Of a stretch of 64,000 nucleotides of DNA, positions 1 to 64,000 are shown piece by piece. The notes beneath the pieces were generated by a model that was not told the origin of the DNA, did no database searches, and saw only the letters and a program-made list of their open reading frames with translations. The translations under genes were made by a program, and so were the position numbers. The first letter of the stretch is position 1. Each line of letters starts with the position of its first letter. This DNA comes from Dyella dinghuensis (GTDB lineage Bacteria > Pseudomonadota > Gammaproteobacteria > Xanthomonadales > Rhodanobacteraceae): NCBI RefSeq assembly GCF_003977615.1, contig NZ_RYZR01000005.1, forward strand, positions 372,001-436,000, given 5' to 3'.

Positions 1-257
1 AACGCCAGCACGCACAGGCGCAGTGCCTGTTCGCCCAGCAGCACGCCATTCAACATATCCGCGCATACGCCCAGCACAAAGGCCAAACCGAGGTTGATCC
101 GCGCATCGCCCGATTCCAGCGCCCAATACAACAGCACGAGCGCCGGCCAGTAAGGCTTGAACGGATCCAGCACGTGCGGCAGCGGCACCAGCATCAGCAA
201 CAACGCGAAGACTAGCGTGCCGATGAACCACCACAAGGAGAGACGCGCGCGACTCAC
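1..257 (-). CDS. mreD: Rod shape-determining protein MreD (partial, runs off the window)
   Basis: MreD is an inner-membrane partner of MreB and MreC in the elongasome that directs lateral wall synthesis. The first 85 codons are visible on the minus strand from a GTG at 257; the rest lies before base 1. The visible part begins VSRARLSLWWFIGTLVFALL and carries the hydrophobic helices and the PFKPYWPALVLLYWAL segment typical of MreD. Its GTG overlaps the mreC stop codon (sequence GTGA), so translation is probably coupled. The gene is third in mreB-mreC-mreD. Family assignment is confident from sequence and position. Confidence 0.9.
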   Translation of the reverse strand, partial: MSRARLSLWWFIGTLVFALLLMLVPLPHVLDPFKPYWPALVLLYWALESGDARINLGLAFVLGVCADMLNGVLLGEQALRLCVLA

Positions 258-1240
258 GTCTGCGGCACTCCTGTCGACGCCGGGGAAGCGGGCTTGAACG
301 ACGACGGCAGCGGCACTTTGGGCGCACTCGACGCCGGCGCAGGCGCTTCGTCCGACGGCGGCCCCGCGGACGGCGATGGTGGCGGCGGACCGGCAGGTTC
401 TGCCAGATCGTGGAGGATCAATACTTCGTCGGTGCGATCCAGATCGGCACTGGGAATCGCATGCGCTTCCAGGAACATGCCAGTTGCGGATGGCGCCACG
501 CTGCGAATTTCCCCGACCGGAAAACCTTCAGGGAACCGGCCGCCCAGGCCTGAGGTCAGCAACTTGTCGCCTACCTGCACATCCTGCGCAATGGGAATGT
601 TCGGAAGCGTAAGCTGGTCGCCTGCACGCGACCCGTAGGCGACCGTGCGCAGACCGGTGCGCGCATCGACCACCGGAATGGCGTGATCGGGATCGGTGAC
701 AAGCATCACCGTGGATGAATTGGGCAGCACATCGATCACCTGCCCCATCACGCCATGCGAATCGATGACGGGCTGACCCGTCTTGACGCCGTCGCGTGCG
801 CCGGCATTGATCATCATGCGGTGGCTATAGGCGCCAAAATCGATGCCGATGACGCGCGCCATCTGCACACGCAGGTTCAGGCTGCGCTGCGTGTCGAGTA
901 ATTCTTTCAGGCGCTGGTTCTGCTGCGCCACCGCCTGCATGCGATTGAGCTTTGCATTGGCCAGCAACAGGTCTTCGCGCAGTTGCTGGTTCTGATCGGT
1001 CAGCATGCGACGGTCGGCGAAGGCCACGCTCGCCGCGCGCAAGCCTTCAGACGGAAGGCTCGCCAGACGGTACACGGGTTCGATCACAATGGACGTGGCA
1101 TAGCGCATGCGCCACAACCACCCGTTACGGTGGTCGAGCACCATCAACACCATCGCCATGGCGAGATAGAAGATCAGCCGCAGCGTACCTGCGGCGGTGC
1201 CGGCGAACAGGGGCGAGGATTCCTCGCGCGCTAGCGGCAT
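254..1240 (-). CDS. mreC: Rod shape-determining protein MreC
   Basis: Periplasmic scaffold of the elongasome that links MreB and MreD to the wall-synthesis enzymes. The 328-residue protein has one N-terminal membrane helix (about residues 20-40), a coiled coil (about 75-118, rich in Q, L, N and R) and then the beta domain, with VIGIDFGAYSHRMMINAGAR and GLGGRFPEGFPVG as recognisable blocks. The last 45 or so residues are a low-complexity Pro/Ala/Ser tail, which varies in this family. It lies 194 bp downstream of mreB, with a paired-hairpin repeat between them, and overlaps mreD by four bases. Confidence 0.95.
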   Translation of the reverse strand: MPLAREESSPLFAGTAAGTLRLIFYLAMAMVLMVLDHRNGWLWRMRYATSIVIEPVYRLASLPSEGLRAASVAFADRRMLTDQNQQLREDLLLANAKLNRMQAVAQQNQRLKELLDTQRSLNLRVQMARVIGIDFGAYSHRMMINAGARDGVKTGQPVIDSHGVMGQVIDVLPNSSTVMLVTDPDHAIPVVDARTGLRTVAYGSRAGDQLTLPNIPIAQDVQVGDKLLTSGLGGRFPEGFPVGEIRSVAPSATGMFLEAHAIPSADLDRTDEVLILHDLAEPAGPPPPSPSAGPPSDEAPAPASSAPKVPLPSSFKPASPASTGVPQT

Positions 1241-1262
1241 GGGCGAACCTCACGCACGTACT

Positions 1263-1406
1263 CCCTCTCCCCTGCGGGGAGAGGGCTGGGGTGAGGGGTC
1301 ATTCTCGCCAGATGCCTCTTATTCAGTGCTTTTTTTAATGCGCTCTGATTCGACATGGACGCAAACCTTGGCCCCTCACCCTACCCTCTCCCCGGCAGGG
1401 AGAGGG
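1263..1406. repeat. Paired-hairpin (REP/BIME-like) repeat between mreB and mreC
   Basis: A 10-bp perfect hairpin (ccctctcccc at 1263-1272, ggggagaggg at 1276-1285) is followed by an inverted repeat (about 1288-1300 with 1370-1382, built on gtgaggggtc and ggcccctcac) and closed by a second hairpin (1384-1392 with 1398-1406). The same architecture and nearly the same terminal words occur again at 24153-24281, so this is a dispersed family. It lies inside the probable mreBC transcript and could stabilise or attenuate it; that role is inferred. Confidence 0.75.
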
Positions 1407-1434
1407 AATAATGTGTCCTCGCAGGCGAGGACCG

Positions 1435-2505
<1,071 letters not shown>

Positions 2506-2747
2506 CTAAAAAGTAAGCGGGCCAGTCTAGTCAGCAAATCCTTTATCCGCAAGGACATGTTCGTTAAGAAAGCCTTGTACGACGCGGTGATACGGCCATT
2601 TTGTGACCTGTCAGCGCATCGCCCCGGCGCTGCCCGCAAGTCGCCATCTTCGCCGGTTGCCGCTACGATGACGGGCTTTGGTCAATACCATCGCTACCGA
2701 GGGTCGTACGCGACCGATCGGTGGCCCACATCGGGGCTTTCAACCAC

Positions 2748-3683
2748 ATGTCTGCCGTCATCTGCGGATCGCTCGCTTACGACACCATCATGGTGTTCCA
2801 GGATCAGTTCAAGAACCACATCATTCCCGATCAGGTGCACATCCTGAACGTGTCCTTCCTGGTGCCGGCGATGCGCCGTGAGTTTGGCGGTTGCGCCGGC
2901 AACATCGCGTACAACCTGAAGCTGCTTGGCGGCGATCCGTTGCCGGTCGCTGCCGTGGGTCAGGATTTCGCGCCGTACCGCGAACATCTGCACAAGTGCG
3001 GCATCCGCATGGATTGCATTCGCGTGTTCGAAGAACAGTTCACGCCGCAGTGCTTTATCACCACGGATCTGGACAACAACCAGATCACCGCGTTCCATCC
3101 GGGTGCGATGTCGAGCGCGCACGAAAACCATGTGCGCAACATTCCCGATATCAGTTTCGGCATTGTTGCGCCCGATGGCCGCGATGCGATGCTGCAGCAT
3201 GTGGATGAGTTTGCGGCACGCAACGTTCCTTTCATTTTCGATCCCGGTCAGGCGATGCCGCTGTTCAATGGCGACGAGTTCCGCGCGATGATCGAAAAGT
3301 CGACGTACGTGATCGTCAACGATTACGAATCGCAGTTGCTGCAGCAACGCACGGGCTGGAGTGCGGCCGATATTGCATCGCGCGTGAAGGCTTACATCGT
3401 GACGCTCGGACCGCGTGGCTCGCTGATTCACGCCGATGGCAAAACATATGAAATTCCGCCGGCACGTGAGCGCAAAATTGTCGATCCGACCGGTTGCGGC
3501 GATGCTTATCGTGCAGGCCTTATTTTCGGCATCATGAAGGGCATGGAATGGCCGACCATCGGCCGCATGGCATCGCTGATGGGCGCGCTGAAAGTCGAGC
3601 ATCCCGGTACGCAGAATCAGTCCTTCACTTACGACCAATTCGCGAAAGAATTCCAGGAACAGTTCGGTTACACCCTGGCGTAA
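2748..3683 (+). CDS. PfkB-family carbohydrate/nucleoside kinase (adenosine kinase-like)
   Basis: Ribokinase-fold kinase that should transfer the ATP gamma-phosphate to a sugar or nucleoside. Visible motifs are the N-terminal GGCAGNIAYNLKLLG substrate/lid region, the mid-protein VNDYE segment and the C-terminal DPTGCGDAYRAG anion hole with its catalytic Asp (family form usually GAGD, here GCGD). I chose the ATG at 2748 because MSAVICGSLAYDTI is the usual N-terminus; a GTG 27 bp upstream is in frame. The protein is 311 residues. Related proteins are annotated as adenosine or sugar kinases, but the substrate cannot be settled from sequence. The DUF1304 and M24 genes follow closely on the same strand. 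Confidence 0.85.
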   Translation: MSAVICGSLAYDTIMVFQDQFKNHIIPDQVHILNVSFLVPAMRREFGGCAGNIAYNLKLLGGDPLPVAAVGQDFAPYREHLHKCGIRMDCIRVFEEQFTPQCFITTDLDNNQITAFHPGAMSSAHENHVRNIPDISFGIVAPDGRDAMLQHVDEFAARNVPFIFDPGQAMPLFNGDEFRAMIEKSTYVIVNDYESQLLQQRTGWSAADIASRVKAYIVTLGPRGSLIHADGKTYEIPPARERKIVDPTGCGDAYRAGLIFGIMKGMEWPTIGRMASLMGALKVEHPGTQNQSFTYDQFAKEFQEQFGYTLA

Positions 3684-3711
3684 CCGACTCTTGCATCAGA
3701 GAGACATCAGC

Positions 3712-4074
3712 ATGTCCATGCTAGCCAACATTGTGATTGCGATCATCGCTCTGATGCACGTCTGGTTCCTGGTCCTCGAAATGTTTCTGTGGGACAAACC
3801 CACCGGCCGGCGCGCTTTCGGACTCACGGCGGAATTTGCCACACAGTCGAAAGTGCTCGCTGCGAATCAGGGTCTGTACAACGGATTTCTCGCCGCAGGC
3901 TTGATCTGGGGATTGCTTCTCGGCAACACGCCGGAAGGTATGCACGTAAAGATTTTCTTCCTTGCGTGCGTGCTTATTGCAGGTCTGTACGGCGGCTCCA
4001 CCGCCACGCGCAAAGTGCTCTGGATTCAGGGGCTGCCGGCCCTCATCGGTCTTGTACTTATCTTGCTGAGCTGA
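3712..4074 (+). CDS. DUF1304 family small inner-membrane protein
   Basis: A 120-residue protein with four predicted membrane helices (near residues 3-22, 52-72, 78-96 and 100-118) and the conserved loop motifs MFLWDKP and FATQSKVLAANQGLYNGFLA that mark the DUF1304 family. Function is unknown. The ATG at 3712 is preceded by an agagaga ribosome-binding stretch; a TTG at 3691 is also in frame but has no such site. It sits 28 bp after the PfkB kinase and 27 bp before the M24 gene, so the three may be co-transcribed. Confidence 0.85.
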   Translation: MSMLANIVIAIIALMHVWFLVLEMFLWDKPTGRRAFGLTAEFATQSKVLAANQGLYNGFLAAGLIWGLLLGNTPEGMHVKIFFLACVLIAGLYGGSTATRKVLWIQGLPALIGLVLILLS

Positions 4075-4101
4075 CGCCTGTTACAGGCGACATTTGCCGT
4101 C

Positions 4102-4773
4102 ATGACACATCACGATCGCGAAGCGGTAGGCAACGCTTTCAATCCAGCATTGATGCACCACGCGCGTGCGAAAAGCTGGGATGCGTTGAACGCCATCAGC
4201 GAGCGCATGCATCCGGGCATTCGTGAAGACGAGGCCCTGGCCATGGCCGGCGAGGTATTTCGCGAGCTGGGCATGGAACGCCTGTGGCACCCGCCATACA
4301 TCCGGATCGGCCCCAATACCCTCAAAACGTATCGCGAGCGCTCCATCCCCGACGTTCAGCTGGGCGAAAACGACATCTACTTCGTCGACCTCGGCCTGGT
4401 TTTCGAGGGCCATGAGGGCGACGTCGGGGACACTTTCGTGGTCGGCGATGCCCCGAAATACGCCGCCTGCGCCCAGGCAGCCCGCGATTTGTATCGGGAC
4501 GTCGCCGCAAAATGGCGAAATGAGGGCTTGAGCGGCCGTAACCTGTATAATTATGCGGATGAGCGCGCCGAGGCGATGGGCTGGCGATTCAACCACGCCA
4601 TCAAGGGCCATCGCATAAGCGATTTTCCGCACTCGGTTCACAAAGGCGGCGATCTGGGCGATTTGGAACACAGCCCTTCCAGCGACCTATGGGTCCTGGA
4701 AATCCAGATTGCACACCCGAACGAACCCTTCGGCGCTTTCTACGAGGACCTGCTGACCGGTGCAGCCCTTTAG
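4102..4773 (+). CDS. M24-family metallopeptidase-like protein (Xaa-Pro peptidase fold)
   Basis: A 223-residue pita-bread-fold protein related to methionine aminopeptidase and Xaa-Pro aminopeptidase. Candidate metal ligands are visible in order: Asp in YFVDLGLVF, Asp in EGDVGDTFVVG, His around GHRISDFPHSVH, Glu in LEIQIAHP and Glu in FYEDLL. It is shorter than two-domain prolidases and has no N-terminal creatinase domain, so it matches the compact M24 group. Its TAG stop (4771-4773) falls inside the outer arm of the structured repeat that begins at 4772, so the repeat may define the C-terminus. Substrate unknown. Confidence 0.8.
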   Translation: MTHHDREAVGNAFNPALMHHARAKSWDALNAISERMHPGIREDEALAMAGEVFRELGMERLWHPPYIRIGPNTLKTYRERSIPDVQLGENDIYFVDLGLVFEGHEGDVGDTFVVGDAPKYAACAQAARDLYRDVAAKWRNEGLSGRNLYNYADERAEAMGWRFNHAIKGHRISDFPHSVHKGGDLGDLEHSPSSDLWVLEIQIAHPNEPFGAFYEDLLTGAAL

Positions 4774-5037
4774 AGCCTGTTTACTGTTTCGGCGTGGCCC
4801 GCGCCGGATCTATTTGCCAGCCGGGCAAGGAGGAACGAAGGCGTGTATGTCAATACACAACTGAGTGAGGACGCAGCCCGGCGGGCAAACAGACCCGGCC
4901 CGAAGGGTTGCCACGGTGCGGCCGTCATGCGGCAGCGCGCGACTTGGCTTGACAGCCAGTCAAGCCTGCGCCGCGCACCACCACCTGCCGGCCGCACCGT
5001 GGCAACGCGGGCTACGCCGAAATAGTAAACAGGCTCT
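4772..5037. repeat. Structured repeat or MITE-like element able to form a three-way junction
   Basis: Outer 31-nt inverted arms at 4772-4802 and 5007-5037 differ at two positions. Between them, with almost no spare bases, sit two more stems. One pairs 4803-4826 with 4876-4899 (24 nt, three mismatches) and contains a smaller hairpin, gtgtat (4843-4848) with atacac (4853-4858). The other pairs gttgccacggtgcggccg (4907-4924) perfectly with 4989-5006 and contains ggcttgac (4946-4953) with gtcaagcc (4959-4966). The whole is a cloverleaf-like fold. No transposase reading frame is present. It may be a MITE or a structured RNA element in the fusA-paralogue leader. Confidence 0.8.
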
Positions 5038-5155
5038 CAAGGCGCCCGCCAGCCCTCGGAAACGCCAGATACACATTGAAAACGTACGCTGCGGACAGAG
5101 CACGGAATGTCCGCCCCCTGTTCGCCCAACGACTTTTACTTACGGAACCAAGACT

Positions 5156-7321
5156 GTGGCTCGCCAAAAACCCTTAAGCCTCTACCGCAATATCGGCATC
5201 ATCGCCCACATCGACGCCGGTAAGACCACCACCACCGAGCGCGTGCTGTATTACACCGGTAAGAAGCACCAGATCGTCGACGTGCACGACACGAAGGACG
5301 GCAAGGGCTCGACCACCACCGACTACCTCGAGCAGGAACGCAAGCGCGGCATCACCATTCAGTCCGCCGCTGTGTCCACCGAGTGGAAGGGTCACCAGAT
5401 CAACGTGATCGACACCCCAGGCCACGTGGACTTCACCATCGAAGTGAACCGTTCGCTGCGCGTGCTCGACGGCGCCGTGGTGGTGTTCGACGGCGTGGCC
5501 GGCGTGGAACCGCAGACGGAAACCAACTGGCGCCTGGCCGACCAGTACAACGTGCCGCGCATGTGCTACGTCAACAAGATGGACCGCATCGGCGCGAACT
5601 TTAAGCACGCCGTGGACGGCATCAAGAACCGCCTAGGCGCCAACGCCGTGCTTTGCCAGGTGCCGCTGGGCAGCCACGACGATTTCATCGGCATGGCCGA
5701 TCTGATCACCGGCCAGGGCTACATCTGGGAAGGTCACGACAAGGACAGCAAGTGGGAAACCATTCCGCTGGCCGAGATCGCCAACCACCCGAAAGTGCAG
5801 GCGTTCACCACCTCTGCGGACAAGGAATGGATCGGCAACCTCGCTGCATTGCGCGAGGAAACCATCGAAAAAGCGCTGGAAATGGACGATGAAGCCTTCG
5901 ACAAGCTGCTTCACGCAGGCGACGTCGAAACCTTCGTCAAGAGCGGCGACTTCAGCCTGGAACTCTTGAAGAAGTGCATCCGTACCGGTTGCGTGCAGGG
6001 CAAGCTGGTGCCGATCTTCTGCGGCTCCTCCTACCGCAACAAGGGTGTGCAGCAGCTGCTCGACGGCGTGATCGACTACATGCCGTTCCCGGGTGAAAAC
6101 GGCGGCATCGGCCTGGTGGACGAAGACGGCAACGTCGTCGGTGAACAGGGCGTGGTGGACGAAGCTCCGGCGCGTGCGCTGGCCTTCAAGGTGATCAACG
6201 ACCAGTTCGGTACGCTCACCTTCTGCCGCATCTACTCCGGCGTGATCAAGAAGGGCGACACGCTGCAGAACGTGACGCGCGGTAAGAAAGAACGCATCGG
6301 CCGCATCGTGGAAGTGCAGGCGAACGCGACCAAAGACATCGACGAAGTTCGCGCCGGCGACATCTGCGCGTTCGTCTCGATGAAGGAAACCGAGACCGGC
6401 GACTCGCTCACCGATCCGTCGAGCCCCGTGTTGCTGGAGCGCATGCGCTTCCCCGACCCGGTGATCAGCGTGGCCGTGGAACCGAAGAGCCGCAACGACA
6501 TCGACAAGCTTTCCACCGCGCTCTACAAGATGGTGAAGGCCGACCCGTCGCTGCGCATGGAAGTGGACAAGGAAACCGGACAGACCGTGCTCAAGGGCAT
6601 GGGCGAACTGCATCTGGAAATCACCATCGACCGTATGCGCACCGAACTGGGCGTGGACGCGACGATGGGCAAGCCCAAGGTCAGCTTCCGCGAAGCCTTC
6701 GGCCAGATGGTCGAACACACCTACACGCACAAGAAGCAGTCCGGTGGTTCGGGTCAGTTCGCAGAAGTGAAGATGATCTTCGAACCGGGCGAACCGGGCA
6801 GCGGCGTGGTGTTCTCCGACGAAATCGTCGGCGGCCGCGTGCCGCGCGAATACATCCCCGCTGTCGAGCACGCCGTCACGGTGGAATCGCGCCAGGGTCA
6901 GGTTGCCGGTTACGAAGTGCTGGACTTCAAGGCACGCCTCATCGACGGCAAGTTCCATGACGTCGACTCCTCGGCACTCGCCTTCGAAATCGCCGGCCGC
7001 GCCTGCTTCCGCGAAGCGCAGCGCATGTCCAAGCCGAAGTTGCTCGAGCCGGTGATGAAGCTGGAAGTCGTGACCGAAGCCGATTACCTCGGCGACGTGA
7101 TCGGCGACATCAACCGTCGTCGCGGCTCGATCAGCGAACAGGGCCAGAAAGGTACCAACGCATTCGTGCAGGGCTTTGTGCCGCTGGCGGAAATGTTCGG
7201 CTACATCAACTTCCTGCGCTCGGCCACCAGCGGCCGTGGCACCTTCTCGATGATCTTCGATCATTACGAAGAAGTGCCGGCGAGCATGGTTGCCAAGTTG
7301 ATGGAGAAGGAAGCGAAGTAA
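5156..7321 (+). CDS. fusA: Elongation factor G paralogue (EF-G2 type)
   Basis: Translocase GTPase of protein synthesis, or a specialised paralogue. The 721 residues follow the full EF-G plan: P-loop [12 protein letters not shown] (about residues 17-28), switch [15 protein letters not shown], then domains II-V ending [13 protein letters not shown]. Switch I reads [15 protein letters not shown], unlike the usual QERGITITSAATT, which points to the second EF-G lineage. No ribosomal protein, rpoB/C or tuf genes flank it, so it is not the str-operon copy. The start is GTG 5156 ([16 protein letters not shown]). The frame stays open upstream but runs through the structured repeat without family-like residues. 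The exact paralogue class is uncertain. Confidence 0.9.
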
Positions 7322-7350
7322 GTTTCACTTCCGGATTCAACTAGAAAAGC

Positions 7351-7382
7351 AAAAACTCGGGAGGTCACTCCCGAGTTTTTTT
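7351..7382 (+). terminator. Rho-independent terminator of the EF-G paralogue
   Basis: A nine-bp perfect stem (actcgggag at 7355-7363, ctcccgagt at 7368-7376) with loop gtca is followed by a run of seven T. It sits 30 bp after the stop codon. Confidence 0.95.
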
Positions 7383-7432
7383 GTAAGGGCGCGTAAGATC
7401 AGAAGACGCCGGAGAAATATTGAAGGGATTTT

Positions 7433-8656
7433 ATGCAGACTTCTCGATCGCTCTGGCGAAATGCTTTTGCAGGTTTGATATGCGTTGCCGCGTGGCTATT
7501 CGCGCTGATTTACGCACACGCCATGCATCCGCAGGTGGCGGACGAAGCGGTACATATACCGCAGATCCAAGATTTTTTAAGCGGGCATCTTGCCATGTCC
7601 GCTGGATTGGCGATGCTTCCGGGCTATCACTTGCTGGTAGCTGGCATTATGAAAGCATTGACCCTCCACTCGATCATGAGCATGAGAGTCATCAGCGCCG
7701 TTTTTGGACTGGCGTCCGGCGTCACCTTTTATTGCATTCGCCGATCCTTGGGCGATGCATCTGCGTTTGTATATGCAAGCCAATTTTTTCTGTTCCCGCT
7801 TTTATTTCCTTACTATTTCCTGGTCTACACGGACATCCTGTCGCTTGCCTTGATATTGGCAGCGTTGCTTTCAGCGCTAAAACAACGACATGTCATCGCC
7901 GCGGTGATCCTCCTCGCCTCCATCGGCGTAAGGCAAAACAACGTCATCTGGGCTGCATTCCTGCCCCTTTTCGTCCTTTGGCCTGACATTAATAAGCAAT
8001 CGTTTAAGCAAATAGCTCTCTCGAAAAGTACTTGGCGCATCCTTCTTCCTTATGCGTTGCCCGTAATCGCCTTCTTTGCTTATTGGGCATGGCATGGTTC
8101 GATTTCGGCCTCCAGCAAGGTCGCTTACGAAAACCCCGAACTGAGCCTTCACCCTGGAAACGTATATTTTTTCCTGTTTCTCTTTCTGGCGTTCTTTCCA
8201 TTTCAAGCATGGACTGGCGTCAGGAAAATGTTTTTAGTCATCCGCTCAAAGCCATGGCTTGCGCTTCTTTTCATCGGCGCGGCCGCAAGCATCAAATTGA
8301 GAGGAAGCCCCGATAACTATGCGTTTGCTGACTATTTTCTGCGCAATGCGGTCATCGCGTTTGTTCATGGCGGCTGGCCACGCTATGTCTTTGGGTTGCT
8401 GGTGGTACTGGGTTTCTGCAGCATCGCTTTCACACGGTTCTTATTGCATCAGAGCTGGCTGCTATATCTCGTTTGCGCCTTCTACCTGTGCTCGTACTGG
8501 CTCATTGAAAATCGATACACCATGATCCCTTTTGCGCTCTGGATGGTGTTACGAAAGGTCGAGAATGACACCGCCGAACGATGGACCATGATTGGTTGGT
8601 TCATCATTTCCCAGTTTTTTGTTTGGGGCATCATGAGCCATCGATTCATGCTCTAA
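7433..8656 (+). CDS. Polytopic membrane protein resembling DIE2/ALG10 glucosyltransferase
   Basis: A 407-residue protein with about ten membrane helices. ALG10-like landmarks occur in order: an acidic first luminal/periplasmic loop DEAVHIPQIQDFLSGH (about residue 38), a PGYH motif, FLVYTDILSLALIL, the VRQNNVIWAAF block (about residue 164) and a C-terminal IENRYTMIPF segment. In eukaryotes ALG10 adds the last glucose to the dolichol-linked oligosaccharide; in bacteria a polyprenyl-phosphate-sugar donor would be expected, which is inference. The ATG at 7433 has a gaaggga ribosome-binding site. Apparent GC and codon use are lower than in fusA and prfC beside it, suggesting separate acquisition. 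No other glycan gene is adjacent. Confidence 0.65.
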   Translation: MQTSRSLWRNAFAGLICVAAWLFALIYAHAMHPQVADEAVHIPQIQDFLSGHLAMSAGLAMLPGYHLLVAGIMKALTLHSIMSMRVISAVFGLASGVTFYCIRRSLGDASAFVYASQFFLFPLLFPYYFLVYTDILSLALILAALLSALKQRHVIAAVILLASIGVRQNNVIWAAFLPLFVLWPDINKQSFKQIALSKSTWRILLPYALPVIAFFAYWAWHGSISASSKVAYENPELSLHPGNVYFFLFLFLAFFPFQAWTGVRKMFLVIRSKPWLALLFIGAAASIKLRGSPDNYAFADYFLRNAVIAFVHGGWPRYVFGLLVVLGFCSIAFTRFLLHQSWLLYLVCAFYLCSYWLIENRYTMIPFALWMVLRKVENDTAERWTMIGWFIISQFFVWGIMSHRFML

Positions 8657-8800
8657 GTGCCTCAAAGACGCACTGCCTTGGCCGTTCCCTCCCCGCCATT
8701 CCGGGCTGCGCAGAAGCGCTTTAGTCCATGACGAATAAAAGCGCAGCCAGCCCAAATCCACGCTAAAATAAAGGGTTCGCGCCTCCATCGACGCTCCGAT

Positions 8801-10402
8801 ATGTCCAGCCATCTTCAAGAAACCCACCGCCGCCGCACCTTCGCGATCATCAGCCACCCCGACGCGGGCAAGACCACGCTGACGGAAAAGCTGCTGCTGT
8901 TTGGCGGTGCGATCCAGATGGCCGGCTCTGTGAAGGGCCGCAAGGCCGCACGTCACGCGACTTCCGACTGGATGGCGTTGGAAAAAGAGCGCGGTATTTC
9001 GGTCACTTCGTCGGTGATGCAGTTTCCGTACGAAGGCAAGATTGTCAACCTGCTTGATACCCCCGGCCACGCGGACTTCTCCGAAGACACCTATCGCGTG
9101 CTCACCGCCGTGGACTCGGCCTTGATGGTGATCGACTGCGCGAAGGGCGTCGAAGAACGCACGATCAAGCTGATGGAAGTGTGCCGCCTGCGCGATACGC
9201 CCATCATGACCTTCATCAACAAGCTCGACCGCGAGGGCCACTCGCCGATCGACCTGCTGGACGAAGTGGAATCCGTGCTCGGCATCGCCTGCGCGCCGCT
9301 GACATGGCCTATCGGCATGGGTAAGCGACTGAAGGGTGTCTATCACATGCTGCTCGATGAAGTGCATGTGTTCGAAGCCGGCAAGAATTTTACGCGGCAG
9401 GATTCGACGATTTTCAAAGGCCTCGATGCACCAGGCCTTGAAGAAGCCATCGGCTCCGAGGCGCTGAGCGAATTGCGCGAAGAACTGGAACTGGTGCAAG
9501 GCGCCTCGCACGCCTTCGATGTCGAGCAATACCTTGCCGGCAAACTCACGCCGGTGTTCTTCGGCTCGGCCGTGAACAACTTCGGCGTGCAGCTGCTGTT
9601 GGACTTCTTCGTCGAGCACGCGCCCTCGCCTCGCCCGCGCAGTACGCTCAGCCGTGAAGTAAAGCCGGAAGAAGAAAAACTCACCGGCTTCGTTTTCAAG
9701 ATTCAGGCAAACATGGATCCGGCGCACCGCGACCGCGTGGCGTTCATGCGTGTGTGTTCAGGCACGTACACCGCCGGCATGAAGATGATGCAGACGCGCA
9801 CGAGCAAGGAAGTGCGCATCGCCAATGCACTCACCTTCATGGCGAGCGATCGTGAAATTGTCGAGAGCGCGTATCCGGGCGATGTGATCGGCTTGCACAA
9901 TCACGGCACGATCAGCATCGGCGACACCTTCACGGAAGGCGAAGCGATCAGCTTCACCGGCATCCCCAACTTCGCACCGGAACTCTTCCGCCGTGCCCGC
10001 CTGCGCGATCCGCTGAAGATGAAAGCGCTGCAGAAAGGTCTGGCGCAGCTTTCCGAAGAAGGCGCGACGCAGTTCTTCCGTCCGCTGATGAGCAACGACC
10101 TGATCTTGGGCGCCGTCGGCGTGCTGCAGTTCGACGTGGTGGCTTACCGCCTCAAAGATGAATATGGCGTCGACGCAAGCTTCGAGCCAGTCAGCGTCAT
10201 CACGGCCCGCTGGGTGCATTGTGACGACGAGAAGAAGCTCGAGGAATTCCGCGAGAAAAACATCATGAACCTCGGCATCGATGCCGCCGGGGAATTGGTC
10301 TACCTCGCCCCGACCCGCGTGAATCTGCAGCTGGCGCAGGAACGTTCGCCCGCGGTGCGCTTCTCCGCAACCCGCGAGCACGCCGCGTCGCTCGACCTCT
10401 AA
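8801..10402 (+). CDS. prfC: Peptide chain release factor 3
   Basis: RF3 is the GTPase that removes RF1/RF2 from the ribosome after peptide release. The 533 residues match the family. Visible elements are the P-loop [20 protein letters not shown], the RF3 hallmark [17 protein letters not shown], switch [17 protein letters not shown] and the C-terminal domain with [16 protein letters not shown]. The start gives [20 protein letters not shown]. The 144 bp upstream contain ggctgcgc (8704-8711) and its complement (8741-8748), which could be the previous gene's terminator or part of the leader. Confidence 0.97.
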
Positions 10403-10543
10403 GCCTCGCCTGCGGCGACCCCGCGGGCAGCGGCTACCACCCTCGCCGTCATCTCGCTAATCTGGCCATCAGGCCGCCCCGACCGCCACCCGAATCTTCC
10501 GGGCGATGTGGGGCGCTCCACTGCCAACTCAGCGGGAATTCGC

Positions 10544-13500
10544 ATGGCCGGTTCGAGCGTCATAACGACTCCAACTAAAAGGTATGGATGGCTGGCCAAT
10601 CTGCCGATTCGCTACAAGATCATGCTGGCGATCGGGCTTTTGCTCGCGCTGTTCCTGATCGACAGCCTGGTCAACGTCGCTTCGCAGAACAAACAGTCCG
10701 AGACGCGGCACTGGGCGGATCACACCTATCAGGTACTCCTGCAGATCGAAAGCCTGCAACAAACGGCGCTGTCCGGGCAGCTCGGATTGCGTGGCTACCT
10801 GCTCACACGTAATCCCACCGAATTGGCGCGTGAGAATGACAGTGCCAAGGCGTTCCAGAATCGGCTTGAACAGTTGCGGCAACTGACCAGCGACAACGCC
10901 ATTCAACAATTGCGCATCGACCACGTTCAAGCGCTCTCGCAGCAGTTCAGCCGCGAATTGCAGCGCATGGTGCTGACACCGGAAACACAGATCAAGGATA
11001 CCGACCCACAAGTTGTCGCTCAGGACAAGGCAAAGATCCAGGCCGATTACCTCGCCCACCGCACCGTGCGCGTCGAAGATTACACGGCCGTACTGGATGA
11101 AATGCGCGATACCGAACGTCAATTGCTGACGGTGCGCAATGCAGACGTCGAACGCGTTTTAACGGAAACGCTTTACGCCAACATCGCGAGCGCAACGATC
11201 GGCTTGCTGCTTGGCCTGATGGTCATTTCTCTCACCTCGCGACTGGTGACGCAACCCATTCGCCGCCTTACCGATTTGATGACGCGCCTGGCTGCCCACG
11301 ATCACGACATCACTATCCGTGGAGTTGGCCGCAAGGACGAAGTCGGCGAAATCGCGCGCGCGTTGCAAATCTTCAAGGACATGGTGATCGAGACAGAGCA
11401 ACAGGCCGTACTGAAAAGTCAGGCATCGTCCATTTCCAGCAGCCTGCAAGTCGCCACCGATCATCGCGAATTCGCCGAGCGGCTGACGTCGCAACTGGCT
11501 CCGCTGCTGAGCGCAGGGGTCGCACTGTTCTACGGTTACGACGAATCGAGCCAGCGTCTGGATCTGCTGGGCAGCTACGGCCTTCGGTTGATCAGCAGTC
11601 CGGATGCTTATATGCCGGGTGAAGGATTGGTGGGACAGTGTGCGTTATCGCGCAAGCCCGTTTTCCTGAATCACATTCCCGACAACTATCTGCGCATTGA
11701 TTCGGGCAGCGGCGCCGCGCTTCCTCGCCACGTCGCCATCTTCCCTCTGATGATGCGCGATCGACTGGTCGGTGTTCTCGAATTCGCAGGTTTCGACAAC
11801 CCCACCCCCTTGCAACTGCAGTTGTTGGAATTGCTGCTGCCCATGGCGGCCTTGACGCTGGAAATCCTGACCCGCGCCATCAACACGCAAGACTTGCTTG
11901 ATCAAACGCGTGAACAGGCCGACGAATTGCGCCTGTCGAGCGTCACCATGCGACAGCAGCAGGAAGCGCTTCGTGCTGCAAACGATACGTTGCAGACCAA
12001 AACCATTGAGCTGGAAGAGCAATCGCAGCGTTTACTGGCCTCGGAAGAAGAGTTGCGCGTGCAAGCCGATGAGCTGCAGGCCTCTAATGAAGAACTGCGA
12101 CTGAAGACCGACACACTGCGGCACCAAAAGCAACAGTTGGAAGCGCTGCAAGAGGAAACCGAGCAAAAGGCCGAAGAACTCGCACGCGCCAGCCGCTACA
12201 AGAGCGAATTTCTCGCCAACATGTCGCACGAGTTGCGCACGCCGCTCAATAGCCTGCTGATCCTCTCGCGCAGTCTGGCCGACAATCGCGAGGGCAATCT
12301 GGATGCCGAACAGATCGAATCAGCACGCATCATTCACGACGCGGGCTCAAGTCTGCTGCGCTTGATCAACGACATTCTCGACCTGTCCAAGATCGAGGCC
12401 GGCAAGATGGAGTTGTCGCTGGTCGATCACCCGCTGCAAAGTCTGGCCCGCAGCCTGCGTCGCAACTTCGATCACGTGGCGCGCGAAAAGAAACTCGATT
12501 ACGAAGTCGCTATTGAAGAAGGCTCACCTGCAGAAATTCACACGGACCCTAATCGGCTGGAGCAGATCATCAACAATCTGCTCGCCAACGCATTCAAGTT
12601 CACTGCGAAGGGATCGGTCCGCGTTCGCATCAGCGCGCCCTCGGGCGATTTGCCCATCCCCGAATCGCTCAATGGTCAGAACTTGGTGGCAATCAGCGTC
12701 AAGGACAGCGGCATCGGCATCGCGCCGGACAAACTCGAGCGCATTTTCAACGCTTTCGAACAAGCCGACAGCAGTACGAGCCGTCAGTTTGGCGGCACGG
12801 GACTGGGCCTGAGTATTTCGCGACGCATGGCCGAATTGCTTGGCGGCGATATCGTGCTACGCAGCGAAGTCGGCCACGGTAGCGAATTTGTATTGTTGAT
12901 CCCCGAGCGGATCACCAGTAGCGCAGCAGAAACCTCGGCAAGCGCCACGCATGTGCTCCCACCACGCCCGGTGACACGCGCACTGATTCCGGCGGACGGC
13001 GTGAATGACGATCGCGATCGCATCGCACCCGGCGAAAGCGTCATTCTCATCGTCGAAGACGATCCGGCGTTTGCACGCATTCTCGCCGACATCGTGCGCC
13101 AGAAAGGCCATCGTATGTTGCATGCGGTGGACGGTGAAAGCGGCCTGGAATTGGCCCGCCGTTTTCATCCGGTCGGCATTCTGCTGGATGTGATGTTGCC
13201 TGGTATGGACGGCTGGACCGTTATCGAACGGCTCAAGGCCGATCCCGCCACGCGCCATATTCCCGTGCATTTCCTCTCGGCCACCGACGATGCAGGGCGC
13301 GGCCGCGAACTCGGTGCTGTGGGCTTCCTTACGAAGCCCGTCACGCGCGAAGCTATCAACGAAGCGTTCGAGCGTTTGCTGCATTTCGCCAAAGGGCGTA
13401 CTCGTCACTTATTGGTCGTTGACGACGACCCCAGCGCGCGCAGCGCCGTGCGCACACTGCTCAACCAGGACGACGTGGCCATCGACGAAGCCGCTTCCGG

Positions 13501-14191
13501 TGAAGAGGCGCTCCAGAAGATTCAACAAACCGGCTACGACTGCATCGTGCTCGACCTCGGCCTGCCCGGCATCTCCGGCATGGAATTGCTCGAGACGCTT
13601 GCCGACAGCGGCAGCATTCCTCCCGTCGTGGTTTATTCGGGCCGTGAATTGAGCCGCGAAGAGAACCTGCGCATTCGCCAGTACACCGACAGCATTGTCA
13701 TCAAGGGTGTCCGCTCGCCCGAACGCCTGATGGACGAAGTGAGCCTGTTCCTGCACAGCATCAAGCAGCACGGCGAAAGACTCGGTCCGACAGCCGTCCC
13801 CGCCAGCCACGATGGACTGGATGGTCACCACGTACTGCTCGTGGACGACGACATGCGCAACTTGTTTGCACTGTCCAAAGTGCTGCGCGGTTGGGGCATG
13901 CAGGTGACGATGGCGCAAGATGGCCATAAGGCGTTGCAAGTGCTGTCGGAAACGCCGCAAGTGGAACTCGTTCTGATGGACATCATGATGCCCGGCATGG
14001 ACGGCTACGAAGCGACGCGTGCGATTCGCGGCCAGCCCACGCACGACAAACTGCCGATCATCGCGCTCACGGCAAAGGCCATGCGCGGCGATCGTGAACA
14101 ATGCCTCGAAGCAGGCGCCAACGACTACCTGTCAAAACCCATCGATCTGGACAAGCTGGCGTCCATGATGCATGTGTGGCTGCGCAACTGA
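10544..14191 (+). CDS. Hybrid sensor histidine kinase with CHASE3, HAMP, GAF and three receiver domains
   Basis: Membrane sensor kinase of about 1215 residues. Order: TM1 (about 25-45), a CHASE3-type periplasmic region (to about 195), TM2, HAMP, GAF (about 300-440), a long coiled coil (about 450-555), HisKA with phospho-acceptor His562 in MSHELRTPLN, HATPase_c with GTGLGLSISRRMAELLGG, then three receivers with predicted phospho-acceptors Asp882, Asp1004 and Asp1146. The second receiver has VIKGVRSPERL where the usual Lys-Pro loop sits, as in other multi-receiver kinases of this type. The ATG at 10544 has agcggga upstream; a GTG at 10508 is in frame. It heads an operon with cheR, cheB and a REC-GGDEF gene. 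The ligand is unknown. Confidence 0.92.
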   Translation: MAGSSVITTPTKRYGWLANLPIRYKIMLAIGLLLALFLIDSLVNVASQNKQSETRHWADHTYQVLLQIESLQQTALSGQLGLRGYLLTRNPTELARENDSAKAFQNRLEQLRQLTSDNAIQQLRIDHVQALSQQFSRELQRMVLTPETQIKDTDPQVVAQDKAKIQADYLAHRTVRVEDYTAVLDEMRDTERQLLTVRNADVERVLTETLYANIASATIGLLLGLMVISLTSRLVTQPIRRLTDLMTRLAAHDHDITIRGVGRKDEVGEIARALQIFKDMVIETEQQAVLKSQASSISSSLQVATDHREFAERLTSQLAPLLSAGVALFYGYDESSQRLDLLGSYGLRLISSPDAYMPGEGLVGQCALSRKPVFLNHIPDNYLRIDSGSGAALPRHVAIFPLMMRDRLVGVLEFAGFDNPTPLQLQLLELLLPMAALTLEILTRAINTQDLLDQTREQADELRLSSVTMRQQQEALRAANDTLQTKTIELEEQSQRLLASEEELRVQADELQASNEELRLKTDTLRHQKQQLEALQEETEQKAEELARASRYKSEFLANMSHELRTPLNSLLILSRSLADNREGNLDAEQIESARIIHDAGSSLLRLINDILDLSKIEAGKMELSLVDHPLQSLARSLRRNFDHVAREKKLDYEVAIEEGSPAEIHTDPNRLEQIINNLLANAFKFTAKGSVRVRISAPSGDLPIPESLNGQNLVAISVKDSGIGIAPDKLERIFNAFEQADSSTSRQFGGTGLGLSISRRMAELLGGDIVLRSEVGHGSEFVLLIPERITSSAAETSASATHVLPPRPVTRALIPADGVNDDRDRIAPGESVILIVEDDPAFARILADIVRQKGHRMLHAVDGESGLELARRFHPVGILLDVMLPGMDGWTVIERLKADPATRHIPVHFLSATDDAGRGRELGAVGFLTKPVTREAINEAFERLLHFAKGRTRHLLVVDDDPSARSAVRTLLNQDDVAIDEAASGEEALQKIQQTGYDCIVLDLGLPGISGMELLETLADSGSIPPVVVYSGRELSREENLRIRQYTDSIVIKGVRSPERLMDEVSLFLHSIKQHGERLGPTAVPASHDGLDGHHVLLVDDDMRNLFALSKVLRGWGMQVTMAQDGHKALQVLSETPQVELVLMDIMMPGMDGYEATRAIRGQPTHDKLPIIALTAKAMRGDREQCLEAGANDYLSKPIDLDKLASMMHVWLRN

Positions 14192-14207
14192 TGCCGAGGA
14201 TCAGACC

Positions 14208-15053
14208 GTGAGCGCGCCCGGACTGGATAACATCGAGGTCGACCTGCTCATACAGGCGCTTCAGCGACGCCACGGCTACGACTTCAGCCAGTACGCGCCG
14301 GCATCGCTCAAACGGCGCGTGCAGCAGCTCACCGAACAACTCGATTGCAAGACGATCAGCGGTCTTATCGAACGCGTGATGCATGAGCCGGAACTCCTTC
14401 CGAATATCCTGGAAGGACTTACCGTGCCGGCTTCGGACATGTTCCGCGACCCCACCATGTTTCGTGGTTTGCGCGAACAGGTTTTCCCGCTGCTTGCCTC
14501 TTATCCGCAAATCAACATTTGGCAAGCCGGCTGCGCCCACGGACAGGAAGTGTATTCGCTCGTCATCCTGCTTGAAGAAGCCGGCCTCTACGAACGCACG
14601 CAGATTTTTGCGACGGACTTGAGCGATCGTGCGTTACAGCAAGCGCAAGACGGCATCTATCCCGCACGCGAAGCGCAGCAATGGTCACGCAACTATCAGG
14701 CATCGGGTGGCACCCGCTCGCTCGCCGACTATTACAGCGCGCGCTACAACCTTTTGAAGGTCGACCAACACCTACGGCGCAACGTGACGTTCGCCAAACA
14801 CAACCTCGTATCCGACAGCGTGTTCTGCGAAGCACACCTGATCCTGTGCCGCAATGTGATGATCTATTTTTCCAATCCTTTGCAGAATCGAGTGCTTTCG
14901 CTGTTCCGCGACAGCCTCGTCCGCGGTGGTTTTCTGTGCCTGGGTTTGCGCGAAAGCCTCGAATACGCATCCAGCGCCGGGGAGTTCACACCTTTTGCCG
15001 AACAGCTTCGCATCTATCGGCTGGCCATTCATCAGGAGCGCAAGCTTGCATGA
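14208..15053 (+). CDS. CheR-type protein-glutamate O-methyltransferase
   Basis: SAM-dependent methyltransferase of the CheR family, 281 residues. The N-terminal helical domain (YDFSQYAPASLKRRVQ) and the SAM-binding core (WQAGCAHGQEVYSLVILLEE, then FATDLSD) are visible, and LILCRNVMIYF is the usual CheR active-site strand. No TPR extension is present. I chose the GTG at 14208 (VSAPGLDNIEVDLL), with gagga upstream, rather than an earlier start that would overlap the kinase gene. ATGA overlap with the next gene implies coupling. No methyl-accepting chemotaxis protein is encoded nearby, so the substrate may be the operon's own kinase; that is inference. Confidence 0.9.
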   Translation: MSAPGLDNIEVDLLIQALQRRHGYDFSQYAPASLKRRVQQLTEQLDCKTISGLIERVMHEPELLPNILEGLTVPASDMFRDPTMFRGLREQVFPLLASYPQINIWQAGCAHGQEVYSLVILLEEAGLYERTQIFATDLSDRALQQAQDGIYPAREAQQWSRNYQASGGTRSLADYYSARYNLLKVDQHLRRNVTFAKHNLVSDSVFCEAHLILCRNVMIYFSNPLQNRVLSLFRDSLVRGGFLCLGLRESLEYASSAGEFTPFAEQLRIYRLAIHQERKLA

Positions 15054-15619
15054 ACGTGCCAGCGGCCATCGCGATTGGTTGCTCGGCCGGCGGCGTCGAT
15101 GCGCTCAAGGCCGTCATCGGCGGGTTGCAAGCAACATTGCGCCAGACGGTGGTAGTGTGCTGCCACAGCAGCTCCGATACGGTGGGGCTGCTGTGCGAAG
15201 TGCTCGGCCGCACATCGAAGCTGCCCGTCATCGAGGCGGCCGAACGCCATCAGGCGCAACCTGGTGTCGTGCAATTGGCGCCTACCGGTTATCACTTGCT
15301 AGTGGAAAACGATCACCACTTTTCGCTGTCGATCGACTCGCGCGTGAACCACTCGCGACCGTCCATTGACGTTCTCTTCATGTCTGCCGCCGACGTCTGG
15401 CGCAGCGCACTCATCGGCGTGGTTCTGACCGGTGGAAATAACGACGGAGCAGCCGGTTTGCGACGCATTCGCCAGTTGGGCGGCTTAGCTATAGTCCAAT
15501 CTCCCCACGGTGCCGTTGCGGCCACCATGCCGCAAGCTGCGCTGGATCTTGCGGGCGCGGACCACTGCGTTCCGCTCGATGACATCGCCCCCCTGATCAA
15601 TCGCTTGTGCATGGCATGA
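15050..15619 (+). CDS. CheB methylesterase-like protein, catalytic domain only
   Basis: A 189-residue stand-alone CheB catalytic domain. The predicted triad is Ser in AIGCSAGGVDAL, His in VCCHSSSDT and Asp in VLTGGNNDGAAGLR, where canonical CheB reads TGMGxDGA; here the loop is changed to GGNND. It lacks the N-terminal receiver, so phosphorylation control must come from elsewhere or be absent. The start codon overlaps the cheR stop, and its own stop overlaps the next start (both ATGA), giving three genes read as one coupled unit. It presumably reverses the methylation made by the adjacent CheR. Confidence 0.88.
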   Translation: MNVPAAIAIGCSAGGVDALKAVIGGLQATLRQTVVVCCHSSSDTVGLLCEVLGRTSKLPVIEAAERHQAQPGVVQLAPTGYHLLVENDHHFSLSIDSRVNHSRPSIDVLFMSAADVWRSALIGVVLTGGNNDGAAGLRRIRQLGGLAIVQSPHGAVAATMPQAALDLAGADHCVPLDDIAPLINRLCMA

Positions 15620-16614
15620 CTACGCATATTCCAAAAATACTGGTTGTCGACGACACCCGCGCCAATCTCGTGGCGATGCGCCGTCTTCTTGCCGATTGCG
15701 GCGCCGAACTGGTAGAAGCCAGCAGCGGAAACGAGGCGCTTTCGCGCTGCCTCGACCAGCAATTCGCGTTGATTCTTCTGGATGTGAACATGCCGGACAT
15801 GGACGGTTTCGAAGTCGCCGGCTTGCTAGCCGATGCCGAACAATTGCGCGACACGCCGGTCATCTTCGTCACCGCTGCGTATGCAGACGATTTGAATCGG
15901 CTGAAAGGCTATCGCTCGGGCGCCGTCGACTACATTGCAAAGCCGATCAACGATGTGATCCTGCAATCGAAGGTTCGCGTTTTCCTCGAACTGCATGCTG
16001 CACGCATGCAATTGCAGCAAACCCTGGAAGAACTTTCCTCACGCAACGAGCAGCTGCAGAAAGAAATTGCCGAACGTCAGCGTGTCGAAGCCAAGGTGCG
16101 TCATCAGGCGACTCACGACATGCTTACCGGCCTGCCCAATCGCGTGCTGTTTCATGACAGGTTGCGCGACGCCATGCAGCACAGCGCGCGCCGGGAAAGC
16201 AGCTTTGCCTTGGTACTGGTCGATATCGATGGTTTCAAAGCCGTGAATGACACGCACGGCCATCCTGCCGGCGATGCGCTACTGCAAGCCATCTCGGCGC
16301 GCCTCAACAACCACGTTCGCAGCGATGACACGGTGGCGCGCCTGGGCGGCGACGAATTTGCGCTGATCTTCGAAGACGTGAGCGGCACCGCGCCGCTGCT
16401 GCAGCGCTGCCAGGATATCTGCGACATGCTGGCCAAGCCTTACCCGCTACAGAGTTCGCGCGGCGATTTCACCGCGCATGTGAGCGCAAGCGTCGGCGTC
16501 GCCGTGTGGCATGAAGGTATCGACTCCGATGAGTCGCTGATTCAGGCCGCCGATCGTGCGATGTATCAAGCCAAAGAGAACGGCAAGAACGGCTGCGTGC
16601 TTTCCGCACTTTAG
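15616..16614 (+). CDS. Response regulator diguanylate cyclase (REC-GGDEF)
   Basis: Output protein of the operon, 332 residues: an N-terminal receiver (ILVVDDTRANLVAMRRLL, predicted phospho-acceptor Asp in LILLDVNMPDMDG, KPI near its end), a coiled linker (about 130-160) and a GGDEF domain with intact RLGGDEFALIFEDV. An RxxD inhibitory site (RSDD) sits five residues before GGDEF, so product inhibition is likely. It should make c-di-GMP from two GTP when phosphorylated, most simply by the operon's hybrid kinase. The ATG at 15616 overlaps the cheB stop. Confidence 0.93.
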   Translation: MTTHIPKILVVDDTRANLVAMRRLLADCGAELVEASSGNEALSRCLDQQFALILLDVNMPDMDGFEVAGLLADAEQLRDTPVIFVTAAYADDLNRLKGYRSGAVDYIAKPINDVILQSKVRVFLELHAARMQLQQTLEELSSRNEQLQKEIAERQRVEAKVRHQATHDMLTGLPNRVLFHDRLRDAMQHSARRESSFALVLVDIDGFKAVNDTHGHPAGDALLQAISARLNNHVRSDDTVARLGGDEFALIFEDVSGTAPLLQRCQDICDMLAKPYPLQSSRGDFTAHVSASVGVAVWHEGIDSDESLIQAADRAMYQAKENGKNGCVLSAL

Positions 16615-16697
16615 ATAATCAACCGCAGGCATGACGTATGGCACTGCGCATAGTGTGGCGCGCAGCCCTAGCGTGCTGACAAAACAAGGGAGTTTTC

Positions 16698-17612
16698 ATG
16701 AACGAGATGGTCGCCTTTACAACACCCGCTTCGGCGCCAGCCTGGAAACGGTGGCTGATCTTTTCGCCACTCGCGCGCATTGTGATCTACGCCGCATGTT
16801 TCTTCGCAGTCGGTTATCCGCTTTTTCATCTGGCGACCGCACTCCATCTGGGTGGCAAAGACGCCTCGCCTTTGGAACGCAACGTTGTCGGCCTGGTGCT
16901 TGAGTTCATCTCGATCTTGCTGGTCTATATTGTTGCTGTGCGCTTGGTCGAACGGCGGCGCGTGTCCGAACTCGCTTTGCGCCAGCTCCCCACCTATGGC
17001 ATCGCCGGCCTTATCGCCGGGTTCCTGCTGCTGAGCACGATGACGTTGCTGCTGTGGCTGATGGGTAGCTACCACGTTCTGAGCGTCAATCCCGATGCCG
17101 CGTGGCTACCGGCGCTACTTGGCATGGGCATCGCCACCGGTATCGCGGAAGAAACCCTCTTTCGTGGCGTGCTTTATCGCATTTCGGAGGAAGGCCTGGG
17201 CACGTGGGCTGCATTGGCAATCTCCGCATTATTTTTTGGCGGCGCGCATCTTAATAATCCCAACGCTACGTTGTGGAGCGCACTGGCGATCGCGATCGAG
17301 GCCGGCATTCTTCTGGCCCTGGTGTTCCATCTCACTCGCTCATTGTGGATGGTCATTGGCCTGCATGCGGCGTGGAATTTCAGCGAAGGCACGATCTACG
17401 GCTTTGCGGTATCCGGCTTCGACGTGAAAGGCATCATCGTGCCGTCGATCATCGGTTCGGACTGGGTGACTGGCGGAAAATTCGGTGTCGAAGGCTCCGT
17501 GGTGGCCGTTGGGGTTTCAGCCGGCATATCGGCGGTGTTGTTGGCGATTGCGATCCGGCGCAAGACGATCGTGGCGCCGTCGTGGGTGCGCAAGCGCAAA
17601 GCGCTGTCTTAA
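16698..17612 (+). CDS. CPBP family intramembrane metalloprotease (CAAX protease-like)
   Basis: A polytopic inner-membrane protein of 304 residues with about eight helices. The family catalytic motifs are present: EETLFRGVLYR (EExxxR), FFGGAHLNNP (FxxxH) and LHAAWNFSEG (HxxxN). Bacterial members are linked to processing or to self-immunity against bacteriocins, but the substrate here is unknown. A gene for a small peptide was not seen beside it. It follows the REC-GGDEF gene by 83 bp and is convergent with the thioesterase-like gene, whose stop codon overlaps its own by three bases. Confidence 0.88.
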   Translation: MNEMVAFTTPASAPAWKRWLIFSPLARIVIYAACFFAVGYPLFHLATALHLGGKDASPLERNVVGLVLEFISILLVYIVAVRLVERRRVSELALRQLPTYGIAGLIAGFLLLSTMTLLLWLMGSYHVLSVNPDAAWLPALLGMGIATGIAEETLFRGVLYRISEEGLGTWAALAISALFFGGAHLNNPNATLWSALAIAIEAGILLALVFHLTRSLWMVIGLHAAWNFSEGTIYGFAVSGFDVKGIIVPSIIGSDWVTGGKFGVEGSVVAVGVSAGISAVLLAIAIRRKTIVAPSWVRKRKALS

Positions 17613-18088
17613 GTAGCCTGCGGTTTGCGCGGCGACAGCCAGAGCAGGATGCGGGCGCGGAATACCTCGGTGCCCGCAGCATCTTTGACGTTCACCAACA
17701 CCGGCCATTCATAGCCGCTGGTCGATTCGATCAGCGGCTTTTCGGGCGTGGCGATGGCGTGCATCGTTCCCTTGGCCTTGTTGAGGTAGTCCACCGTCAT
17801 GCCCTTGGGTATCCAGCGCATGCTCGCCGGCAATGTGGCTTCGGCCATCACGCCCGCACTGAGTTCGGCGAGATTGCAAAGCGCAATGGCGTGCACCGTG
17901 CCGATGTGGTTGTGCACACGGCGGCGATCACGCATGTGCACTTCGCAACGACCAGGCTCCAACGATACGAAACGTGGCGTGATCGTTGAGAAATACGGCG
18001 CCCTCAAGCACACCGCACGCGAGAACATCCAGTGACCGCCCGGCCACGCTGTGATGCGGCGATAGAGTGTCAGCAGCGGTGCGCTCAT
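17609..18088 (-). CDS. DUF4442 hotdog-fold thioesterase-like protein
   Basis: A 159-residue protein of the DUF4442/PaaI-like hotdog fold. Recognisable blocks are RVHNHIGTVHAIALCNLAE (the HNxxGxxHxxAL helix) and MRWIPKGMTVDYLNKAKG. Related proteins hydrolyse acyl-CoA or are of unknown activity. It is the last gene of a minus-strand set with the alpha/beta hydrolase and fadE, 50 bp after fadE, which supports an acyl-CoA role. A 13-bp hairpin occupies the gap before it. Confidence 0.82.
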   Translation of the reverse strand: MSAPLLTLYRRITAWPGGHWMFSRAVCLRAPYFSTITPRFVSLEPGRCEVHMRDRRRVHNHIGTVHAIALCNLAELSAGVMAEATLPASMRWIPKGMTVDYLNKAKGTMHAIATPEKPLIESTSGYEWPVLVNVKDAAGTEVFRARILLWLSPRKPQAT

Positions 18089-18098
18089 CGTTTCCCCT

Positions 18099-18129
18099 AG
18101 ATCGGCGGCGGATCACCCGCCACCGATCT
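18099..18129 (-). other. Intercistronic hairpin between fadE and the thioesterase gene
   Basis: Arms 18099-18111 and 18117-18129 pair over 13 bp with one mismatch around a five-base loop. There is no T-run, so it is more likely an mRNA-processing or stability element than a terminator. It lies in the 50-bp gap within the probable operon. Confidence 0.6.
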
Positions 18130-18138
18130 CAGCACGTA

Positions 18139-20619
18139 TCACGCGGCGCGTTGCGCGGCGTCACTGATCTTTTTCTCGTCCGCACGCGTCACCGCCGAAC
18201 GCAGCTCGGCAGGGTCGAAATCGTCGACGGAGATGAATTCGAACACGCCTTCACGTACGCGCTTGAGCAACGCCGCTTCCGTCGGATCGATCACGCCCGC
18301 TTTGACGGCCTCGTCCAGCTGGCCGATATAGTCGTGCGAGGTGAATTGACCCGCCTTCTGCGCCTTGCCGAACTTGCGTTCGACCGGCTCGGCAGCGATC
18401 ACATCGGGCAACAGCTCATTCATGCGGCCCACGGTGTTGTTGGCCGTCGGCGTGAGATAAGTCCATTCCAGCAGACGATCACGCGCCTCGCCCGGTGCCG
18501 TGATGATGGCGGCGACGCGACGCCCCAGGCGATCCGACGGCGGCACTTCGCGGCGGCCGAACGGGAACACCAGCACGTGCAGCAACCATGCAATGGGACG
18601 CACCGGGAAGTTGCGAATCGCTCCATCGAGCGCCATCTGTATGCGCCACATGCATTCATGGAATGCCCACGCGAGCAGCGGACGATCCGCTTCCGGCCGA
18701 CCGGTATCTTCGTAGCGCTTGAGCATCGCACTGGCGATGTACAGATAACTCAACACGTCGCCAAGACGCGCCGACAATTTTTCCTTGAACTTCAGCTTGC
18801 CACCGAGCACGCCCATGAACGTGTCCGCGCACAAGGCCAGTGCTGCGGAGTAACGATTGAGTTTGCGGTAATAGCGACGCGTGTATGCATCGCCCGCTGA
18901 TTCACCGATACGCGCGCCCGTCACACCCAGCACGAAGCTGCGCACCGCGTTGGAAATGCCGAAGCCGATATGACCGAACAGCGCGTCGTCGAAACTCTTC
19001 AGTCGCTCGCTGTAATCGGGAATCGACAGCGCTTTCATTTCCTTCAGCACGTAAGGATGGCAGCGAATGGCACCCTGACCGAAGATCATCAGGCTACGCG
19101 TCATGATGTTCGCGCCTTCCACCGTGATGGCGATGGGCACACCTTGCCACGCACGGCCTGCGTAATTCTTCGGGCCCAGCTGCACGGCTTTGCCGCCATG
19201 CACGTCCATCGAATCGCCGGCGATGGTGCGGCCCCACTCGGTTGCGTGATATTTGGCGATCGCCGACGGCACGGCAGGCTTCTCGCCGCGGTCTACCGCG
19301 GCAGCGGTGGCACGCGAGAGCGCGGCCGTCGCGTAGGTCAAACCACCGATGCGCGCGAGCGCCTCTTCCACGCCCTCGAAACGCGCCACAGCCAGACCGA
19401 ACTGCTTGCGCATGCGTGCGTAAGCGCCGGTCGCGGCGACGGCCATGCGCACGCCACCCGTCGCGTTGGACGGCAACGAAATGGCACGACCGACCGAAAG
19501 GCATTCCACTAGCATGCGCCAGCCATGACCGGCCATGTGCGGGCCGCCGATAAGCGTCGACAACGGCGCAAAAATTTCCTTACCGTGCACCGGACCGTTC
19601 TGGAACGGCACGTTGAGCGGGAAGTGACGACGGCCGATTTCCAGGCCGGGGGTGCTACGCGGCAGCAGCGCCAGCGTGATGCCGAGATCTTCTTTGTCGC
19701 CCAGCAAATGCTCGGGATCGTACAAACGGAACGCGAGACCGACCACGGTCGCAACCGGCGCAAGCGTGATGTAACGCTTGTCGAAGGTGAGCTTCATGCC
19801 GACGGTTTCGACGCCATCCACAACCTGCTTGCAGACGATGCCAAAATCCGGAATCGAGGTCGCGTCGGAACCCGCATAAGGGCCCGTCAATGCGAAGCAA
19901 GGAATCTCTTCGCCAACGGCCAGACGCGGCAGATAGAAATTCTTCTGCTCGTCGCTGCCGTAATGCAGCAGTAACTCGGCAGGACCAAGCGAATTGGGCA
20001 CGGCCACGGTCGAGGCAACCGTTGCCGACATCGTGGCGAGTTTCTGCAGCACCGCCGAATGCGCCAGCGCAGAGAAACCCAGGCCGCCGTACTGCTTCGG
20101 AATGATCATGCCGAAGAATTTGTTCTTCTTGATGAACTCCCACACGTCCGGCGGCAGATCCGCCAGTTCGTGCGTGATCTGCCAATCGTCGACCATGCCG
20201 CACAGCTGTTCGACCGGGCCGTCGAGGAAGGCTTTCTCTTCGACGCTGAGCTCCGGCTTGGGCTGCTTCAGCAGTTCATGCCATTGCGGCTTGCCGGAAA
20301 ACAGTTCGCCTTCGAAACCGACGGTGCCCGCTTCAAGCGCGGTCTGCTCGGTGTCCGACAACTTCGGCGTCACCTTGGCGAACATTTTCAGCAGCGGTGC
20401 GCTGATGTTCTTGCGGCGGAAGTGGATCATCAGCAGCGGCACGGCAATCAGCAGCTCGATCACGAGTAGCACGACCGTCGTTCGCGGCGCGCCAGCCAGT
20501 AATCCGACGACGAGCGTCACGACGATCGTCGTCACGGCCCACGTACGCAGGCTGCTGCGGTGATAAGCGCAGGCACCACTGGCGATGATTGCCGCCAACA
20601 GAGTTAGTAGTACGGACAT
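18139..20619 (-). CDS. fadE: FadE-type acyl-CoA dehydrogenase
   Basis: First oxidation step of fatty-acid beta-oxidation: acyl-CoA to trans-2-enoyl-CoA, passing electrons to ETF. The 826 residues match the large FadE family (E. coli FadE is about 814), not the 380-residue ACADs. Two N-terminal membrane helices (about 1-60) precede the dehydrogenase core, with CFALTGPYAGSDATSIPD as the flavin/substrate motif and a long C-terminal DUF1974-like domain. I chose the ATG at 20619 with gaggtg upstream; the frame is open for 67 more codons inside the preceding gene. It starts one base after the hydrolase stop (TGAGATG). Partners EtfAB and ETF-QO are encoded at 45-53 kb. Confidence 0.95.
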   Translation of the reverse strand: MSVLLTLLAAIIASGACAYHRSSLRTWAVTTIVVTLVVGLLAGAPRTTVVLLVIELLIAVPLLMIHFRRKNISAPLLKMFAKVTPKLSDTEQTALEAGTVGFEGELFSGKPQWHELLKQPKPELSVEEKAFLDGPVEQLCGMVDDWQITHELADLPPDVWEFIKKNKFFGMIIPKQYGGLGFSALAHSAVLQKLATMSATVASTVAVPNSLGPAELLLHYGSDEQKNFYLPRLAVGEEIPCFALTGPYAGSDATSIPDFGIVCKQVVDGVETVGMKLTFDKRYITLAPVATVVGLAFRLYDPEHLLGDKEDLGITLALLPRSTPGLEIGRRHFPLNVPFQNGPVHGKEIFAPLSTLIGGPHMAGHGWRMLVECLSVGRAISLPSNATGGVRMAVAATGAYARMRKQFGLAVARFEGVEEALARIGGLTYATAALSRATAAAVDRGEKPAVPSAIAKYHATEWGRTIAGDSMDVHGGKAVQLGPKNYAGRAWQGVPIAITVEGANIMTRSLMIFGQGAIRCHPYVLKEMKALSIPDYSERLKSFDDALFGHIGFGISNAVRSFVLGVTGARIGESAGDAYTRRYYRKLNRYSAALALCADTFMGVLGGKLKFKEKLSARLGDVLSYLYIASAMLKRYEDTGRPEADRPLLAWAFHECMWRIQMALDGAIRNFPVRPIAWLLHVLVFPFGRREVPPSDRLGRRVAAIITAPGEARDRLLEWTYLTPTANNTVGRMNELLPDVIAAEPVERKFGKAQKAGQFTSHDYIGQLDEAVKAGVIDPTEAALLKRVREGVFEFISVDDFDPAELRSAVTRADEKKISDAAQRAA

Positions 20620-20620
20620 C

Positions 20621-21523
20621 TCAACACCTCGTTGCAGGTTGCTTGATCGCGTCGACGTCGGCGTCGACACGTTCCAGGCTTGCCATGAAGCCTGCGATCT
20701 GGGCTGTAAATGCGTCATTCGCATCGCCAGCCAACATATGGGTAGCGCCAGGTACTTCGGCATGCCGTGCATGCGGTACCAGTGCGAGAAATTCTTCGAC
20801 CGTGCGATGGGAGACCACATCGCTGCGCTCGCCGGACAGCAACAGCACCGGCACGTCGACCTTCGCGGCGGCCTCGAGCAAACGCGGCTGATAGCGTTCG
20901 CTCTCCATGATCAGGCTGCCAGAAAGCAATGCCGGATCCCAATGCCAGCGCAAACGTCCATCGGCGCCTTCGCGAAGCAGCGGGCGCAGTTGCTGCTCGC
21001 TCTTGCGTTCGCGTCGCTGCGGCAGATATTCGGCAATCTGTTCGGCGGCTTCGTCGTAGCTCGCAAAGCCATCGGGATGCGCTTGCATGAACGCGAGAAT
21101 GCGTTCGACGCCGGATGTTTCCCAGCGCGGCGTAATGTCGACCAGCACCATCGCGCGAAACGGCGATGGCCGTGTTTCACCCGCAACGGCCAGACCGAGC
21201 AAGCCACCCATCGACGCGCCGATCAGGATTGGCGGTTGCGGCTGAACGCGTGCGATACCTAGCAGATCGTCGACGAACTGTTCCATGTGGTAATCGCCAC
21301 CCGGCACGTGGTCGCTTTCCCCGTGACCGCGGCTGTCGAAGGTCACGCAGCGGCAACCGCGAGCGGCCATCGTCGCGGCAGCGGCCTTCCATGCTCCGCG
21401 CGTCTGGCCGAAGCCGTGCGCAAACAGCAGTGTCGGCGCATCGGCGGGATGGCGTACATCGGCCGCCAGCGATAGGCCGTCGCTGGTCGTGAATGAAATG
21501 CGCGTGGCGGTTGTGGATTCCAT
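20621..21523 (-). CDS. Alpha/beta-fold hydrolase
   Basis: A 300-residue alpha/beta hydrolase. The oxyanion-hole HGFGQTRGAW, the nucleophile elbow GASMGGLLG (Ser), an Asp in LLSGERSDVVS and the late His in PGATHMLAG complete a typical triad. The ATG at 21523 begins MESTTATRISFTTSDG; an upstream in-frame start would extend into the promoter region. It is the first gene of the hydrolase-fadE-thioesterase set and divergent from the TetR gene. A lipid or acyl ester substrate is a reasonable inference from context only. Its start codon lies inside the candidate operator. Confidence 0.88.
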   Translation of the reverse strand: MESTTATRISFTTSDGLSLAADVRHPADAPTLLFAHGFGQTRGAWKAAAATMAARGCRCVTFDSRGHGESDHVPGGDYHMEQFVDDLLGIARVQPQPPILIGASMGGLLGLAVAGETRPSPFRAMVLVDITPRWETSGVERILAFMQAHPDGFASYDEAAEQIAEYLPQRRERKSEQQLRPLLREGADGRLRWHWDPALLSGSLIMESERYQPRLLEAAAKVDVPVLLLSGERSDVVSHRTVEEFLALVPHARHAEVPGATHMLAGDANDAFTAQIAGFMASLERVDADVDAIKQPATRC

Positions 21524-21637
21524 ACGCACGAGTATGGAGCGCTCGCGAAACGCCGTCAACCGGCGCCCGAGAATTGCGTGCTGGAACTGTGAAACCGCCC
21601 GCGGAGCACCGTTTTTGCGCGGTCTGGGCTACCATAC
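21520..21637. promoter_or_regulatory. Candidate TetR operator in the divergent fadE-operon/tetR region
   Basis: CCATAC at 21520-21525 and GTATGG at 21532-21537 form a palindrome with a six-base spacer across the hydrolase start codon. A third CCATAC at 21632-21637 sits just before the tetR start. Three copies of one hexamer in a 118-bp divergent region fit a self-regulating TetR repressor; binding is inferred. Confidence 0.45.
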
Positions 21638-21641
21638 GGAA

Positions 21642-22220
21642 ATGAATGTACGCCAGAAACCTGAACGCACACGCCTTTCCGCTGAAGACTGGGAAGACGC
21701 AGCTCTTACTTTGATCAGCGAACAAGGCGTGGGCGCTTTGGCCGTCGAGGCGCTCGCCCGTCAGCTTGGCGTAACCAAGGGTAGCTTTTACTGGCATTTC
21801 CGCACCCGTGAAGCCTTGTTGCAGGCCGCGCTGGAACGCTGGGAACAATACGGCGAACGCGAAATCATCAGCCAGATCGAGGCGATCCCCGATCCGCGCG
21901 AACGCCTGCCGGAACTGTTCCGCCGCGTCGCCCACGAGCTGCAGCCGCACCGTGTATACGCCGCACTGCTGAAAGCACTGGACCACCCGCTGGTCGTTCC
22001 GGTGATGGCGCGCGTTTCCAAGCGCCGTACCGAGTTTCTGCATACGGCTTATAAGCAGGCGGGGATGGAAGGCGCCGATGCACTGAACCGTGCGCGCCTG
22101 ACTTATGCCGCCTATGTCGGCTTCCTGCAGCTCAATTTCACGCTCGGCCTGCCAAGGTTGAGCCACGAAGAGTTCGACGCCTACGTCGAACACATGATCG
22201 CGACGCTGATTCCTGCCTAA
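21642..22220 (+). CDS. TetR-family transcriptional regulator
   Basis: A 192-residue repressor-type protein. The helix-turn-helix is LAVEALARQLGVTKGSFYWHFRTREALLQAALERWE (about residues 30-65, with the SFYWHF recognition helix), followed by a helical ligand domain. The ATG at 21642 was chosen; a longer open frame upstream covers the intergenic region. Divergence from the hydrolase-fadE-thioesterase genes makes it the likely regulator of that set, perhaps sensing an acyl-CoA. Ligand and targets are not visible from sequence. Confidence 0.88.
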   Translation: MNVRQKPERTRLSAEDWEDAALTLISEQGVGALAVEALARQLGVTKGSFYWHFRTREALLQAALERWEQYGEREIISQIEAIPDPRERLPELFRRVAHELQPHRVYAALLKALDHPLVVPVMARVSKRRTEFLHTAYKQAGMEGADALNRARLTYAAYVGFLQLNFTLGLPRLSHEEFDAYVEHMIATLIPA

Positions 22221-22249
22221 GCGGCTTGTTGCAAGTGATGATTCCAAGT

Positions 22250-22265
22250 GCCTGACGCGTCAGGC
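22250..22265. promoter_or_regulatory. Perfect 16-bp palindrome between tetR and pckG
   Basis: GCCTGACGCGTCAGGC is fully self-complementary and lies 30 bp after the tetR stop and 107 bp before the pckG start. With no T-run it is a better candidate for an operator than a terminator. Confidence 0.4.
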
Positions 22266-22371
22266 GCGACACCCCGCCGCACGCCCGTTTGCTGCACATA
22301 ACCTTGCAATGCCAGTTCCTGTAACTTAGCGTTCTACATCCTTTTTGTGGGTAGACCAAGGCGAGGGAAAC

Positions 22372-24141
22372 ATGACGAGCAAGCTGGATTCGCTCGAGCG
22401 ATGGGTTAATGACGTGGCGGCAAAGACCCGCCCCGCGACCATCCACTGGTGTAACGGCTCCGATGCCGAATATCGGATGCTGACGCAGCAGATGCTGCAA
22501 AGCGGAGATCTGATCGAACTCAACCAGCAGACCCATCCGGGCTGCTATCTGCATCGCTCCAGTCCGTCGGACGTGGCGCGCGTCGAACATCTCACCTTCG
22601 TCTGCACGAAGGACGAGGCCGACGCCGGCCCGAACAATCACTGGATGGCGCCGGCCGACGCGCACGCCAAGATGGATGCGTTGTTCGACGGCTGCATGGA
22701 AGGCCGCACCATGTACGTGATTCCGTACTGCATGGGGCCGATCGATTCACCGCTATCGCGTTGCGGCGTCGAAATCACCGATAGCCCCTACGTGGTCGTG
22801 AATATGCGCACGATGACGCGCATGGGCGCGGCAGCGCTTGCGCGTATCGAGCGCGAAGGCAGCTTCGTGAAGGGCCTGCACTCGACTGGCGAGCTCGATC
22901 CTGAGCGTCGCTTCATCATGCATTTTCCCGAAGAGCTGTCGATTCAATCGTACGGCTCGGGCTACGGCGGCAATGCGCTGCTCGGCAAGAAATGCCATGC
23001 GCTTCGCATCGCCAGCTATCAGGCACGCACGGAAGGCTGGCTCGCCGAGCACATGCTGATCGTCGGTATCGAAAATCCGCAGGGCCAGACGCATTACATC
23101 GCGGCAGCGTTCCCGTCGGCATGCGGCAAAACCAATCTGGCAATGCTGATTCCGCCGGAGGGTTATCGCAAAGACGGCTGGCGCGTGTGGACCGTCGGCG
23201 ACGATATCTGCTGGATGCGTCCTGGTGCAGATGGACGTCTATACGCCATCAACCCCGAAGCCGGCTTCTTCGGCGTGGCGCCGGGCACCAGCACATTGAG
23301 CAACCCCAATGCGCTAACGACGATTGCACGCGACACAATCTTCACCAACGTCGCCGTCACCGCCGATAACCAGCCCTGGTGGGAAGGCGTGCCCGGTACG
23401 CCGGTGACGGATTGGCAAGGTCGTCCGTTCGACGCCGCCAATGGCCCCGCCGCACATCCGAATTCGCGCTTCACCGTCAGCGCCAAACAGTGCCCGACGT
23501 GGTCGTCCAAAGCCGAAGATGCGCAAGGCGTGCCGATCAGCGCGATCGTTTTCGGTGGCCGTCGGCCGTCGCTGATTCCGCTGGTGATGGAAGCGCGCGA
23601 CTGGACGCACGGCGTGCTGATGGGCGCCGCGATGGGTTCGGAAACCACAGCGGCCGCCACGGGTGCGGTGGGCGTGCTTCGCCGCGACTCGATGGCGATG
23701 AAGCCATTCTGCGGTTATCACTACGGCGACTACTTCACCCACTGGCTCTCGTTCGACAAGGCCGGGGCCAAGCTGCCGAAGATCTTCCACGTGAACTGGT
23801 TCCGCAAAGGCAAGGACGGCAAGTTCATGTGGCCGGGCTTCGGCGAAAACCTGCGCGTGCTGGAGTGGATGATCAACCGCGTCGAGGGCAAGGCCCGCGG
23901 CACGGAAACCCCGATCGGCATCCTGCCCGCCCAGAATGAGCTGAAGATGGACGGTCTGGATCTGCCGCGCGAAACGCTGACCGAACTACTCCAGGTCGAC
24001 ATTCCCGGCTGGCAGACCGAACTGCACGCCATCGGCGAGTACCTCGACAGCTTCAGCCCGCGTCTCCCTGCCCGCCTGCGGCAGGAGCAGCAACGCGTGG
24101 CTCAGGCCCTGGAAATACCGCGCAAGGCTGCAAACGCGTGA
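22372..24141 (+). CDS. pckG: Phosphoenolpyruvate carboxykinase (GTP)
   Basis: Converts oxaloacetate and GTP to PEP, CO2 and GDP, feeding gluconeogenesis. The 589 residues and motifs match the GTP class: AFPSACGKTNLAMLIPP (P-loop with the reactive Cys), GDDICWMR, and FGGRRPSLIPLV. The ATG at 22372 is preceded by gagggaa; MWVDQGEGN upstream is in frame but not family-like. It stands alone. Context with fadE suggests growth on fatty acids, where PEP must be made from oxaloacetate. Confidence 0.97.
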   Translation: MTSKLDSLERWVNDVAAKTRPATIHWCNGSDAEYRMLTQQMLQSGDLIELNQQTHPGCYLHRSSPSDVARVEHLTFVCTKDEADAGPNNHWMAPADAHAKMDALFDGCMEGRTMYVIPYCMGPIDSPLSRCGVEITDSPYVVVNMRTMTRMGAAALARIEREGSFVKGLHSTGELDPERRFIMHFPEELSIQSYGSGYGGNALLGKKCHALRIASYQARTEGWLAEHMLIVGIENPQGQTHYIAAAFPSACGKTNLAMLIPPEGYRKDGWRVWTVGDDICWMRPGADGRLYAINPEAGFFGVAPGTSTLSNPNALTTIARDTIFTNVAVTADNQPWWEGVPGTPVTDWQGRPFDAANGPAAHPNSRFTVSAKQCPTWSSKAEDAQGVPISAIVFGGRRPSLIPLVMEARDWTHGVLMGAAMGSETTAAATGAVGVLRRDSMAMKPFCGYHYGDYFTHWLSFDKAGAKLPKIFHVNWFRKGKDGKFMWPGFGENLRVLEWMINRVEGKARGTETPIGILPAQNELKMDGLDLPRETLTELLQVDIPGWQTELHAIGEYLDSFSPRLPARLRQEQQRVAQALEIPRKAANA

Positions 24142-24152
24142 AGCACTGACTT

Positions 24153-24281
24153 CCTCTCCCTTCGGGGAGAGGACCGAGGTGAGGGGTCAATCTTGCGATA
24201 AGAGCCATGAAAGTCGGCTTTGAACCCGCCTTATCGCAAGATTGGCCCCTCATCCCGACCTTCTCCCCAAAGGGGAGAAGG
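24153..24281. repeat. Paired-hairpin (REP/BIME-like) repeat, second copy
   Basis: Architecture as at 1263-1406: a hairpin (cctctccc 24153-24160 with gggagagg 24165-24172), a 26-nt inverted repeat (24177-24202 with 24230-24255, few mismatches) and a perfect ten-bp hairpin (24259-24268 with 24272-24281). It fills the gap between pckG and the sigma-factor gene and could end or stabilise the pckG transcript. Confidence 0.8.
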
Positions 24282-24364
24282 AGTAATCCCCTCTAAACCT
24301 ATTGGCTTGCAACGGCATCAAAGCTAGCAAGATGATTGCTGCTTGCATTGCCAACGGAAGTGCC

Positions 24365-24916
24365 ATGCCACCTGCACTGGCTGCGGGACACCACAACGAT
24401 ATGGATGACGTACGCGCGGCCGCAGCGGGCGACCGTCAGGCATTCCAGCGCCTCTACCGCCAGCACGCGAGCCGGATCCATGGCGCGATGTTGCGGTTGT
24501 CCGGCTACGATCATGCGCGGGCGGAGGACCTGACCCAGGATGCCTTCGTGCGTGCCTGGCAGAAGCTCGACAGCTTTCGCGAACAGAGTGCTTTCGGTAC
24601 GTGGCTTTATCGGTTGGCGGTGAATGTGGCACTGATGGACATACGGGCGCGGGGCGCCGACCCCGTCGGTTATATCGACGAGGACAGCCTTCCCGAGCAT
24701 GGCGAGACGCCGTTCTGTGCGGCCGAACGCGATGAACTGGAACGTGCGATCGGCAAACTACCGCCGCGCGCGCGCGCCGTATTGGTACTGCATGACGTGG
24801 AAGGCTGGCACCACGACGAAATTGCCGGCGAACTGGGTATGGCAGTGGGCTCATCCAAGGCGCAACTGCATCGTGCACGCGGGTTGCTGCGCAAAGCACT
24901 TGGAGATGTGACATGA
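24365..24916 (+). CDS. ECF-type RNA polymerase sigma factor
   Basis: A 183-residue sigma-70 family regulator with only regions 2 and 4. Region 2 shows ARAEDLTQDAFVRAWQKL and FGTWLYRLAVNVALMDIR; region 4 shows LPPRARAVLVLHDVEGW followed by the helix-turn-helix DEIAGELGMAVGSSKAQLHR. The start is uncertain: ATG 24365 has ggaag six bases upstream, and ATG 24401 is an alternative. The next gene overlaps by ATGA and looks like its membrane anti-sigma partner. The DUF4097 gene downstream is the likely third member, so an envelope signal is probable. Confidence 0.88.
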   Translation: MPPALAAGHHNDMDDVRAAAAGDRQAFQRLYRQHASRIHGAMLRLSGYDHARAEDLTQDAFVRAWQKLDSFREQSAFGTWLYRLAVNVALMDIRARGADPVGYIDEDSLPEHGETPFCAAERDELERAIGKLPPRARAVLVLHDVEGWHHDEIAGELGMAVGSSKAQLHRARGLLRKALGDVT

Positions 24917-25368
24917 ACGAATTTGAATGGCTGCGCCAAATGCGCGATCTGAACCAGCCGGTCGCACCGCGGGATGATCTGTGGGCGCGTATCGACGCTG
25001 CGATCGACAACGCAACGCCGGCGGTGGTGGAAACGCCGACGCCGATCAGGCGGCCGCGTCATCGGCAAGCCTGGGCGCTTGCGGCCAGTGCGGCAGCGGT
25101 CATGCTGCTGGCCGGTGGCATCGCCTGGCGCATGCATTCCGTTGCGCCGTCTGTCGTAGTCAGCAACAAACCGAACCTGGAAAACGCACCGTGGAAACCA
25201 AGCGATCCACGTTTCGCCGGTGCCGCCGTGGAATTTGGCGCCGCACGCATGGAACTGCAACAGGCGATGCAGCAAGCTCCCGATTCACCCGCCTTGCAGC
25301 GCCTGCTGCAACGTACCGAACAACAGCAAACACAGCTGCGCGAGCAGTTGGAGAAACAAGCCGGCTAA
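24913..25368 (+). CDS. Probable membrane anti-sigma factor
   Basis: A 151-residue single-pass membrane protein: a cytoplasmic N-terminus of about 50 residues (MNEFEWLRQMRDLNQPVAPR), one helix (about 58-75, ALAASAAAVMLLAGGIAW) and a periplasmic part ending in a Gln-rich coiled coil (about 105-150). No zinc-finger HxxxCxxC motif is visible, so it is not a classic zf-HC2 anti-sigma. The call rests on its ATGA overlap with the ECF sigma gene and on topology. Confidence 0.65.
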   Translation: MNEFEWLRQMRDLNQPVAPRDDLWARIDAAIDNATPAVVETPTPIRRPRHRQAWALAASAAAVMLLAGGIAWRMHSVAPSVVVSNKPNLENAPWKPSDPRFAGAAVEFGAARMELQQAMQQAPDSPALQRLLQRTEQQQTQLREQLEKQAG

Positions 25369-25390
25369 GGCTCTTCAGGACACAATAACT

Positions 25391-26296
25391 ATGAAAAACG
25401 CCCGCTACCTGCCGCTGCTTATCTGCCTGTCCTGGGGAGGGCAGGCCATGGCCGATACCCCGCTCGACGTGAGCCATCCCGCCTCATCCACAGCGCATAT
25501 CGACATCATCAACATCAAAGGCGAAGTCACCATCACCGCATGGGATCGCAACGAAGTTCACGTCGGCGGCGAGCTAGGCGAAGGCGCCGCACCGCTGAGC
25601 ATCGATGGCAGCGAAAACAATCTGACCATCGGCGTGAAGGCCGAAGGACAAAGCGGATGGCTTAACTGGGGCAGCGACAAATCGATGTCGTCCACGCGCC
25701 TGGACATCAGCGTGCCGCGCGGTGCATCGCTGAAGGTGAAGATCGTCAGTGCACCGCTCAGCATCGACGGCATCAACGGCGGCGATATCGACGTCAGTTC
25801 GGTCAGCGGCCGCGTGCGCATCAATGCGCAGACGCCCATGCTCAACGTCATCTCCGTGAGCGGCAACATCGCGTTCTCGGGTCAGGCAGCACAGGCAAAA
25901 TTGCAAACCGTGAGTGGCGACATTCTTGCGCCATCACTCGGCAACAGCGTCGACCTGCAAACCATTTCCGGCCGCATTCAAGCCGGTGGCGGCCCATGGC
26001 AACATCTCAATCTCAGCACCGTATCGGGTGACGTGCAGCTTGCGGGCTCGCTGGCGTCGGGCGGCAATATCACCATCGACAGCATGAGCGGCGATGTGCA
26101 ACTGCTGGTTCCGTCGGCGCTATCGAGCAACGTGCACGCCACAACCTTCAGCGGCGATCTGCGCAGCGACTTCGGCACACCCAAGCAACCCGAACACGGC
26201 CCGGGCAGTTCGCTCGATGCGGTGGCAGGCACCGGCAACGGCAAGATCAATGTCGAATCGTTCAGCGGCGACGTGCGCATCCGTAAGCAGGATTGA
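25391..26296 (+). CDS. Secreted DUF4097 beta-repeat protein
   Basis: A 301-residue exported protein with a signal peptide (MKNARYLPLLICLSWGGQAMA) and a repeated beta-strand pattern: recurring VSGxI/VSGDV segments every 20-25 residues from about residue 100 to the end, typical of DUF4097 (adhesin-like) solenoids. Function of the family is unknown; members often sit behind ECF sigma/anti-sigma pairs as here. The ATG at 25391 is 22 bp after the anti-sigma gene. A strong terminator follows, so the three-gene unit ends here. Confidence 0.85.
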   Translation: MKNARYLPLLICLSWGGQAMADTPLDVSHPASSTAHIDIINIKGEVTITAWDRNEVHVGGELGEGAAPLSIDGSENNLTIGVKAEGQSGWLNWGSDKSMSSTRLDISVPRGASLKVKIVSAPLSIDGINGGDIDVSSVSGRVRINAQTPMLNVISVSGNIAFSGQAAQAKLQTVSGDILAPSLGNSVDLQTISGRIQAGGGPWQHLNLSTVSGDVQLAGSLASGGNITIDSMSGDVQLLVPSALSSNVHATTFSGDLRSDFGTPKQPEHGPGSSLDAVAGTGNGKINVESFSGDVRIRKQD

Positions 26297-26310
26297 ACAC
26301 GTGCACAAAC

Positions 26311-26341
26311 AAAAAGCCCCTGCATGGCGGGGGCTTTTTTT
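26311..26341. terminator. Rho-independent terminator after the DUF4097 gene
   Basis: aaaaagcccc (26311-26320) pairs with the ggggcttttt side (26330-26340) around tgcatggc. A-run and T-run flank the stem, so it can serve both the plus-strand operon and the convergent minus-strand gene. Confidence 0.92.
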
Positions 26342-26356
26342 ATGCGTGATACCGGA

Positions 26357-27238
26357 TCAAAGATCCTGGTGATATTGCACGTACGGCGTGCGCGACTGAT
26401 CCGGCTGCGGCGGACCGGCCGGCGTATTGGTCGCATTGCCGGAAGACCACACGTTCTGCGCACCGAAACTCAACGAACCCTGCCACGGCAAACGCCAGGT
26501 AACGCCTAGATCGATACTGTTCCAACGGCGATCCGGATACAGGCCAGGGTTGGGCATGCCCGGATTGTTCACTTCCGGCTGCATGCTGCGGCCAATGATG
26601 CTACCGCTGACCGGGCCATGATCGATGCCGAAGCTCAGGGCTTTCTGATCCAGCGTGCTCAAGCCCAACAAATTGCCCGGCAGCAAGTGGATGCGTCCCA
26701 TGCTCGCGCCCAACACCACGCCGCTATTGCCACTGAGTGCGAGTCGGCCCTTGGCATTGAGCTGCGTGCTGTTGTCGAAATCGGTGAGACCATTCACGCC
26801 AGTGACTGCGCCGGGGAGCACGCGCGGTAGCGGAGTGGGATTGGTCACCTGATCTTGCGCGACACTCAGACCGAGGCTGTAGCGCCCGGTGTTGTAGGTT
26901 GCGCCCACTTCCGTACCGACGATACGCGGCTGCGTCGCCCACGATTTCTGATTGATCGTGGCCTGCGTCGTGACATTCGGTGTCACGCCATATTGCAGCG
27001 TGCTCGAATTGACAGTGCCGCCGCCCAACGGATTCAACGACAACGACGAGTCGTTTTGTGCGCCGGCCGTCGTCGAATTCTGCGATTGGATCAGCAATGA
27101 ACCCGGCGCCGGCTGGCCGGTCTTCAACGTCGTCTGCTGTTGTATCCACGGATTGGTGGACTGATCAGCGCTCACAGTTTGCCCTGCCGCGATCAGCGGC
27201 ATGCAAAGCAATGGCAATGTCAGCAGCAATCGGCGCAT
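26357..27238 (-). CDS. Secreted or outer-membrane protein of unknown function
   Basis: A 293-residue protein with a clear signal peptide (MRRLLLTLPLLCMPLIAAGQ, cleavage near residue 20). The mature part is rich in Ser, Thr, Asn, Gln and Gly, with alternating hydrophobic strands such as YSLGLSVAQD and GSLSFGAQNVW, which suggests a beta-barrel or beta-sandwich. It does not end in an aromatic residue as most outer-membrane barrels do. Two ATGs two codons apart (27244 and 27238) could start it. I do not recognise the family. It shares a bidirectional terminator with the DUF4097 gene. Confidence 0.6.
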   Translation of the reverse strand: MRRLLLTLPLLCMPLIAAGQTVSADQSTNPWIQQQTTLKTGQPAPGSLLIQSQNSTTAGAQNDSSLSLNPLGGGTVNSSTLQYGVTPNVTTQATINQKSWATQPRIVGTEVGATYNTGRYSLGLSVAQDQVTNPTPLPRVLPGAVTGVNGLTDFDNSTQLNAKGRLALSGNSGVVLGASMGRIHLLPGNLLGLSTLDQKALSFGIDHGPVSGSIIGRSMQPEVNNPGMPNPGLYPDRRWNSIDLGVTWRLPWQGSLSFGAQNVWSSGNATNTPAGPPQPDQSRTPYVQYHQDL

Positions 27239-27423
27239 GAACATTCGAAAGCGACGTATAGGACACCCGTCCAGGCCTCGAGGAGGCATGGACACCCGGA
27301 GTTCAGTATATCTGATTTTACTTTTTACTAACACCCGGGACCGCATAAAATTTCTGTGGGCCACTATGCCAAAAAAGCCTTTCGAACAAGGACTTGCTGG
27401 CACGCCGGATGCTTGTCACAGTA

Positions 27424-27438
27424 GCCTCCCGGGGAGGC
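27424..27438. promoter_or_regulatory. Palindrome in the divergent region before the GAF-GGDEF-EAL gene
   Basis: GCCTCCC (27424-27430) and GGGAGGC (27432-27438) are perfectly complementary around one base. It lies in the 288-bp divergent region 27239-27526, about 90 bp before the GGDEF-EAL gene. Operator function is inferred; the rest of the region shows AT-rich stretches but no clear promoter. Confidence 0.35.
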
Positions 27439-27526
27439 CGTGAAGAAGCTGTGAGTCCAAACGACATGACGGCGCCATCACGATATATAGTCAGCCAAAA
27501 CACTGGGCAGGGGTCCAACTAATTCC

Positions 27527-30418
27527 ATGAATTCAGCGCCTGGCCGCAGTTTTCCGTCGCCAGCCTCCGGGGTTATTCCGGCGGAGCTGCGTGAGACCAT
27601 GGAAAAGCTGTTTCGTGCGGTCGACTCGGTTAGCGTCCTGGAAACCTGCGAAGCCGCCCTCGTTCATCTGGGCCTGACCGGCACGCTCCATTGGGTGTCC
27701 TCCGAAGCGGAAGATCCCGCTGCGCCGCCGGGCCGGATGAGCCTGGCGAAGGACCCGCAAAGTCTGCAGACCCTCGTTCTGGATGGCGATCCGGCCCAGC
27801 TGAACGATGTGGCCACGGCCGAACTGGCCTGGCTCGGGCGCCTGGCCAGCACTCGCCTGCGCCAGCTCAGTGAAACCGGCCGTCTCTATGAAGCCATTTC
27901 GCGCCTCGCCATGGCCGAGCGTCTGCAACGCGCGCTCTACGCCATTGCCGATCTGGCCGGCACCGCTCACAACATGAGCGAGATGATGCAATCGCTGCAT
28001 TCCATCGTCGGCATGCTGATGTACGCGGAGAACTTCTACATCTTCCTGTACGACCCGGGCACGGATAGCGTGCGCTTTCCGTATTACGTCGACACTGCCG
28101 ATCAGAAGCCGCCGTCACCCGACGAAACCTATCCGCTGCAGGACATGCGACACAGCCTGTCGTGGAATCTGCTGCAGACGGGTCAGCCGATCATGGGTTC
28201 GGTGGAAGAGCTGGCGCGGCAACTGGAAGGACGCTTCCAACTCGTAGGACCGGCGTGCGAGCACTGGCTGGGCGTACCGCTGCTGCGTGGCAGCCAGGTC
28301 GTCGGTGGTATCGCCGTGCAGAGTTATCGCGCAGATACGCACTACACGCGGCACGATCGCGACCTGCTCAACTATGTGGCGCAGCACATGCAAACCGCGC
28401 TGGAGCGCCGCGAAGCACACGCCGAACTGGAGCGTCGCGTCGCCGATCGTACCGCCGCGTTGCGTGCGACCAACCGCGTACTTCGCCAACAGGTTTTGCA
28501 ACGCCAACGTGGCGAGCGCCTGCAGTCTGCATTGTTTCGCATCGCTGAACTGGCAAGTGCACCGGAAAGTCAGCAAAACTTCTATGCAGCGGTTCACCGC
28601 GTCGTCGGCGGATTGCTCTACGCGCGCAACTTCTACATTGCGCTGCTCGATGAAAGTTCGCAGACCATCAGCTTTCCGTATTCGATCGACGAAAAAGAGA
28701 CAACACGTCAACCGCGCCCCATCGGCAATGGCGCGACGGAATACGTACTCAAACACGGCAAACCGCTGCTGGCAGACCGCCAGACGTTCGATCGGCTCGC
28801 TGAGGTCGGCGAATGCGTGCAGTCAGGCACGCCATCCGTCTGCTGGCTCGGTGTGCCGCTGGTGTGGGACGACCGCGTGATGGGCGTCCTCGCTGTGCAA
28901 AGTTATTCGCCCAAGCACATCTACGACACCCGCGATCAGGAACTGCTCACCTTCGTGAGCTACCACATCGCCAACGCGTTGCAACGCAAGCAAACCGCCG
29001 AATCGCTGAAACAGGCGTATGTGAATCTGGAGCGCCGCGTCACCGAACGTACGCGCGCCCTCGCACTCGCCAACCGCGATTTGCGTGAGCAGATCGCCGA
29101 ACGCGAGCGCGTCGAACGACGGTTGATGTACGAAACCCTGCATGATTCCCTGACTGGCCTGCCCAACCGCACATTGCTGCTGCAGCGACTCGGTCAGGCA
29201 CTGCAGGGCTATCACGCCGATGCGGCCAAGCTGTTTGCGGTGCTGTTTATCGACCTGGATCGCTTCAAGGTCATCAACGATTCCGTGGGTCATCTGATCG
29301 GCGACGATTTGCTGTTCCAGGCCGGCAGCCGCATTCGCGCCTGCCTCAAAACACGCGATTTAGTGGCGCGTCTGGGCGGCGACGAATTCGCGGTATTGCT
29401 GGAAGGTATCAGCGATGCCGGCAAAGCGACGGTGGTGGCCGAACGCATCATCGCGGAATTGCACGTGCCGTTCCGTCTCGGCATCAAGGAAATCTTTACC
29501 TCAGCGTCCATCGGCATCGCGTTGCCCGCACAGCATTACCAGCAACCGGAAGAGTTGCTGCGCGATGCGGACGCGGCCATGTATCGCGCCAAGGACGAAG
29601 GGCGCCATCGCGCCGCCATGTTCGACGATCGTCTTCGCCGCGAAGTGCTTTCGCTGCTTGAGATGGAAGGCGACTTGCGCCGCGCATTGACGCGCAACGA
29701 GTTCGTGCCGTTCTACCAGCCGATCGTTTCGCTCGAGGACGGTCGCACAGTCGGTTATGAAGCGCTGCTGCGCTGGCGCCACCCCGATCGCGGCCTGCTG
29801 TGTCCCGGCGATTTTCTCGCCGTGGCCGAAGAAAACGGCAGCGCGGAAAGCATCGACTGGCAGATCTTCGAACAGGTTGCATCACAGGCAAGCATGCTGG
29901 CTGGCGCGGACGGTTTCGTCAGCCTCAATGTTTCCGGGCGCCATTTCCGCCTACCCGATCTGGATGATCGCTTGTTGAACCTGTTGCGCGCACATCGCGT
30001 CAACCCGCGTTCGCTGCGTATCGAGGTGACCGAACGCACGCTGCTGGAAAACCCCTCGCAGGTGAAACGCATGCTCGATAACCTGCGCGATCACGGCGTC
30101 GGCATCGCGTTGGACGACTTCGGCACCGGCTATTCGTCGCTAAGTTATCTGCATCAGTATCCGATCGAAACGCTGAAGATCGACCGCACCTTCATCACCG
30201 AACTTGCCAACGCCGGCAGCCCCAGCGTGCCGGTGGTGCGTGCGATTCAGGTGCTGGCCGACTCGCTGCAGATGCAGGTGATTGCCGAAGGCATTGAAGA
30301 AGAAGCGCAGCGCCAGGCGCTGCGCCACATCGGCTGCCGCTTTGGGCAAGGTTTCCTGTTTGCCAGGCCGCAATCGGCGGACTTCTGGTTGGGGACGACG
30401 ATCAGCACGGTGAGCTGA
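27527..30418 (+). CDS. Tandem-GAF GGDEF-EAL c-di-GMP turnover protein
   Basis: A 963-residue soluble sensor. Two GAF domains (about 130-310 and 330-490) are recognisably duplicated: AENFYIFLYDPGTDSVRFPY and ARNFYIALLDESSQTISFPY are cognate segments, each preceded by a similar RLQxALxxIAxLA helix. Then a coiled linker, GGDEF (RLGGDEFAVLLEGI, intact) and EAL (YEALLRWRHP, EVTERTLLE, DDFGTGYSSLSYL, KIDRTFI, AEGIEEE), all key phosphodiesterase residues present. The position of the RxxD inhibitory site reads KTRD, so that site is lost. It may act as cyclase, phosphodiesterase or both. No membrane segment was seen. Confidence 0.92.
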   Translation: MNSAPGRSFPSPASGVIPAELRETMEKLFRAVDSVSVLETCEAALVHLGLTGTLHWVSSEAEDPAAPPGRMSLAKDPQSLQTLVLDGDPAQLNDVATAELAWLGRLASTRLRQLSETGRLYEAISRLAMAERLQRALYAIADLAGTAHNMSEMMQSLHSIVGMLMYAENFYIFLYDPGTDSVRFPYYVDTADQKPPSPDETYPLQDMRHSLSWNLLQTGQPIMGSVEELARQLEGRFQLVGPACEHWLGVPLLRGSQVVGGIAVQSYRADTHYTRHDRDLLNYVAQHMQTALERREAHAELERRVADRTAALRATNRVLRQQVLQRQRGERLQSALFRIAELASAPESQQNFYAAVHRVVGGLLYARNFYIALLDESSQTISFPYSIDEKETTRQPRPIGNGATEYVLKHGKPLLADRQTFDRLAEVGECVQSGTPSVCWLGVPLVWDDRVMGVLAVQSYSPKHIYDTRDQELLTFVSYHIANALQRKQTAESLKQAYVNLERRVTERTRALALANRDLREQIAERERVERRLMYETLHDSLTGLPNRTLLLQRLGQALQGYHADAAKLFAVLFIDLDRFKVINDSVGHLIGDDLLFQAGSRIRACLKTRDLVARLGGDEFAVLLEGISDAGKATVVAERIIAELHVPFRLGIKEIFTSASIGIALPAQHYQQPEELLRDADAAMYRAKDEGRHRAAMFDDRLRREVLSLLEMEGDLRRALTRNEFVPFYQPIVSLEDGRTVGYEALLRWRHPDRGLLCPGDFLAVAEENGSAESIDWQIFEQVASQASMLAGADGFVSLNVSGRHFRLPDLDDRLLNLLRAHRVNPRSLRIEVTERTLLENPSQVKRMLDNLRDHGVGIALDDFGTGYSSLSYLHQYPIETLKIDRTFITELANAGSPSVPVVRAIQVLADSLQMQVIAEGIEEEAQRQALRHIGCRFGQGFLFARPQSADFWLGTTISTVS

Positions 30419-30435
30419 CCGTCCGCCTCACGGCG

Positions 30436-31329
30436 TCATTGCACCGTCGATGAGGTCGCAGCGCCGCCACTCAACAGATGCTCCGCGTCGACACGGTCGA
30501 ACGTGTAGCTACGCGCGCAGAATTCGCACGTCACTTCGATCAGGCCCTGCTGCGTTTCCAGCGTGGCTTCGATCTCTTCGCGACCCAGCGAACGCAACAT
30601 CGTTTCGACACGTTCGCGCGAACAGCTGCAGCCGAACGCGAGCGGGCGCGGTTGGAACAGGCGCACGGTTTCCTCGTGATACAGGCGATAAAGCAACTGC
30701 TCCGGTGGCGTTGTCAGCAGCTCGGCCTTGCCCAATGTCGCAGTGAGATGCTCGATGCGCGGCCATGCGTCTTCGTCGTGCACCGCATCGCGTCCGCCCT
30801 CACCCGGCAGCTTCTGCAACATCAGGCCCACCGCGTGTTCCTCGTTCGCGGCGAGAATGATGCGAGCAGGCAACTGCTCGGACTGCTGGAAGTAATTCTC
30901 CAGCGCGCCGGCAAGTTCCGGATGACGCAAATCGACCAGACCCTGGTAACGCTTGCCGCGCTCCGCGTGGCCGATGGTGATGGCCATGATCGCGTCGGGC
31001 AGGCTGCTCAGCGGCAACTCGTCCGGCACGGCGCCGTCCCAGCGAGCCAGGCCACGCAAACGGCCGGTGTCGGAGCATTCGGCGAACAGCAGGCGCAGCG
31101 CGCCGGCGCTCTTCAATTCAATCGACAATGCGCCATCGAGTTTGATGTTGCCGGTGAGCAATGCACTGGCGGCGAGCGACTGACCGAGCAGATCGCGCAA
31201 TGCGGCCGGATAGTCGGCTCGGCCGGCCACCTCGCGCCACGCAGGTCCCAGCCGCACGACGACGCCACGTACACCCGCGCGCTCGAGCATGAACCGATGC
31301 AACACGTCTTCCACAAGTACGGTTTCCAC
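30436..31329 (-). CDS. hslO: Hsp33 redox-regulated chaperone
   Basis: Cytoplasmic holdase chaperone activated by oxidation and heat. The 297 residues match the family. The C-terminal zinc-binding cysteines are CSC then, 31 residues later, CEFC (CxCx31CxxC, within the family range), and the core has GNIKLDGALSIELKSAGALR. It is convergent with the GGDEF-EAL gene, 17 bp apart, and divergent from mtgA. Confidence 0.96.
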   Translation of the reverse strand: METVLVEDVLHRFMLERAGVRGVVVRLGPAWREVAGRADYPAALRDLLGQSLAASALLTGNIKLDGALSIELKSAGALRLLFAECSDTGRLRGLARWDGAVPDELPLSSLPDAIMAITIGHAERGKRYQGLVDLRHPELAGALENYFQQSEQLPARIILAANEEHAVGLMLQKLPGEGGRDAVHDEDAWPRIEHLTATLGKAELLTTPPEQLLYRLYHEETVRLFQPRPLAFGCSCSRERVETMLRSLGREEIEATLETQQGLIEVTCEFCARSYTFDRVDAEHLLSGGAATSSTVQ

Positions 31330-31439
31330 TTCTCAACCTCACAAAGCCAGACAACCAAAGATGGGGGCTCGCTTGGATCTGACAATAGCCTACCCCTGTC
31401 GCCGCTTATACTGCGCCAGCCTTTGTCCACGGGTTGACC

Positions 31440-32186
31440 ATGCCACAGCTGCCCTTGCTCCGCCGTCTACTGCGCTACGCCGGCATTCTGGTGCTGTCCT
31501 GGGTGGCGCTGAGCTGGCTGGTGGTCTTCGTGCTGCGCTTCGTGCCGCCGTGGACCTCCGCCGTGATGATGGAGCGCCGCCTGAGCGCGATGGTTCATGG
31601 CGAGAAGGATTTTCATCTGCAGCACCATTGGGTGCCCTGGTCGCGGATTTCGCCGTGGGTGCCCATTGCGATGGTGGCCGGTGAAGATCAGAAATTCCCG
31701 TTTCATCACGGCTTTGACTTCAACTCCATCCAGAACGCAATTGACGCGGCGGACGATGGCAGACGCCTGCGCGGGGCCAGCACGATCAGCCAGCAGACAG
31801 CGAAAAATCTTTTCCTATGGAACGGCCGAAGCTTCGTTCGCAAAGGGTTGGAGGCGTATTTCACGGTGTTGCTGGAAATCACCTGGCCCAAGCAGCGCAT
31901 TCTTGAGGTGTACATGAACATCGCGCAGTTAGGAGATGGCATCTACGGCGTGGGGGCTGCGAGCGACACGTTCTTCCACACCTCTCCTGCGCAGCTTGGG
32001 CCCGCACAGGCGGCGAGACTGGCCGCCGTGCTACCCAGTCCTGATCGCTTCCGTGCCGACCGTCCAAGCGGCTATGTCATGGAACGAAGCCGTTGGATCG
32101 AGCAGCAGATGGAACAGCTCGGCGGTCCGGCCTACCTGCAAAGCAAACAACCGCCGCGTGACACAGGCAACGGCCGGCGGCGTTGA
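31440..32186 (+). CDS. mtgA: Monofunctional biosynthetic peptidoglycan transglycosylase
   Basis: Family GT51 enzyme that polymerises lipid II into glycan strands at the periplasmic face. The 248-residue protein has one N-terminal membrane helix (about 14-33) and the GT51 motifs EDQKFPFHHGFD (catalytic Glu), RGASTISQQTAKNLFLW, and EITWPKQRILEVYMNIAQLG. No transpeptidase domain follows, so it is the monofunctional type. The ATG at 31440 is preferred over a TTG two codons before. Confidence 0.96.
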   Translation: MPQLPLLRRLLRYAGILVLSWVALSWLVVFVLRFVPPWTSAVMMERRLSAMVHGEKDFHLQHHWVPWSRISPWVPIAMVAGEDQKFPFHHGFDFNSIQNAIDAADDGRRLRGASTISQQTAKNLFLWNGRSFVRKGLEAYFTVLLEITWPKQRILEVYMNIAQLGDGIYGVGAASDTFFHTSPAQLGPAQAARLAAVLPSPDRFRADRPSGYVMERSRWIEQQMEQLGGPAYLQSKQPPRDTGNGRRR

Positions 32187-32249
32187 TGGGCCACTACTTC
32201 TGCCAGCTCTCACGCTAGCATTGCTTACACCACGCATCGGATCTGCAGC

Positions 32250-33182
32250 ATGCCGAAACTCACCGTTGTCGTTCCCGCCTTTAACGAAGCGGAAGTGCTA
32301 CCGATCTTCCACGAACGTCTGTGGAAAGTGCTGGACGGACTTTCGCTGCAGTGCGACATGCTGTACGTGGATGACGGCAGCCGGGATAGCACCTGGGACA
32401 TCATGCAATCGCTGGCCGCTGCAGATCCGCGCGTCGGCGCGCTGAAACTCTCGCGCAATTTCGGCAAGGAAATCGCGCTTACCGCGGGGCTGGATCATGT
32501 CGATGCCGATGCCGCGATCGTCATCGACGCCGATTTGCAGGACCCGCCCGAACTCATTCCCGAACTTGTCGCGCAATGGCAGGCGGGCCATGACGTGGTG
32601 TATGCGACACGCAGCGCACGTGCCGGCGAGACGGGTTTCAAGCGGTTCACCGCCGCCGCGTTTTATCGGACGATGGAGATGATGTCTGATGTCGCGGTAC
32701 CACGCGACACCGGCGATTTTCGCCTGCTTTCGCGGCGCGCGCTGAACGCGCTTGCGCAGTTGCGCGAACGCCAGCGCTTCATGAAAGGTTTGTTTACCTG
32801 GATTGGCTACAAGCAGATTGCAGTCCGGTATATGCGCGATCCGCGCAAGGCGGGCAAAACGAAATGGAACTATTGGCGCCTGGCGCAATTCGCCATGGAA
32901 GGCATCACGTCCTTTTCCATCGCGCCGTTGAGACTCGCCACGTGGACGGGCCTGGCCGCCTCCGTCTTTGCGTTCCTTCTCGGCATCAAGGTGCTTGCCA
33001 AAGCACTTATGCATGGCGACCCGGTGCCTGGCTACCCGAGTCTGATGGTCGCTGTGCTGTTTCTTGGCGGCATTCAGCTGCTTGCCCTAGGTGTAATCGG
33101 CGAATACCTCGGCCGCAACTACAACGAAAGCAAGCAACGCCCGCTGTATTTCATCGAAGAAGAGCGTTTGCCACGCGCGTAA
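32250..33182 (+). CDS. GtrB/DPM-like family 2 glycosyltransferase
   Basis: Transfers a sugar, typically glucose or mannose, from a nucleotide donor to polyprenyl phosphate on the cytoplasmic face. The 310 residues carry VVVPAFNEAEVLPIF, DDGSRDST, and DADLQDPPE (DxD), then two C-terminal membrane helices (about 228-250 and 262-288) typical of GtrB and ArnC-like enzymes. No flippase (GtrA) gene is adjacent. It could supply a lipid-linked sugar to the ALG10-like or 59.6-61.2 kb membrane proteins; that is inference. Confidence 0.88.
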   Translation: MPKLTVVVPAFNEAEVLPIFHERLWKVLDGLSLQCDMLYVDDGSRDSTWDIMQSLAAADPRVGALKLSRNFGKEIALTAGLDHVDADAAIVIDADLQDPPELIPELVAQWQAGHDVVYATRSARAGETGFKRFTAAAFYRTMEMMSDVAVPRDTGDFRLLSRRALNALAQLRERQRFMKGLFTWIGYKQIAVRYMRDPRKAGKTKWNYWRLAQFAMEGITSFSIAPLRLATWTGLAASVFAFLLGIKVLAKALMHGDPVPGYPSLMVAVLFLGGIQLLALGVIGEYLGRNYNESKQRPLYFIEEERLPRA

Positions 33183-33263
33183 GCGTCGTTTCACACGAAT
33201 GCTACATCCGGGCGCTACACTGTGGGACACGCGGCCATGCTGCGGCCGCCGGGGAGGTTTGGC

Positions 33264-33692
33264 ATGCGTCAGGTCAAGCATCTGCTTGCCACGAAAGGCA
33301 CCGATATCTTCGCCGTCGCGCCCGAAGCGCCCGTGCTGGAAGCCGTCAAACACATGGCCGAGCGACATGTTGGTGCGTTGCTGGTGATGCGTGGCGAGCA
33401 ACTGGTCGGCATCGTTTCCGAACGCGACTACGCGCGCAAGGTCATCCTGCAGGGACGATCGTCCGCGCAAACGGCCGTGTCGGAGATCATGAGCAGTCCG
33501 GCGCTCACCGTCACTCCCGAAACGGATGTGTTCGATTGCATGCGTCTATGCACAGACAGCCGCATCCGCCATTTGCCGGTGGTTCACGGCAATCGCGTTC
33601 TGGGCGTCATCTCGATCGGCGATCTGGTCAAGGAAGTGATCAACGCGCAGGCTGAAGAAATCGATCAGCTGCAGCGTTACATCACTAGTTGA
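33264..33692 (+). CDS. CBS-domain pair protein
   Basis: A 142-residue protein of two CBS domains (about 8-65 and 75-130) and nothing else. The repeats are visible as VGALLVMRGEQLVGIVSERDY and RHLPVVHGNRVLGVISIGDL. Such small proteins bind adenine nucleotides and adjust partner enzymes. The ATG at 33264 has ggagg eight bases upstream. Its stop abuts the convergent transporter gene. Confidence 0.88.
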   Translation: MRQVKHLLATKGTDIFAVAPEAPVLEAVKHMAERHVGALLVMRGEQLVGIVSERDYARKVILQGRSSAQTAVSEIMSSPALTVTPETDVFDCMRLCTDSRIRHLPVVHGNRVLGVISIGDLVKEVINAQAEEIDQLQRYITS

Positions 33693-35000
33693 TCACACCT
33701 GCTCGGCGGCAGGCTTCGTCGTCGTTGCGCTCGCGCTGCCCTCCGGCATGAGATCGGGGGAATATGCTGCCTTGCGCGCAACCCAGATTCCCAGGCTCGC
33801 AATACCGGCGCCGATCAGCGCGACGCTGCCGAGTGCAGCGCCCAGTTTGTCCAGCCCGCTTACACCGCTGGTGACAATCAGATCACCGAAGCGCCATACC
33901 GCGGTCTCGACGAAGTTCTTGCCCTTGTAGCGCGTCTCGCGAGGCACGCGCGTGTAGAGGGCATCGACCGCCGGCTTGGTCATACCGTAAGCGAACGCGC
34001 GCGTCGTCACGATCATGACGGCCAATAACGGCACGGCATAGCCGAGCAGCGATACTTCAGCATGACCGCCAATCGTGATCATAAGCAGCAACGCCACGTT
34101 GATGATCATCGGCAACATCAGCGCCCAGGCGGCACCGCGACGTACGAGCAGCCAACGTGTCAGTGTCAGCTGGAACAGTGCACCCAGCAGATTGGTGGCC
34201 AGATCGATGTGCCCGTAAAACGCCGTCCTCGCCACTGCATTCGTGAAATGCGACTTGGCGAAATCCGCAACCAATGCATAAGCAAGCGTGCCTACACCGT
34301 CGCCGAGCAGCATCAACACAGCCATATAGCGCAGGAACGGCCGCGACCAAAGTTCGCGCATTCCCGCCCATAGCGAACCACCAATGGGTTGTTCGGTGGC
34401 GCCGTCAGACGAGCATTTACTGGAAATACGCAATAAAAGCATCAACGACACGCCGAGCATCACCGCCGACACCAGCAGCAATGGTGCGACGCCGAGCAAA
34501 CCGACCAGCATGGACGTCACAAACGGTCCAAAAATCGCGCCTGCCATGCCGCCTAACGCAATCAGCGGAAACACCTCGCGTGCGCGTTGGCTGCTGAATA
34601 CATCGGCCATGAAGCTCCAGAACAGCGACACCACAAACAGGTTGAACACACTGACCCACATGAAGAAGATCACGCCAAGCGTGCGCGTACCAATGCGGTC
34701 CTGCGCCAAAAAGGCAGGAATAAACAGCAACAGGTCCACGATGAAGAAGCTGTAACTCCACACGAGCAATCGACGACGTGGAAAGCGTGCCACCAGCGCG
34801 CCGAATACCGGCGTGAGAATAAGCATCGCGATTAATGTTCCCGCGTAGAAAAGCGGCAGCTGCGAAGAGCCCACCGCACCACTCAACTGGTCACGCACGG
34901 GGCGCATGATGTAATAGGACGTCAGCACGAAAAAGAATGCGAATGCAGACACCATGGGCGTCGCATCTTTGCGTGCGATAACTGTCTGCGGGGAGTTCAC
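33693..35000 (-). CDS. Npt1/Npt2 (ATP/ADP translocase)-like MFS transporter
   Basis: A polytopic membrane protein of 435 residues with about 12 helices. The opening ARKDATPMVSAFAFFFVLTS and YYIMRPVRDQLSG match the NTP/NDP exchange transporter-like family, which includes the energy-parasite translocases of Rickettsia and Chlamydia but also unstudied proteins of free-living bacteria. The substrate here is open. The start is GTG 35000 with ggaag upstream; the longer reading frame is a shadow of the divergent GMC gene, only 36 bp away. The two genes thus share a very short promoter region. Confidence 0.75.
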   Translation of the reverse strand: MNSPQTVIARKDATPMVSAFAFFFVLTSYYIMRPVRDQLSGAVGSSQLPLFYAGTLIAMLILTPVFGALVARFPRRRLLVWSYSFFIVDLLLFIPAFLAQDRIGTRTLGVIFFMWVSVFNLFVVSLFWSFMADVFSSQRAREVFPLIALGGMAGAIFGPFVTSMLVGLLGVAPLLLVSAVMLGVSLMLLLRISSKCSSDGATEQPIGGSLWAGMRELWSRPFLRYMAVLMLLGDGVGTLAYALVADFAKSHFTNAVARTAFYGHIDLATNLLGALFQLTLTRWLLVRRGAAWALMLPMIINVALLLMITIGGHAEVSLLGYAVPLLAVMIVTTRAFAYGMTKPAVDALYTRVPRETRYKGKNFVETAVWRFGDLIVTSGVSGLDKLGAALGSVALIGAGIASLGIWVARKAAYSPDLMPEGSASATTTKPAAEQV

Positions 35001-35036
35001 TGGTGGTCTTCCAGCGTGAGGCCGCGCAAGACTAGC

Positions 35037-36644
35037 ATGGCAAAGGAATCCGAACCTGGAGTGCATGTGGACTACGACTACGTGATCGTCGGCGCGGGTT
35101 CGGCAGGCTGCGTGTTGGCCAATCGGCTTAGCGCCCATCCAGGCAAGCGCGTGCTGTTGCTGGAAGCCGGTGGTTACGACTGGCATCCGTTGATTCACAT
35201 GCCCGCCGGTATCGCACATCTGCCCAAGCAACGGCGCCTCAACTGGAACTACGACACGGAACCAGAGCCTGAGCTGCGTGGCCGCCGGCTGTGGTGGCCG
35301 CGCGGCAAGACATTGGGTGGCTCCAGTTCCATCAACGCGATGTGCTACATCCGCGGCGTGCCGGCCGACTATGACAGCTGGGCCGATGCAACCGGCGATG
35401 CCCGGTGGTCATGGCAACAAGTACTGCCGTGGTTTTTGCATAGCGAGGACAACACGCGCGGCGCAAGCACGTGGCACGCAACAGGCGGCCCGCTGAGCGT
35501 CTCGGACCTGCGATACCACAATCCCCTCTCGGCAGCGCTTGTCGACGCTGCCGCGAGCGCAGGATTCGTTCGCAACGATGATTTCAACGGTGCCGATCAG
35601 ACAGGCTTCGGTTTCTATCAGGTCACACAGCGCAACGGCGCGCGTTGCTCGGCGTCGGTGGCGTTCCTGCGGCCGGCACGCACGCGACGGAACCTCCACG
35701 TGCGCACCCATGCGCTCGTGGAACGCGTACTGATCGAGCACGGGCGCGCCGTGGGTGTGCAACTGCGGCGCGGCTTCAGACACGAACGCATTCACGCCGG
35801 TGAAGTGATTCTCGCCGCGGGCGCGATCAATTCACCGCATCTGCTCATGCTCTCGGGTATCGGGCCGGCCGATCATTTGCGCGAACACGCGATCGAGCCG
35901 GCGATCGATCTGCCCGGTGTCGGTGCAAATCTGCAGGATCATCTGGACATCTGCACCTTGGTCGGCAGCACGCAGAACATCACCTACGATCGCATCAACG
36001 AACTCGCGGCCGGTTGGCGTTACCTGCGTCGTCACGATGGACCGGCCACGTCCAACGTGGCCGAGTCGGGCGGTTTCGTACGCAGCCGTCTGGCGACGGA
36101 TGCACGCTGCGATCTTCAATTCCACTTTGTGCCCGCACTGCTCGACGATCATGGCCGCCATCGCTTGCCTGGCATCGGGTACACGCTGCATGCGTGCTAT
36201 CTGCATCCTCGCAGTCGAGGCCGGTTGCATCTGCGTTCGGCCAATCCTGCCGAGCCCATCGCGATCCACGCCGGTTATCTGAGCGATCCGGAGGGGCACG
36301 ATCTCGCGCGCATGATCGAAGGCGCAAAGATCTCGCGGGAGATCTTCGCGCAACCGGCTTTCGATGCGTATCGCGGCAATAGCGTCTTCCCTGAAAAGGC
36401 GCCGCAAACGGATCGTGACTGGGAAGATTTTGTGCGCCGCAAGGCGGAGACCATTTATCACCCCGTGGGAACGTGCCGCATGGGTGTAGACGAGCACGCT
36501 GTGGTGGACAGCGAACTGCGCGTGCATGGGGTCACGGGGCTACGCGTGGTGGATGCGTCAGTCATGCCCGCGCTCCCAAGCGGTAACACCAATGCGCCAA
36601 CCATCATGATTGCTGAACGGGCTGCCGACCTAATACGTGGCTAA
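35037..36644 (+). CDS. GMC-family FAD-dependent oxidoreductase
   Basis: Oxidises an alcohol (choline- or aryl-alcohol-dehydrogenase type) with bound FAD. The 535 residues show the Rossmann FAD motif [19 protein letters not shown] near the N-terminus, the GMC signature [20 protein letters not shown], and the C-terminal His active site in HPVGTCRMG followed by [19 protein letters not shown]. No betaine pathway gene is adjacent, so I do not name it betA. The start codon is uncertain within a few codons: ATG 35037 is used here. Confidence 0.9.
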
Positions 36645-36781
36645 CGGACTGACGCAACAGCGTTTAAGCGCCGCACAGGTGTGTAAACGCTTCGCCCACG
36701 CAAGTCGCACGCCAGTTAACTGGCCGATTTGCCGCCATTGTGGCTTGCTTCGAAGTGCCGCAAAATCCGGCGATCCCCATC

Positions 36782-38173
36782 ATGGACGAATCCACGAAGA
36801 CCCCTAACGGGGCGTCGCAAGACGTCCCTGGTACGCGGAGCAACATGCTTTTTTTCAAGCCGACTTTGCTGATTGCCAGTTTGCTCGGGGTCACCGCGGC
36901 ACTGACAACGCAATCGACAGCCCGCGCCGTGGCGCCCACGGGTCAGCCCGTCGCGGTGGTGGCGCATCCGGTACGACAAGACACGCCGGTTGTCGACACG
37001 AGTGTCGCCAGCCTTCCGCCCGATCGCGTGAAGGCAAGTCTGGATGCTTATTCGCACTGGCTGGATGTCGTCGCACAACGCAACGAAGTCGCCGGCATGG
37101 CCACTGCGGTGATCGTCGATAACAAAGTCGCCTTCGAGCGCGAAATCGGTTACGCCGATACGTCCACGCAAGAACCGATCACCGCCGACACCGTGTTCCG
37201 GCTTGCATCGCTCTCCAAGGCATTCGCCACGGCGGTCACCGGCTTGCTGGTCGATGACGGTCACTTCAGTTGGGATACCAAACTCGCCGATGTGCTGCCC
37301 TTCTTCCAGTTGAAGGATGCGCAGGCGTCCAACCAAGCGACGGTGAAAGACATCGTGGGCCAGCGCCTGGGTTTGCCGCATAACACCTACGACTCGATGC
37401 TCGAAGACAACGTGCCGTACGAAGAACTGGTGCGCAAGCTCGATGAAGTACCGATGGCGTGCGACGTCGGCCAGTGCTACGGCTATCAGAACGTGGCCTT
37501 CAGTCTGATCGGCGATGTGATCTACGCCGAGACGGGCGACTTCTTCTATCACCAGGTCGACAAGCGCATCTTCTTTCCGCTCGGCATGGCCACGGCCAGT
37601 TACGGTCGCGACGCATTGGAAAGCAGCAAGAGCTGGGCGCGCCCGCACCGCCCGAGCGGCGCGCATAGCTGGACGCCGTTTGATCCGAAGGAAGCCTATT
37701 ACCGTGTCGCCCCTGCCGCCGGCGTGAACGCCAGCCTGCACGACATGGAGCATTGGTTGATCGCGCAGATGGGTGGAAGGCCCGACGTGCTGCCGCAGCC
37801 GCTGCTGGAATATCTGCACGCACCCGGCGTGGATACGCCGACCGAGATGCACGGCGCGCCGTGGCGTCGTGCGCGCCTGAGCGCTGCCAGTTACGCGCTG
37901 GGCTGGCGCGTGTTCACGTACGGCGGCGAAACGATGGTCTTCCATGCCGGTGAAGTGGAAGGCTATCGCACCATGATCGCGTTCTTTCCGAAGTACCACG
38001 TTGGCATGGTGACGCTGTGGAACTCGCCAGGCGCGGTCGGCACCGACCTCATGCCGATGGTGTTCGACAGCATGCTCGGTCTGCCACACGTGGATTGGGC
38101 GGGCGTGGAAAGCGATCCACCGCCGGCTGGCACCCCGTCGGGCACACATCACAAACGGCATCGCCACAACTAG
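36782..38173 (+). CDS. Serine hydrolase of the beta-lactamase (class C/penicillin-binding) family
   Basis: An exported serine hydrolase of 463 residues. After a short cytoplasmic stretch comes an N-terminal signal or anchor helix (about 22-40), then the SxxK motif in RLASLSKAFATA, the Tyr motif YGYQN and a late GEVEGYRTM segment where the KTG-like box should be. Homologues are esterases, D-aminopeptidases or beta-lactamase-like enzymes of unknown substrate. The C-terminus is His/Arg rich (THHKRHRHN). A bidirectional terminator follows. Confidence 0.85.
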   Translation: MDESTKTPNGASQDVPGTRSNMLFFKPTLLIASLLGVTAALTTQSTARAVAPTGQPVAVVAHPVRQDTPVVDTSVASLPPDRVKASLDAYSHWLDVVAQRNEVAGMATAVIVDNKVAFEREIGYADTSTQEPITADTVFRLASLSKAFATAVTGLLVDDGHFSWDTKLADVLPFFQLKDAQASNQATVKDIVGQRLGLPHNTYDSMLEDNVPYEELVRKLDEVPMACDVGQCYGYQNVAFSLIGDVIYAETGDFFYHQVDKRIFFPLGMATASYGRDALESSKSWARPHRPSGAHSWTPFDPKEAYYRVAPAAGVNASLHDMEHWLIAQMGGRPDVLPQPLLEYLHAPGVDTPTEMHGAPWRRARLSAASYALGWRVFTYGGETMVFHAGEVEGYRTMIAFFPKYHVGMVTLWNSPGAVGTDLMPMVFDSMLGLPHVDWAGVESDPPPAGTPSGTHHKRHRHN

Positions 38174-38238
38174 TCAGGTGATCGTTTGAGGAAGGCATTC
38201 CTGCAGTGCCCTCGATGCTCAGCCTCGATGTCAAAATA

Positions 38239-38268
38239 AAAAAGGCGGAGCCATGGCTCCGCCTTTTT
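38239..38268. terminator. Bidirectional rho-independent terminator
   Basis: aaaaaggcggagcc pairs with ggctccgccttttt around a short centre (38239-38268). A-run and T-run on either side serve both the serine hydrolase gene and the convergent TonB-like gene. Confidence 0.93.
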
Positions 38269-38294
38269 CTCAGGCATGACTTGTCAGCGGGCGA

Positions 38295-39347
38295 TTACTG
38301 CGCGCCACCCAGCGAGAACTGAATGCGCTGATGCTGCTGCGACTCTACCGCCACACCGTCGCGCAACGCCGGCGAGAACTTCGCACGGCGGATCGCCTCG
38401 ATGGCGGCGCTGTCGAAGACATGTCGTGGCTGGGCACCGACAACCTGCACATTGCCGACAGTGCCATCCGCGTTGACGGTGAACGCAACGTCCACCCAGC
38501 CTTCGAGGTTGTTGCGCAACGCATTCGCCGGATATTGCACTCGAATGCTGCTGACCGGGATAGCGTCGCGTGTTTCGCCGCCACCCGACGAAGACGGCGT
38601 ATTGGCCGCCACCTGTGTCGACGTAGCAGCCTTGGTCGCTGCCGCCTTGTCTGCTTCTTGCTGCTTGGCCTTTGCCGCTGCCAGCGCAGCCTGTTCCTGT
38701 GCCGCCTTATCTGCCGCCGCCTTGTCGGCTGCAGCCTTGTCGGTCGCCGCCTTGTCCGCTGCTGCCTTCTGCTGCGCGGCAAGATCGGCCTGATGCTGTG
38801 TATCGAGCTGCTTCTGCTGCTCTTCGTCCAGCGTTTTGCGCTGGGCATCGAGCTTGGAGCGCAGGATCGTCAACGTGTAGTTGGTCGGATCGACCTTCGC
38901 CAACAGATCGATCTCGCGCTGGGCTTCGTTGAAGTCGCGCTGATTGATCACCTGCTCGACGTTGTTTGCCGCGAACGGGAAGGTTTCGCGCAACGCGTCG
39001 GCCGCGGTCTGGTTACCCGGCTGCTTCTGCAACACGTCCAGATAGAACTCGAAGGCGTTGTTGCCAGCCGGTGCAATGACACGTTGCTCGTTCATCGCCT
39101 TGCGCGCGTTGGCCAATAGATCGTTAAGGCTCATCGCCTCGACATTGACCGGTGCCACCTGCTGCGCAGCGACAGGTGTGGATGGATGGCTACCAAGATC
39201 CACCGAGACCAGCTCTTCGTGTGGCTTGATGATTAAGAACCAGGACGCAACGGCCAACGCTCCAACAATACCGAGCACGGCGATGGTCAGGGGCTTGATA
39301 GCCCCACGCGCGCGCGAACGCGCAAGACGAATTTTTCGGGTATCCAT
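38295..39347 (-). CDS. TonB-like energy-transducing protein with Ala/Lys repeat
   Basis: A 350-residue protein: a cytoplasmic basic N-terminus (MDTRKIRLARSRARG), one membrane helix (about 20-42), a periplasmic helical region, a long low-complexity stretch (about 190-240) built of AADKA repeats, and a C-terminal TonB domain (about 265-348, SSIRVQYPANALRNNLEGWV, then AAIEAIRRAKFSPAL). The usual Pro-rich spacer is replaced by the Ala/Lys/Gln helix. No exbB or exbD is nearby. It has a gagaga ribosome-binding site. A role in energising an outer-membrane transporter is the family expectation only. Confidence 0.85.
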   Translation of the reverse strand: MDTRKIRLARSRARGAIKPLTIAVLGIVGALAVASWFLIIKPHEELVSVDLGSHPSTPVAAQQVAPVNVEAMSLNDLLANARKAMNEQRVIAPAGNNAFEFYLDVLQKQPGNQTAADALRETFPFAANNVEQVINQRDFNEAQREIDLLAKVDPTNYTLTILRSKLDAQRKTLDEEQQKQLDTQHQADLAAQQKAAADKAATDKAAADKAAADKAAQEQAALAAAKAKQQEADKAAATKAATSTQVAANTPSSSGGGETRDAIPVSSIRVQYPANALRNNLEGWVDVAFTVNADGTVGNVQVVGAQPRHVFDSAAIEAIRRAKFSPALRDGVAVESQQHQRIQFSLGGAQ

Positions 39348-39641
39348 GATCTCTCACTGACTACGTGGCATCAGATACCCGCGCTTCCCCCCTGTTATCC
39401 AGGAGCGGCTTTCCCCAGGGTTGCCGCAGCGCGGATGGAGAAAAGGTAACTCGATTATGGCGGCACGGCAAATCGCGTTGGACTTCACGTCCTGCGACGC
39501 AAATTGTTGGTAGGGGTACGAAAAATTCCTAGCTCGCTGTGCGGCTGGCGGAAAGGAAGGGGCATATAGAAGCGCGGCGGTGGAAAAGCGTCGACAGCGC
39601 AACACGACTTAACACTTCCGCGGGCGAGTCTGGTACCCGAT

Positions 39642-39735
39642 GCTTCATTTTGGGTTCCCCAAAATGAAGCGTCCCGGCAGATGCCGGGACGAAACGCTTT
39701 TCGAAGCACCTCCCTGCGCTGGGCACCGCAGGGAG
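39642..39735. repeat. Array of four consecutive hairpins downstream of the MetJ/H1-like gene
   Basis: Hairpin 1: gcttcattttggg (39642-39654) with its complement at 39658-39670. Hairpin 2: gtcccggca (39671-39679) with 39682-39690. Hairpin 3: gctt (39696-39699) closed by a TTCG loop with aagc (39704-39707). Hairpin 4: ctccctgcg (39710-39718) with 39727-39735. They abut with almost no spacers and lie just after the stop of the minus-strand gene, so they would form its 3' end. The remaining part of the 417-bp gap (39348-39641) shows no gene. Confidence 0.75.
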
Positions 39736-39764
39736 ACAATTCCGATAAAACTTAGTTGTTGTGC

Positions 39765-40289
39765 TTACTTCTTAGCTTTCGAAGTCTTGGTGGCCTTCAT
39801 GACCTTGGCAGCCGCTGCCTTCTTGGCAGTGCGCTTACGGGAAGCCTTGCGGGGTGCCTTTTTCGCAACGCGCTTGGCAGTGGCCTTCTTCGCGCCTACG
39901 CGCTTAGCGGCCTTCTTGGCAGTCTTGCGAACGGTGCGCTTCTTCGCAGTTGCCTTCTTGGCGACCGGCCGCTTCTTGGCGGCAGTCTTGCGAACAACGC
40001 GTTTCTTGGCGGCTTTCTTAGCCGATTTCCTAGCAGTTTTCTTGGCAGTGGCCATAGTTCGTCTCAGCTCCTCATCAGTTGGCAGTGGTTGCCCAGTAAA
40101 AGCGTGCAGGAACGCCTCAACCAGCAAATCGCTGTTCGTGGCGTGCCTTAAATTGTTCACCTGGCGGTAGGTGCGTAAATCCGAAAGCAGTCGCAGTACG
40201 TGCATCGGAATCGAAACGGTGATCTTTCTCACCGCGTCGGCTTTGGCGCCGTGTTCGACGTAAGGCTTTATGAATTTCGATGCCACCAT
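39765..40289 (-). CDS. MetJ-like ribbon-helix-helix domain fused to a histone H1-like lysine-rich tail
   Basis: A 174-residue DNA-binding protein in two parts. Residues 4-78 align with the methionine repressor MetJ: RKITVSIP is the DNA-reading strand, and [12 protein letters not shown] and [13 protein letters not shown] are nearly identical to E. coli MetJ as I remember it. Residues 79-174 are about two-thirds Lys, Ala and Arg in AKK/TAKK repeats, like histone H1 and AlgP-type tails, replacing the last MetJ helix. E. coli DERTRRQ reads DLRTYRQ here, changing positions near the AdoMet site, so corepressor binding is in doubt. Met79 (40055) could start the tail alone. No met gene lies nearby. 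Confidence 0.85.
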
Positions 40290-40317
40290 TGGTACTGTTC
40301 CCTGTTATATGGTGCGA

Positions 40318-40346
40318 AAGCTATTCCTGAACATTTCAACTGTCAA
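40318..40346 (-). promoter_or_regulatory. Probable sigma-70 promoter of the MetJ/H1-like gene
   Basis: On the minus strand a perfect TTGACA (-35, at 40341-40346) is followed after 17 bases by TAGCTT (-10, at 40318-40323, three of six matches). The start codon is 28 bases further on and has an aggga-like site. The -10 is weak, so support is moderate. Confidence 0.45.
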
Positions 40347-40827
40347 ATGATTTTCGCCATGAAATCAATCTGTTCGCTCCCGAGCGGGGACGACGGCGAC
40401 TATCTCAACGGGTGTGCGCTACTCACAAAAATCATTGTCGGCAGCCGTCCAAACATCTAAAGGGCTTGTATGGCGCATTTACAAAATGTGCAAAAAACAA
40501 GCTGAAAAACGTGATTTTTCTCATTGACGCTGATACACACCAATCGTCCATTGCATTCATTGCACGATGGATGACACGGCGCGATTTTCATGCCTGAAGA
40601 GGGTCAAATCGGAGCATGAACGAAATTCAACCGAGATGCGTCCGGGAGACGCCAAAAGGGTCCGAATTCGTCTCCGAACACCCTCGATGCATTCCGGAAC
40701 GACCTTGCGAGCGACCGATCGGAACGTCGTACACACCACCTCGCACGACATCATCGACGTCCGTTTTTGGATGATCGACACGGCGTGCGATCCCCCGTCG
40801 CGAGGATTTTTTCATACCGCAGAAACG
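40347..40827. other. Gene-poor intergenic region
   Basis: About 480 bp, AT-richer than its surroundings, between the MetJ/H1-like promoter and the gcvH terminator. Short open frames occur on both strands (for example 40567-40842 plus) but none has a ribosome-binding site, a recognisable family or a compositional coding signal. A small RNA or transferred remnant is possible; I see no specific structure. Confidence 0.5.
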
Positions 40828-40853
40828 ACGACGGCCGCCTAAGCGGCCGTCGT
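40828..40853 (-). terminator. Hairpin after gcvH, probable terminator
   Basis: acgacggccgc (40828-40838) and gcggccgtcgt (40843-40853) pair perfectly over 11 bp around ctaa. On the minus strand it lies 19 bp after the gcvH stop. The T-run that follows is short, so termination may be partial. Confidence 0.65.
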
Positions 40854-40872
40854 TAATCGCGCCGATCGGCGA

Positions 40873-41268
40873 TCAATGCTCTTCGTTTTCGATCAGTTCG
40901 GCGTAGGCGTCGGCGTCGAGCAGTTCGTCCAGCTCGCCGCGGTCGCTTGCCTTCACGGCGAAGATCCAGCCGTCGCCATAAGCATCTTCGTTGATGGTTT
41001 CGGGCTTGTCGTTGAGGTTTTCATTGACCTCGACAACCTCGCCGGAGACCGGGGAGTAAATGTCCGAAGCGGCCTTGACCGATTCGACCACGGCCGCGCC
41101 GGTACCGGCTTTCACCGAAGAACCGATCTCGGGAAGTTCAACGTAAACCAGGTCGCCGAGCTGGCCCTGCGCGTGGTCGGAGATGCCAACACGGATCAGG
41201 CCGTTGTCTTCGACACGGGCCCACTCGTGGGACTTGAGGAATTTCAGATCGCCGGGAATCTCGCTCAT
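40873..41268 (-). CDS. gcvH: Glycine cleavage system H protein
   Basis: Lipoyl carrier that shuttles the aminomethyl group between the P, T and L proteins. The 131 residues match, with the lipoylated lysine in [19 protein letters not shown] (Lys65). It follows gcvT by 99 bp on the same strand, so gcvT-gcvH is the likely transcription order. The P protein gene is not in the window. Confidence 0.97.
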
Positions 41269-41367
41269 GGTCGGGTCCAGTCGTCGTAGGTTTAGATCAG
41301 GGGTGTAAGCGTGGATTCTAACCGCTTCCGCCGCGGCTCAATACCCACTTTGTGATGAGGTTTGTCT

Positions 41368-42468
41368 TTAGATGCCTTCGCAGGGTTTGCCGTCGCGGAC
41401 GAAGGGAAACTTCACCATGCGAACCGGCACTTCCTTGCCGCGGATATCGACACGGACATTGTCCAATGCACCGACCGGCACGCGCGCGAACGCAACGGCT
41501 TTGTTCAAGGTCGGGGCAAAACTGCCGGAGAGAATTTCACCGTCGCCGCGATCGGTCAGCACTTTCTGGCCGTGACGCAATACACCTTTTTCGTCCAGCA
41601 CCAGGCCAACCATCGTGCTCGGCACGCCAGCAGCCTTCTGTGCTTCGAGTGCCTTGCGGCCGATGAAGTCGCGGCCTTCATCCAGTGAAATGGTCCACGC
41701 CAGTGCCGCTTCCCATGGCGTGACGTTCTCGTCCATGTCCTGGCCGTAAAGATTCATGCCGGCTTCGAGACGCAAGGTGTCGCGTGCACCCAGACCGCAA
41801 GGTGCAACACCGGCGGCCTTCAGTTCGTTCCACAAGTTCACAGCCTGATCTTCCGGCACGATGATTTCGAATCCGTCCTCGCCGGTGTAGCCGGTGCGTG
41901 CGATGAACAGCGCCACGCCGTGCGGTCCCTGCGCTGCGGCAGCGGCAAAGCGGCCGAGCTTCTCGATGCGCGCACGATCAACCTCATGCAGCAAGCCCAC
42001 GACCTTGGAGCGCGCATTCGGTCCCTGCACCGCGATCATCGCGAAGTCGGGGCGCTCCTGCACTTTCACGTCGAAGGCTTTTGCCTGCTTTTCGATCCAG
42101 GCCAGATCCTTGGCGCGCGTGGCCGCATTCACCACCAGGCGGAAGAATTCGTCGCCCAGGAAATAGACGATAAGGTCGTCGATCACGCCGCCCTGCTCGT
42201 TGAGCATGCAGGTGTACAGCGCCTTACCCTGCACTTTCAGCTTGTCGACGTTGTTGGCGACCAGATGACGCAGGAAGTCGCGCACCCGCTGGCCATGCAG
42301 ATCGACCACCGTCATGTGGGAGACGTCGAACATGCCGGCGTCGCGGCGCACGGCGTGATGCTCTTCGATCTGCGAGCCGTAACTGATCGGCATGTCCCAG
42401 CCACCGAAATCGACCATGCGCGCGCCAAGCTCGCGATGGGTGGCGTTGAGTACGGTCTTGTCGGTCAT
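41368..42468 (-). CDS. gcvT: Glycine cleavage system T protein (aminomethyltransferase)
   Basis: Transfers the methylene group from aminomethyl-H-protein to tetrahydrofolate and releases ammonia. The 366 residues show the family start [20 protein letters not shown] and [20 protein letters not shown], plus the [10 protein letters not shown] motif. The ATG at 42468 is used rather than the in-frame start ten codons upstream. Only 68 bp separate it from alkB, too short for a tandem glycine riboswitch, and none was seen. Confidence 0.96.
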
Positions 42469-42536
42469 TGCAGGTCTGCCAGGCTGGGGATCACACATTA
42501 TCTCTGCCGCTCTGCATCAATCCAAGCTGCACGGCA

Positions 42537-43181
42537 TCATGGTCGGCGCGACGCCAGCGTATGGATGTAGCGGAAGGTGAGGTTGATCCGGGGCGTATCG
42601 ACCGCGGCGCTCTTGGGTAAATCATGCTGATAGAGGCGCTGCGTGGCGCCAGCCATGAGCAGCAGGCTGCCGTGTGCGAGCGGACATTCCATCGTATCGG
42701 CGGGCGCCAGGCGGGTCCCGCGCGGTACTCGCCGGCGCAAGCGAAATCGGCGCGTAGCCCCCAGGCTGAGCGATGCAATGACCGGCTGCTCACCTAGTTC
42801 AGGCTCGTCATCACTATGCCAGCCCATGGAATCGCGGCCGTCGCGATACAAATTGGCCAGCACGCTATTGAAATGTGCGCCACAAAACTGCTCGAGGCGA
42901 GCGCGCAGAGGCGTCAACGAAGGCGTCCAGGTGCGCGGCTCGAAGCGCGTGCGCGAATACATATAGGTGGTGCCCGGGCCGCCAATCCAGCAGCTCAATC
43001 GCGGTGCGCTCACCTCGCGGCCGAACATCAGGAACCGGTGCTGCTCCCAGGAAATTTCATCGAGCAACCGTTCGAGCAACCGATCGGCTTCATCCTTCAC
43101 CAACCACGATGCGGCGTAACGCACATCCGCACCGGGCAATGGCAGCGCCTGCCAGGTGTCTTCACATGGTTCAACGATCAT
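42537..43181 (-). CDS. alkB: AlkB-family Fe(II)/2-oxoglutarate dioxygenase
   Basis: Repairs alkylated bases (1-methyladenine, 3-methylcytosine) by oxidative demethylation. The 214 residues, shorter in the N-terminus and close to the AlkB2-like group, carry the Fe ligands His and Asp in GWHSDDEP and the later His in YQHDLPKS, with the 2-oxoglutarate-binding RINLTFRY. The ATG at 43181 overlaps the end of the preceding methyltransferase gene by 11 bases, so the two are likely co-translated. No ada gene is adjacent. Confidence 0.92.
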   Translation of the reverse strand: MIVEPCEDTWQALPLPGADVRYAASWLVKDEADRLLERLLDEISWEQHRFLMFGREVSAPRLSCWIGGPGTTYMYSRTRFEPRTWTPSLTPLRARLEQFCGAHFNSVLANLYRDGRDSMGWHSDDEPELGEQPVIASLSLGATRRFRLRRRVPRGTRLAPADTMECPLAHGSLLLMAGATQRLYQHDLPKSAAVDTPRINLTFRYIHTLASRRP

Positions 43182-43758
43182 CGCGCGAATAGGCGTACAC
43201 CTGCGCCGGCGGCGCATTGCGCCAGACCATGCCAACGCGCTCGCAACGCAATTGCAGGTCCTTGCGTACGCGCTCATCCAGCGGACTGCGCCATCCATAG
43301 GTGTATTGGACAAACACGCCGCCGGGACGAAGCACCGCGAAAGCCGCCGCCAGAATGTCGCGCTGCAATGACGGTGGCATCGTCAGCAAGCCCAAACTGC
43401 TGAGAATGGCATCGGCACCTGCGGGTGCCAGCACACCCGTGCGCTGCGCCAGCTCGTTGACGTGTCGTGCATCGGCGCACAGCACATGCGCATGCGGAAA
43501 GCGGTCCCGAAGGATGCCGTGCATCGTCTCGTTCATTTCCAGCACGAGCAGCTGCGCGGGCGAGACACCGTGATCGAGCAAGGCCTCTGTGATAACGCCG
43601 GTGCCACCACCGAGTTCGATCACGCACTCGGACTGATCGGGCATGGCGCTGATCATCATCCGCGCCAGCGGCTGTCCGGATGGAAGGACAGAGGCCATCT
43701 GCAGCGGATGCTTGATCCACTCGCGAAAAAACGTGAGTTGTTGCGTATAGGCGGGCAT
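43171..43758 (-). CDS. Class I SAM-dependent methyltransferase (PmtA/rRNA-adenine-methylase-like)
   Basis: A 195-residue methyltransferase. Motif I is CVIELGGGTGVITEALLDHG, followed by LLVLEMNETMHGILRDRF and a motif IV region LSSLGLLTMP. The fold and the opening FFREWIKHPLQMASVLPSGQ resemble phospholipid N-methyltransferases (PmtA-like) and rRNA adenine dimethylases; the leading segment favours the former. The substrate is not determined by sequence. It overlaps alkB by 11 bp. Confidence 0.85.
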   Translation of the reverse strand: MPAYTQQLTFFREWIKHPLQMASVLPSGQPLARMMISAMPDQSECVIELGGGTGVITEALLDHGVSPAQLLVLEMNETMHGILRDRFPHAHVLCADARHVNELAQRTGVLAPAGADAILSSLGLLTMPPSLQRDILAAAFAVLRPGGVFVQYTYGWRSPLDERVRKDLQLRCERVGMVWRNAPPAQVYAYSRDDR

Positions 43759-43815
43759 GGGGATGGGCGGCCGATTTTTCGCCCACTTTACCCGGCGTTC
43801 CGTAACAAAACGTTG

Positions 43816-45213
43816 TCAGACCGGAATCGGATATTCCGGCGCCGCATCCAGCGTGGCCGACCACACCGCGGCCAGCTCCAGCAGGCGCAGATCCGAGCCC
43901 CGCGCGCCCACCAGCTGCAACCCAACCGGCATCCCATCGGGCAATGTGCCCATGGGAATGCTGACGGCGGGGCATCCAGCGAGATTGGCGAAGCTGGTGA
44001 GATCGGCCTGCGAATCGGGCACGGGGCCATCCAAAGGAAAAGCGCCCTGCGGTGTGGTTGGCGTAACGAGCACGTCGATCTGCGCAAAGAGCCGCCGCAT
44101 CTTCAAGGCGGCGGTGTCGAGTACACGATCGGCGTCGGCATAATCGACCGCCGATTTGCGCGCGGCGTAATCGATCATCTGGCGAAAACGCGGCGACACG
44201 GGATGTTCCGTATCGGCAAGTTGCATCTCAAACGTGCGTTGCATTTCCGCTTCCATCAGCAGCAGACCGGCGCGGCGCGCGCGTGGAAAATCCCAGTCTT
44301 CGAAATCCACGTTGCGCCGCTCGCCCAGTTCGCGATCGAGCTTGGCCAATGTCGCGTCGAATAGTGCGATGACGTCGGGCTGCACACCGCGATCCGGCAG
44401 ATTCGACAAGACGCCGCAACGCAACTTGCCCGGTTCCCAATCCGGCGGCGAGAGTGCCACGCGACGGCGACGCGAGCGCGGATCGTCCGCGTCGTAACCG
44501 GCCAGCACCTGCAGCAACACGGTCAGATCGTCCACACTGCGCGCGATCAATCCGACGGTATCGAGCCAGCGCGCCGCGGGCGTCATGCCACGCGTGGAAA
44601 TTTCGCCTTGCGTGGGCTTCAGTGCAAAGACGCCGCAATAACTCGCCGGAATGCGAATGGAGCCGAGACTGTCCGAACCGATCGCCGCAACGGCCAATCC
44701 CGCCGCCACGGCAGCCGCTGCACCGCCGGACGAACCGCCCGCGGTGTAGCCCTGCCGATGCGGATTGTGTGTGGGCCCGTAATGCGGATTGTCGGTGACG
44801 GCACCCAGCGCGCCCTCATCCATATTGGTCTTGCCCGTCAACACAGCGCCCGATGCGCGCAGGCGCGCCACCACATGCGCGTCGTATTCAGGAACACGAC
44901 CCGTCGGCAACCCCGAACGCGTGGGCCAGCCGGCCACGTCGAAATTGTCCTTGATCGCAATCGGAATGCCGTCGAGCCGCCCGATGACGCCATCGCGGCG
45001 GCGATACTCGGCCATCTGCGCCTGTTCGCGCAGCAGCGCCACCGGACTCAAGGTCACATAGGCATTGAGCTGCGGATTGATGCGCTCGATGGCGCTCAGA
45101 TAGACCTCGGACAACGCCTTCGCCTGCACGCGGCCAGCCGCCAGCCAGTGCAGCAACTGACACAGGCTTGCACGGCGCAGATCGATGTCAGCCATCGGCG
45201 GTACAGAATTCAT
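43816..45213 (-). CDS. Amidase signature family hydrolase
   Basis: Hydrolyses a carboxamide. The 465 residues contain the catalytic Ser-cisSer-Lys: Lys in IPIAIKDNFDVAG, the first Ser in AGGSSGGAAAAVAAGLA, and the nucleophile Ser in GSDSLGSIRIPASYCG. It fits amidases such as AtzF/GatA-like enzymes. No gatB or gatC gene is nearby, so it is not the tRNA amidotransferase subunit. A GGAG site precedes the ATG at 45213. Confidence 0.9.
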   Translation of the reverse strand: MNSVPPMADIDLRRASLCQLLHWLAAGRVQAKALSEVYLSAIERINPQLNAYVTLSPVALLREQAQMAEYRRRDGVIGRLDGIPIAIKDNFDVAGWPTRSGLPTGRVPEYDAHVVARLRASGAVLTGKTNMDEGALGAVTDNPHYGPTHNPHRQGYTAGGSSGGAAAAVAAGLAVAAIGSDSLGSIRIPASYCGVFALKPTQGEISTRGMTPAARWLDTVGLIARSVDDLTVLLQVLAGYDADDPRSRRRRVALSPPDWEPGKLRCGVLSNLPDRGVQPDVIALFDATLAKLDRELGERRNVDFEDWDFPRARRAGLLLMEAEMQRTFEMQLADTEHPVSPRFRQMIDYAARKSAVDYADADRVLDTAALKMRRLFAQIDVLVTPTTPQGAFPLDGPVPDSQADLTSFANLAGCPAVSIPMGTLPDGMPVGLQLVGARGSDLRLLELAAVWSATLDAAPEYPIPV

Positions 45214-45394
45214 GCGCACTCCGGCACAGGACCAACGCGATTAGGGTTCCCCGGATTAGGGTTACTTCGGGCAAACCGGCGACAATCGAGACCCCGTTTG
45301 CCGCGCAGTAGGCGAACCCGGAGAATAGCCGCCCGGACCGCCTCTAGGACACTACGCGGTCGCCCCTAGCCATCGCCAAGCCAAGAGAGCCCCC

Positions 45395-46996
45395 ATGACC
45401 GAACGCGAAACAATGGAATACGACGTTGTCGTCGTCGGTGCGGGGCCGGCCGGGCTATCGTTCGCGATCCGCCTGAAGCAGCTCAAGCCGGACACAACGG
45501 TGTGCGTGATCGAAAAGGCATCGACGATCGGCGCGCAGATTCTCTCCGGCGCGGTGATCGAACCGCAGCCGCTGGATGCCCTGCTCCCGGGTTGGCGCGA
45601 TAACCCGCCGCCGATCTGCGTACCCGCGGGCGAGGACGAATTCTGGCTGCTCAACAAAACCGGCGGCCGCAAGCTGCCCGTGCCACCAGGCATGCGCAAC
45701 CACGGCAACTTCATCGTCTCGCTCGGCGCCCTGTGCGCATGGCTGGCACCGCAAGCCGAAGCGCTGGGTGTGGATGTGTTCCCAGGCTTCGCCGCGGCGG
45801 ACACCATCTATAACGAAGACGGTTCCGTCGCCGGCGTGCGCATCGGCGACATGGGTGTGGCGAAAGACGGCTCGCACAAGCCCGGCTATACGCAAGGCAT
45901 CGACATCAAGGCGAAAGTGACCGTGCTGGCGGAAGGCGCGCGCGGCAGTCTTACCAAGCAGCTGATCAAGCGCTTCGCGCTCGACAAGGACAGCGACCCG
46001 CAGGGCTACTCCATCGGCATCAAGGAACTGTGGCAAGTGCCCGCCGGACGCGTGACGCCCGGCAAGATCGTGCACAGCTTCGGCTGGCCGGCCGACAGCC
46101 ACACCTACGGCGGCAGCTTCCTCTATCACCTCGATAAAGATCGCATCGCGCTTGGCTACGTCAGCGGCCTGGATTATTCCGATCCGAATTACCAACCGTG
46201 GGAAGCGTTCCAGCAATGGAAGAACCATCCCATGATCAAACCGCTGCTCGAAGGCGGCACCATTCTTTCGGCCGGTGCGCGTGCGATTGTCACCGGCGGC
46301 TATCAATCGCTGCCGAAAGTGGACATGCCCGGCGCATTGCTGATCGGCGACACCGCCGGTTTGCTCAATGTCCCGAAAATCAAAGGCACGCATCAAGCGA
46401 TTCGCAGCGGCATGCTCGCCGCCGAACATCTGGCCAAGGGCGAGATGAGCTCAACCGGATTCGATGCAACCTTGCGCGGCTCGGAAGTAATGAGCGAACT
46501 GAAGAAAGTTCGCAACATCAAGCCCGGCTTCAAGAAAGGTTTGTGGTGGGGCATGTTGAACGCCGCGTGGGAAACCTTTACCGGCGGCGCCTCCCCGTGG
46601 ACGCTCAAGAACAAGGCCGACTGGTCCTCGCTGCACAAACTCGGTCAGCAGGAAGAACCCAAGCGCGACTACGTGCAGCGCGAATTGCCGCCGCGCGATC
46701 GTCTCGCCGGCGTCTACTTCGCCGCCACTGAACACGACGAAGACCAGCCCATCCATCTGCACGTGTCGGACACCTCGGTGTGCGTCACGAAATGCGCCCA
46801 GGAATACGGCAACCCCTGCACACGCTTCTGCCCGGCCAACGTCTACGAAATCGTGCAGGACGACGCCGGCAAACGCCTGCAGATCAACGCCGCCAACTGC
46901 GTGCACTGCAAGACCTGCGACATCAAGGATCCGTACCAGATCATCAACTGGGTCACGCCGGAAGGTGGTTCGGGGCCCAATTATCAGAACCTGTGA
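45395..46996 (+). CDS. Electron transfer flavoprotein-ubiquinone oxidoreductase
   Basis: Inner-membrane-associated enzyme that passes electrons from reduced ETF to ubiquinone. The 533 residues show the FAD motif VVVVGAGPAGLSFAIRLKQL, the LSGAVIEPQPLDALLPGW block and the C-terminal 4Fe-4S cysteines in TRFCPANVYEI, CVHCKTCDIKDP and the preceding CVTKCAQ. It precedes etfBA by 4.4 kb; two glycosyltransferase genes lie between. Together with FadE it completes the electron route of fatty-acid oxidation. Confidence 0.96.
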   Translation: MTERETMEYDVVVVGAGPAGLSFAIRLKQLKPDTTVCVIEKASTIGAQILSGAVIEPQPLDALLPGWRDNPPPICVPAGEDEFWLLNKTGGRKLPVPPGMRNHGNFIVSLGALCAWLAPQAEALGVDVFPGFAAADTIYNEDGSVAGVRIGDMGVAKDGSHKPGYTQGIDIKAKVTVLAEGARGSLTKQLIKRFALDKDSDPQGYSIGIKELWQVPAGRVTPGKIVHSFGWPADSHTYGGSFLYHLDKDRIALGYVSGLDYSDPNYQPWEAFQQWKNHPMIKPLLEGGTILSAGARAIVTGGYQSLPKVDMPGALLIGDTAGLLNVPKIKGTHQAIRSGMLAAEHLAKGEMSSTGFDATLRGSEVMSELKKVRNIKPGFKKGLWWGMLNAAWETFTGGASPWTLKNKADWSSLHKLGQQEEPKRDYVQRELPPRDRLAGVYFAATEHDEDQPIHLHVSDTSVCVTKCAQEYGNPCTRFCPANVYEIVQDDAGKRLQINAANCVHCKTCDIKDPYQIINWVTPEGGSGPNYQNL

Positions 46997-47023
46997 TACG
47001 CACTGCTTGAGTGTGCGCACCGT

Positions 47024-47059
47024 GCGAGCCTGTCATCTTTTCACTCTGGTCAGGCTCGC
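47024..47059 (+). terminator. Hairpin after ETF-QO, possible terminator
   Basis: gcgagcctg (47024-47032) and caggctcgc (47051-47059) are perfect complements around an 18-base loop. There is no T-run on the plus strand, so termination is doubtful. It lies 27 bp after the stop codon. Confidence 0.4.
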
Positions 47060-47181
47060 TTCTGGATAATGATCCTGGATGACACCGCGAGGCCAAGGCT
47101 CTGAGCATTTCCCTACGCTGGCGACTCAAGCGTCTTTACTACCTCGGCGGCCGTCTTGGCGGCAGCATCGCGCAACGCGGA

Positions 47182-49182
47182 ATGCGCGGCACTTTTGCGC
47201 GTATCCGGCAGGAACTTAAGCAACGCCCAACACAGGATGCAACGTTGTCGCTGCTGCCATTGGAAGAGCGCACGGACGGCCTTGCATTCGCACACGTCGA
47301 ATCGCCGCGGGTGTCCGTCATCATTCCTGTGCACGGCAAGCTCGCGTACACACTGGCGTGCCTTCGCTCCATGGCCATGCATTCGGCCGCAGCTTCTTTC
47401 GAAGTGATTGTGGTGGACGACGCTTCGCCAGACACCAGCGCCGCCATCCTTCAAACGATCGATGGTCTACGCGTGCACATCAACGCCGAAAATTCCGGCT
47501 TTGTCGGTAGCTGCAATGCAGGCGCTGCACTCGCACGTGGCGAATACCTGCTTTTTCTCAACAACGATACGCAAGTTACTGCCGGGTGGCTGGACGCGCT
47601 CATCCAGTGCTTCGTGGATGAACCAGAATGCGGCTTGGCCGGTAGCAAGCTGGTGTATCCGGATGGTCGCCTGCAGGAAGCCGGCGGCTGGGTATTCAGC
47701 GATGCAAGCGCGTGGAATGTCGGTCGTTTCGATGCACGCAATGAATCGTCCTATCGCTATCGCCGGCGCACGGATTACGTATCCGGTGCATCGATGATGA
47801 TTCGTCGCGACTTATTCGAAACGTTGGGATGCTTTGACCTGCGCTACAAACCCGCGTATTACGAAGATACGGACCTCGCTTTCGCGGTGCGTGCATCCGG
47901 GCTGTCCGTTTTCTACGAACCCAACAGCGTAGTCGTGCATTGCGAAGGCATCAGCGCAGGCACGGACATCACGGCGGGTATGAAGCAATATCAGGCCATC
48001 AATCAAGCGACGTTCGCGGCGAAGTGGCGCGAAGCACTTTCCAGGCAACCCAAGCCTGGGACGCCACAACCACAGATGTGGCAACGGTACACGCGCGGAC
48101 ATGTGCTCGTCGTGGACGTCACTGCACCCGAACCGACCAGAGATTCGGGATCGCTACGCCTGGCAGCCATGCTGCGCATCCTTCATCAGGAAGGCTGGCG
48201 AGTGAGCTTTGCGCCGGACGACGGCCATGCCGACGATGATTCGATCGCCTTTCTCGGCGACCTTGGTGTCGAAGTGCTGCATCGCCCATCCGCACCTAAC
48301 ATTCCCACATGGCTCCGTGAGCACGGATCCGAACTGCACGCCGTGATTCTTTGCCGCCACACGGTGGCAGGACAGTACACCAAGGTGGTGCGTCAATATG
48401 CGCCGCAAGCCAGGCTGATTCTTGACACGGTCGACCTGCATTTCCTGCGCGAACAACGCGCCGCCGAGCTGGACGACAGCGCCGCGCTACGGCGCAAGGC
48501 CGAGGCCTCGCGCCGTAGCGAACTTGCGCTGATCAACGAATGCGATGTCACCTTCGTGGTCAGTTCGCACGAACGCACGATATTGCATCACATGGCGCCC
48601 GAGGCGCGCGTCGAACTGCTCAGTAATATTCACGACGTCTATGGCCGGGGGCGCGACTACGTGGGGCGGCGCGACCTGGTCTTCATCGGTGGCTACGGGC
48701 ATCCGCCGAACGCCGACGCCGTGCATTGGATCGCCAGCGATATTCTTCCCGCCTTGCGTGAGCAGATACCTGATATCCGCGTGCACATTCTCGGCGACAT
48801 GCCCGAATCGGCCCGCGCAGCTTTGCAAAGGCCTGGACTGGAGCTGCATGGCCGTGTCGATGACCTCGCGCCGTGGCTCGACAGCTGCCTCGCCTCGCTC
48901 GCACCGTTGCGTTTCGGCGCCGGTGTCAAAGGCAAGATCAATATGGCGATGAGCCATGGTGTGCCGGTCATTGCCACCAGCGTTGCCACGGAGGGCATGC
49001 ATCTGCGCGATGGCGACGATGTGCTTCAGGCCGACCGCCCGGAGGAAGTCGTCGAAGCGGTGCAACGGCTGATGTCCGACGAAGCGCTTTGGATGCGGCT
49101 TTCCGATGCTGCGCTTCACAATGTGGAACGGCATTTCTCGGCGTCCGCTGCGCGCGCGACCCTGCACGCCGTACTCGGCTAA
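47182..49182 (+). CDS. Two-domain glycosyltransferase (GT2 joined to GT4)
   Basis: A 666-residue surface-polysaccharide enzyme. The N-terminal half is a GT2 family domain: VSVIIPVHGKLAYTLACL, VVDDASPDTS, FLNNDTQVTAGW (DxD-like) and EDTDLAFAV. The C-terminal half (about 330-666) is a GT4-like domain, with NADAVHWIASDILPALRE and FGAGVKGKINMAMSHGVPVI. The ATG at 47182 is conservative: the frame is open upstream to 47083 and reads coding-like SISLRWRLKRLYYLGGRLGG, but no ATG, GTG or TTG is there, so a CTG at 47101 may be the real start. It lies between ETF-QO and etfBA with the WbsX gene. Confidence 0.88.
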   Translation: MRGTFARIRQELKQRPTQDATLSLLPLEERTDGLAFAHVESPRVSVIIPVHGKLAYTLACLRSMAMHSAAASFEVIVVDDASPDTSAAILQTIDGLRVHINAENSGFVGSCNAGAALARGEYLLFLNNDTQVTAGWLDALIQCFVDEPECGLAGSKLVYPDGRLQEAGGWVFSDASAWNVGRFDARNESSYRYRRRTDYVSGASMMIRRDLFETLGCFDLRYKPAYYEDTDLAFAVRASGLSVFYEPNSVVVHCEGISAGTDITAGMKQYQAINQATFAAKWREALSRQPKPGTPQPQMWQRYTRGHVLVVDVTAPEPTRDSGSLRLAAMLRILHQEGWRVSFAPDDGHADDDSIAFLGDLGVEVLHRPSAPNIPTWLREHGSELHAVILCRHTVAGQYTKVVRQYAPQARLILDTVDLHFLREQRAAELDDSAALRRKAEASRRSELALINECDVTFVVSSHERTILHHMAPEARVELLSNIHDVYGRGRDYVGRRDLVFIGGYGHPPNADAVHWIASDILPALREQIPDIRVHILGDMPESARAALQRPGLELHGRVDDLAPWLDSCLASLAPLRFGAGVKGKINMAMSHGVPVIATSVATEGMHLRDGDDVLQADRPEEVVEAVQRLMSDEALWMRLSDAALHNVERHFSASAARATLHAVLG

Positions 49183-49228
49183 AAGCCCTGCTACGCATCA
49201 CGCCTTCGATCCCGGTTACGATCTGCGC

Positions 49229-51301
49229 ATGCCCTTGCCGAACTACGCCAAAAAAGCCGTCTTCCATGTGCTGCGTCTCGGCTTCCGGCTGACACCGATG
49301 TCCGCCGCAACACGCGACCGGCTGCGCCAACGCTTTCTCGATCGGCACATGGATCTGGTTCCGGAAGGTCCGCGCAGCAAGGTGCCTGCTGCGGATCGGG
49401 AACGTCGGCCTCGCGCGCTGGCGGCAGGTCGTGCCATCGGTTACCGCGAACAACGTACTCAGAAACTCCCAACGCATTTGCCGGCAACGCTGGTGGCGTT
49501 CTACCTACCCCAGTTCCACGCGATTCCGGAAAATGATGCTTGGTGGGGTGCAGGTTTTACGGAGTGGCACAACGTCACACGTGCGTTACCGCAGTTCGAG
49601 GGACACGCCCAGCCGCGACTGCCTTCCGATCTGGGCTTTTACGATCTTCGCTCGCCTACGGTCATGCATCGGCAGATGCGGCTTGCTCGCGCTTACGGCA
49701 TCAGCGCCTTTTGTACGTATTTTTATTGGTTCGCTGGCAAGACGTTGCTGGAATCGCCACTGCAGCAATGGCTGGATGATTCGTCGCTCGATTTGCCGCT
49801 GTGTCTTTGCTGGGCCAATGAAAACTGGTCGCGGCGCTGGGATGGGCGGGCCGATCAGATCCTGATTGGTCAACAACACAGTGCGCACGATGATCTGGCA
49901 TTCATCCAGCATGTGTCGCGTTATTTGCGTGATCCGCGCTATCTGCGCGTGGAAGGCAAGCCGTTGTTGTTGGTCTATCGTCCCGGGCTGCTGCCCGAAC
50001 CGAAAGCGACCGCAGAACGGTGGCGCCAATGGTGTCGCGACAACGGCATCGGCGAAATTCGACTCGGCTATGTGCAAAGTTTCGATCGCGTCGATCCGCG
50101 CGATATCGGCTTTGATCTGGCGATCGCCTTTCCACCGAACAACACCACGCTCAAGCCGATAACCGCGACGCAGAAGCTTCTGAATCCTGCATACAAGGGC
50201 GATGTCTACGATTGGCGCGAGCTGGCAAGTCAAAGCATTGCGCAGCCGGAACCGAACTATCCGCTGGTTCCTTGCGTCAATCCCGGCTGGGACAACGAGC
50301 CGCGCCGCAGCGGCGCCGGCCGCGTATTCCTGCACGCTTCCCCGCGTGGTTATCGCGACTGGTTGCGCAAGGCGATCGACATTAGCCGCCAACGCACAGG
50401 GACCGCATCCATGGTTTTCATCAACGCGTGGAACGAGTGGGCCGAAGGCGCTGTACTCGAACCCGATACGCGGCTGGGCCATGCGTGGCTGGCGGCCACG
50501 CGTACCGCACTCATCGATACAGCGGATGAAAAACCAGCCACTGCCACTCGCCCCTGCGCGGTGATCCACGTGTGGTATGTCGATTTGCTGGATGAGATGG
50601 TTGCGAGCCTGCGTGCCAGCGGCATCGATTGGCGCGTTGTCATCACGACAGCTCAGGAACACGCGGATGCTGTGCGCGAGCGCGTCACACGGCTCGGTCT
50701 GGATGCCGAAATTGCCGTCTTCGAAAATCGCGGCCGCGATATCCTGCCGTTCCTGCATGTCGCGGATCGCTTGCTCGACGAAGGCGTCGATGTCGTTCTG
50801 AAGCTTCACACCAAACGCTCCACGCATCGCGACGACGGCGAGCGTTGGCGCAAGGAACTCATCGACAATCTGCTTGCGCCGCAACGAGCGCAAGGTACCT
50901 ACAAAGCGTTCTGCGGCGACCGAACGATGGGCTTGGCGGCCGTCGAAGGTCACATTCTTCCACTCGACGCGTACATGGGCGCGAACAAGGACCAGGTGGA
51001 CTACCTTGTCACGCGCCTCGGTTTGCCCGATGCATGTGTGCCCGACACACGCTTCATTGCCGGCAGCATGTTCTGGGCGCGCCTGGCCGCACTGCGCCCC
51101 TTGCTTGATGCGCACCTGGGCGTCTGGGAATTCGAAGATGAAACGGGCCAGATCGACGGCACGCTTGCTCATGCGGTGGAGCGCGTGATGACGCCGGTGG
51201 CGGACGCCGCCGGCTACACAACGAAAGACATCGCCTCCCTCTGCGGCTTGCCCAGCGCCAAGCCGGAACAGCCCTACCCTTACGCCCGCCGTAGCCTCTG
51301 A
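49229..51301 (+). CDS. WbsX-like/RgpF-like two-domain polysaccharide enzyme
   Basis: A 690-residue protein in two parts. Residues about 90-435 match the WbsX/GH99-like family of LPS biosynthesis proteins: FYLPQFHAIPENDAWWGAGF, NENWSRRWDG, and NAWNEWAEGAVLEPD. Residues about 450-690 resemble the RgpF rhamnan-synthesis family (IAVFENRGRDILPFL, then VDVVLKLHTKRSTHR). The enzyme activity is not established; hydrolase and transferase roles have been proposed for WbsX. The ATG at 49229 is chosen because the earlier frame overlaps the preceding gene. It lies 46 bp after the GT2/GT4 gene. Confidence 0.85.
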   Translation: MPLPNYAKKAVFHVLRLGFRLTPMSAATRDRLRQRFLDRHMDLVPEGPRSKVPAADRERRPRALAAGRAIGYREQRTQKLPTHLPATLVAFYLPQFHAIPENDAWWGAGFTEWHNVTRALPQFEGHAQPRLPSDLGFYDLRSPTVMHRQMRLARAYGISAFCTYFYWFAGKTLLESPLQQWLDDSSLDLPLCLCWANENWSRRWDGRADQILIGQQHSAHDDLAFIQHVSRYLRDPRYLRVEGKPLLLVYRPGLLPEPKATAERWRQWCRDNGIGEIRLGYVQSFDRVDPRDIGFDLAIAFPPNNTTLKPITATQKLLNPAYKGDVYDWRELASQSIAQPEPNYPLVPCVNPGWDNEPRRSGAGRVFLHASPRGYRDWLRKAIDISRQRTGTASMVFINAWNEWAEGAVLEPDTRLGHAWLAATRTALIDTADEKPATATRPCAVIHVWYVDLLDEMVASLRASGIDWRVVITTAQEHADAVRERVTRLGLDAEIAVFENRGRDILPFLHVADRLLDEGVDVVLKLHTKRSTHRDDGERWRKELIDNLLAPQRAQGTYKAFCGDRTMGLAAVEGHILPLDAYMGANKDQVDYLVTRLGLPDACVPDTRFIAGSMFWARLAALRPLLDAHLGVWEFEDETGQIDGTLAHAVERVMTPVADAAGYTTKDIASLCGLPSAKPEQPYPYARRSL

Positions 51302-51448
51302 CGGCTTTACGCGCCGCCGTGCCTTTGCGTGGCGGCTGCAGCAGGGCTAGACCATTCGCCCCCGCATGGTCGACCGAATCGGGTTAAAATGATCGTTTAC
51401 ATGGCAATCCCCAGTACCCGCATGGGTGCCCGTTAGAAGGAACCGCAG

Positions 51449-52195
51449 ATGAAGATTCTCGTCGGCTACAAGCGCGTGGTGGACTACAACGTCCGCATTC
51501 AGGTCAAACCCGATGGCACCGGCGTGGTGACCGATGGTGTGAAGCTGTCCGCCAATCCGTTTGACGATATCGCGCTGGAAGAGGCGCTGCGTCTGCGCGA
51601 AAAAGGTGTGGCCGACGAAGTGGTCCTGGTCGGCATTGGCCCGGCCGACCTTACCGCGCATCTGCGCAACGGTCTGGCGATGGGCGCCAATCGCGCCATC
51701 CACGTCGTCACCACCGATGCCGTGCAACCGCTGACTGCCGCGCGCGTGTTCCAGAAGCTGATCGAGAAAGAACAGCCGGGCCTGGTAATCCTCGGCAAGC
51801 AGGCCATCGACGACGACGCGAACCAGACCGGCCAGATGCTCGCCGCACTGTGGGATCGTCCGCAGGCGACGTTTGCCGGCAAGGTCGAGATCGCCAACGG
51901 CAAGGCGACGGTCACGCGCGAAGTCGATGCCGGCCTGGAAACGATCGAAGCCGAACTACCGGCCGTGATCACCACCGACCTGCGCCTCAACGAGCCGCGC
52001 TTCATCAAGCTGCCGGACATCATGAAGGCCAAGTCCAAGCCGATCGACAGCATCGAATTCGCCTCCTTGGGCGTCGACACGCACGATCAGCTCAAGACCA
52101 CCCACTACGCCGCGCCGCCCAAGCGCACCAAGGGCGTGATGGTGAAGGACGCGGCCGAGCTGGTCGCCGTGCTGAAGCAGAAGGGCCTGCTTTAA
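51449..52195 (+). CDS. etfB: Electron transfer flavoprotein subunit beta
   Basis: AMP-binding subunit of the ETF heterodimer, which accepts electrons from acyl-CoA dehydrogenases. The 248 residues start MKILVGYKRVVDYNVRIQVK and carry NPFDDIALEEALRLREKG and the family helix GKQAIDDDANQTGQMLAALW. etfA follows 29 bp later on the same strand, so they form one operon. In Xanthomonas etfBA borders the LPS locus, and the same seems to hold here. Confidence 0.97.
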   Translation: MKILVGYKRVVDYNVRIQVKPDGTGVVTDGVKLSANPFDDIALEEALRLREKGVADEVVLVGIGPADLTAHLRNGLAMGANRAIHVVTTDAVQPLTAARVFQKLIEKEQPGLVILGKQAIDDDANQTGQMLAALWDRPQATFAGKVEIANGKATVTREVDAGLETIEAELPAVITTDLRLNEPRFIKLPDIMKAKSKPIDSIEFASLGVDTHDQLKTTHYAAPPKRTKGVMVKDAAELVAVLKQKGLL

Positions 52196-52224
52196 GCAGC
52201 CGCCGGACGAGAGAGGAAACACTC

Positions 52225-53169
52225 ATGAGCAAGATTCTGGTCATCGCCGAACATCTGGGCGGCAAACTGAACCCCTCCACCGCACGCGCTGTGAGCGCTG
52301 CGGCGGCCGCGAAACCCGAAGCCATCGATGTGCTGGTGTTGAGCGACAACGTCGATGCGATTGCCGCCGATGCAGCGAAGATCGACGGCGTCACGCGTGT
52401 GCTCACCATCGCCCGCGCAGAGAACAGCCATCCACTCGCTGCCGTGCTCGCTCCGCAGATTGCCAAGGCGGCGGCCGGTTACAGCCACGTATTCTTCCCT
52501 TCCACCACCTTCGGCAAGGACGTCGCACCGCGGGTTGCAGCGCTGCTTGGCGTTGCGCAGGTGAGCGACGTGATGAGCGTGGAAGCCAGCCATACCTTCA
52601 AGCGCCCCATCTACGCCGGCAACGCGATCATCACCGTGGAAGCCGATGCGGCACACGCAGTGGTTGCGACCATCCGCACGGCGTCCTGGCCTGCCGCCGC
52701 AAACGGTGCCAATAACGCGCCGGTGGAAGCGTTGAACGTGGATGTCGCACTGCCTACGCATACTCGCTTTGTCGAGCTCAAACAGGGCAAGAGCGATCGC
52801 CCCGACCTGCAGAGCGCGAGCAAGGTCGTGTCCGGCGGCCGTGGCGTGGGATCGAAGGAAAACTTCGACATCATCTACAAGTTTGCCGACAAGATCGGCG
52901 CAGCGGTGGGCGCATCCCGCGCAGCGGTGGATGCTGGTTACGTACCCAACGAACTCCAGGTGGGCCAGACGGGCAAGATCATCGCGCCGGAACTGTATAT
53001 GGCCATTGGCATTTCCGGCGCCATTCAACATCTCACCGGCATCAAGGATGCAGGCACCATCGTCGCCATTAACAAGGATGGCGAAGCGCCGATCTTCGAA
53101 ATTGCCGATATCGGCCTGGTGGGCGATCTGTTCAAGCTGATTCCCGAGCTGGAACAGCAACTGGGCTAA
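52225..53169 (+). CDS. etfA: Electron transfer flavoprotein subunit alpha
   Basis: FAD-binding subunit of ETF. The 314 residues begin MSKILVIAEHLGGKLNPST and end with the FAD domain: GASRAAVDAGYVPNELQVGQ, TGKIIAPELYMAIGISGAIQ and IFEIADIGLVGDLF. The ATG at 52225 has gagagg upstream. A small hairpin (gccgg 53189-53193 with ccggc 53202-53206) and a T-rich stretch after the stop may end the transcript before the glycan locus begins. Confidence 0.97.
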   Translation: MSKILVIAEHLGGKLNPSTARAVSAAAAAKPEAIDVLVLSDNVDAIAADAAKIDGVTRVLTIARAENSHPLAAVLAPQIAKAAAGYSHVFFPSTTFGKDVAPRVAALLGVAQVSDVMSVEASHTFKRPIYAGNAIITVEADAAHAVVATIRTASWPAAANGANNAPVEALNVDVALPTHTRFVELKQGKSDRPDLQSASKVVSGGRGVGSKENFDIIYKFADKIGAAVGASRAAVDAGYVPNELQVGQTGKIIAPELYMAIGISGAIQHLTGIKDAGTIVAINKDGEAPIFEIADIGLVGDLFKLIPELEQQLG

Positions 53170-53363
53170 CCCAGCCTCAAACGTAGGTGCCGGCATCCAA
53201 ACCGGCATCCTTCGTATGTTTTTGTGTGAGACGCCACACCTGTCGTCCGAAAACACCAGTTATTCCGATCCATCGCAGGCCAGGGACGACGGGGATTCAC
53301 ATTGAGAATTGAACAGGCATCATATTGACTGCCTCTTCATTCCGCTCCGAAGGAGTTCCGCGC

Positions 53364-54335
53364 ATGGCGCCGTCTATGGGTCCACAAACTACGCCAATGG
53401 CCGCCGTAGCACCCGAGTTGAGTGTGGTGACCACCGTCTATCGGTCGGAAGCGTTTCTCCATCGATTCATCGAAGAAACGGTTGATGCCATCGCCCGTGC
53501 CGGCATCGAAAACTATGAACTCATCTTTGTAGATGATGGCTCTCCGGATCAGTCACGCGACCTGCTGCTGAAGGCACGTGCAAGCAACTCCCACATCAAA
53601 GTCATTGATCTGTCGCGTAATTTCGGCCATCACAAAGCCATGCTGGCCGGGCTTTCCTATGCGAAAGGCAAGCAGATTTTCGTTATCGACTGCGACCTCG
53701 AAGTCAGGCCAGGTGAACTGCAACGCTTTGTGGATGCGCTGCGGGATACGGGTGCGGATGTCGTTTACGGCGTGCAGGAAAAGCGCAAGGGCGCTGTGGT
53801 GGAACGCATCGGCGGCGCCATCTTCTGGCACGTCTTCAACAAACTCAGCGATACCACGGTCCCCGAGAATGTATTGAGCGAGCGCATCATGACGCGCCGT
53901 TACGTCGACGCACTGCTCTCGCTGGGCGATCGAAACGTATTTCTCGGCGGCATGATGTATTGGTCGGGTTTCAGGCAAATCGGGATTACCGTACAAAAAA
54001 GCGTGCGCGAAGGTGCATCCACCTACTCTTTCCGCAAGCGCTTTTCCTTGCTTATGGAAGCCGTCACGTCCTTCTCGACGGTGCCTTTGAAATTTGTCCT
54101 ATTCGTCGGCCTCGCTGTGACGCTAATCGCCGTTGTGGCAAGCGCGATACTCCTAGTAAGAAAAATTGTGCATCCCGAGGCGGTGCTTGCGGGCTTTACC
54201 TCCCTCATGCTCGTCACCATCGGCATGGCAGGGGTAATCATCACCGTACTGGGTATCATTGGCCTGTACATTGCGCGCATTTACACGCAAACCCAGAATC
54301 GCCCCTTATTCATTGTTCGTGAATTTCACGATTAA
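53364..54335 (+). CDS. GtrB/DPM-like family 2 glycosyltransferase
   Basis: First gene of the glycan locus after etfA, 323 residues. GT2 motifs VVTTVYRSEAFLHRFIEET, DDGSPDQSRDLLL and DCDLEVRPGEL are followed by two C-terminal membrane helices (about 230-255 and 265-295), as in polyprenyl-phosphate sugar transferases. The ATG at 53364 has gaaggag eight bases upstream; a TTG 39 bp before is in frame. From here to about 61 kb the base composition looks less GC-rich than in etfBA. Confidence 0.88.
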   Translation: MAPSMGPQTTPMAAVAPELSVVTTVYRSEAFLHRFIEETVDAIARAGIENYELIFVDDGSPDQSRDLLLKARASNSHIKVIDLSRNFGHHKAMLAGLSYAKGKQIFVIDCDLEVRPGELQRFVDALRDTGADVVYGVQEKRKGAVVERIGGAIFWHVFNKLSDTTVPENVLSERIMTRRYVDALLSLGDRNVFLGGMMYWSGFRQIGITVQKSVREGASTYSFRKRFSLLMEAVTSFSTVPLKFVLFVGLAVTLIAVVASAILLVRKIVHPEAVLAGFTSLMLVTIGMAGVIITVLGIIGLYIARIYTQTQNRPLFIVREFHD

Positions 54336-54346
54336 GGTTATTGGTA

Positions 54347-55084
54347 ATGAATGAAGATCTGAATGCATACAAGCAAGCCTATACGTCCGAGTTTCCCTAT
54401 CACTGGGATGAGGAGTTGCTTCTCAAGGCGTATGCAAAAAAGATTGTAGAGAAACTAGGACATGCTCGCGATATCCGCATACTCAGCCTAGGTATTGGCG
54501 GCCAACGCGTCAGCCGTACAATCCGGGAACAACTGCACGTCGCCGAATATCACATCATTGAAGGCTCCGCGGACATCATCGCACGCTACCGCGATGAAAC
54601 CTCTCCTCCATCCCATGTCACGATTCATCACACCTATTTTGAAGAGGCTCGCTTCGACCAGCCCTTCGACGCCATCGAGATGGGCTTCGTTCTTGAGCAC
54701 GTCGATGATCCTGGCCTTGTGTTGCGAAAATTTCGAAGCCTGTTGAAACCCAACGGCATCCTTTTCGCCGCGGTACCTAATGCACGCTCGCTGCATCGAC
54801 TGCTCGGCAAATCGGCCGGCTTCATGCAAAACCTTTATTCGTTGAGCCAATTCGACCTTGAGTTAGGACACAAGCGTTACTTCGACAGCAACACCATCGC
54901 CCAGTTGGTGGAAGATTCCGGCTACGTCATCTCGGACAAACTGGGTCTGGTTATCAAACCGCTGACCACGTCTCAGTTGCAAAAACTCGCCCTTGATGAG
55001 CGCGTGGAAAATGCCCTCATTGATGTTGGCTACGAAAACCCCGATATCACAAACGGCATTCTTCTGATCGCTCACCCTGCATGA
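54347..55084 (+). CDS. Class I SAM-dependent methyltransferase of the glycan locus
   Basis: A 245-residue methyltransferase with motif I LSLGIGGQRVSRTI, an acidic IEGSADII and the MGFVLEHVDDPGLVLRKF block of the Methyltransf_11/23 type. Such enzymes cap or modify sugars in O-antigen loci, but the substrate is unknown. Its stop overlaps the start of the next gene (ATGA), linking it to the ATP-grasp/HAD gene. Confidence 0.85.
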   Translation: MNEDLNAYKQAYTSEFPYHWDEELLLKAYAKKIVEKLGHARDIRILSLGIGGQRVSRTIREQLHVAEYHIIEGSADIIARYRDETSPPSHVTIHHTYFEEARFDQPFDAIEMGFVLEHVDDPGLVLRKFRSLLKPNGILFAAVPNARSLHRLLGKSAGFMQNLYSLSQFDLELGHKRYFDSNTIAQLVEDSGYVISDKLGLVIKPLTTSQLQKLALDERVENALIDVGYENPDITNGILLIAHPA

Positions 55085-56733
55085 AGCATGCATTAGTCCT
55101 TAGTGGCGGTGGTTTTCAGGGGTTGGCGCTCGTCCGGTCGCTGCAACAGTTACACGATGTCAAGGTTATTGTCTGCGACATCTTTCCGGACAATCTCACG
55201 CGCTATGTCTGCGCGGATTACCTGCTCGCACCACCGCTCTCTGATACGAATACCTTTTCCAGTTTCCTGATGGAAACCGTAAGCCGGAAGAATATCGATG
55301 TCATTTTTCCGGCGACAGCGCGCGAGCTTTCCATTCTCTCGCAGCTCAAAGATGAACTTCGAGAACGAGGCGTTCATGTCGCAGCCTGCGATCAGGGACT
55401 GCTGACTACCTTGCTGGACAAGCAACAAGCATACACATGGATGCACCAGCAGGAGCTTCCAGCACAGACTTTGCACGACGCGACGGATTTCAATTTTTCA
55501 CAAGCGCTGTTCGGCCGGCCGCGTAATGGCTGGGGCGGCCAAGGAACACACGTTTTGCGCAACGCCGGGGACATCGTTGCGCACATCGATGATCCCAAAG
55601 CGTATATCTGGACTCTCTGGCTTCCATCGTTCGAAGAGTTCTCGGCGGATTTCGCAATCGATATCCATGGTCGGATTTCGCCCATCGTACTGCGCAAACG
55701 AATACGCGTATCCGGCGGCTTCGCCGTCATTTCCGACTCAGTATCCAATCATGCGCTGGAAGATCTCGCAGGACGTGTCGCGCAGACCCTCTCTACCCAT
55801 GGCGGAGGCGGTCTGTTCAACATTCAGATATTGGTTCCGAAGGAAGGCGAACCTTTTATTTCCGATATCAATCCCCGCATGGGTACGTCTGCAACGCATG
55901 GCTTGGCAGAAGGAATAAACCTACCCGGTTTCTTCATGGCTTCTGTTCGCAATGACGTCGACGCGCATGTGACACCCCAACGAAAAATGGTCCGCACGGT
56001 GCGCTTGCTGGAGGACCTTGTCGTTCCTCATCTGGCCCGGAAACCAAGGGGAATCGTTTTTGACCTGGATGACACGCTTGTCGATCACAAGCTTTGGATG
56101 TTCGAAAAGATCAAGGCGCTCTACCTCGCCTTATTCCAGCACCGAACAAATCGTGAATCATTCTTCCGATGCGCAGCGGGCTTGATTGACGAAGGTGTAC
56201 GCAGCGACCTGATCGATCGTCTGCTTGCCGAATTGGCTCTACCAACTACGTTTCGCGAGGAGACCATCGAAGCGTATAGAGCTGCGGTTGTTCCGAACAC
56301 GCCACTATTCGATGACGTTGAATCGATACTCAAAGCTCTCAAGGCTGAAGGCTTTAAATTGGCCGTACTGACTGACAACCCTCCGGCTACGCAAAAATCG
56401 AAGATCCGACACGCTCTTCCGCTGAATGCGCTCGACACGGTTATTTATGCCCGCGAGCACGGCAAGGAAAAACCTGATCCCACGGGCTTTCTGAAGGTGG
56501 CTCAGGCGCTGGACATAGAGCCCGCAGACCTAGTGATGGTCGGAGACAATTATTTTCGCGATGGCGAGGGTGCAGTTGCGGCTGGCTACGCGCACTCATT
56601 TGTCATTCAACGAGCCGGCACGTTTTTGAACCACAGCCAGAGCCTGTCCGAACGGCTTGGCATACAAACCGAGCCTCGCATCAGCCTCGTTAATTCCCTG
56701 CTTACTGTTCATCACGCGTGCACTGCATCATGA
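55081..56733 (+). CDS. ATP-grasp ligase domain fused to a HAD phosphatase domain
   Basis: A 550-residue two-domain protein. The N-terminal half (about 1-310) is a carbamoyl-phosphate-synthetase-like ATP-grasp unit: LVLSGGGFQGLALVRSLQQL, a GWGGQGTHVL glycine loop, and FISDINPRMGTSA as the metal-binding end. The C-terminal half (about 320-545) is a HAD hydrolase: GIVFDLDDTLVDH, LAVLTDNPP, the Lys in HGKEKPDPTGF and MVGDNYFRDGEG. The pairing suggests a ligation step coupled to phosphate removal. The substrate is not identifiable. Both starts (from the methyltransferase) and stop (to wbqC) overlap neighbours by ATGA. Confidence 0.82.
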   Translation: MKHALVLSGGGFQGLALVRSLQQLHDVKVIVCDIFPDNLTRYVCADYLLAPPLSDTNTFSSFLMETVSRKNIDVIFPATARELSILSQLKDELRERGVHVAACDQGLLTTLLDKQQAYTWMHQQELPAQTLHDATDFNFSQALFGRPRNGWGGQGTHVLRNAGDIVAHIDDPKAYIWTLWLPSFEEFSADFAIDIHGRISPIVLRKRIRVSGGFAVISDSVSNHALEDLAGRVAQTLSTHGGGGLFNIQILVPKEGEPFISDINPRMGTSATHGLAEGINLPGFFMASVRNDVDAHVTPQRKMVRTVRLLEDLVVPHLARKPRGIVFDLDDTLVDHKLWMFEKIKALYLALFQHRTNRESFFRCAAGLIDEGVRSDLIDRLLAELALPTTFREETIEAYRAAVVPNTPLFDDVESILKALKAEGFKLAVLTDNPPATQKSKIRHALPLNALDTVIYAREHGKEKPDPTGFLKVAQALDIEPADLVMVGDNYFRDGEGAVAAGYAHSFVIQRAGTFLNHSQSLSERLGIQTEPRISLVNSLLTVHHACTAS

Positions 56734-57431
56734 GTGTCCATACCGTTGCCATCATTCAATCGTCTTACATTCCCTGGAAAGGTTATTTCGACATCATCCA
56801 TGATGTCGATGAGTTTATCTTTCTGGAAGATGTTCAATACACCGTGCGTGACTGGCGCACGCGCAACCGCGTCAAATCCGTTAATGGCTCGCTCTGGCTG
56901 ACCGTGCCAGCAGGCGCTGATCGCAACAGGCTGTTGTGCGACGTAACGCTTGAAAGCAGCGAATGGCAACGACAACATTGGAAGACAATCAACCACAGCT
57001 ATTCGCGAGCGCCTTATTTCCGACAGTACGCCCCATTCTTCGAAGAGCTTTATCTCGATCGTAAGTGGACCAATCTTTCGGAAATGAATCGTTGCGTGAC
57101 ACAACGAATTGCCACGGAGTTGTTGGGTGTCAAGACCCGATTTACGGATTCGCGCAGCTATCAAGCACAAGGCATGCGACTGGAGCGCGTGCTTGACTTG
57201 CTCAAACGAAGCGGCGCTTCCACCTATATCTCTGGACCTTCTGCATCCAGCTATCTGGACGCAACCAAATTCGAAGATATCGGCGTCGCGCTGCGCTTGA
57301 AGGATTATTCCGACTACCCGGAATACCCGCAGCTCTATCCGCCCTTCGAACACGCCGTAAGCGTGATTGACCTAATCTTTAACCTGGGCCCGCAAGCCAC
57401 CGATTACATCTGGGGACACCGCCGCACCTAA
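56730..57431 (+). CDS. WbqC family protein
   Basis: A 233-residue protein of the WbqC family found in O-antigen loci. Family blocks are VAIIQSSYIPWKGYFDIIHD, FIFLEDVQYTVRDWRTRNRV and SEMNRCVTQRIATELLGVKT. WbqC-type proteins have been linked to modification of amino sugars, possibly with an amino-acid-derived donor; the activity is not proven. The ATG at 56730 overlaps the previous stop. The sugar-aminotransferase gene follows after 78 bp. Confidence 0.85.
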   Translation: MSVHTVAIIQSSYIPWKGYFDIIHDVDEFIFLEDVQYTVRDWRTRNRVKSVNGSLWLTVPAGADRNRLLCDVTLESSEWQRQHWKTINHSYSRAPYFRQYAPFFEELYLDRKWTNLSEMNRCVTQRIATELLGVKTRFTDSRSYQAQGMRLERVLDLLKRSGASTYISGPSASSYLDATKFEDIGVALRLKDYSDYPEYPQLYPPFEHAVSVIDLIFNLGPQATDYIWGHRRT

Positions 57432-57509
57432 GCGCACACCCGGTCCGGTTAGACTCTCCACTATCCATATCGCTGATGTACGTCGATCCAGCCAGAATTT
57501 CGGAACCTG

Positions 57510-58649
57510 ATGAACATACCTTTCAATCGTCCCTACCTCGTTGGTCGCGAACTGGATTACATCGCAAAGGCCCACGCCAACGGACACCTTTCCGGTGATG
57601 GCGCATTTACCCGTCAGTGTCACGCCTGGCTGGAACAACACACAGGTACGCAGAAGGCACTCCTAACGCATTCGTGCACGGCGGCGCTCGAGATGGCAGC
57701 TATCCTTCTCGATCTGGAGCCGGGCGACGAGGTCATCATGCCGTCCTTCACGTTCGTTTCGACGGCGAATGCTTTTGTATTGCGTGGAGCCGTACCCGTC
57801 TTCATCGATATACGTCCCGACACGCTCAACATGGACGAGTCCTTGGTCGAGGAGGCGATCACCTCGCGCACGCGAGCCATCTGTGTCGTACATTACGCGG
57901 GTGTTGCCTGCGACATGGATGCCATTGTGGCGATCGCCAGAAAGCATGGCCTCAAAGTTATCGAAGACGCTGCGCAGGGCATTCTCTCCACTTATCATGG
58001 CCGCGCCCTGGGTAGCATTGGAGACCTTGCCGCACTGAGTTTTCACGAAACGAAGAATGTCATTTCGGGTGAAGGCGGCGCGTTGTTGATCAACGACCCC
58101 GCCTTGGTGGAACGCGCGGAAATCATCCGCGAAAAAGGCACCAATCGAAGCAAATTCTTTCGCGGCCAGGTCGACAAATATACGTGGGTGGACGTTGGTT
58201 CGTCCTACCTGCCGAGCGAGCTGATTGCAGCATTTCTTGCGGCGCAACTTGAAAGAGCCGAAGAGATTACGGCCCAGCGACTGGCGATCTGGGACAATTA
58301 TCACGAGTGGGCCGCACCACTTGAGCAAGCCGGCATGGTGCGACGTCCGGTCATACCTGACGATTGCGTGCACAACGCACACATGTATTACCTCTTGCTG
58401 CGCGATCTCGACTCGCGCACCCAATTCATCGAATCGATGAAAGCTGCCGGCATCGGCGTGGTGTTTCATTACATTCCACTGCACAGCGCGCCCGCTGGGC
58501 AGCGCTATGGTCGCGTCGCAGGAACTCCGTCACACACCGATGCTGCGAGCGAACGGCTGGTTCGCCTACCACTATGGATCGGGATCGAACCGCACTTGGA
58601 TTACATCCAGGACACGGCACAGCAAGCACTTCGAGGCATAGCAACATGA
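57510..58649 (+). CDS. wecE: dTDP-4-amino-4,6-dideoxygalactose transaminase (WecE/RffA)
   Basis: PLP-dependent DegT-family aminotransferase of 379 residues that converts dTDP-4-keto-6-deoxyglucose to dTDP-4-amino-4,6-dideoxygalactose. The match to WecE is close: LSGDGAFTRQCHAWLEQHTG, LEPGDEVIMPSFTFVSTANA, VVHYAGVACDMD, the PLP Lys in SFHETKNVISGEGG and EKGTNRSKFFRGQVDKYTWV. The rmlA/rmlB genes that make its substrate and a wecF-type transferase are not in the window. The product is Fuc4N, a component of enterobacterial common antigen and some O antigens. Confidence 0.93.
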   Translation: MNIPFNRPYLVGRELDYIAKAHANGHLSGDGAFTRQCHAWLEQHTGTQKALLTHSCTAALEMAAILLDLEPGDEVIMPSFTFVSTANAFVLRGAVPVFIDIRPDTLNMDESLVEEAITSRTRAICVVHYAGVACDMDAIVAIARKHGLKVIEDAAQGILSTYHGRALGSIGDLAALSFHETKNVISGEGGALLINDPALVERAEIIREKGTNRSKFFRGQVDKYTWVDVGSSYLPSELIAAFLAAQLERAEEITAQRLAIWDNYHEWAAPLEQAGMVRRPVIPDDCVHNAHMYYLLLRDLDSRTQFIESMKAAGIGVVFHYIPLHSAPAGQRYGRVAGTPSHTDAASERLVRLPLWIGIEPHLDYIQDTAQQALRGIAT

Positions 58650-58671
58650 CGGGACGCCACGACAGGTTCTA

Positions 58672-59598
58672 ATGAAACACTGGCTACGCACATCGGTCGT
58701 TGCCTCGATCACCATCGTCTGCGTGGTCATGACCGTCCATCTGTTCGACTGGCGCACAGTCATACAGGCACTCTCGCGAATGCGCCTCGCCTTTTTCCTG
58801 TGCGGTTGCATACCTGTGGTGATCGGTATGTTCGTCGTGCGTGGGATTCGCTGGTTGACCGTGCTGGGACTTCCGCTTGATCGGCATCGGTTGTGGCAAT
58901 CCATTGGCGCTAACGGTGCAGCTAGCGGCCTCGCCTCAGTGACACCGTTCCAGCTGGGCGAAATCATAAAGATCGGCATGATTCCCGACCACGACCGCAG
59001 CGCATGGCGCATGGGGGTTTCTGCTTTTTTCCTTGAGCGCGTCCTCGATCTCGCTGGCGTCATTGGGATGGGACTATGCGGCTTGCTGATGCGCACCGAT
59101 CACGCGTGGCTAGGTGTAGTAGCTTCTTTTGCACCAGTTTTTTGCGGTCAGCTGCTGTATTCGTTCGCACCTATGACAAAATATCTCCCACACCGCTTGC
59201 GGCATCATACAGACCTGTTGCACGACTACCGCTGCGTGACCGTCGCGAGTTTTCTAACGCTTCTACTATGGTTGCTGTATCTAACGATGTGGTGGATTGC
59301 GGTGAACGCCATCCATGTATCGTTGACGTTCGGCCAGGCCACTTTGCTGCTGGGTAGTGTGATGCTTGCTGTCGTCGCCAGCATGACCCCAGGCGGACTG
59401 GGTGTGGCGGAACTGGGGAGCCGTGGCGTGCTGCTCTGGTTGGGAAAGTCCGCGGCCGAAGCAGACGCGGGCGCCATCGCTTTACGATTGTTGACTCCGA
59501 TACTCGCGTGCGCGGGCGCACTATGCCTTCTGTTGACTTGGCTTTATCGACGAAGAGCCTCGCTGAACAGTCATCCAACTAAACCACGCAAGACTTAA
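58672..59598 (+). CDS. Lysylphosphatidylglycerol synthase-like membrane protein (UPF0104 family)
   Basis: A 308-residue protein with about eight membrane helices of the AglD2/LPG-synthase transmembrane-domain family. Recognisable blocks are the RGIRWLTVLG loop, FFLERVLDLAGVIGMGL, and SMTPGGLGVAELG. The catalytic aminoacyl-transfer domain of MprF is absent, so it is not a lysyl transferase. Such proteins are thought to be glycolipid flippases or partners of glycosyltransferases; the role here is open. It overlaps the convergent gene by four bases. Confidence 0.82.
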   Translation: MKHWLRTSVVASITIVCVVMTVHLFDWRTVIQALSRMRLAFFLCGCIPVVIGMFVVRGIRWLTVLGLPLDRHRLWQSIGANGAASGLASVTPFQLGEIIKIGMIPDHDRSAWRMGVSAFFLERVLDLAGVIGMGLCGLLMRTDHAWLGVVASFAPVFCGQLLYSFAPMTKYLPHRLRHHTDLLHDYRCVTVASFLTLLLWLLYLTMWWIAVNAIHVSLTFGQATLLLGSVMLAVVASMTPGGLGVAELGSRGVLLWLGKSAAEADAGAIALRLLTPILACAGALCLLLTWLYRRRASLNSHPTKPRKT

Positions 59599-61163
59599 CG
59601 TCGCACGTACACCTTCAACAGTGGGTCTGTGCTCAACGATGGAATTTGCCGGTAATGATCTTCGATGTACTGCGTCATGAGCAGATGCGTATGTTCATAC
59701 CGCAGGTTATCGCGCCCATCAACCCCGATGTCTTCGAAAAAAACCAGCGATGGCGCCACATGCGACAAACGCTCGATTTCCTGCCGTTGAAAGGCGTCGC
59801 TACGCGGAAACAGCGAATAGATTTCGTATACGGGCGATTTGATGTCAAGCAACGCGTAAGCACCAGGCCAAACCGGCACGGATAACACCGTTCTATTTTT
59901 AGCGCCATAGACAGCAGCAAAATGTTGAATGTCTTCAACCGAATTGGCGACACCGTTGTCCATTAGGAGCCGGTCGCCATCGACGGTCACGGTGCGCCAG
60001 TCCGGAGCCGTCCTCGCCATATATGCCGGATGCAGCGGCAGTGTGACCCAAACGGAAACCAGCGCCACAACACCTACGCTTACCAAGCGCAACTGGTCCG
60101 CGCGACGCTCCTGCCACGGGAAGCATAGCAACGCCAGTAGAAACGGAAAGATCGACTGCGCAAGGTGCAGTGCATCGGCTCGCGAGTACGCAACATTCAA
60201 ATAGGGAATCGCAGTAAACACGCACGCCGCAAATACCGGATAGGTAAGCAGCCCATTGCGCCGCAGCTCGCGAATCAGCAGGACAAGACCACCCGCGCAT
60301 AGGACAGGCATCACGACATAAAGGCAACCGATAAACCAAGATCGCACGCCCATGAACGTCCAGATCGACGCAGCGGGCAGTGTCCAGGGCCAAGGGATGG
60401 GCAAAGGTAAATTCGTACCCTTGTATTCGAACAGCATGTAGTGAATGCTGTCCCAGAACATCAACGCGAAGTGCCGATCGCATAACAATGCCAACAGGAT
60501 GGGGCTAAATCCCGTCAGTACTCCGGCCACCCACGCCGGGATGCAGCGATGCCACGCGGGCCGGTTACTCGCGACCGCCAGGAAGGGAAAGGCGATGATG
60601 CTGGCAAGCACCCCATAGACACCATGATTGCGACCGATCATGGCAGCAACACCCACGACGACACCATGCATGAAAAACCGCCGCGTATTCGGTTGCGCGA
60701 GCACATACGACAACGACGCTACGAGGATGATCGACATCGCTTCGTCGTATTGCTTCCACCATGGCACGCCCCACAGCAAACACAGCAGCACGATCAGTAG
60801 CGATACGAACCACCGAAGCGGCACACGTGTCGCGACGCACTCCCAAACCAGGCAAACTGCAACCACGATGCCTACTGCAAAAAAGGCAACAGTCGCAGCG
60901 CGAACCGCGACAATTCCAATGTTTCCAAAGATGCGAACAAACGCAGCCGCCCAGTAATAGCGCGCGGGATCGTAGGACAGAAAATCCCGCAACGGCACCT
61001 CGCCGAGCGCGGTTCGCTGCACGCCGTACCAAAGATAGCCCTCATCGGAAAGGCTGAAACCCACGTGACTTTCGAGCAGGGACGCAATGGCGCACCCCAC
61101 CAACGCGATCACCACAATGACCGCGACCCTTGTGCCGTAAATTGCGTCGTGCGCGCGTATCAT
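59595..61163 (-). CDS. Polytopic membrane protein, probable GT-C fold glycosyltransferase
   Basis: A 522-residue membrane protein with about 11 helices and a C-terminal periplasmic domain of about 130 residues. The first loop has SDEGYLWYGVQRTALGEVPL, where GT-C enzymes carry an acidic catalytic motif, and then RDFLSYDPARYYWAAAF. The arrangement suits dolichol/polyprenyl-phosphate-sugar dependent transferases such as ArnT or PMT relatives, but no family-defining motif settles it. The ATG at 61163 is used. It is convergent with the glycan locus and lies between it and cysNC, so co-function is uncertain. Confidence 0.65.
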   Translation of the reverse strand: MIRAHDAIYGTRVAVIVVIALVGCAIASLLESHVGFSLSDEGYLWYGVQRTALGEVPLRDFLSYDPARYYWAAAFVRIFGNIGIVAVRAATVAFFAVGIVVAVCLVWECVATRVPLRWFVSLLIVLLCLLWGVPWWKQYDEAMSIILVASLSYVLAQPNTRRFFMHGVVVGVAAMIGRNHGVYGVLASIIAFPFLAVASNRPAWHRCIPAWVAGVLTGFSPILLALLCDRHFALMFWDSIHYMLFEYKGTNLPLPIPWPWTLPAASIWTFMGVRSWFIGCLYVVMPVLCAGGLVLLIRELRRNGLLTYPVFAACVFTAIPYLNVAYSRADALHLAQSIFPFLLALLCFPWQERRADQLRLVSVGVVALVSVWVTLPLHPAYMARTAPDWRTVTVDGDRLLMDNGVANSVEDIQHFAAVYGAKNRTVLSVPVWPGAYALLDIKSPVYEIYSLFPRSDAFQRQEIERLSHVAPSLVFFEDIGVDGRDNLRYEHTHLLMTQYIEDHYRQIPSLSTDPLLKVYVRR

Positions 61164-61220
61164 GCTGTACCTACCGGCCACCGATTATGTCCTTGTGCTG
61201 GAGGCGCAATCATGCTGCTC

Positions 61221-63083
61221 TTACGCGCTTCCGGGTGACGGATGCCCTATGAGGTCAAGCACCAATTGCTCAACCACGGACTCGAGCGATGTACGATCGG
61301 TGCGCACGTGCATGTCCGGCTGTTCCGGCGCCTGGTAGGGTGAATCGATACCAGTGAAGTTCTTGATTTCGCCCGCACGCGCCTTGCGATAAAGCCCCTT
61401 CGGATCGCGCCGTTCGCATTCCTCCAGTGACGTATCGACGAACACTTCCATGAATTCGCCACCGGTAAACAGGCTGCGCGCGAACTCGCGCTCGCTACGG
61501 AACGGAGAGATCACGCAGACCAGCACGATCAGGCCCGCATCGACCATCAGATGCGCTACCTCGGCAACGCGACGCACGTTTTCAACGCGGGCCTCTGGCG
61601 TAAAGCCGAGATCACGATTCAGACCGTGACGTAAATTGTCGCCATCAAGCAAATAGGTGTGATACCCCATCGCGACAAGACGGCGCTCCAGAAGATTGGC
61701 GATGGTGGACTTGCCCGCGCCAGATAAACCAGTAAACCACAAGCACCGCGGCTGCTGGCCCTTGCCGTGGGCACGTGTCTGCTTATCGACGTCCAGGTGC
61801 TGCCAATGCACATTCGCGGCTCGATGCAGCGCGAAATCGAGCATGCCGCACGCGACCGTCGCGTTAGTCTGCCGGTCGATCAGAATGAAACCGCCCAGCG
61901 TGTGGCTATCGGCGTACGCCTCGAACGCGATGGGATGATCAAGGTCGAGATTGCAATAACCGACCTCGTTGAGCTCAAGGCGGTGCGCCGCCAATTGCGC
62001 CTGCGTATTGACATCGATCTTGTGCTTGATCGACGTGATACGCGCATTGACGGTGCGTGTGCCGATCTTCAGCAAGTAACCGCGATTGGGTAGCAGTGCC
62101 TCGTCGCCCATCCACAGCACGTGCGCCGCGAATTGGTCTGCCTCGGGTGCTGGATGCATGGCCTCGGCGATCACATCGCCGCGACTGATGTCCACTTCGC
62201 GATCCAATGTCAGCGTGACCGCCTGCCCTGTTCGGGCTTGAGGTAAATCACCGTCGGCCGTGACGATACGTGCGACACGCGCCTGATGCGTGCCGGGTTG
62301 GACGACAATCGAGTCACCGACTTTGACCAGTCCACCGCATACCGTGCCGGCGTATCCGCGAAATGTCTGATCCGGGCGATTCACCCATTGCACAGGCATA
62401 CGGAATTTGTCTGCCTGCGCCGGCGTGACGGAGATGGTTTCCAGCACATCCAATAACGTTGGGCCTTTGTACCAAGGCATGTTTGACGACGATGCACCAA
62501 CGTTATCGCCCGTCAACGCGGCTACGGGAAGCGCACGTACAGCATGGATCCCCAACGTTTGTGCAAGCTCGGCATATGCCTCGCGAATAGCCTCATAAAC
62601 ATCTTGCTGAAAGTCGACAAGATCCATCTTGTTGACTGCAAGCACCACATGTCGAATGCCCAGCAGTGCACAGATGTAGGTATGCCGACGGGTTTGGGTA
62701 AGCAACCCCTTGCGCGCATCCACCAGCACGACAGCGACATCCGCATGCGATGCGCCGGTCGCCATGTTGCGCGTGTATTGCTCGTGCCCCGGGCAATCGG
62801 CCACGACGAAGTTGCGGTGCGTACTGTGGAAATAACGGTAAGCGACATCAATCGTTATGCCCTGCTGGCGCTCGGCGTCAAGACCGTCGGTCAGGAGCGA
62901 AAAATCCAGCACGTCGTCATCGGCATGTTGAAGGCGGCTCTCACGCTTCAATGCTTCGATCTGGTCATCAGGAAGCATACCGGCGTCGTAAAGCAAGCGG
63001 CCAAGCAACGTGCTCTTGCCGTCATCGACGCTTCCGCAGGTAATGAAACGCAGCAGACTGCGCTTGGAGTGATCACCCGACAT
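61221..63083 (-). CDS. cysNC: Bifunctional sulfate adenylyltransferase subunit 1/adenylylsulfate kinase
   Basis: Fusion of the GTPase subunit of ATP sulfurylase with APS kinase, making PAPS. CysN half (about 1-440): [36 protein letters not shown] and VNKMDLVDF. CysC half (about 445-620): [20 protein letters not shown] and the [15 protein letters not shown] block with [14 protein letters not shown]. The 620 residues match the fusion. The ATG overlaps the cysD stop by one base, so cysD-cysNC form an operon. In Xanthomonadales PAPS serves assimilation and Nod-factor-like sulfation is known elsewhere; only assimilation is assumed here. Confidence 0.96.
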
Positions 63084-63979
63084 CAGAAGTAACCTTCCTG
63101 TTTCTTGCGCTCCATGGATGCAGAAGGGTCTTGGTCAATGACACGCCCCTGCCGCTCGGAGCTACGCGATTGGATCATTTCGTCGATGATCTCGTCGAGC
63201 GAGGATGCTGCAGACTCGACTGCCCCCGTGAGGGGATAGCAACCGAGCGTGCGGAAACGCACCATACGTTTTTCGATCTTCTCACCTTCGCGCAAGGTAA
63301 AACGATCATCGTCGACCATGATCAACGCACCGTCGCGCTTTACTACCGGACGTTCTTTGGCGAAATACAAAGGCACAACGGGAATATTTTCACGTCGGAT
63401 GTATTGCCATACATCGAGCTCCGTCCAGTTCGACAACGGAAAGACACGTACGCTCTCTCCCTTATGAATATTCGTGTTGTAGAGGTTCCACAATTCCGGA
63501 CGCTGCCGCTTGGGATCCCAACGGTGCTGTGCATTGCGAAACGAGAAAACGCGCTCTTTCGCTCGCGATTTTTCTTCATCGCGGCGTGCGCCGCCAATGG
63601 CAGCGTCGAACGCATGTTTATCCAGCGCCTGCCGCAACGCGACTGTTTTCATGATATCGGTGTGTACCGTCGCACCATGGACGAGCGGCGAGATGCCCTG
63701 ACGAACACCATCTTCGTTGATGTGAACAAGCACCTGGACATCGCCTGCCTTCGCCACGTCATCACGAAACGCGATCATCTCGCGAAACTTCCATGTGGTG
63801 TCGACATGAAGCAGCGGAATGGGCGGTCGCGCTGGAAAAAATGCCTTACGCAGCAGATGCAGCAAGACCGAAGAATCCTTACCAATCGAATACAGCATGA
63901 CTGGCCGCTGAAAGTTGGCAGCGACCTCACGGAAGATATGGATGCTCTCGGCTTCCAGGGAGTCTAAGTAGTCGGACAC
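63083..63979 (-). CDS. cysD: Sulfate adenylyltransferase subunit 2
   Basis: ATP-pyrophosphatase subunit of ATP sulfurylase, forming APS from sulfate and ATP with CysN. The 298 residues contain the PP-loop [18 protein letters not shown], the [15 protein letters not shown] segment and [14 protein letters not shown]. The start is taken as GTG 63979 ([20 protein letters not shown]), which fits the family N-terminus; the frame stays open to the window edge, so a slightly earlier start beyond 64000 is possible. It leads the cysD-cysNC operon. Confidence 0.94.
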
Positions 63980-64000
63980 GTCGACGGGCGGCCTATGGGC

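Follow-up and report, generated by a model that had tools for sequence, protein, structure and literature searches.

A tailed methionine repressor gene of Rhodanobacteraceae with a conserved putative internal start that may encode two nested proteins

MetJ is a textbook repressor, and in Dyella dinghuensis its gene runs in frame into a long lysine-rich extension, which raises the question of whether the encoded protein still serves methionine control and what the extension contributes. The sequence analysed here is a window of 64,000 nt (assembly GCF_003977615.1, contig NZ_RYZR01000005.1, positions 372,001-436,000), and all coordinates below refer to that window. The metJ-tail fusion is an open reading frame of 174 aa on the minus strand (39765..40289) whose translation exceeds the cut-offs of two MetJ profiles: Pfam PF01340 matched residues 5-83 (E = 1.1e-35, 121.9 bits, cut-off 25), and the NCBIfam MetJ equivalog matched the 174-aa protein with 126.4 bits (cut-off 110). 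In addition, phmmer aligned residues 4-83 with the E. coli MetJ chains in the PDB (1cma/1mj2) at an E-value of about 1e-30. The ribbon-helix-helix domain, located at residues 4-78 (40056..40280, minus strand) by the phmmer matches, the alignment and an AlphaFold model, lacks the last part of E. coli MetJ; the PF01340 match stops at profile position 83 of 97, and the tail stands where the C-terminal part with helix C would be. These matches bear out the original prediction of a MetJ domain at residues 4-78 whose last helix is replaced by a Lys/Ala/Arg tail of about 96 residues, and they exclude non-homology; a frameshift or assembly error at residue 78 is excluded by the identical in-frame junction in 73 loci from 26 genera. 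The AlphaFold model (mean pLDDT 60.5, pTM 0.36) reached block means of 75-87 over residues 21-90, that is, moderate confidence for the MetJ part, and fell below 50 over residues 105-174; it did not suffice for a fold search, a step that the sequence homology made unnecessary. Compared with E. coli MetJ (PF01340; 1cma), the window protein shares the ribbon-helix-helix fold, the DNA-reading strand, helices A and B and the presence of MET-box tandems at a methionine gene, but differs in the residues corresponding to Glu39 and Arg42, in the long basic tail and in a putative internal start. No second MetJ was found in the window's genome, in which the fusion is the sole copy. Judged by homology and by the operator sites described below, the 174-aa protein is MetJ.

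The final 99 residues of the fusion comprise 33 Lys, 13 Arg and 27 Ala, with neither Asp nor Glu, and the number of acidic residues in the tail ranges from 0 to 2 across 80 family loci. This composition agrees with the earlier description of the tail as histone H1-like; membership in the corresponding profiles does not, as Pfam HC2 scored the fusion protein at 10 bits (cut-off 40) and NCBIfam hist_H1_lk_Burk at 14.3 bits (cut-off 80). By profile, the fusion belongs to no known H1-like family. It shares with the proteins of these families a richness in Lys, Ala and Arg and the lack of acidic residues, whereas the Dyella tail lies far under their cut-offs and is joined to a repressor domain. A search of 20 genomes of other families for a free tail-like gene gave nothing at E-values up to 1e-5, which proves little with a low-complexity query, and the sole match of the tail in the window's own genome was the fusion gene. 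Lys/Ala tails are common, and the role of this one may be trivial. In one locus (L071 in genome G291) the tail reaches 312 aa, roughly threefold the usual length.

The distribution of the tail was examined in an order-wide sample of 398 Xanthomonadales genomes. MetJ was present in 145 of them: 125 from the window's family, Rhodanobacteraceae, and 13, 6 and 1 from three further families (f9, f12 and f8, respectively). No family genome without a MetJ match was found in this sample among the matches listed, and the family open frames are at least 137 aa long, apart from a piece at a contig edge (G386). In a larger family set, six genomes showed no MetJ (completeness figures 72%, none above 93%) and two contain fragments only. 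The tail is present, and the full-length frame open, in 80 of 80 intact family loci read. In contrast, the MetJ proteins of f8, f9 and f12 (20 loci) measure 79-97 aa and have no Lys/Ala tail; like the tailed proteins, their profile match stops early, at position 78-83 of 97. In a class-wide sample of 369 genomes, three from outside the order have MetJ, with frames of 112-118 aa. Mapping tailed MetJ-domain proteins by taxonomy, the check that accompanied the original prediction, thus identified the tail as a trait of the window's family, with its 125 MetJ-positive genomes. On a tree of the MetJ domain, a single change accounts for the tail (SH-aLRT 97), and likewise for the loss of Glu39; this tree came from a quick search with few columns, leaves most forks unresolved and omits L039. 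As the match stops short of the profile end in the sister families too, the loss of that end probably came before the tail. Duplicate loci (L001, L031, L032, L086) are absent from most tallies in this study, and three cut loci (L036, L037, L072) together with L096 are absent from those of the junction, the codon block, the own-gene MET box and residues 39/42, and from the tree. Locus L096 (genome G396) has an in-frame TGA in its MetJ part, which may be a sequencing error or may represent a natural tail without its repressor; the internal start block and the entire tail, both intact, follow it.

The excerpts of a methionine-regulon comparison (PMC4239095) place MetJ in six gamma-proteobacterial groups and in none of four Xanthomonadales genomes, to which SamR was assigned as the methionine regulator. 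In the same excerpts, SamR is likewise predicted to control methionine genes in this order, but is SahR-like and hence another regulator than MetJ (PMC4239095). The fusion lies in an order for which that comparison did not list MetJ. Among the matches listed from open-licence papers, none described a MetJ with a basic tail.

Two residues deserve particular attention. According to the sections seen of a simulation study of E. coli MetJ (PMC2775130), Glu39 and Arg42 interact with AdoMet and helix C stiffens when AdoMet binds; earlier mutagenesis cited there found that added positive charges were no substitute for the co-repressor. The alignment to PDB chains confirmed that the DERTRRQ of E. coli reads DLRTYRQ in the window protein, with Glu39 replaced by Leu (residue 38) and Arg42 by Tyr (residue 41), so that neither AdoMet contact is present. 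Among 80 tailed proteins, residues 39/42 are Glu/Arg in 47, Leu/Tyr in 18, Leu/His in 11, Leu/Glu in 2, and Leu/Ser and Glu/His in one each; all 16 genomes of the window's genus have Leu/Tyr, and all 20 untailed relatives keep Glu/Arg. The suggestion that AdoMet control may be lost is compatible with the window protein, in which both contacts are gone, and does not extend to the 47 of 80 tailed proteins that retain them; these same 47 led us to reject the idea that contact loss is a necessary consequence of the tail. Since the tree requires a single change for each, the tail was probably gained before one subclade gave up the contacts. We make no claim on the AdoMet dependence of the window protein, because the contact residues are absent from it. 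The family offers a natural set of variants in which the actual part played by AdoMet in MetJ could be studied.

To assess methionine control, the best tandem MET box was scored in a 480-base region covering the metX start and the sequence upstream of it. Each of the 37 MetJ-positive family genomes carries a tandem of 13-16/16 at a similar place before metX, including the 16 genomes of the window's genus, all Leu/Tyr (13-14/16), whereas the metX region of 12 of 12 MetJ-less relatives reached 9-10/16, the shuffle level (Mann-Whitney p = 3.8e-8, uncorrected for kinship). The 12 are those of 22 MetJ-less genomes in which metX was matched strongly, ten having a weak match or none; on the MetJ-positive side the comparison covers the tailed family, and the shuffles keep single-base content only. 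A MET-box tandem pattern matched 164 times across 18 family genomes and its reversed control 15 times, counted on both strands, so that near-palindromic sites count twice, and including some sites inside genes; in the two genomes from other families, pattern and control matched 2 and 2 times in one and 2 and 0 times in the other. The window's genome contains six such sites, one between the cysteine synthase gene cysK and metX-metB and one before cysJ, the other four being inside open frames or ambiguous. Because pattern hits also fall inside open frames elsewhere (L134, L137, L152 and others), hits alone were not counted as operators.

These sites weaken an argument of the original prediction: that no met gene lies close to the fusion says little when a MET-box tandem stands upstream of metX-metB elsewhere in the genome. 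In the portions seen of a proteomic study of Rhodanobacter thiooxydans FW510-R12, the protein named there as MetJ went up and four methionine enzymes went down (PMC12146267). Taken together, the tailed MetJ still looks like a methionine regulator from its predicted sites, and this family, absent from the MetJ list in the excerpts of PMC4239095, appears to place methionine genes under the textbook repressor. Recruitment away from methionine control is not supported, given the metX MET boxes in 37 of 37 genomes, 16 of them Leu/Tyr. In genome G352, one MET-box-like tandem lies close to a frame identified by eye as a glutamate synthase gene (L143) and another separates cysG from a CysB-like LysR regulator (L146), which suggests a wider sulphur/nitrogen regulon.

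The metJ gene itself is preceded by a degenerate tandem MET box (40443..40458, minus strand, 12/16) that starts 169 bp upstream. An own-gene box of at least 12/16 was found in 31 of 47 Glu/Arg, 10 of 11 Leu/His and 6 of 18 Leu/Tyr loci, making 47 of 80 tailed loci; a score of 12 also occurs in four loci of the small residue-39/42 groups.

The feature that the original prediction missed lies at the junction of the two parts, where a conserved candidate start could give rise to a separate tail protein. Codon 79 is an in-frame ATG (40053..40055, minus strand), and 72 of 73 loci (those with a genus assignment, from 26 genera) have an ATG at precisely this junction, including six with one codon fewer before it; from here the tail (39765..40055, minus strand), which stands out by its composition and by the low pLDDT of residues 105-174, would be translated as a separate short protein of 96 aa. 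Codons 63-79 (40053..40103, minus strand) form a synonymously frozen block with a Shine-Dalgarno-like GAGGAG, a candidate internal initiation region. Mean codon identity is 0.864 for codons 63-77 and 0.512 for codons 2-62 (24 sequences, 23 genera), and the best 10-codon window reaches 0.916 in the block, compared with never more than 0.76 in gcvH (19 sequences); this set omits genera g7 (that of the exceptional L015), g17 and g43, and like the junction counts is uncorrected for kinship. Arg76 is AGA in 68 of 68 loci that have Arg there, against 3 AGA among 215 Arg codons in eight window genes, a cleaner background than that over the loci, for which the longest and possibly spurious open frame per locus was used. 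Eight sequences shown from f8, f9 and f12 differ from the block at synonymous positions, as judged by eye.

Predicted physical properties of the start region also fit an initiation site in part. In the window, the region is predicted to pair with the 16S tail at -11.5 kcal/mol, more strongly than any of 300 synonymous shuffles (mean -4.0), and to fold at -19.6 kcal/mol, compared with -28.0 for the shuffles. With shuffles that took the window's codon usage for every species, folding was weaker than the shuffle mean in 17 of 18 loci (within the top 4% in 16; L015 folds more strongly), anti-Shine-Dalgarno pairing passed the 5% limit set by the shuffles in 11 of 18 (the exceptions being L002, L003, L015, L016, L025, L042 and L078), and openness of positions -20 to +9 passed it in 3 of 18. 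Among 70 internal in-frame ATGs of nine window genes, codon 79 alone combined such weak folding with such strong pairing. Two properties fit a simple initiation site less well: GAGGAG lies 12 nt from the ATG, a long spacing for a Shine-Dalgarno sequence, and the frozen block extends about 48 nt upstream, beyond what such a sequence needs.

The block with its ATG was recovered in 221 of 233 family genomes and 25 of 26 genera, and the reversed control gave none among the matches listed. The 12 misses comprise L206 and L207, which keep the ATG and most of the block and vary at its 5' end while being constant near the ATG; L205, where a contig edge falls inside the block; two genomes with MetJ fragments only; six without any MetJ; and L015 (G021), the one true exception. 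Among the complete family genes seen, L015 alone lacks the junction ATG and has GTG instead, has also lost the frozen block and comes from the sole genome of its genus in the sample; judging from the codon, its GTG could still initiate. Four genomes (G794, G810, G840, G841) contain two copies of the block and ATG. Several other readings of the block were discarded. The four Rfam matches in 39600-41300 all score below their gathering thresholds and lie outside the block; what looks like a GGCA/TGCC hairpin is disrupted in L003, and predicted folding of the region is weaker than that of its shuffles; a consensus scan found no internal sigma-70 promoter, although it also missed the conserved metJ element described below; and a hammerhead-like reading was considered and dropped.

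These patterns lead us to propose two products, the tailed MetJ repressor and a separate H1-like protein of 96 aa, and the simplest account of the block would be a translation initiation region within the metJ coding sequence that supplies the free tail beside the fusion. A second product from an internal in-frame start has a parallel in Cas11b as presented in the excerpts of PMC11899642, where gene and function are different; here, the tail-only product is a prediction from sequence. Across the family, coding and ribosome-binding constraints seem to overlap, and from the frozen start one would expect a small DNA-binding protein of a kind that standard gene annotation overlooks.

Three alternatives were weighed against this account. 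The gene may make a single product, a tailed MetJ whose tail does nothing but raise DNA affinity, with the block acting as another mRNA element such as a small-RNA target or a stability or pausing site. The open full-length frame in all 80 intact loci is compatible with this, the block is longer than a Shine-Dalgarno region, and the variation of L206 and L207 at the 5' end, with the ATG-near part constant, hints that parts of the block may differ in role. However, the block ends at an ATG that is kept in 72 of 73 loci even where a codon is missing, its combination of low structure and strong pairing is unmatched among the 70 internal ATGs, and no Rfam match overlaps it; we regard a single product as unlikely. 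A programmed +1 frameshift at GAG GAG CTR, with GAGGAG as stimulator, would instead free a tail-less MetJ ending at a +1 TGA or TAA, and codon 75 (CTG, CTA or TTA) does provide this stop in nearly all loci among those listed. Yet CTT at codon 75 abolishes it in L007, L038 and L085, where the block is still present, and the kept ATG would be left unexplained, which makes frameshifting highly improbable.

The interpretation first offered, that a MetJ fold was recruited as a nucleoid protein and lost methionine regulation, draws on the scarcity of acidic residues in the tail at all 80 loci, and on the joint absence of Glu39/Arg42 and decay of the metJ MET box in much of the window's genus. It conflicts with the metX MET boxes retained in 16 of 16 genomes of that very genus, with the 47 tailed proteins that keep both contacts, and with the Rhodanobacter proteomic trend, which in the portions seen fits a repressor (PMC12146267). 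We consider it very doubtful, although a nucleoid role in itself is conceivable.

The explanation that we favour, and hold to be fairly probable, is that a methionine repressor gene was rebuilt to make two nested proteins. The full-length MetJ-type repressor would recognise tandem MET boxes, as the sequences support, and control methionine and sulphur assimilation genes, namely metX-metB and probably cysJ. Its disordered polycationic tail may add non-specific DNA affinity, so that tailed MetJ would grip operators and the DNA beside them more firmly than its E. coli counterpart, and in Dyella and Rhodanobacter it may have relaxed the need for the Glu39/Arg42 contacts with AdoMet; this last step is opposed by the failure of added charges to replace the co-repressor in E. 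coli, as cited in the sections seen of PMC2775130. Finally, the computations strongly suggest that the final MetJ codons harbour a Shine-Dalgarno sequence and an ATG from which a 96-aa protein (MATAKK...) is translated; this would be an H1-like DNA-coating protein from the same mRNA. The broader claim, that throughout the family one gene in one frame yields both an H1-tailed methionine repressor and, by way of an internal ribosome-binding site, a free H1-like nucleoid protein, is in our judgement evenly balanced. If true, it would couple nucleoid coating to methionine/AdoMet status at the level of a single mRNA.

The flanks of the gene add several observations. An alignment of 39 upstream regions revealed a promoter-like element, TTGACA-17-TAGCTT, 29-57 bp upstream of metJ (40318..40346, minus strand), to which a sigma-70 consensus scan gave no match. 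The metJ MET-box tandem lies about 100 bp further up. The gap between gcvH and metJ spans 372-1,168 bp in the family, and a second promoter or a small RNA is possible within it. Downstream of metJ, a terminator-like hairpin (39670..39691, minus strand) is a weak candidate, with two found in the region against 2.0 expected in shuffles, and a TonB_C protein follows metJ in the window and in 61 of the 80 intact family loci, a count limited by flanks that in some cases were too short. Upstream, gcvT and gcvH (40873-42498) lie on the same strand as metJ, and gcvH occupies this position in 70 of the 80 intact loci, a count with the same limit. The proximity of gcvH and gcvT to metJ may reflect a link between one-carbon and methionine metabolism.
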